Source: a virus
Reading direction: 5' to 3' (one strand)
IMG/VR virus record: IMGVR_UViG_3300034061_003276
Span: 1-22,275 of that record
Length of the DNA stretch: 22,275 nt
Shown here: one piece after another, positions 1 to 22,275 of the stretch
Position numbering within the stretch: position 1 is the stretch's first letter
Layout: the number at the start of each line of letters is the position of its first letter
The notes under the pieces: generated by a model
The model's database searches: none
Told to the model about the DNA's origin: nothing
Seen by the model: only the letters and a program-made list of their open reading frames with translations
Made by a program: the position numbers and the translations under genes

Positions 1-86
1 AGCCCCTTGTCCACGACCGCTTGCGCGACCTTGGGCAGGTTGTTCTGGATGAGGGTAGATACGATACCAGCGACGATGGGTAGCAT
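1..86 (-). CDS. Small phage protein, partial (3' end outside window)
   Basis: Only the first 28 codons are present; the product begins MLPIVAGIVSTLIQNNLPKV. The ATG overlaps the TGA of the 24-aa gene by one base (TGATG), and GGAGG lies 10 bases upstream, a good though slightly distant ribosome site. The start is a short hydrophobic stretch followed by an amphipathic segment (PKVAQAVVDKG). I have an impression that proteins with this opening occur in tailed phages, usually unannotated, but cannot assign a function. Its position at the end of a run of membrane-associated small genes suggests a role at the cell envelope, which is inference only. Confidence 0.6.
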   Translation of the reverse strand, partial: MLPIVAGIVSTLIQNNLPKVAQAVVDKG

Positions 87-160
87 CAGTAACTAACCTC
101 CGCAAGGGCCAACATCAGGACGGTCATTAACAAGACGATGATGCCGAAGATGTAGTTCAT
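86..160 (-). CDS. 24-aa single-pass membrane peptide
   Basis: This is a complete 25-codon reading frame. It starts MNYIFGII, continues with a Leu/Met/Val-rich core and ends ALAEVSY. Almost the whole peptide is one transmembrane helix, with only one charged residue (Glu near the C-terminus). The ATG overlaps the preceding TGA as ATGA, and the stop overlaps the next ATG as TGATG, so it sits in a translationally coupled chain. No independent Shine-Dalgarno is visible, which also favours coupling. The precise fit between neighbours argues for a real gene. The function is unknown; small phage membrane peptides can be holin-like, antiholin-like or accessory, and nothing here decides between them. 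Confidence 0.6.
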   Translation of the reverse strand: MNYIFGIIVLLMTVLMLALAEVSY

Positions 161-606
161 TTTAGGTGAAACGTAAGATTCTTGTGCCGTGGATAAGTCA
201 CCACCTTTTCCCCTTCTGGGCACTTGTACTTGATAGTCGCCAGCAGCGTAGCTTTTCCCGGCGCGGGTGTTTCTCTTAGCGTCAGGTAATAGGTAAAGGT
301 ATCAATGTCTGGGCCGGCAGGGCCGGAGAACTTAGGGTTGGACGACACCGCTTCTAAAACTACGCCCTTGCCATCTCTAATCGCCGGGACAAAAGATTCG
401 ACTGAGCAGTCATCCCGCTTTTTGATTCTGGCTACCGTTACCGAAATCGGCTCACCAATACTGGCAGGCTCAATCTGGAAGTGTTCCGGTGCCCACTCGA
501 TGATGGTTCTATCCACCCAGCCAAACTTGTCGAACAACGTATACCCGCCGCCGAGCGCAGCAATACTAGCCGCCACCGCACCAATTGCTTTATGTAAGTC
601 AATCAT
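157..606 (-). CDS. Membrane-anchored phage protein of unknown function (149 aa)
   Basis: The product starts MIDLHKAIGAVAASIAALGG. Residues about 6-22 form a moderately hydrophobic, Ala/Gly-rich helix that could be an N-terminal membrane anchor or uncleaved signal. The remainder is soluble and looks beta-rich, with two cysteines about 60 residues apart (RDDC and KYKC) that could pair outside the cytoplasm. The chosen ATG overlaps the upstream TGA as ATGA; a GTG nine bases earlier would add three residues and cannot be excluded. I do not recognise a named domain. It lies between two other small membrane proteins, so an envelope-facing role in lysis or entry is plausible but unproven. Confidence 0.75.
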   Translation of the reverse strand: MIDLHKAIGAVAASIAALGGGYTLFDKFGWVDRTIIEWAPEHFQIEPASIGEPISVTVARIKKRDDCSVESFVPAIRDGKGVVLEAVSSNPKFSGPAGPDIDTFTYYLTLRETPAPGKATLLATIKYKCPEGEKVVTYPRHKNLTFHLK

Positions 607-1109
607 TCCGGCCACCGATCCACCATGAACATGACGATGTGAAAGAGAATCAGCGCGCCTGTGGCCACTACGACGGCGATCAAACCTGCATCACTTGCGT
701 TCTTGATGAACTTCTTGCGCCGCCTGATCTGTTCGTAAATCATCTTCTCGCGCTGCTCTTTGATGCGCCGTCGCATTTGCACAAACTCAACGTAGCCGTC
801 GCGGCCAAGGTGCTGGAGCGGTCCGTAGTGGAACCAGTGGTACAGCGTCTTTTCCATTTCCTTGATCTTGACCTGGGCGGCGTAGGCGTCAAACGCCTCA
901 ACGGTGGCTGATTTGGAAAAGGTGAGCTTTTTGAAGAGCGGGGGCTTGGCCTGCTCGCCGTTCATCCACTCTTGCAGGTCACTGACGGCGCCGGCCCACT
1001 TGCCGAGCTGGCCAAAGACATCCTCGGCTTCTCGGCCAATCTCAACCGCTTTCTTCAGTCCGTTGAAGACGGCAGTCGCAGTCGCCAACAGACTGATTGG
1101 GTCTAGCAT
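603..1109 (-). CDS. Phage protein with C-terminal membrane segment (168 aa)
   Basis: The N-terminal part (residues 1-50) is helical and amphipathic (MLDPISLLATATAVFNGLKK). A PPLFKK motif falls at about residues 56-61. A long helical, strongly basic stretch runs from about 112 to 136 (RRRIKEQREK and IRRRKKF), followed by one transmembrane helix at about 141-163. The basic residues before the helix predict the N-terminal bulk in the cytoplasm. AAGGTG, with TGAG between it and the ATG, is the probable ribosome site. It seems to belong to a family of unannotated phage proteins found near ejection or lysis genes, but I cannot name one with certainty. An early guess would be a membrane-associated accessory of lysis or DNA entry. 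Confidence 0.75.
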   Translation of the reverse strand: MLDPISLLATATAVFNGLKKAVEIGREAEDVFGQLGKWAGAVSDLQEWMNGEQAKPPLFKKLTFSKSATVEAFDAYAAQVKIKEMEKTLYHWFHYGPLQHLGRDGYVEFVQMRRRIKEQREKMIYEQIRRRKKFIKNASDAGLIAVVVATGALILFHIVMFMVDRWPE

Positions 1110-1110
1110 C

Positions 1111-1275
1111 TCACACCTTTAACACGAGCCCCAAGAGCAGCATGATGATCGCGCCCGCAGTGCCGATCAAGATATGCTCCAGCCGCTTGATGCGCAGGAT
1201 CGTCTCTTTCCATCGTTCCGCGCACACCGCTTCATGCGTTGACAAGCGAGCCTCCACTTCGTTTGCTGATGTCAT
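1111..1275 (-). CDS. XhlA-like small membrane protein (54 aa), possible holin accessory
   Basis: The product has a charged helical N-terminal half (EVEARLSTHEAVCAERWKET) with coiled-coil character (RIKRLEHIL). A single C-terminal transmembrane helix follows (ILIGTAGAIIMLLLGLVLKV). That arrangement and length fit the haemolysin XhlA family, whose members work with holins in some prophages. The start chosen is the ATG overlapping the preceding stop as TGATG, with GGAG at a good distance; a longer in-frame start 57 bases upstream lies inside the 712-aa gene and has no better support. The family assignment is from architecture, not from a search. No endolysin or classical holin is visible beside it in the window. 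Confidence 0.7.
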   Translation of the reverse strand: MTSANEVEARLSTHEAVCAERWKETILRIKRLEHILIGTAGAIIMLLLGLVLKV

Positions 1276-3413
1276 CACTCTGCTCCATAAACTGCCGCCC
1301 CTGCTGTCACTGCGGAGCCGGTAGGAATCCACGACCTGTCGTCTGACAACGCCTTTAGCACCTTGTTGCGCTGAACTGCGGGAACTTTCTCAAGCGCTTT
1401 GAGCAAGTCCTCATTGCTGCGCAACGACTTAATGATGATGTCCATTGTCTTGACGTCTGCTTTTGCACCCAAGATCGTCAAAATGCGATTGCTGGCGGTC
1501 ACTGTTGGGTCAAAGAACGCCGGCAATTTAAACATGCCTTTGTTGCGCTGCAAGATGCCTTCGATTGGCTCGCGGCCTTCACCGATCGCCGTCTCAATCG
1601 CGCCGCGCCGTTCGATGCCTTCCGCCAACTTGTTAAGCGTCGGATACTTGGCGCCCATCTCTTTAACGATGTCGTAGTTGCCGACGCCGAACACCTTCTC
1701 GATCTCTTTCGGATTGTCGCCGCGCACCAAGCGCACGTACTCGTCAGGCGAACGCTTGAACAAGTCGAGCGCTTTGGCCGCCAGCTTCTGCTGGTTGACT
1801 TCTGTCATGCCAGACTCAAAAGCGTCCAGATAGCTGCGCCAACCTTTACCGCCAGCCGCCTCAATGGCGTCGTCGATGATGGGTTTGATGCGAGACAAGA
1901 CGCCCGCTGCCACCTGACGGGCTGCGGGGGAGTCTGGGTCTTTAAACAAAGTCTCAATAGCACTGTTGACAGAGTTCTTGCGCAGCGCGTACAGCGCATC
2001 GGGAGAGATGATTCCGCCGGCCTTTGTCCACTTATCAATGTCGCGGATGACCTTCCCAAGCGCGGCCTCGAATTGGTCGTTGCCGGCCATCTCGTCAATC
2101 TTGCCAAGTTCTTTGACCTTGCCGATAAAGTCAGCCGGGCGCAGCGGCTTCAAGCCTTCGGCCTCTAGGCTGTCCAGTTGGTACTTGGCAAAGCGCGCCG
2201 CGTCACCAAACAGCAGCGATTCATCAGCCGATTTTGCCGCGTAATTTTCGGCATTGTCTGCCATTTGCATTAGCCGTTCGCTGCGATCTGGGCGCTGACC
2301 CATGAGAACTTGCGGCTGCGCGGCTTCTTCACCTGCGCGTGCTTTGGCGGTAGTTTTTGCGCGCTCTAGCATGCGAACATCTTCGACCTTGCCAGTAGCG
2401 GCGCCTTGGAAACGTGACACATCAGTCTCTAAACCTGGCGCGTACTTCCCTGCTAGCCCGGCGTCACTCAACGCCTGTTCGCGCATCGGCGCGGTCAAAC
2501 CGCGCAGGTTTTGTTTCGTAGCCTCGCGGGTCGCACGGGCTTCGGTTTGTGTGATGCCGCCCGCAAGACGCGCAAGCTCATTAAGTTGGTCTTCGCCTTG
2601 CAAACGCCGTAACGCGTTGACGGTGTTGTCCAAGTCTTTCTTTGCTGCAAGGTCTACAAGCGAAATAAACGCAGGGCGCGACACGCCAACAAGCGCCTCG
2701 TCAGGAATTCCAGTGCCGGCTGCGCGGAGCGCTGCTATAGCGTTTGGCATGTTCTGCTCGCCAATCGCCTCCCGCAACACATTAACCGCGCGGCGTTGGG
2801 GCAGCCCCATGCTAAGTACGTCCATTGCGGCGCCGGTGCCTTTCGCGCCTGCCTTAACAAGACCGCTTAATGCAGGCCCAGCAACCGCACCAATGCCAGC
2901 CCCTGTTTCGATGTCTTCGCCAGTCATAGCCGCAGCACCGCCACCTACGGCAGCGCCTGCGCCCATGCGCGCGGGAAGAGACGGGCCAACAAAGCCGCCA
3001 GTCTCAAGCGCTCTTGCCAAGCCTGGCAAACCAGCCCGAGCGGCGCCTACCCCCAGCGCGGGACCAAGGCCCGCAGTGCCTGCGATTTGAGTGCCTACGC
3101 GGCCTACTGTGCGCCCTGTGGCGTCTGGCTCAGCGCCTAGCACTTCGGTAGAAAACTGTTGGATCAGCGCGCGCCTACGCGCGTTCTCAGCAGCGCTCTC
3201 AAACGGTCGTATGACCGTAGAACCAATGCTGCCCAGCCCTTCTACAATACCGCCGCGTATGTTGCGTTCGGCCTGCGCAATTGACGCGCGCGCTTCGGGC
3301 GAAATGAAAGGAATTGCTTCAGCGGTGGACAGACGCGCGGCAGACGGCGCGGGCTCATCTAAGAAACGAATTTTGCTTGACTGCGGCTGTTCATCGAGGA
3401 ATCTGATGCCCAT
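1275..3413 (-). CDS. Probable DNA ejection / internal virion protein (712 aa, P22 gp16 position)
   Basis: This is the last of three consecutive large genes that follow the neck and tail genes, the place where P22 carries its three ejection proteins (gp7, gp20, gp16). The N-terminus has two short copies of a motif, IRFLDE at residues 3-8 and 15-20. A Gly/Ala-rich, weakly hydrophobic zone follows (about 90-190, including GAGAAVGGGAAAMTG), which could insert in membranes. From about 200 to the end the protein is mostly helical and charged. Size, order and composition support the call; direct sequence similarity to P22 gp16 is not obvious by eye. A ribosome site AGAGGTG lies just upstream, overlapping the end of the previous gene. 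Confidence 0.65.
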   Translation of the reverse strand: MGIRFLDEQPQSSKIRFLDEPAPSAARLSTAEAIPFISPEARASIAQAERNIRGGIVEGLGSIGSTVIRPFESAAENARRRALIQQFSTEVLGAEPDATGRTVGRVGTQIAGTAGLGPALGVGAARAGLPGLARALETGGFVGPSLPARMGAGAAVGGGAAAMTGEDIETGAGIGAVAGPALSGLVKAGAKGTGAAMDVLSMGLPQRRAVNVLREAIGEQNMPNAIAALRAAGTGIPDEALVGVSRPAFISLVDLAAKKDLDNTVNALRRLQGEDQLNELARLAGGITQTEARATREATKQNLRGLTAPMREQALSDAGLAGKYAPGLETDVSRFQGAATGKVEDVRMLERAKTTAKARAGEEAAQPQVLMGQRPDRSERLMQMADNAENYAAKSADESLLFGDAARFAKYQLDSLEAEGLKPLRPADFIGKVKELGKIDEMAGNDQFEAALGKVIRDIDKWTKAGGIISPDALYALRKNSVNSAIETLFKDPDSPAARQVAAGVLSRIKPIIDDAIEAAGGKGWRSYLDAFESGMTEVNQQKLAAKALDLFKRSPDEYVRLVRGDNPKEIEKVFGVGNYDIVKEMGAKYPTLNKLAEGIERRGAIETAIGEGREPIEGILQRNKGMFKLPAFFDPTVTASNRILTILGAKADVKTMDIIIKSLRSNEDLLKALEKVPAVQRNKVLKALSDDRSWIPTGSAVTAGAAVYGAE

Positions 3414-3415
3414 GA

Positions 3416-4921
3416 TTAGTTCACCTCTGCTGGCCTACCGCCGACAGTAATCCGTGTGCCTCTGGGCAGATTTGCCGCTTCAGCTTCGTGCACAGTGCGA
3501 AACGCGGGAACTTCCGACGGCGCTGTGCCGCGCGTCGTGCTACTGCTGCTGCGGCGGTCTGTGACGCCGGGCCGACCACCGGGCGATGGTGTCGGCGCAG
3601 GCTCTTGCGCGTAGAACTGTTTTAGATTCTCAAGAATCTTCGTCGCGGCTTCATAGCTTTGCGACGGGTCGGATATTGCGTCCAAGTTTAGTCGCAGTTC
3701 TACATTCGAGTTGAGTTCTGACGCTGACTTTCCGGTCAACTTCTTAAGCGCGGACATCAACGCCATGCGCGATGATTTAATCTCATCGCGCAAAGATTGC
3801 GCTCTAGCGCCTACTGCGCGGCCAGCAACTTGACCAGGACCGCTAGCTTCAATAGACGACAGGACGTTACTAACCGCACCGCGCTGTTCGCTTGGGATAG
3901 CGCGCTGTCGGTTTAGCTCATCAAAATTTGTTTGCAAGGTATCAAGAATGTCAAGGAATTGACCGCGCGCTGTAGCTTGCTCTGTTGCGCGTTTACCCGC
4001 CGACGGCTCTTTGCCGGCAATACCTACAACGCCTGGTGCAGTAAAGCCACCGCCGGTATAGACGCGCGCATCAACCTTCAACATGCGCGTAGAATCGTCG
4101 GGGTCAACAACGTCCGTAAGCGTAGGCGCGGCTGAACGACCTAGCGCGTCGATGCGGTTTTCAACTTCAGCGCGCTGCATGCTGTTGGGCGGCAAAGTGT
4201 CGCGCAGTTCTTGCAGGCGTTGCAACTCGGGTTTTCTTTCAGTTGTTTGTCTGTCCGCTGCCGCGCGCGCAGAAATCATTGCCGCTTCAGCGCGCTGCCG
4301 CTCGAAAGGCAACTTAGCTGCTGCGGTCGCAGCTTGCGACGTAGCTGCTCGCGCGCGCGCTTGCCCCGCCTCAGCAGTCATTTGCGCATTTGCCAAGCTG
4401 CCTCGCTGATATGCCGTCATCGATGCATTCGCAAGTCGTTTGATCGTTGACCCATCGCCATAGGTCTGAAGCATGCGAAGATCGTCTTCAGTCACGCCGG
4501 GGATGCGAGCGATCTGCGGACGTACGGCGTCAAGAGTTGACTGATCACTGACGCTTGACAGAAGCTGACCCATCAGACCTATGCGGTCTGTTTGCGCCTT
4601 GATTCGAGCTGCTTCAGCTTCTCGATTTGCTTTATCTAACTTAAGCTGCGTCTCGGCGTACTGCGCGCCCTTGGCTCCAAGCCCGCGCTGTTGCAATGCT
4701 GCGACGCGCTCTTCTAAGCTCATGCCGGGTTTAAAACCAGAAAGCACCGTTTCGTAGTCTTGTTCACGGCGCTGCTCGCGCATGGCGTTCTGGATCTTCA
4801 TCTCGCCCATACGCTGTTCTTGGAGGGCGTTCTGGATCTGCGCTACGCGACCTGATTGGGCTAGCGGATCGGGCAGTTGCAGCCCTTGCACTTGCAAAGC
4901 GATGTTTGGTTGAAGCGGCAT
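3416..4921 (-). CDS. Probable DNA ejection / internal virion protein (501 aa, P22 gp20 position)
   Basis: The middle gene of the three-gene ejection block. The product is Gln/Ala/Arg-rich and almost entirely helical: QNALQEQRMGEMKIQNAMRE near residues 31-50 and a long region at about 100-270 have coiled-coil character. The last 70 residues are Pro/Ser/Thr-rich and probably flexible (PAPTPSPGGRPG, then SSSSTTRG), ending in a small RGTRITVGGRPAEV segment. P22 gp20 is a similar-sized helical injection protein, so the placement and composition agree. AAGGA stands seven bases before the ATG. I see no enzyme motif. The function is inferred from order and composition rather than clear homology. Confidence 0.65.
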   Translation of the reverse strand: MPLQPNIALQVQGLQLPDPLAQSGRVAQIQNALQEQRMGEMKIQNAMREQRREQDYETVLSGFKPGMSLEERVAALQQRGLGAKGAQYAETQLKLDKANREAEAARIKAQTDRIGLMGQLLSSVSDQSTLDAVRPQIARIPGVTEDDLRMLQTYGDGSTIKRLANASMTAYQRGSLANAQMTAEAGQARARAATSQAATAAAKLPFERQRAEAAMISARAAADRQTTERKPELQRLQELRDTLPPNSMQRAEVENRIDALGRSAAPTLTDVVDPDDSTRMLKVDARVYTGGGFTAPGVVGIAGKEPSAGKRATEQATARGQFLDILDTLQTNFDELNRQRAIPSEQRGAVSNVLSSIEASGPGQVAGRAVGARAQSLRDEIKSSRMALMSALKKLTGKSASELNSNVELRLNLDAISDPSQSYEAATKILENLKQFYAQEPAPTPSPGGRPGVTDRRSSSSTTRGTAPSEVPAFRTVHEAEAANLPRGTRITVGGRPAEVN

Positions 4922-4930
4922 AGCTATTCC

Positions 4931-6655
4931 TTACGGGAGGTACGACGACCGACGCAAAGCGTTTGCCAAGTCTTGATTAGCTGAATAGTTTAGGTACTGA
5001 CCTAACGCCCCTGTCAAGGCATTTGTCATGCCCACTTGACCAGCCGCTTGCGCCGCTCCGATGCTAGTTGTCAGGTTGCCTGCGGTCTGCCCAAATGCCC
5101 CCGCAGCAGCTCCTTGATTAGCTGCCGCAGCTTGACCCAGCGTCGTCAGGCCAGACAACGGTTGCAGGCGGTTGGCGCGCTCGGTTTGGAACCGATTGAA
5201 TGCGCTGCCGTACTCTTGCGAGCCCATCTCTTGACCGTAGCGCTGCAACGCCTTGCCGGTAGCGCCGGACAGCAGACCGCCCTTCGCGGCGCGGCTAGCC
5301 TCCAGCGCCTTCATGCCTTCGCTCAACCGGAACGCATAGCCTGGGTCTTGTTGGAAGTCTGACATGCCAAACGGACGCGCGAACTTGCCGTATTCAGCCG
5401 CTGCTGTGTTGCCCGACAGCCCGAGCAGGTTGAGGAGCTGGTTCTGCGCCGTGATGCCGGCTGCGCGGTAGGGCTCTTGCAGCGCCTTCTGCTCGTTGAA
5501 GATGTCACGGGCAAGCTGACGCGCCTCACGGGCAGACTCTGCTTGGATGTTTGCAGCGTCCGTGGCCGCGCGGGAGCCCATAAAGGCGCTGGCCAGCAAA
5601 GACAACGGAACACCGTAATCTTTGGCAAGTTTGGCAAAATCACTGAGATTAAACCCAGCGTTTGTAATTGCTGCTGCGTCAGCAGCGCTAATAACAGAGC
5701 CAGTTACGGGGTCTAGCACATCGCCAGCGCCGCCGTAGCCTGAAATAGTTCCTGCGCCTGGATTCCCTGCCGCTGGCGGCCCCATAAAACCGCCAGCACC
5801 TGCACCAGCACCAGCACCAGCACCAGCGCCGGTTCCGGCAGTTAAACCTACAGAGGCGTCATACGCAGCTAACGCCTCAGGACTGAGCGTCGCCGGCACG
5901 CCGCCAGCAGTCAAGCCCACGGACGCATCGTAAGCCGCTAACGCCTCGGGGCTAAGCGCGTTAGCCACACCTACACTTGTTGCAGCAGCCCCAGGAGCAA
6001 GCGCGTTAGACGACCCAAGCAATCCTGCGCTGGCGTCCGCAGCAGCAAGCTCTGCCGCAGTCAACGGCGTCGCTGCGCCCATCGTTGCCAGCGGCGAGGT
6101 GGCGACCGGGAACGCGGTGGCGGTTTCAGCCGCAGTTTTTGCCAAGCCAATGTTTTGGTTTACAAACCCAAGTTCCATTGGGTTAGTAGCCATCGTCAAT
6201 TGCACCGCAGCGTCGTACTGACCGCTTGCGATCAAAGAGTCAACAATCGGCGCGGTAGAAACGCCTGCGGTAGACGCAATATGCGCCGCAGATGCTATGT
6301 TACCTTCAGCGGCCAACTGCGACGCAAGCATCGCTGGGTCTATGCCAGAGGGCAGCGCGGCGCCTGTGGCAGCAGCAAGCTCGGCGGCTGCGGAAGCGTC
6401 CCCCATAACCGCAAGCGCCTCTGCACCGTGAGCCGCAACCAAGTCAGCGGCTGCCGCCTCGGACACCGCTTCCCCTGCCGCAGTAGCAAAACCTCCCGCT
6501 TGGTAATACATCCCCAGCGCGGCGGCAGCAACTTTAACTACGTCCGGATGAACACCAAGCGGTCGCGCAATTGCTGACGCTACGTCGTCAACTATCCCGC
6601 CAACAGTCGTAACAAAGCCTTTGGCAAAATCTTCTAAATCTTTAAAAAAGCTCAT
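4931..6655 (-). CDS. Probable DNA transfer / ejection protein (574 aa, P22 gp7 position)
   Basis: The N-terminal third is very Ala-rich and helical. The centre holds an exactly repeated 18-residue block (residues 234-251 and 257-274, LSPEALAAYDASVGLTAG), a weaker third copy at about 198-214, and a Gly-Ala alternating linker at about 276-288. The C-terminal third (from about 360) is charged and helical and looks like the conserved part: QDPGYAFRLSEGMKALEASR, then GGLLSGATGKALQRYGQE. I associate this motif with phage DNA-transfer proteins that leave the virion during infection. The start overlaps the preceding stop as TAATG. The gene leads the three-gene ejection block. Confidence is good for a virion/ejection protein, lower for equivalence to gp7. 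Confidence 0.7.
   Translation of the reverse strand: MSFFKDLEDFAKGFVTTVGGIVDDVASAIARPLGVHPDVVKVAAAALGMYYQAGGFATAAGEAVSEAAAADLVAAHGAEALAVMGDASAAAELAAATGAALPSGIDPAMLASQLAAEGNIASAAHIASTAGVSTAPIVDSLIASGQYDAAVQLTMATNPMELGFVNQNIGLAKTAAETATAFPVATSPLATMGAATPLTAAELAAADASAGLLGSSNALAPGAAATSVGVANALSPEALAAYDASVGLTAGGVPATLSPEALAAYDASVGLTAGTGAGAGAGAGAGAGGFMGPPAAGNPGAGTISGYGGAGDVLDPVTGSVISAADAAAITNAGFNLSDFAKLAKDYGVPLSLLASAFMGSRAATDAANIQAESAREARQLARDIFNEQKALQEPYRAAGITAQNQLLNLLGLSGNTAAAEYGKFARPFGMSDFQQDPGYAFRLSEGMKALEASRAAKGGLLSGATGKALQRYGQEMGSQEYGSAFNRFQTERANRLQPLSGLTTLGQAAAANQGAAAGAFGQTAGNLTTSIGAAQAAGQVGMTNALTGALGQYLNYSANQDLANALRRSSYLP
5804..5827 (-). repeat. Hexanucleotide tandem repeat coding Gly-Ala linker
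   Basis: Four perfect copies of accagc on the plus strand, with degenerate copies on both sides, encode an alternating Gly-Ala stretch of the 574-aa ejection protein. Being in frame and a multiple of three, slippage here would lengthen or shorten a flexible linker without breaking the gene. Confidence 0.85.
5834..5956 (-). repeat. Two copies of an 18-residue repeat (LSPEALAAYDASVGLTAG)
   Basis: Bases 5903-5956 and 5834-5887 encode the same 18 residues, separated by five residues (GVPAT). Reading codon by codon, 14 of 18 codons differ between copies, all at synonymous positions. A looser third copy (LTAAELAAADASAGLL) lies upstream in the protein. Confidence 0.9.
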
Positions 6656-6990
6656 TACGATATCTCCCTGCCGCTAACTCGTAAGCTCATAGACGCTGCA
6701 AGACTGCCAAGCGTTGAGATGGAATCACCCAAGGTCAGGATGTGCCCTGCAATCTCAGGAAATGTGTACGCTTCGCCAGGCTGTAGCGATTTGTTCTGCA
6801 CGACCAGATTGCTGCTCGCCGCAGTCTGCCCCGCCGGTACGATGTTGACGCTGATCGTTCGGACCGCAGCGCTGTAGTTGATCGCGGTCATCTTGTCAAT
6901 GATCGTAGCGGTGGTGGGCGCAGTGTACTGGGTTGTCTGCACCTGCTCAACTGCTTTGGATTCAACCAACGTCCTAGCGGTGATGGGCAT
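6655..6990 (-). CDS. Conserved-looking phage virion-associated protein (111 aa)
   Basis: A soluble, Thr/Ser/Val-rich protein with no membrane segment. It is predicted beta-rich (YTAPTTATIIDKMTAINYSA, then VRTISVNIVPAGQ and LQPGEAYTFPEIAGHIL), which resembles a small beta-sandwich of structural proteins. The order of genes, between a tail fibre and the ejection proteins, suggests a virion or neck component. The stop overlaps the next ATG as TAATG, and only one base separates it from the preceding gene, so it is co-translated with both. I do not recognise a named family. Confidence 0.75.
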   Translation of the reverse strand: MPITARTLVESKAVEQVQTTQYTAPTTATIIDKMTAINYSAAVRTISVNIVPAGQTAASSNLVVQNKSLQPGEAYTFPEIAGHILTLGDSISTLGSLAASMSLRVSGREIS

Positions 6991-6991
6991 G

Positions 6992-7129
6992 TCAGTCCTC
7001 GGCAGGCAACGGCTGATTGCCTTCGGCTACCCACGCCAGATACTCTTGGTAATCACGGTTGGCGGGGTCCATCGGAATCCAAGCGCCGTCACTGATACGG
7101 CGAACGGCTTGCTGTGTCAGTTGGTACAT
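6992..7129 (-). CDS. Small fibre-associated protein (45 aa)
   Basis: Complete 46-codon gene whose product runs [31 protein letters not shown] and [14 protein letters not shown]. The [13 protein letters not shown]...GNQPLP motif recurs in short phage proteins encoded next to tail fibre genes and at the ends of fibre-assembly proteins. GGAG stands eight bases before the ATG. It begins two bases after the fibre stop and ends one base before the 111-aa gene. Its role is probably tied to the adjacent fibre (assembly or attachment), but this rests on motif recollection and position. Confidence 0.75.
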
Positions 7130-7131
7130 AG

Positions 7132-8628
7132 TCAAAGCTCCGCATCAGCCTGCCAGTGGATCGAGTAAAATTGACCTGCCGTGACTGCGGTAGAGCCGGT
7201 AACCGCAAACGCGCTGTCGCCAATATTTGCAGTGGCTGCGGTCGGCGTAACGCCGGCAACAGTTGTCCAGTTTGCAGATGCTGCGTCGGGCGCGTAAGTA
7301 GTAATCGTCGGCGCCGATCGTTTAGAAGCAGCAAACGTCACCGCAGTGGAAAACGCTTGGTTAAGCACTTGGCCGGTAGCGTATGCAGCACCAAGGGCTG
7401 ACCCTACGTTTTGCGCTGGTGCGGTTGCGTACGGAAACGATTTCTCATAGTACCGCTGGCACATGCTTAGTTCTACGCCAAACGGGCGGTGCTCAAACGG
7501 CGTAGGTGTGTTGCCAACTTCCAGTTGCACGCCTGTAATTGCAAAGATGTTGCCGATGGTGTCCAGCACGTTGACTTGCGAAGAGGTAGCTAACGCCCAG
7601 CCAGACTGCCAACTGCCCGCTACGCCTTGCCGGGTCGTGCCGCAATAGAGCGTCCAGCCTACAGTCAATCCACTACCGTTGGTCCAGTCCCAAGTCCCGG
7701 CGGTAATCAAACCGCCTATGATTGTGATCTCTTTATACTCCCACGTGTTTGCAACAGAGATGTTGTATTCCGCCACGTAGTAACGGTCAGCACTGGGGTA
7801 GTCGTTGTTATAAAACGCCACGCAATGCGTGCCAACTTTAGCCGACCGAGCCCAAAACGAAAGCGTGAAAGTTTTGCCGATAAGATCGCGCGCAGAATAG
7901 CCTTCAATTTTTTGAAGCAACGTCCAAAGTTCTGACGCGGTGACAGTGGGGTCAGCGGTAGCCACAGTACAACGGAGGCTGTACGGAAGCGTCGGCTCGC
8001 TGGCCGGGCCATCGGAAGATTGCGTAACGGTCACAACCGCTGAAGTCACCGCAATACGCGAATATCGGTCAAGCGTGTAATTAGCGCCGAACCCGGTGTT
8101 AACCGTAAACGAAGTGCCGCGTTGCGCTACTTCCATCGCACCGTTGATGATCTTGTTGCGCAGGCCCGCGAGCTGACCGCCGTTGTACGACTCGCCGACG
8201 ATGGCGCCGCCCGTCACATCGCCGGTCAGGTTGCCGGTGACGTTGCCCGTCAGGTTGCCGGTAACGTCGCCGGTGATCGGACCGGTGATGGTGACGCCGC
8301 TGATTGTGCCGCCCGTGATGGTGACAGCGCTGGCGTTCTGCGTCGACATCGTACCTGGCGCGGTGATGTTGTCGACGGTGTACTGCGTGACGTTGCCTGC
8401 GTTAGCAAGTACAAACTTATACGCCGAACCAGCCGTCAAGAAGATGTCAGCGCGGCCTGCGGAGTCAAGAATGATTGGGTTAGTGTTGGGCGTTGAGCCC
8501 GCCGCCGTCGTGTAGGTTGTCAGCGGCGTGGTGGTCCCGGCGATGTAGGTGTACAGCTTGCCAGCCGTCAACGGATTGCCGTTGCCATCCAAAAATTGAA
8601 ACTTGAATACTGGTGCAATGGTAGCCAT
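7132..8628 (-). CDS. Tail fibre with carbohydrate-binding-like C-terminus (498 aa)
   Basis: The N-terminal domain (about 1-95) contains [20 protein letters not shown] and [16 protein letters not shown], a pattern common in virion-attachment domains of phage fibres. A low-complexity shaft follows (about 100-145) built from [12 protein letters not shown] units. From [14 protein letters not shown] (158-171) to [20 protein letters not shown] (366-385) and CQRYYEKS (390-397) the protein has the hallmarks of a jelly-roll receptor-binding module seen in many phage fibres. The last 100 residues form another Thr/Ala-rich beta region. It presumably binds a cell-surface glycan. GAGG precedes the ATG. 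No catalytic residues of a depolymerase are apparent. Confidence 0.85.
8209..8274 (-). repeat. 12-base-unit tandem repeat in fibre shaft (TGNV/TGNL)
   Basis: Residues 119-140 of the tail fibre are built from four-residue units [20 protein letters not shown]. The underlying 12-base units are near-identical on the DNA, so copy number could change by slippage and alter shaft length. Confidence 0.85.
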
Positions 8629-8635
8629 ACAAGCC

Positions 8636-9268
8636 TCAAAGATTGTTTGTCACGGTCAAGATGACCGAGGGGATGCCCGGAACCGGCGCCGAAGCTGCCG
8701 CAGCAAGTATTTGACAGCTTGTATTGTCGGTGGACCACATTATTTCAAAGTAGTCGCCAGCGTTAAATTCGTGAAGGTAATTCCACGCAGCCACAATTTC
8801 AGCGTTGTTACCTTGGATGCGGACTTGGGATGCCGAGTCGGGCACATTTACGCCGTTAACACGCAGCCAGATAAAAATAAACGCGGTGCCACCAGAGATT
8901 TTATCGAGCTGCGCTGAAAACTCAATGTTGAAGATGCCTGGCCGATCAACATAGATGCGCGACGTCGGCGTGCCAATGGTCACACCTCGACTAAAGCCAA
9001 CCGAGTTGAACGTCATGCCGTACGCGGTGTTGATCGATGCGGCGGTTTGCGTAGTGGTGTCGTAGAAATAGCCGTACCGCGTCGTTACAAGTTGAGGTGT
9101 CTGTGCCGCCGGGTCAACCTGCAAGTCTTCCAGCGTGAATTGATTCTGCCCCAGCCCCAAGAGCGTGAACGAGTTGTTGAAAAAGCGGTACCACTCGCGC
9201 TGCATAGTGTTGTCCGGCCCTTCGATAACCGGCACACGTTGCGCGGGGATGCGCGTGATATTAGGCAT
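8636..9268 (-). CDS. Jelly-roll-like tail protein in the tail-needle position (210 aa)
   Basis: The N-terminus (MPNITRIPAQRVPVIEGPDN, then REWYRFFNNSFTLLG) is a short conserved-looking virion-docking segment. After a linker, residues about 80-210 are beta-rich with a pattern like C1q/TNF-type trimeric knobs: YVDRPGIFNIEFSAQLDK, FIFIWLRVNGVNVPDS, NYLHEFNAGDYFEIMWSTD. The ATG overlaps the end of the gp10-like gene by eight bases; an upstream in-frame start would lie deep in that gene and is less likely. In P22 the gene after gp10 encodes the tail needle gp26; this protein occupies that position but lacks the long coiled coil. A knob or plug role is inference from synteny and fold impression. 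Confidence 0.7.
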   Translation of the reverse strand: MPNITRIPAQRVPVIEGPDNTMQREWYRFFNNSFTLLGLGQNQFTLEDLQVDPAAQTPQLVTTRYGYFYDTTTQTAASINTAYGMTFNSVGFSRGVTIGTPTSRIYVDRPGIFNIEFSAQLDKISGGTAFIFIWLRVNGVNVPDSASQVRIQGNNAEIVAAWNYLHEFNAGDYFEIMWSTDNTSCQILAAAASAPVPGIPSVILTVTNNL

Positions 9269-10739
9269 TGGTGCCGCTCGCCAGCAATTCGGCGCCCATA
9301 ATGGCGACGTTACCAAAGCCAGATCCGCTGACCTCATAAACGCGATCGCGCAGCTTGGTGGTCATGCCCAGCCGACGCCAAATAACGCGCTGGCCGGTCT
9401 GGCCTTCATAGCCCATCGACACGGTGTGGAGGTTAGACCACGTATGCCCGCCGTCGTCTGACCAGCGCAGACTGGCAAGCATTTCTGATGAAGCGCCAGT
9501 GGTGCTAACCACGGCCACCGAAGACGTGCCCGCTTCGCAATCAAGTTGCAAGGTGTGCTGGGCTGTGCGCTTTAGCGTGTTCTCGCCCGACGGCAGCGCC
9601 CGCCACGACCGCAGCCACACCTGACGGCGTGCGTTGGTGAACTCATTGTTGAAGTACGAGAAATCGTAGTAGCCAATCTCAGGCTCAGTGTCATGCCCTA
9701 CGTATACGCGCGTACCAAGCGCCGCTATGCAAGTTGGCGTGTGACGGTTTAGCTCGCCGGTAGTGCTAGAAATGTAGCCGCGCTGGTGCCACATGTTAGT
9801 GGCCGCATCGTAGACCCACGTGACGTTGGCAGTGGGGAACGTCAGCACGTAAAACATGTGCCCGTCTTGCTGGTAAGTGTAAGCGATAGCGTCCGAGATC
9901 GTCGAGTACGTCTGGATAGCGTACTCGATGGCGTGCGTCGAGATGCGTTGCGGCTGGTAGCCACGGGCGCGGTAGACCATACCAAAGCCACGCGCGTCAG
10001 CCGACAGCCAGAAGACGCTGTTGTCCATCTTGGCGACCGAGTACGGCGCAGCGCAGCCTGTCTCAAGAAACGCGCCTTGGATGGGGGCAAGCGGGTAGTC
10101 TGGCTGGCCAGCGTCGTACCAGACCTCGGTCGAGTTGTTGCCGAAGATCCAGATTTCTTTGTGATCGACGATCAGTGACACCACGTTGTCTGGCGAGGCT
10201 TCAGCGCTTGCAAACGACAGCGGGTCGACGCTGGTACCATCAAACAGTTCCGTTACCCACACGCGCTGGCTGTTTGGCTCATTGAACACAAAATAGCCGT
10301 TGATGTAGCCTACGGTGACAGCGCCTGGAAAGTCGGGGTCGCCGATCTTTGCAAACGCCGTCGTGTTGATGTTGTAGATGTAGCCGTCTGGGTTGGTGGC
10401 GATGAAGATCTGTATGCCGTTGTCCACCATGCTGACAGGCCCGGTGCCAGAGATGCTGGAGCTGATAGTAGTGGGCGTGACGATACTTGTGCCAATGCCT
10501 GTTAGCGATATGAACCGCGTGCCGACAACCGCGTACAGCACGCCCTTCACAACCCACATGCCGCGAACGCTGCCGGTGCCGCCTAACGGAAAAATGCCTG
10601 AGATTCCCGGCACCCGCTGAAAGTACGCCGCCGTCTTGCCGCCATCCGGAGTCGACTCCGGGTACATGTTGACGAGCCGGTTGTCCGCAGCGTTGATGCT
10701 GCGGGCAACATAAGCGGCGCCGAGGATGGGCGATTTCAT
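9261..10739 (-). CDS. P22 gp10-like head-closure / packaged DNA stabilisation protein (492 aa)
   Basis: The product opens MKSPILGAAYVARSINAADN and continues with RLVNMYPESTPDGGKTAAYF and RVPGISGIFPLGG. I recognise these motifs from the gp10 family of P22-like phages, where the protein forms the tail hub below gp4 and plugs the packaged head. The remainder is beta-rich with repeated segments such as GVLYAVVGTRFISLTG and GYINGYFVFNEPNSQRVWVT, in keeping with the family's beta-propeller character. Length is close to the P22 protein (about 470). The start overlaps the gp4-like stop as TAATG. Order gp4-gp10 is the same as in P22, which strengthens the call. Confidence 0.88.
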   Translation of the reverse strand: MKSPILGAAYVARSINAADNRLVNMYPESTPDGGKTAAYFQRVPGISGIFPLGGTGSVRGMWVVKGVLYAVVGTRFISLTGIGTSIVTPTTISSSISGTGPVSMVDNGIQIFIATNPDGYIYNINTTAFAKIGDPDFPGAVTVGYINGYFVFNEPNSQRVWVTELFDGTSVDPLSFASAEASPDNVVSLIVDHKEIWIFGNNSTEVWYDAGQPDYPLAPIQGAFLETGCAAPYSVAKMDNSVFWLSADARGFGMVYRARGYQPQRISTHAIEYAIQTYSTISDAIAYTYQQDGHMFYVLTFPTANVTWVYDAATNMWHQRGYISSTTGELNRHTPTCIAALGTRVYVGHDTEPEIGYYDFSYFNNEFTNARRQVWLRSWRALPSGENTLKRTAQHTLQLDCEAGTSSVAVVSTTGASSEMLASLRWSDDGGHTWSNLHTVSMGYEGQTGQRVIWRRLGMTTKLRDRVYEVSGSGFGNVAIMGAELLASGTNA

Positions 10740-11476
10740 TAGAAATTGCCGGCGTAGATGTTGTAGCGCTGACGATTCCCAACGATGCTGTACGGGATTG
10801 ACATCAGATCGTCAGGATTGTTGATGCGCTTCAGGTTGCGCTTGGACGTCATCGCAATCCGCTGCACTTGCCGCGACGGCTCGACGCCGTACTCGGGCGC
10901 AATCTCGCACGCCAGGTTGTAGCGAAAGCAGCGGAAGTAGCCTGGCGGAAACAGAATCGGGGTGCTGAGCGCGGCAGGTTGCGTCAGCTCTTGCACTGAC
11001 ACAATGTGAAACTCCAGCACCCGCGTGGGCACTGGGTAGATGTACATATCGACGTTGGGAAACGTCATGTTGGTCCACATGACCTGCGGATAGGTGCTGC
11101 TCACCGTCTTCAACGCAATCCCGTTGTACTGCTGCTGGTTAATGAGTTTCAAGCCGTACGAGACGCCGGTGGTCGGGTCTTTGAAGTAGGTCGAGTCGTC
11201 AATCATAATTGGGCGGTTGCCCACAAAGTCGCCTGTTGGCCCGAGCGTGCGGCTGATCGCCGTGGCGGGCCAGCTAAAGACCTGATCCTGCGTCGAGAAC
11301 ACCGCGAGCCGTTCGGTGTTCCATGACTCGATCATCTCGTTCATGGCAATCAGCGCGTCTTCTGACATGGCTGCCGAAGGTGTTTCGGCCTCCGCCAGCA
11401 CGCCCAGCAGCCGCAACGCACCGTTGATCAAGTCGCCTGCTGTAGCCTCGTTACCGCTAAGCGTGAGTACAGTCAT
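10739..11476 (-). CDS. P22 gp4-like tail accessory / head completion factor (245 aa)
   Basis: The N-terminal helical part (DLINGALRLLGVLAEAETPS, then EDALIAMNEMIESWNTERL) matches the usual opening of the gp4 tail-accessory family, which binds the portal ring from below and closes the head after packaging. A middle beta segment follows (PVPTRVLEFHIVSVQEL), then PPGYFRCFRYNLACEIAPEY, a helix typical of this family, and a basic C-terminus. P22 gp4 is 166 residues; the longer versions seen in many environmental podoviruses are about this size. It is directly followed by the gp10-like gene with a TAATG junction, as expected for two proteins assembled in sequence. Confidence 0.88.
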   Translation of the reverse strand: MTVLTLSGNEATAGDLINGALRLLGVLAEAETPSAAMSEDALIAMNEMIESWNTERLAVFSTQDQVFSWPATAISRTLGPTGDFVGNRPIMIDDSTYFKDPTTGVSYGLKLINQQQYNGIALKTVSSTYPQVMWTNMTFPNVDMYIYPVPTRVLEFHIVSVQELTQPAALSTPILFPPGYFRCFRYNLACEIAPEYGVEPSRQVQRIAMTSKRNLKRINNPDDLMSIPYSIVGNRQRYNIYAGNF

Positions 11477-11477
11477 G

Positions 11478-12776
11478 TTAGTACGTTACCTCAGTGGTTT
11501 CTAGTTTGCACACCCACCGAATAGTGGTTCCAGCTTGGCCCGTTACGGTAACTGCAAGGCCGCCATTCGTTGTGTCGGCAGTCAATGCAATATCCCAAGT
11601 TGACGCGCCCGCGTCACCTTGCTGCGAAGCAACAAGCGACCCGACTACTGTAGTTGATGCAGCGTTAGCGCCTCGCTTGATCGTTGCGGACATGATCCAA
11701 GACTTTGTGTCGCCAGCGCCGGTGACGTTTGCAATTGCATATCCAAAAACATAGTACGCACTATTGTTTGGCAGGATGAGCTGGTTGGTCGTGCTTGCGG
11801 CGGATGTATTGCTGCGGATAACAGTTGGCGTTGCGTCAGTTGTCTCGGCACCAAGCACCAGCAAACCGGCTTGCGAAAGACCGCCTGGAACCGGCAGAAT
11901 AGGGCCGTTACAGGCTGGAAAGGCATGGTAGCCAATTACGCCTCGGGTTGACCCGTAAGCGCCGCCTGAAACCGTTGAAAACGCGCTGTTTGCAATATGC
12001 TCTCGGCCGCCCCCAATTGCAGAATAGTCGCCGCTGGCCACATTTAACCGACCGCCCGCAACAACGCTGGAAAGGTTGTTTGCTTGGTTATCTATGCCGC
12101 CGCCAACAAACGAACTGTTGCCTGTGGCAAAGTTTCCTTGCCCACCTGCAACAACACTGTATGAAGCGGAAGCCTTGTTGTCATACCCGCCAGCAAGAAA
12201 GGAGTAGTCGCCGCTTGCAACATTTGCAGCGTTGAGCCTAAACCTAACTAAGTCAACCGCGTACGTCCCGCGCTTGTTGCCGCCAGCGGTTGTGCCGGTC
12301 GGCACTTGCGCAAGCAGCGCACCATTGCCTTTAGGCACCAGCGCCAAGTCTGAGTTTGCAGTTGGCGCTACAGGCGCCATCGACACTACGTTGACCGTAG
12401 CGTTGGGCGATGAGGACGACAACGCAAACGTGACGTAAGGGCTGACCGACGGCGCAGGGGGCGTTGGGTCGTTCAGCGTGGCGACCAGCGTGCGGGTGTC
12501 GTAGTTGTCTGCCGTGATGACAACGCTGTACACACCGTTGGCCGCAAAGAACAGAAACTTGCCGTCAGCGCCCGTGACAATCGGATTGGCCTGCGGGCTA
12601 AGAAGGTCTTGGTTAACGATGTAAGGCGTGCCGTTGCTTGCCAGAACCGTCGTTGAGAGCAGAGCCTGATCGCCATACAGCGTAGCAAGCGTGCCGTCGT
12701 AGTTGTAGACGAATACCTGCGCACCCGCAATCGGGCGGTTGCCGGAATCCGTTACGACGTCATAGTAACTCTGCAT
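11478..12776 (-). CDS. Fibre with YadA-like head repeats (432 aa)
   Basis: The first 100 residues (YDVVTDSGNRPIAGAQVFVY, then GADGKFLFFAANGVYSVVIT) form an Ig/carboxypeptidase-regulatory-like domain that probably joins the virion. Residues about 186-276 carry six to seven YadA-like head units of about 14 residues (SGDYSFLAGGYDNKAS, SYSVVAGGQGNFAT, SSFVGGGIDNQAN, SSVVAGGRLNVAS, and so on). These are the left-handed beta-roll repeats of trimeric adhesins, so the protein should be a trimeric fibre. Residues 300-432 form a beta-rich C-terminal knob. GGGAGG stands six bases before the ATG, and the gene overlaps the 60-aa gene by 17 bases. Receptor and exact position on the particle are unknown. 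Confidence 0.82.
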   Translation of the reverse strand: MQSYYDVVTDSGNRPIAGAQVFVYNYDGTLATLYGDQALLSTTVLASNGTPYIVNQDLLSPQANPIVTGADGKFLFFAANGVYSVVITADNYDTRTLVATLNDPTPPAPSVSPYVTFALSSSSPNATVNVVSMAPVAPTANSDLALVPKGNGALLAQVPTGTTAGGNKRGTYAVDLVRFRLNAANVASGDYSFLAGGYDNKASASYSVVAGGQGNFATGNSSFVGGGIDNQANNLSSVVAGGRLNVASGDYSAIGGGREHIANSAFSTVSGGAYGSTRGVIGYHAFPACNGPILPVPGGLSQAGLLVLGAETTDATPTVIRSNTSAASTTNQLILPNNSAYYVFGYAIANVTGAGDTKSWIMSATIKRGANAASTTVVGSLVASQQGDAGASTWDIALTADTTNGGLAVTVTGQAGTTIRWVCKLETTEVTY

Positions 12777-12942
12777 CCTTGGCCTCCCGGCGACGACGCG
12801 GGCGCAGTTCGTTCACTGGCTCGGGCTGTGACTCACCGGGAGTATAGCGCGACCAGCCGTTTTGTTCATCATACTCCGCTTCCAGGTCAGAGATGGCAAC
12901 CTTCTCGCCGTGGCGCGGGTGACGCAGATAGATGATGGGCAT
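12760..12942 (-). CDS. Small phage protein (60 aa)
   Basis: The product begins MPIIYLRHPRHGEKVAISDL and has an acidic middle (EAEYDEQNGWSRYTPGE) and a basic C-terminus (ELRPRRRREAKD). The MPIIYLRHPRHG opening looks like that of short proteins found in fibre or capsid regions of other phages. The ATG begins only six bases after the stem of an intrinsic-terminator-like hairpin and has no Shine-Dalgarno of its own. A start farther upstream would run through the hairpin and the 3' end of the 141-aa gene and is less likely. Function unknown; the C-terminal basic run could bind nucleic acid or a partner. Confidence 0.7.
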   Translation of the reverse strand: MPIIYLRHPRHGEKVAISDLEAEYDEQNGWSRYTPGESQPEPVNELRPRRRREAKDAELL

Positions 12943-12966
12943 AAAAGTCGGGGGCCGAAGCCCCCG
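12942..12966 (-). terminator. Intrinsic terminator with UUCG loop
   Basis: On the minus strand the stem CGGGGGC / GCCCCCG encloses a UUCG tetraloop closed by C-G, followed by ACTTTT. It lies just after the stop of the 141-aa gene. The U-tract is short and runs straight into the next ATG, so termination may be partial. Confidence 0.75.
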
Positions 12967-12971
12967 CCAGG

Positions 12972-13397
12972 TTAGTTGCCGGCCATCACAACCCAATTCG
13001 TGCCGTCTTCGCAAACCAAGATCGCCCATGCACCAGCAGTTGCCGCCAGAATGGCGGTAGCAGCCGTATTAGACGTACGCGGTTTGACGTTCGACGACGC
13101 CGAGATCAGGGTGTAAGTGCCCGACAGATTTTTGACAAACAGAACACGGCCAATCTGATCAGTGCCTGACGGCAGCGTCACAGTAACATTTGCCGCAGAG
13201 CCGTTGGCAATGACAAAGTTTTCAGTTTCACCTAACGTGAAGCTAGCAGTCTTAGTCACAGGCGCGTTCAGATCCAGTTGCGTGCCGCTCAGTTTGCCGG
13301 TCACCGCCACGCTTGCGCCGGTAATGGCTCCGGTCACCGCCACGCTTTCAAACTCGGGGTCGCTGTACGCGACACCGACAGCCTTGGTATTAGGCAT
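12972..13397 (-). CDS. Small beta-rich capsid-associated protein (141 aa), possible decoration or fibre knob
   Basis: The start MPNTKAVGVAYSDPEFESVA is followed by repeated short Val/Thr/Ala units (VTGAITGASVAVTGKLSGTQ) and a beta-rich C-terminal domain (VIANGSAANVTVTLPSG, IGRVLFVKNLSGTYTLIS, AWAILVCEDGTNWVVMAG). This layout, N-terminal attachment segment plus short spacer plus small knob, suits a head fibre or decoration protein, and the gene lies just downstream of the coat gene. The chosen ATG has AAAGGA six to seven bases upstream; an in-frame ATG five codons earlier lacks a better site. Flanked by terminators on both sides, it may be expressed at its own level. Function is inferred. Confidence 0.75.
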   Translation of the reverse strand: MPNTKAVGVAYSDPEFESVAVTGAITGASVAVTGKLSGTQLDLNAPVTKTASFTLGETENFVIANGSAANVTVTLPSGTDQIGRVLFVKNLSGTYTLISASSNVKPRTSNTAATAILAATAGAWAILVCEDGTNWVVMAGN

Positions 13398-13410
13398 GAT
13401 CGATCCTTTC

Positions 13411-13436
13411 AAAAATGCGCGGCCCGAAGGCCGCGC
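13411..13436 (-). terminator. Intrinsic terminator with UUCG loop
   Basis: Minus-strand stem GCGCGGCC / GGCCGCGC with a UUCG loop closed by C-G, followed by ATTTTT. A textbook factor-independent terminator between the 135-aa and 141-aa genes. An 11-codon ORF ends six bases before the stem. Confidence 0.85.
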
Positions 13437-13442
13437 GATGCG

Positions 13443-13478
13443 TCAGGCCACGCCAACAGGTTTGTTGTTCGCTGCCAT
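13443..13478 (-). CDS. 11-codon ORF (leader peptide or relic)
   Basis: Reads MAANNKPVGVA then TGA. AAAGAAG lies upstream as a weak ribosome site, and the ORF starts 12 bases after the stop of the 135-aa gene. NNKPVGVA closely resembles NTKAVGVA at the start of the next gene (141 aa), where the frame continues as YSDPEF. It could be a truncated duplicate of that gene's 5' end or a short translated leader just ahead of the terminator. Translation is not proven. Confidence 0.4.
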   Translation of the reverse strand: MAANNKPVGVA

Positions 13479-13490
13479 GTGCTTGCTTCT

Positions 13491-13898
13491 TTACGCGATC
13501 TTGTAGACCGTGTACGCACCCTCGGCCGTTTTGAGGAACCGGAACGCGGCGCTGGAGGTAATCGCCACCGCCACAAACGCATTCCCGCCGTCGGTCAGAC
13601 CCGTTGCCGTTGCAAGCGTGACAGTACCGGACGACGTTCCGGTGTTCACGATGAACAGATCAAACGTGCTGCCGATCGTTGCATTCGGCAGCGCCGCGTC
13701 GATCAGCGCAGCGGTCGGCAGCGTGTAGGTCGCAGCCGAGGTTGAGGGGTTCGCTACCAGCATACCGCCCAAGATCTGAGCAGCAGACAGGGTTGCGGTC
13801 GCAGTAGCGGTTTGCGGCGCGTCCGCATAACCCATCGTGGTTTCAGCGCGGTTTCCCGCGCCAAGCTGATAACCACCAGCACCATTAGGAAGAGCCAT
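13491..13898 (-). CDS. Small beta-rich capsid-associated protein (135 aa)
   Basis: The product starts MALPNGAGGYQLGAGNRAE and is rich in Ala, Thr and Val. Segments such as NPSTSAATYTLPTAALIDAA, GSTFDLFIVNTGTSSGTVTL and VAVAITSSAAFRFLKTAEGA suggest a compact beta domain. The gene follows the coat gene after an intrinsic terminator and has GAAAGGA, the same ribosome-site sequence as the 141-aa gene, with seven or so bases to the ATG. Position next to the coat protein and high beta propensity point to a decoration or head-surface protein. No transmembrane segment or catalytic motif is seen. It may be distantly related to the 141-aa protein in its C-terminal layout; this is a visual impression. 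Confidence 0.75.
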   Translation of the reverse strand: MALPNGAGGYQLGAGNRAETTMGYADAPQTATATATLSAAQILGGMLVANPSTSAATYTLPTAALIDAALPNATIGSTFDLFIVNTGTSSGTVTLATATGLTDGGNAFVAVAITSSAAFRFLKTAEGAYTVYKIA

Positions 13899-13917
13899 GA
13901 TTGTATCCTTTCAAATT

Positions 13918-13955
13918 AAATAGAAACGAGGCTAGTAGATCCCTACTAGCCTCGT
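13918..13955 (-). terminator. Strong intrinsic terminator after the coat gene
   Basis: A perfect 13-bp stem (ACGAGGCTAGTAG / CTACTAGCCTCGT) with a four-base loop is followed on the minus strand by TTCTATTT. It starts eight bases after the coat stop codon and closes the scaffold-coat unit. Confidence 0.88.
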
Positions 13956-13963
13956 ATTAGACG

Positions 13964-15166
13964 TTAGCCCCAGAGGCGTACGCCCATTTGCGGACGGATG
14001 ACCGAGAAGCCGTAGAGCACGTCAATACGGCAGGGCAGACGGTCATTGTTGATGTCGTATTGACGAACAATACGCATCGAGATGCCGTTATGCACCTGGC
14101 GCGAGGCCATGTCTACGCCTTGCGGCATCAGCAGGTCAGCGGTCGCAAACGTGATCGCATCTTTGTGATAGACCAGGTTTTGCGGGTACTGAGTGCTGGC
14201 GCTACCCAAGAAGGTCACCACAGCGCTGGCTTGCGGGAACGCATCGATCGTCGCAAGCGCATGGCCGGAGGTGTACATCGCGGGGCTGACGCTGACGGTG
14301 TACGCGCCGCCGGTGGCGGTTGCGTCCGCAGTGGCCACGAACTGTTGCAGGCTGCCGGTCGACTCACGAGTCTGCGGGTTGACCGCAAAGACGTTGGCAA
14401 CGGTGAACACGTCACCTTGCTTGATCGTCTGCGTGCCAGTGCCCGTGATCAGGATCGTGGTTGAGCCTTGAGCCGTCACAGCGCTGGTCACCGTGTGCGA
14501 ACCCGTGCGGGTGCCGGTGGTGTGCTGCTTGATTGACTGCGACATGCTGACTTCTTCAAAGCCCAGCACACCCTCGCCCATCAGGCCATTCTTGAACTGA
14601 CGGCTGATGGTGTTGGTGGGGTTGAACAGACCCTTCATGCCTTCGACGAGGCCAGCGTTTGCAGCCGGGTTGACGGTGGCATAGCGGGGAGCCATGACCG
14701 CAGCGGCTTCGTTCAGCTTCTGTTGGCCTTGCAGCAGCACCAAGCTGGTTCCGGGCGTGGTGCCTGGGGTGCCAACCGACTGGTAGATGCTCTTGAAGCT
14801 GTTGGCAACGTCAGCGTCGATGCTAGAGGCAAGCTGACTAATACGAGGCTTCAGCACACGCTCTGCGAAGTCATCGAGCTGCATGGTCAGCTCAGCGGTC
14901 GTGAAGTTCACGCCGATGTGCTTTTGGCTCGAAACAGTCAGAGTGGTGAACTGCTCGTTGTCGTCTTGAACTTGCAGCGCAGCACCATCGGTCACCAGTG
15001 CGCGGTCCGGCAGACGGATACGAAGCGTGGAGCCGATTTTTGCGCCTTGGACAGCAAAGCTGTCATCGTACTGACGGTTGACCGTCCGGGTGATCACCAG
15101 GTTGTTCTCAAGGATTTCGAGAGCCTTCCGGGTGATCATGTCAATCGTAAGGATTGAGTTAGCCAT
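13964..15166 (-). CDS. Major capsid (coat) protein, P22 gp5-like (400 aa)
   Basis: The opening (MANSILTIDMITRKALEILE, then ENNLVITRTVNRQYDDSF) and the following LRIRLPDRALVTDG and HIGVNFTTAELTMQLDDFAE are characteristic of the P22 coat family, an HK97-fold protein that forms the icosahedral shell. Residues about 220-315 (VTSAVTAQGSTTILITG, GDVFTVANVFAVNPQTRE, QQFVATADATATGGAYTVSV) match the insertion domain carried by this family. The C-terminus (RIDVLYGFSVIRPQMGVRLWG) is also typical. P22 gp5 is 430 residues. AGGAG lies 11 bases before the ATG, and the scaffold gene ends 24 bases upstream, consistent with co-expression. A strong terminator follows. Confidence 0.93.
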   Translation of the reverse strand: MANSILTIDMITRKALEILENNLVITRTVNRQYDDSFAVQGAKIGSTLRIRLPDRALVTDGAALQVQDDNEQFTTLTVSSQKHIGVNFTTAELTMQLDDFAERVLKPRISQLASSIDADVANSFKSIYQSVGTPGTTPGTSLVLLQGQQKLNEAAAVMAPRYATVNPAANAGLVEGMKGLFNPTNTISRQFKNGLMGEGVLGFEEVSMSQSIKQHTTGTRTGSHTVTSAVTAQGSTTILITGTGTQTIKQGDVFTVANVFAVNPQTRESTGSLQQFVATADATATGGAYTVSVSPAMYTSGHALATIDAFPQASAVVTFLGSASTQYPQNLVYHKDAITFATADLLMPQGVDMASRQVHNGISMRIVRQYDINNDRLPCRIDVLYGFSVIRPQMGVRLWG

Positions 15167-15190
15167 GATCTATAAAACTCCTAATTTGAA

Positions 15191-15946
15191 TTAACGTCCG
15201 TGTTTCGCTTCCCACGCCTTGACCTGTCGTTGCCGCTCGGCTGCGATCCAGTCGCTCGTGCTCATTGCTTTGATTGAGCGCGGGTCGGTGGTGTCGTAAG
15301 CCGGTGCGCCAGAGGCGCGTGCTGCAACAGGCTGAATAGGTGCCGGAGCGCTGGATGGTTTTTTGGTGGGTGGACTGGCGGCCACTTTGGCCTCAATCTT
15401 CCCGATCTCTTTGGCCTGCAAGAACGGCGATAGACGCGAGATACGATCAGCTTCTTTTGGATTGGACCCGAGAAAATATGCTATGTCGGGGCCGATCTCT
15501 GACGCCTGAATTGTTTGAGCCATCACGGTCGAGATTTTCAGGCTTGGGTTGTAGGCGACTTGCTCGAAGTCGTCATACTTATCCCGTGCCTGCTCTTCCT
15601 TCTCGTGGTATGACTCAACCACTGCTGCTTGCTGACGCTCCAGTTCCCGTTGCTGGAGAAGCTGCTCGGCTTTCTGCGTGGCCAGTGCTTCGGCGTACGC
15701 TTCGACCGACTCAAACTTATCCTGCGATACAGGTTCTGCGGGCGCTGCTGGCGCCTTCGGACGCTCACGTTCCCAAGACCTACGCTCTCTTGCGAGACGC
15801 TTGCCAATCATCGAGTCCACTTCTTCTTGAGTGAACGTCTTGATTGTAGTTTGTTGCTCTTCCGCCGATACTGCTACAGGTTCAGGCGCGGGCGTCGCTA
15901 CCTGTTCCGGCGCGGTTGGTTCCGCTACTACTTCAGTGTTTTCCAT
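15191..15946 (-). CDS. Scaffolding protein (251 aa)
   Basis: A highly charged, helical protein directly upstream of the coat gene. An acidic, Pro/Ala-rich N-terminus (about 1-35) is followed by FTQEEVDSMIGKRLARERR, a motif common to phage scaffold proteins. A long Gln/Glu/Arg helix follows (about 85-135, QLLQQRELERQQAAVVES), and the protein ends with a basic helix (WIAAERQRQVKAWEAKHGR) of the kind that contacts coat subunits. P22 gp8 is 303 residues with the coat-binding helix at its C-terminus. It directs procapsid assembly and is absent from the mature virion. A promoter and 5' hairpin precede it; its own ribosome site (AGAG) is weak. Confidence 0.88.
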   Translation of the reverse strand: MENTEVVAEPTAPEQVATPAPEPVAVSAEEQQTTIKTFTQEEVDSMIGKRLARERRSWERERPKAPAAPAEPVSQDKFESVEAYAEALATQKAEQLLQQRELERQQAAVVESYHEKEEQARDKYDDFEQVAYNPSLKISTVMAQTIQASEIGPDIAYFLGSNPKEADRISRLSPFLQAKEIGKIEAKVAASPPTKKPSSAPAPIQPVAARASGAPAYDTTDPRSIKAMSTSDWIAAERQRQVKAWEAKHGR

Positions 15947-15964
15947 GATTACTCTGGCGAGTGC

Positions 15965-15981
15965 CTGGTGGACCGCACCAG
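15965..15981 (-). promoter_or_regulatory. Hairpin at the predicted 5' end of the scaffold-coat mRNA
   Basis: A six-base stem (CTGGTG / CACCAG) with a five-base loop begins about one base after the predicted transcription start. No U-tract follows, so it is not a terminator. Hairpins at the very 5' end are known to protect transcripts from decay; that role here is inference. Confidence 0.5.
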
Positions 15982-15989
15982 TACGGTTA

Positions 15990-16017
15990 TTTATACAGTA
16001 GTTTCAGGAGGTGTCAA
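15990..16017 (-). promoter_or_regulatory. Sigma70-type promoter for scaffold and coat
   Basis: The minus strand reads TTGACA, 16 bases, then TATAAA, with TG directly before the -10 box. The -35 is a perfect consensus and the -10 matches five of six. It lies inside the last codons of the 53-aa gene, some 45-70 bases before the scaffold ATG. The predicted start is near base 15982. Confidence 0.75.
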
Positions 16018-16152
16018 GTTACTTTGTTGCTGAACCTGCTCACGCAGCTTTTGCCACAGCGCAACCGACATCTCCAACGGCAGTTTGCCTAGCCCCATCG
16101 CAATGATGTTGGCTTCCTCTACCGTAATCTTGATGGTGAACTCTTGCATCAT
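15991..16152 (-). CDS. Small conserved-looking phage protein (53 aa)
   Basis: Complete frame beginning MMQEFTIKITVEEANIIAMG and continuing LGKLPLEMSVALWQKLREQV. The pattern of a short beta strand, then 'EEAN.I..GLG.LP' and a final amphipathic helix, recurs in small phage proteins encoded next to fibre genes. The tandem ATGATG overlaps the previous stop, so either Met could start; the first gives an ATGA junction. The last nine codons double as a strong promoter. Function unknown; it may form a dimer or partner with a structural protein. Confidence 0.75.
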   Translation of the reverse strand: MMQEFTIKITVEEANIIAMGLGKLPLEMSVALWQKLREQVQQQSNLTPPETTV

Positions 16153-16460
16153 GCCGCCCAGGGTAGCGCCGGAGCCACAATCGGAGGATTCTTCTGGTTT
16201 TCGATCTGCTGTGCCACCGCCGCTTCAGTGGCGTCCTTGTCAACCCCATTCGCCCAGATCCAGCCGAGCACTTGCTCTTGGGTCAGGCTGGCGTAAGGGG
16301 TGAAGGACTCAGGATCAGGCGAGGGCAGCGAGCAGGTCGCATAGACGCTCGCTGAGTAGCCATCCACCGTGTCCGAGCATTGCCAGTGGGCCACGATGCA
16401 AACGTCAGACAGATCGCCTTCGGATACTTTGCAATCAAGCTGGGAGATGTTCCAGTTCAT
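16149..16460 (-). CDS. Small phage protein, possibly DUF7936-like (103 aa)
   Basis: The product starts MNWNISQLDCKVSEGDLSDV and continues with CIVAHWQCSDTVDGYSASVY, a beta-rich stretch. A short helical segment follows, TPYASLTQEQVLGWIWANGV, ending near ENQKNPPIVAPALPWA. The combination 'MNWNI.QLD ... AHW ... Y..LT.EQVLGW ... Q..PPIV...LPW' is one I have seen in small proteins next to phage fibre genes; the DUF number is from memory and not checked. It has four cysteines, which is unusual for this window. The ATG overlaps the fibre stop as TAATG, so it is likely co-translated with the S74 fibre and may help in its assembly. Confidence 0.75.
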   Translation of the reverse strand: MNWNISQLDCKVSEGDLSDVCIVAHWQCSDTVDGYSASVYATCSLPSPDPESFTPYASLTQEQVLGWIWANGVDKDATEAAVAQQIENQKNPPIVAPALPWAA

Positions 16461-17791
16461 TATTTGGCCTCCAGAGCGGCGATCTTGGCTTCAAGCGTTT
16501 CAATACGGGCCATTGCTTCTTGCAGGGCTTTGATGGCTGCGAAGGTCAGGTCTTTGTTGTAGATTGTCTTGAGCGGCACACCATCTTCCGGCGTTTCACC
16601 AAAACCATCAGTGTCTACAAACTCAGGCGCAACAGCCTCAACCTGCTGGGCGATGACACCGATATTCAGATCATCGTGCGTCTGGTCTTTGTATTTGTAA
16701 GTGACAACCTCAAGACCAGCAATCTTGTTCCAGTACGATCCAAGCGGGTTAATGTCGGTCTTAGTGCGGATGTCAGACAGGTCTACGTTGTTAGATTGGT
16801 AGTTGGCAAGACCGCCGTCCGAGCGGATTGTGGCTCGTTCAGCTGCGTTACCGATACAAGTCATAAAATAGTTTGCTGTGTTATTTGGGTCGCCAACCAA
16901 CCTGTTATAAACACCATATTGATTGCCGGTTGTGGCAGTATTACTAACTAAGGCAAGCGTTGCCGCTGCTGTATCTGTGTTGCGTTGTATAGTGCTTCCA
17001 CTTCCACTAGTAACCCCCACCAAAAACTCCCCACCGCTGGTGATACGGGCTGCATCCGCTGGTGCTGTACCCGCCACTTGGAAAGCGTCCGTGCTGCCAG
17101 CAGTTCCTGCGCCCTTTACTCGGAATGTGCCGTCGGCGGAAATGCGAAGTTTTTCTGTGTTGTTTCCGGTAAGAAACTTTAAATACCCCTCATTTGGCGC
17201 TGTAGTCGCTTGTGCGCTAATAATGCTACTGACAACTGTATCAGCAGGGCTAGAGTCATCCCCAGAAAAGAACTGAATAGTGCCGTGGGGTTCGTCTACC
17301 AAAATAGTGTTTGATTGATTAGAAAGCCTTAATATAGCGCCAGTAGCAGAAACAGTGGTAGAAATATCTAACTGTGCACCCGGCAAACTCGTCCCAATAC
17401 CCAGACCTGTGTTGGTCAGGCGCATTTGTTCAGAAGCGCCAAGAGTAAACGACAGAGGTGTAGCGGAAGAAACTTGAAGATCGGTCAGGTTGTTTGCAAT
17501 GCGAACATTAAAGTCGGCGTTTGTAGCGTTTGTTACAGAGAGGCCCAGCTGCAAAGAAGCATTTGAAGGAATGGTGTTTGTCAGCGAGTTTCCTGAATAC
17601 GTCAGCGCAGACCCAGTAGTCAGGACTTTAGAGGCGTTGAGGTAGGGAACACCGTTAGCGGTGCCTGCCGATAGCGTAAGTGCCGCCGAGAACGCAATAT
17701 CCCTCGGCACAACGTAGGTGTCGCCCGTCTGTGCGGCTTGGATCTGGGGGATTGCTGTATTGAGAAGAAGAACCTCGTATGCGGGGGGCAT
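16460..17791 (-). CDS. Fibre with C-terminal S74 self-cleaving chaperone domain (443 aa)
   Basis: The N-terminal and central regions are beta-rich, including LSAGTANGVPYLNASKVLTT, QMRLTNTGLGIGTSLPGAQL and EKLRISADGTFRVKG, typical of phage fibre shafts. From residue about 338 comes the intramolecular chaperone: LSDIRTKTDINPLGSYWNKI, YKYKDQ, IGVIAQQVEAVAPEFVD, and a final coiled coil (ALQEAMARIETLEAKIAALE). S339 and K344 are spaced five apart as in the Ser-Lys dyad of the endosialidase chaperone family, so release of a roughly 105-residue C-terminal piece after trimer folding is expected. AGGAG stands seven bases before this ATG; a start 36 bases upstream has no ribosome site. Its place between portal and scaffold is unusual for a fibre. 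Confidence 0.88.
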   Translation of the reverse strand: MPPAYEVLLLNTAIPQIQAAQTGDTYVVPRDIAFSAALTLSAGTANGVPYLNASKVLTTGSALTYSGNSLTNTIPSNASLQLGLSVTNATNADFNVRIANNLTDLQVSSATPLSFTLGASEQMRLTNTGLGIGTSLPGAQLDISTTVSATGAILRLSNQSNTILVDEPHGTIQFFSGDDSSPADTVVSSIISAQATTAPNEGYLKFLTGNNTEKLRISADGTFRVKGAGTAGSTDAFQVAGTAPADAARITSGGEFLVGVTSGSGSTIQRNTDTAAATLALVSNTATTGNQYGVYNRLVGDPNNTANYFMTCIGNAAERATIRSDGGLANYQSNNVDLSDIRTKTDINPLGSYWNKIAGLEVVTYKYKDQTHDDLNIGVIAQQVEAVAPEFVDTDGFGETPEDGVPLKTIYNKDLTFAAIKALQEAMARIETLEAKIAALEAK

Positions 17792-17801
17792 GGCTAAGCT
17801 C

Positions 17802-18029
17802 CTAAATCGGGTTGTACTCTGTGCCATTGCTGGTCAGCACAGTTTCGACGACATAGTAAGCTGTGCCATTGCTTGCCAGCACAACTTCATCTACTACATA
17901 CGCCGTGCCATCACTGGTCAGCACCGTCCACGGCGGCCCTGGATTGGGCGACGCAAAATCCGTCGCCAACGTAGCGACGGTCCCGAGCCCCAGGCTCAGG
18001 CCATTACGGACGGGTATGCCAAAGCTCAT
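17802..18029 (-). CDS. Small protein with tandem 14-residue repeats (75 aa)
   Basis: After a Gly/Leu-rich start (MSFGIPVRNGLSLGLGTV) the C-terminal half consists of three units with a 14-residue period: VLTSDGTAYVVDEV, VLASNGTAYYVVET, VLTSNGTEYNPI. Alternating hydrophobic residues predict beta strands. A related stretch (VLASNGTPYIV) occurs near the N-terminus of the YadA-like fibre 5 kb downstream. The start overlaps the preceding stop as ATGA. Coming directly before the S74 fibre, it may be a fibre base or attachment piece, but the function is unknown. Confidence 0.7.
   Translation of the reverse strand: MSFGIPVRNGLSLGLGTVATLATDFASPNPGPPWTVLTSDGTAYVVDEVVLASNGTAYYVVETVLTSNGTEYNPI
17805..17924 (-). 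repeat. Three imperfect 42-base coding repeats
   Basis: Units beginning at residues 36, 50 and 64 of the 75-aa protein share GTGCTG(A/G)C(C/A)AG(T/C)(G/A)ATGGCAC at the DNA level. The third is cut short by the stop codon, as if the array had been truncated or is still expanding. Confidence 0.8.
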
Positions 18030-18328
18030 CGGATATTGATGGGTTTAGCGTAGAGGGTGCCAGCGCTGCCAATTTGGATTGCGCTAACCCGCCACGGAGC
18101 ACCCGTGCCCTGCGGCACGATGAACGGAATTGGCGTGTTGGCTGGGATGGGCGTCGAGCTGGTAGTCGCAGTCACACCTTCGCCTATTACGACGTAGGCG
18201 GCAGTCGTTGACCAGACCACCACGCCTTGCGGTCCTGCTGGCCAAGCGGTCGTCGACCCCGCTGTGCCCGTGTAAGACGCCGTATAGGCGGGATAATTGG
18301 CATCAGCAAGAGGATTTAGCAGTTCCAT
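18026..18328 (-). CDS. Small probable virion protein (100 aa)
   Basis: The product starts MELLNPLADANYPAYTASYT and continues GTAGSTTAWPAGPQGVVVWS and TTAAYVVIGEGVTATTSSTP, then PIPFIVPQGTGAPWRVSAIQ. It has no membrane segment or charge clusters and is predicted all-beta, a compact sandwich. Proteins with this opening seem common beside portal and coat genes in environmental phages, without assigned function. AAGGG precedes the ATG by about eight bases, and the stop overlaps the next start as ATGA. A head-surface or connector role fits the location but is inference. Confidence 0.75.
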   Translation of the reverse strand: MELLNPLADANYPAYTASYTGTAGSTTAWPAGPQGVVVWSTTAAYVVIGEGVTATTSSTPIPANTPIPFIVPQGTGAPWRVSAIQIGSAGTLYAKPINIR

Positions 18329-18337
18329 AACGCGCCC

Positions 18338-18700
18338 TTACGCAAGGAATTTCAGTTTATAGAGCGTCGATAGATACTGCCCGACGATCTCGTCAATGAT
18401 GTTTTGGAGCGGCGTGTCGTCCTTCTCACACACCTTGTACCGCATCTCTTCGATGTCTGCAAGCGAGTCTTTGAGAAACTCAATGACGTCGGTTGTCTTC
18501 TTAGCCGACATCAGCGTGATTGGCCCGATCAGCCCGTGCCGGCCTTGGTAGGCTTCGGCAAACTTGTCGGCAAGTTCTACGATGTTGTTGTAGAAATGGC
18601 GCAGCGCTTTGTGTTTGGCGTACGACCTTGTATTCAAATGTACGCTATGCGTCACGTCTCGCGCTAGGAACAAGGTGCCGATAAAGTCTGCGCAGCTCAT
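18338..18700 (-). CDS. DUF5856-like protein (120 aa), helical, ferritin-like impression
   Basis: The product (MSCADFIGTLFLARDVTHSV, then HLNTRSYAKHKALRHFYNNI, then VELADKFAEAYQGRHG) is almost wholly helical. It matches my memory of the DUF5856 family from tailed phages. The spacing of His, Glu and Asp residues over long helices recalls the four-helix bundles of Dps/ferritin proteins, though I cannot confirm a metal site. The start overlaps the portal stop as ATGA, so it is translated with the portal. A role in packaging, DNA protection or particle assembly is possible; none is established by the sequence. Confidence 0.78.
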   Translation of the reverse strand: MSCADFIGTLFLARDVTHSVHLNTRSYAKHKALRHFYNNIVELADKFAEAYQGRHGLIGPITLMSAKKTTDVIEFLKDSLADIEEMRYKVCEKDDTPLQNIIDEIVGQYLSTLYKLKFLA

Positions 18701-20808
18701 TGTGTCATACCCATTTGTTGAGCAACCACCATGTCGCCAGCCGTCATGACATCTTTCAGCGTCTGCATGACAACATCTTGAACTTGGTCAGGCGTCATGC
18801 CCGCTTGCACGGCTTGAATACGCTTGGTTTCCGCATTGTACTCGTCAATGCGCAATTTCTGCGCTTCCATCGACTTGCCGACGTTTTGAAGCATGTTGTA
18901 CATCTGCTCCATCTGCGCCTGCATAGCTTGGATCTGCTGATTGGCCGCTTGCAGCGCAGGATCGTCGTCTTCTTGCAGCAGCTTGGGATCGATCATCTTC
19001 TTCAAGCGCTGCGCCATCTCTTGTGCGCCTGGCCAATCCATGTTTTTGACAAACAGATCGCCAGCCGCCGCCCACAGGTTTGGATTGCCTTGCAGAATCT
19101 GGCTCATTGCGTCCATCGACTCCTGACGCTTGGTCAGGTAGCTCGGGCCGGTGGTGACCTTGACGTCGTACTTGCCAACGCCAGGGTTGTAGATCTTCGC
19201 AACCACCACGCCTTGCTCGTTTACCATCTTTCGCACGGGTTCCGGCTGGTTCGGGTCAAGCCGCACCATCTTCGACTCGCCATCCACCCCGATCACACGC
19301 GCGATACGCTGCGTGTCATAGATTTTGGGGATCAAATCGACCAGTTGCCGCCCAACGTGACGGATCGCCCGCGCCAGATTGTCGACGTAGTGGTACGTAC
19401 CGACGTCGCCCTCGCGCTGACGGGCCAAAATAGCCCTTCCAGACCGCTCATTTGACGTCATTCCGAGGCTGGCGTTGTACTGCCCTGTAGCCGCTTTAAT
19501 GTCCTCAGAAGCCCCCATTTTGGCCTGAATCAAGCCAGTTTGGGCCATCGGAGGCTGCGCCCGCTGCGGCAACGGCAGGATATTGCCTGCTCCGTCGGTC
19601 ACATCAGGGTTGACCTCAAGATAGGGGTAGTTCTGCGTGTTGGCAGTCTTCCATTTCTCTTCGTAACCCTCAAACTGACCGCCGTAGCCAATAAACGGTG
19701 CTTTGGGCGCAAGCGCCAGCATCTCCGCCTCTTGGCTCACCCAGTAGTTGTACATCCGCTGGGCGTCTTTGGCGTTCCTGACCAGCCCAGAAATCTCAAG
19801 TTGGCCTTCAATCGACCACTCGTTGCCGATCACGCGGATGACGGGGATGTACGCACCCGCCCACTCGCGTTCTTCGATAATCTCGTAGCCGTTGGTCTTG
19901 CACCATTTGATGCGTTTAGCCTGCAATTTGCGCTGACGGGTCGGTTTTAGGCCCATTTGACGCAGCATTTTGTCCTGTGGCGTGCCTTGGTAGGTCGTCG
20001 TGCCGTCAGGGTACAAATTGAGCGTTTCTGCTTTATAATCGCAGTAGAAATACTCTGCAATCCGCACTGTCGTCTCAGACAGCCATTGTGACAGCGCCTG
20101 GTCGCCCACGCCTTGCACCATGATCGAGCTGACCGGCATGGCGTTAGGGTACAACCGCTCGTAATCAGCTTTCAGAATGTCTTCGGTGATAAAGCACCAC
20201 TCCGCATCCGCACCGCACGGGTCTTGGATTGTCGGGTCCATGTAGACCGAGAAGCTGTTGCGAATCCGACCGATCTTGATGTCCTGATCAAAACTCGTCT
20301 CGTCGCAATACTCGGTCAGAATCCGAATGTAGCCTTCGCCGTACGTCACCTGGTTGTCGCAGGCGGTGTCGTACGCTACATCGGCGTCTGAAATGTATTC
20401 GATATGACGGATCATGCCGTCGAAAATCTCTGCGACCTCGACATCCGCGTCGTCGTCGACCGGGATGACGTTGGGCGACGGCCGGTTTTGCCGCTGCTCG
20501 TTGGTCACCTGCCGTACATGCTGCGGCAGCTTGTTGATCGTCAGGCACGGGCGCGCGTTGATGGTCTGGCCTTGCACCGACCCTCGTACTGACAGCACAT
20601 CCGCTGGCCACTGATAGTGGTTGTCGGACGAGCCTGCCATAAACCGCAGGTCGTCCAACTGATCTTCTCGCGTGTCGCTGTACGCGGCCACCGCCATCTT
20701 GAAGCGACTGCGCATCTGCGACAGCTTATGCGCAGTGTCCTTGTCCGGCGCGCCGCCTACATCCGAGACTTCTGCCGCGCCAATGATGCCTGTCGGGTCG
20801 TAGGCCAT
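18697..20808 (-). CDS. P22-type portal protein (703 aa)
   Basis: Forms the dodecameric channel at one capsid vertex through which DNA enters and leaves. Length is near P22 gp1 (725). Recognisable family stretches include FKMAVAAYSDTREDQLDDLR near the start, RPCLTINKLPQHVRQVTNEQ (about 92-111), HIEYISDADVAYDTACDNQV with TYGEGYIRI, and SVYMDPTIQDPCGADAEWCF. The C-terminus (about 620-690) is a Gln/Met-rich coiled coil (QQIQAMQAQMEQMYNMLQNV), comparable to the barrel helix of P22 portal. The ATG shares a base with the preceding stop (TAATG), with AAGAAG as ribosome site. Gene order terminase - portal - scaffold - coat supports the call. Confidence 0.92.
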   Translation of the reverse strand: MAYDPTGIIGAAEVSDVGGAPDKDTAHKLSQMRSRFKMAVAAYSDTREDQLDDLRFMAGSSDNHYQWPADVLSVRGSVQGQTINARPCLTINKLPQHVRQVTNEQRQNRPSPNVIPVDDDADVEVAEIFDGMIRHIEYISDADVAYDTACDNQVTYGEGYIRILTEYCDETSFDQDIKIGRIRNSFSVYMDPTIQDPCGADAEWCFITEDILKADYERLYPNAMPVSSIMVQGVGDQALSQWLSETTVRIAEYFYCDYKAETLNLYPDGTTTYQGTPQDKMLRQMGLKPTRQRKLQAKRIKWCKTNGYEIIEEREWAGAYIPVIRVIGNEWSIEGQLEISGLVRNAKDAQRMYNYWVSQEAEMLALAPKAPFIGYGGQFEGYEEKWKTANTQNYPYLEVNPDVTDGAGNILPLPQRAQPPMAQTGLIQAKMGASEDIKAATGQYNASLGMTSNERSGRAILARQREGDVGTYHYVDNLARAIRHVGRQLVDLIPKIYDTQRIARVIGVDGESKMVRLDPNQPEPVRKMVNEQGVVVAKIYNPGVGKYDVKVTTGPSYLTKRQESMDAMSQILQGNPNLWAAAGDLFVKNMDWPGAQEMAQRLKKMIDPKLLQEDDDPALQAANQQIQAMQAQMEQMYNMLQNVGKSMEAQKLRIDEYNAETKRIQAVQAGMTPDQVQDVVMQTLKDVMTAGDMVVAQQMGMTQ

Positions 20809-20942
20809 TATTTCTTCTTGGCGGCTTGCCGTTTGGTGGAGTACGCAATGGCCACAGCCTGTTTTACGGGCTTACCGGCTTTGACTTCAGCCGCTACGTT
20901 CTTGCGAAAGGCGGCTTTGCTGGGCGACTTGACGAGTGGCAT
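20808..20942 (-). CDS. Small basic phage protein (44 aa)
   Basis: Complete 45-codon frame whose product runs MPLVKSPSKAAFRKNVAAEV, KAGKPVKQAVAIAYSTKRQ, AAKKK. The pattern 'MPLVKSPSKAAF..N...E...GKP.KQA.AIAYS.KR' is one I recall from many phages, always uncharacterised. Strong positive charge and a short amphipathic helix suggest nucleic-acid binding. It lies between terminase and portal, and its stop overlaps the portal start as TAATG. Its final Lys codons (AAGAAGAAA) form the only candidate ribosome site for the portal gene. Confidence 0.8.
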   Translation of the reverse strand: MPLVKSPSKAAFRKNVAAEVKAGKPVKQAVAIAYSTKRQAAKKK

Positions 20943-20959
20943 GGCTATTTCTTCTTGGC
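20809..20959 (-). repeat. Duplicated 14-base sequence at the ends of two adjacent small genes
   Basis: GCCAAGAAGAAATA (minus strand) occurs at bases 20946-20959 and again at 20809-20822. Each copy encodes the C-terminal Ala-Lys-Lys-Lys, contains the start of the stop codon, and supplies the purine-rich ribosome site of the following gene. Confidence 0.8.
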
Positions 20960-21091
20960 CGTTTTGGCGCTCTCTTTGAACGCCTTGGCAGTGGGTGCGC
21001 CCGGAGCGCCAGGTTTGCGCATCTTTTCGCCCGATCCGGCTTTGATGCGATCACGTTTAGCATTAATATTGCTGTAAAGACCTGGTTTCAT
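20945..21091 (-). CDS. Small basic phage protein (48 aa)
   Basis: The product starts MKPGLYSNINAKRDRIKAGS, continues GEKMRKPGAPGAPTAKAFKE and ends SAKTAKKK. It is strongly basic. The opening 'MKPGLY.NI.AKR.RI..GSGEKMRKPG..GAPT' is one I associate with small unannotated proteins near terminase or portal genes of many phages. The ATG chosen follows the previous TGA by one base with GGAAA upstream; the longer frame starting 45 bases earlier overlaps the previous gene. Possibly DNA-binding, by charge only. Confidence 0.8.
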   Translation of the reverse strand: MKPGLYSNINAKRDRIKAGSGEKMRKPGAPGAPTAKAFKESAKTAKKK

Positions 21092-21092
21092 A

Positions 21093-21350
21093 TCAGCATT
21101 TCCATCGTTTGAGCGCCGCTTTGGCGCGTTCGCCATCTTTGGCCTTGGCGGCTACCCCACCCATACGCGCGCAAAATGACGCTTTGCGCCCCTTGTCTGC
21201 TTCTGTCTTGGGATTAGGCGCGGGCGCTTTCAGATTGCTTCCTGTGGCTCGGTTGTATTTTTCACGCCCCTTGGCCGTCAGCCCCGCGCCTTGGCTGGTG
21301 GGGCGTTTCTCGCCGCGTCCCACTGACAGGCTGACAGACTTCTTGCTCAT
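21093..21350 (-). CDS. Small basic phage protein, DUF6321-like (85 aa)
   Basis: The product has a Lys/Arg-rich, probably disordered N-terminus (MSKKSVSLSVGRGEKRPTSQ) and a recognisable core, GLTAKGREKYNRATGSNLKA, then NPKTEADKGRKASFCARMGG. It ends with a basic helix (KDGERAKAALKRWKC) containing a terminal cysteine. The core motif recurs in short phage proteins near terminase genes; the DUF number is from memory. The ATG overlaps the terminase stop as ATGA. A role in packaging or DNA binding would fit location and charge but is not established. Confidence 0.8.
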   Translation of the reverse strand: MSKKSVSLSVGRGEKRPTSQGAGLTAKGREKYNRATGSNLKAPAPNPKTEADKGRKASFCARMGGVAAKAKDGERAKAALKRWKC

Positions 21351-22275
21351 GCGCCCATCCAGCCGGTTGCGCCTGCGGTGCGGTCGCTGTAGTGGCGACG
21401 GGGCATGGCTGCGCGGGGCTCGCGGGAGGCGACTGGAAATGCAAACGTCACCGCGATCGCATCGGCGGCGTCAGGAGAAGCTAGACCCCTGGCTTTCATA
21501 TCCTTCTTGCTCTCCAAGAAGATCGTACCGCTTGAGTCGGGTTTGGTCTTTGGCCCGGTCAGATCCGCCTTCAGTTGCCTGTCTGGCGCGATCGACGCGG
21601 TTCTTAACCAGTCCCGCAGCGCACCCCACAGCTCAGCGCGCTTGTTACCCCACATCACTTGGTTCTTGGCTTTCCAGCCAAAGTTGACCCCACGCACCTT
21701 ATACCGCTGTTCGACCAGCCGGTCAAGTATGCCGTACCCCAACCCACCCTCGTCAATCACCGTCAGCGTCGGTTTGTACTCCTCGATCGCGTCGATGACG
21801 TGCCCCACGGTCGTCATCGTATCATCGCCCCGGTACCGCTTGATTGCGATGATGTCACGCCCTTGGCGCACCGCGATGACCGTTGAGTCACCGCCCGACC
21901 TGGCTGGGTCGATGCCGATTACAATTGGCGCTGTCTCGTCTTTGTGCTTGGGCCGGGCAAACGCCTGATCGACCAGCGCGGGTCCAATGAACTGATCGTC
22001 GCCTGCGCTCGGGAACTCTCCGTACACCTCGACCTTGGCCTGTATCGAGTCTTCGCCGTACTCCGCGATGATCTGCTCGTAAACCTGCTTGTCGGTGTCC
22101 TCAACGTCGCGGGCGTCAATGTTCTCTGTCGTCCAAAAGTCGCGCTTCGAGTTGAAACACTCAAAGAAGTAGCCTTGATTGCGGCGCGGGTTGGAGAAAG
22201 CAAACCAGAACCTGTGCGGCGTGTTTTCTGTGAAGAAACCAGCGGCCACTTGCCAGATCGAGTCTGGGATACCTG
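21347..22275 (-). CDS. Terminase large subunit, nuclease half (partial, 5' end outside window)
   Basis: The frame is open to the window edge (it reads IPDSIWQVAAGFF at the top), so the N-terminal ATPase with Walker motifs is missing from view. The visible 309 codons contain the RNase H-like nuclease: VIGIDPARSGGDSTVIAVRQ holds the first catalytic Asp, LTVIDEGGLGYGILDRL the second acidic site, and LASPDAADAIAVTFAFPVAS the third. These acidic residues bind the metal ions that cut concatemeric DNA during headful packaging. The preceding EYGEDSIQAKVEVYGEFPSA joins the two halves in this family. The C-terminal tail is basic (MPRRHYSDRT). It heads the head-gene block. Confidence 0.9.
   Translation of the reverse strand, partial: GIPDSIWQVAAGFFTENTPHRFWFAFSNPRRNQGYFFECFNSKRDFWTTENIDARDVEDTDKQVYEQIIAEYGEDSIQAKVEVYGEFPSAGDDQFIGPALVDQAFARPKHKDETAPIVIGIDPARSGGDSTVIAVRQGRDIIAIKRYRGDDTMTTVGHVIDAIEEYKPTLTVIDEGGLGYGILDRLVEQRYKVRGVNFGWKAKNQVMWGNKRAELWGALRDWLRTASIAPDRQLKADLTGPKTKPDSSGTIFLESKKDMKARGLASPDAADAIAVTFAFPVASREPRAAMPRRHYSDRTAGATGWMGA

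Follow-up and report, generated by a model that had tools for sequence, protein, structure and literature searches.

The scaffolding protein gene of a P22-like podovirus and of many of its relatives is preceded by a conserved leader pseudoknot, which lies between a promoter-like sequence and the gene and is the main new finding of this analysis. The DNA analysed (hereafter the window, meaning the whole stretch) is a 22,275-base virus record whose minus strand carries P22-like podovirus late genes, among which we identified those for the portal (PF16510), scaffold (PHROG 8865), coat (PF11651), gp4 tail factor and gp10. A first-pass annotation had named the scaffold and coat genes, correctly (Table 1), and had framed the pair as a transcription unit of its own, running from promoter to terminator; what it missed is the element between that promoter and the scaffold ATG, which from its sequence is a predicted H-type RNA pseudoknot at 15987-15965 on the minus strand. 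The RNA structure is, in our judgement, almost certainly real and seems not to have been reported previously. No Rfam family matched the leader in the window or in 13 relatives (E up to 1, and also at gathering scores), and no earlier description was found in the literature searched, which left subscription papers mostly outside its reach. Our best explanation as a whole combines a structured leader, translation repressed by the scaffold and a partly independent capsid cassette, and we give it a probability of about 0.5.

Table 1. Features of the scaffold and coat region, in window coordinates
Feature	Position	Strand	Basis or remark
53-aa gene, function not assigned, contains promoter boxes	15991..16152	-	relatives compared
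-35 box TTGACA, inside 3′ end of 53-aa gene	16012..16017	-	kept in L004, absent in L003
-10 box TATAAA, 16-nt spacer	15990..15995	-	overlaps TAA stop (15993-15991) of 53-aa gene
Predicted transcription start region, 7-8 nt past -10 box	15981..15984	-	geometry only; overlaps end of pseudoknot strand S1
Pseudoknot stem 1, 5′ strand ACCG	15984..15987	-	covariation, two independent alignments
Pseudoknot loop 1, UA, most conserved unpaired bases	15982..15983	-	UA in 73 of 109 pseudoknots
Pseudoknot stem 2, 5′ strand CUGGUG	15976..15981	-	covariation, two independent alignments
Pseudoknot stem 1, 3′ strand CGGU	15972..15975	-	covariation, two independent alignments
Pseudoknot loop 3, C	15971	-	
Pseudoknot stem 2, 3′ strand CACCAG	15965..15970	-	covariation, two independent alignments
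Hairpin ACUC-GCCA-GAGU over ribosome-binding region	15951..15962	-	helix 3 of covariation test
Scaffolding protein gene, 251 aa	15191..15946	-	PHROG 8865, E 3e-29
Coat protein gene, 400 aa	13964..15166	-	P22_CoatProtein PF11651, E 1e-38
Terminator-like 13-bp stem-loop at t-coat position	13926..13955	-	counterparts annotated in Sf6 and P22

A conserved pseudoknot in the scaffold leader

In the window the pseudoknot reads ACCG-UA-CUGGUG-CGGU-C-CACCAG, with stem 1 and stem 2 interleaved, and it is followed by a hairpin and then by the scaffold ATG. The corresponding hairpin of relatives takes forms such as GUUUC-UAAG-GAAAC, in which the Shine-Dalgarno sequence AAGGA occupies the loop and the 3′ arm. 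A linker between the stems is absent in 83 of the 109 pseudoknots, and loop 1 has 2 nt across a 6-bp stem. When the leaders were aligned side by side, this stretch proved much more strongly conserved than the promoter, with compensatory changes; the sequences of the stems vary freely, and the UA loop alone is fixed. Nested folding of single sequences was uninformative, being unable to represent a pseudoknot: the nested minimum-energy fold of the window is another hairpin, not the knot. RNAalifold recovered stem 2 only.

Base pairing was tested by covariation in two sets of leaders. The first set, 69 leaders in a plain MAFFT alignment, had 86% of its cells paired, and 13 of the 15 pairs had changes on both sides; 148 cells were changed on both sides, against 46.6 in shuffles, and the covariation score was 0.440, against at most 0.139 when the partners were slid by one to three columns. 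The hairpin (helix 3) had 83% of its cells paired, with changes on both sides in four of five pairs. The second, independent set consisted of 38 MW202520-like leaders that had not been used in finding the motif, and gave 93.7% of cells paired, 77 double changes (19.8 in shuffles) and a covariation score of 0.519 (at most 0.094 with partners slid). Pairs other than Watson-Crick comprised 13 G-U and 3 A-C once one lineage-specific column was left out, and this excess of G-U over A-C fits sense RNA. The counts replaced a comparison of sense and antisense energies, which was dropped because the scan geometry favours one strand.

With a covariance model built from the first set, we searched 80 further loci, retrieved with the scaffold of another phage, and located the element in 78, where it ends at the scaffold ATG; in the two loci that lacked a match (L137 and L166), the sequence starts just 27 and 25 bases before the gene. 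We also scanned 1.89 Mb with a strict pattern, which required the UA loop and Watson-Crick pairing at 9 of 9 positions, and classed the hits by the ORF that follows. The 108 matches comprised 97 scaffold leaders, five sites before a PHROG 6228 gene and six that were chance-like, as compared with three matches in shuffled sequence. Perfect nine-pair knots were present in 14 of 24 leaders of the BA3 group, 28 of 42 of the MW202520 group and 19 of 56 of the window group, with 0.4-1% in shuffles. At coat starts a pseudoknot was found in 4-9% of cases in the window and DSL groups and in 0-3% in the BA3 and MW202520 groups. The next gene start was discarded as a control for the pseudoknot search, since terminators there mimic paired stems, and the PAE2 group, whose energy test was noisy (52% of coat starts positive), was kept as a source of named examples only.

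With quite different sequences, the pseudoknot occurs in hundreds of metagenome contigs, nearly always in a fixed place directly before the scaffold gene. It precedes the scaffold of Thalassomonas phage BA3 (AACCG-UA-CCAGUG-CGGUU-CACUGG), and knots of the same geometry and different sequence are found in Vibrio phages VvAW1 and FGH, Pseudomonas phage PAE2 and phage DSL-LC05, as well as before the scaffold in metagenome contigs such as L196 and L243. Phage Sf6 probably has a good knot candidate. In the P22 branch the hairpin is kept by compensatory change, but within that branch a fitting second strand is confined to P22 and ST-87. The knot is absent before the PHROG 8865 scaffolds of Rhodoferax P26218, EBPR podovirus 1 and Xanthomonas PBR31.

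A variant pseudoknot, for example ACCG-UA-CCAGUU-CGGA-CAACUGG, lies 300-500 nt upstream of the first knot in several loci (L016:3824-3885, L072:3674-3717, L077:3691-3744, L041:2204-2257, L092:1199-1239 and L093:2616-2656). It precedes an unrelated 82-aa gene of PHROG 6228, function not assigned. Of the five strict-pattern matches of this kind, four of the assignments come from the listed ORF and that of L077 from its identity with L072. The copy before the 82-aa gene is possibly part of a small regulon, or else a duplicated leader.

Promoter and terminator signals around the capsid genes

A coat protein search gave 80 related loci with coat proteins 79-97% identical. In the window the coat gene has a ribosome-binding site of its own and starts 24 nt past the scaffold stop. 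In L003, the closest relative, the coat gene is broken near codon 19 by about 770 bases (L003:4240-5005) that hold an HNH-endonuclease-like ORF (4316-4855) and have group-I-intron-like ends; this insert gave no Rfam match at gathering scores. Another HNH-endonuclease-like ORF lies between scaffold and coat on the minus strand of L079 (L079:1448-2077), and in L286 (MW202674.1, 2501-4016) the coat is annotated as two pieces, 2501-2803 and 3021-4016, whose gap of about 200 bases is possibly an intron or other insert. Adjoining the portal gene of the window, at 18338-18700, is a gene of PHROG 858 ('starvation-inducible transcriptional regulator', E 4e-27), and DSL-LC05 has a 'DNA binding protein' of the same size at this position.

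The first-pass annotation placed a near-consensus promoter in the 3′ end of the small gene before scaffold and saw no other minus-strand promoter of that quality. We found the boxes as described, with 11 of 12 positions matching the sigma-70 consensus and a spacer within the 15-19 nt criterion, and they form the only site of at least 11/12 on either strand of the window, where dinucleotide shuffles give an expectation of 0.16. A standard consensus scan skips this TATAAA site, as it requires T at the final -10 position. Conservation of the boxes in close relatives of the same gene order is divided: L003 (coat 97% and scaffold 94% identical, with an identical p103-scaffold-coat order) has lost both, together with the 53-aa gene that contains them, whereas L004 keeps both. 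The 53-aa gene is present in L004 (94%), the only relative that shares it closely, and in L079 (49%).

The spacing of promoter and knot also varies. A distance of 6-9 nt from the end of the -10 box to the stem-1 core is typical of the BA3 and MW202520 groups and puts the predicted +1 at the 5′ edge of the knot; the register of L004 (TATAAATTTACACCCG) is about the same. The -10 box of the window lies about 4 nt closer to the leader than that of L004 (TATAAATAACCG); the four fewer bases therefore put the predicted start at about 15983-15982, inside or just after the first strand of the knot. On this geometry, a transcript born at the window promoter may lack the first strand of stem 1, and a readthrough transcript would carry the whole knot. 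The register may reflect two forms of the leader or a decaying promoter.

Promoter-like sequences are enriched at this place across the family. We took the highest sigma-70 score within the 60 nt that precede the scaffold leader in 66 loci, comprising the window and relatives; the mean was 8.1 bits, compared with 2.6 bits at other gene starts and 3.2 bits at random positions, and scores of at least 8 bits were reached by 50%, 0% and 4.6%, respectively. After reduction of redundancy, that level was reached in 73% of the BA3 group, 78% of the MW202520 group, 50% of the DSL group and 40% of the window group, against 8-15% overall in shuffles of the identical stretches (12-15% for the BA3 and MW202520 groups); the PAE2 group showed no significant excess over shuffles. 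In the 60 nt upstream of the leader in many relatives, among them L428, L443, L009 and L119, inverted repeats such as GTGGTaaaaACCAC and GTTGCGctgaCGCAAC overlap the -35 box, spacer or -10 box of the scaffold promoter, and repeats of this kind were modestly enriched in two groups (52-57% versus 32% in shuffles).

The terminator that had been reported 8 bases after the coat stop is likewise present, as a perfect 13-bp stem with the loop GGAT, followed by TTCTATTT. It agrees with the G+C-rich stem of 5 or more pairs and the T-rich tail expected of an intrinsic terminator, although the T run of TTCTATTT is interrupted, and only in the minus-strand direction does it have a terminator's form. A terminator-like hairpin follows coat in 26 of 79 relatives (33%) and the next gene (135 aa) in 41 of 71 (58%), with none of 79 after scaffold and 3% at random positions. 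Sf6 has an annotated post-coat terminator ('t coat') and P22 an annotated post-coat stem-loop; phage L has a putative terminator at the end of its procapsid module, and intra-operon terminators of this kind were said in 2020 to have no known role (PMC8022706). In the window two more terminator-like hairpins, at 13436-13417 and 12966-12949, come after the next two small genes, so that three stand in a row; such a succession would perhaps bring stepwise down-regulation of the late genes. Terminator-like hairpins with T-runs also stand directly before the scaffold gene in PAE2 (L085:3720-3760) and PBR31 (L087:4015-4060), where scaffold would therefore need its own promoter or antitermination.

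The separate transcription unit proposed by the first-pass annotation is thus better founded for the family than for the genome in which it was noticed. Across the family, promoter-like sites well above controls and terminators after coat or the next gene suggest that a promoter and a terminator belonging to the capsid genes are frequent in these phages, and we infer that transcripts start and stop at these sites. For the window the case for an independent promoter is weaker, the boxes being absent from its closest relative and retained in L004. A scaffold-coat transcription unit as reported is plausible, and partly known in kind.

Candidate roles of the leader

The knot is probably a switch that sets the amount of scaffold protein made, a reading drawn from sequence comparison. 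Because the leader touches the scaffold start codon, is absent before coat and has a hairpin that covers the ribosome-binding region, translational control is its simplest interpretation, and we favour control of scaffold translation by the leader RNA somewhat beyond even odds. In the mechanism we propose, the structured 5′ leader, made up of the H-type pseudoknot and the ribosome-binding-region hairpin, would set scaffold translation separately from that of coat. The likeliest form of control would be repression by unassembled scaffolding protein, which would bind the knot and hairpin, or stabilise them, and exclude ribosomes, while coat stays unrepressed. In most relatives a scaffold-coat transcript would arise from a sigma-70 promoter, beginning at the knot or close to it, and would be ended or thinned by a terminator past coat or the next gene, and the capsid genes would form a partly independent expression cassette within the late operon.

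Scaffold would be a natural regulator because autoregulation of the scaffold gene has been reported for P22 (Wyckoff and Casjens 1985, by its title as cited in PMC5744158) and because the P22 scaffold is recycled (PMC9576892), so that its synthesis should fall as scaffold accumulates. The stems vary freely, and any ligand must therefore read shape and loops. Autoregulation of the P22 scaffold reportedly acts post-transcriptionally. Against our reading, P22, for which alone autoregulation has been reported, may work by other means, since only the covarying hairpin is clear in the P22 branch proper. The PHROG 8865 scaffolds without a knot, the variant knot before an unrelated gene, the different nested fold of the window and the stem-1 strand that a transcript from its promoter may lack also count against it. 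A more far-reaching version, in which the leaders constitute an undescribed and widespread phage RNA family acting as the autogenous operator of scaffold, with a promoter phased to the knot and a capsid cassette under two layers of control inside the late operon, is a tentative possibility that we would not yet call probable.

The leader could instead be a general mRNA-stabilising or ribosome-loading element that protects the 5′ end, provides a standby site or insulates scaffold from variable upstream genes. Many transcripts would have a structured 5′ end, as their predicted starts lie at the knot or close to it, the leader persists while the genes upstream of scaffold differ between loci, and the stem sequences drift freely with only UA fixed, all of which would suit such a role. 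However, coat, the more abundant protein, does without the element (4-9% and 0-3% of coat starts), and a hairpin over the Shine-Dalgarno sequence suggests restraint rather than enhancement, so that we regard an unregulated element as unlikely, if worth keeping in mind. Action on RNA polymerase is a further alternative: the put sites of phage HK022 are RNA antiterminators, and a knot placed early in a transcription unit, which in many cases has an intrinsic terminator at its end, might similarly carry transcripts past the post-coat terminator. We consider this improbable, given that the knot offers no strongly conserved sequence for contact with polymerase, hugs the start codon and is linked to the Shine-Dalgarno hairpin, and that many knot carriers lack a terminator after coat.

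Two further readings concern the DNA. The repeats adjoin the promoter, and in several relatives the promoter itself is overlapped by other inverted repeats, as might be expected if they were operator sites for a transcription factor and formed no RNA structure; yet the stems change in compensatory fashion among close relatives, unlike a fixed operator sequence, G-U exceeds A-C outside one column, the two stems are interleaved as in a classic H-type knot, a 2-nt loop crossing a 6-bp stem, and the element is kept in L003, where no promoter was seen. Taken together, these points leave DNA operator sites a very slim chance. The boxes of the window could also be a coincidence of codons, with scaffold and coat transcribed from the late operon only, in keeping with their absence from L003, the closest relative, with a predicted start that cuts into stem 1 and with the single promoter reported for the P22 late operon (PMC8022706). 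We find coincidence doubtful, since the site is the sole 11/12 match in the window where 0.16 are expected, the boxes are kept in L004, and in relatives other promoter-like sequences occupy this place, well in excess of controls.

Known systems and meaning

The translational operator pseudoknot of T4 gene 32 is a model for repression by a gene's own product. Like the scaffold leader, it is an H-type pseudoknot upstream of a ribosome-binding site whose structure is kept more than its sequence. The T4 knot lies farther upstream, before an unstructured tract that gp32 coats, whereas here a covarying hairpin and no unstructured tract joins the knot directly to the start codon; the product differs too, being a scaffold where gp32 is a single-strand binding protein. 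The preQ1 riboswitch, which is an H-type pseudoknot riboswitch, likewise has a small knot near the ribosome-binding site; the scaffold leader differs from it in having no Rfam match or conserved aptamer sequence and in preceding late phage structural genes.

Closer in setting is the autoregulation of P22 gene 8, which concerns the same gene at the same place in a P22-type head module, with the same need to match scaffold to coat. The P22 leader hairpin differs in lying inside the end of the portal gene, and a pseudoknot is not consistently supported there. The 't coat' stem-loops of Sf6 and P22 stand a few bases past the coat stop, as in the window. The late operon of P22 and L is said to have one promoter, with no separate promoter for the P22 scaffold (PMC8022706), whereas many of the relatives studied here have a promoter-like site before scaffold.

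Self-control of the scaffold has long been known in P22 head assembly, and a compact candidate cis-element, present in cultured phages as well as in hundreds of relatives, makes the question testable. If the proposed control is true, the knot would add a new class of phage leader RNA.
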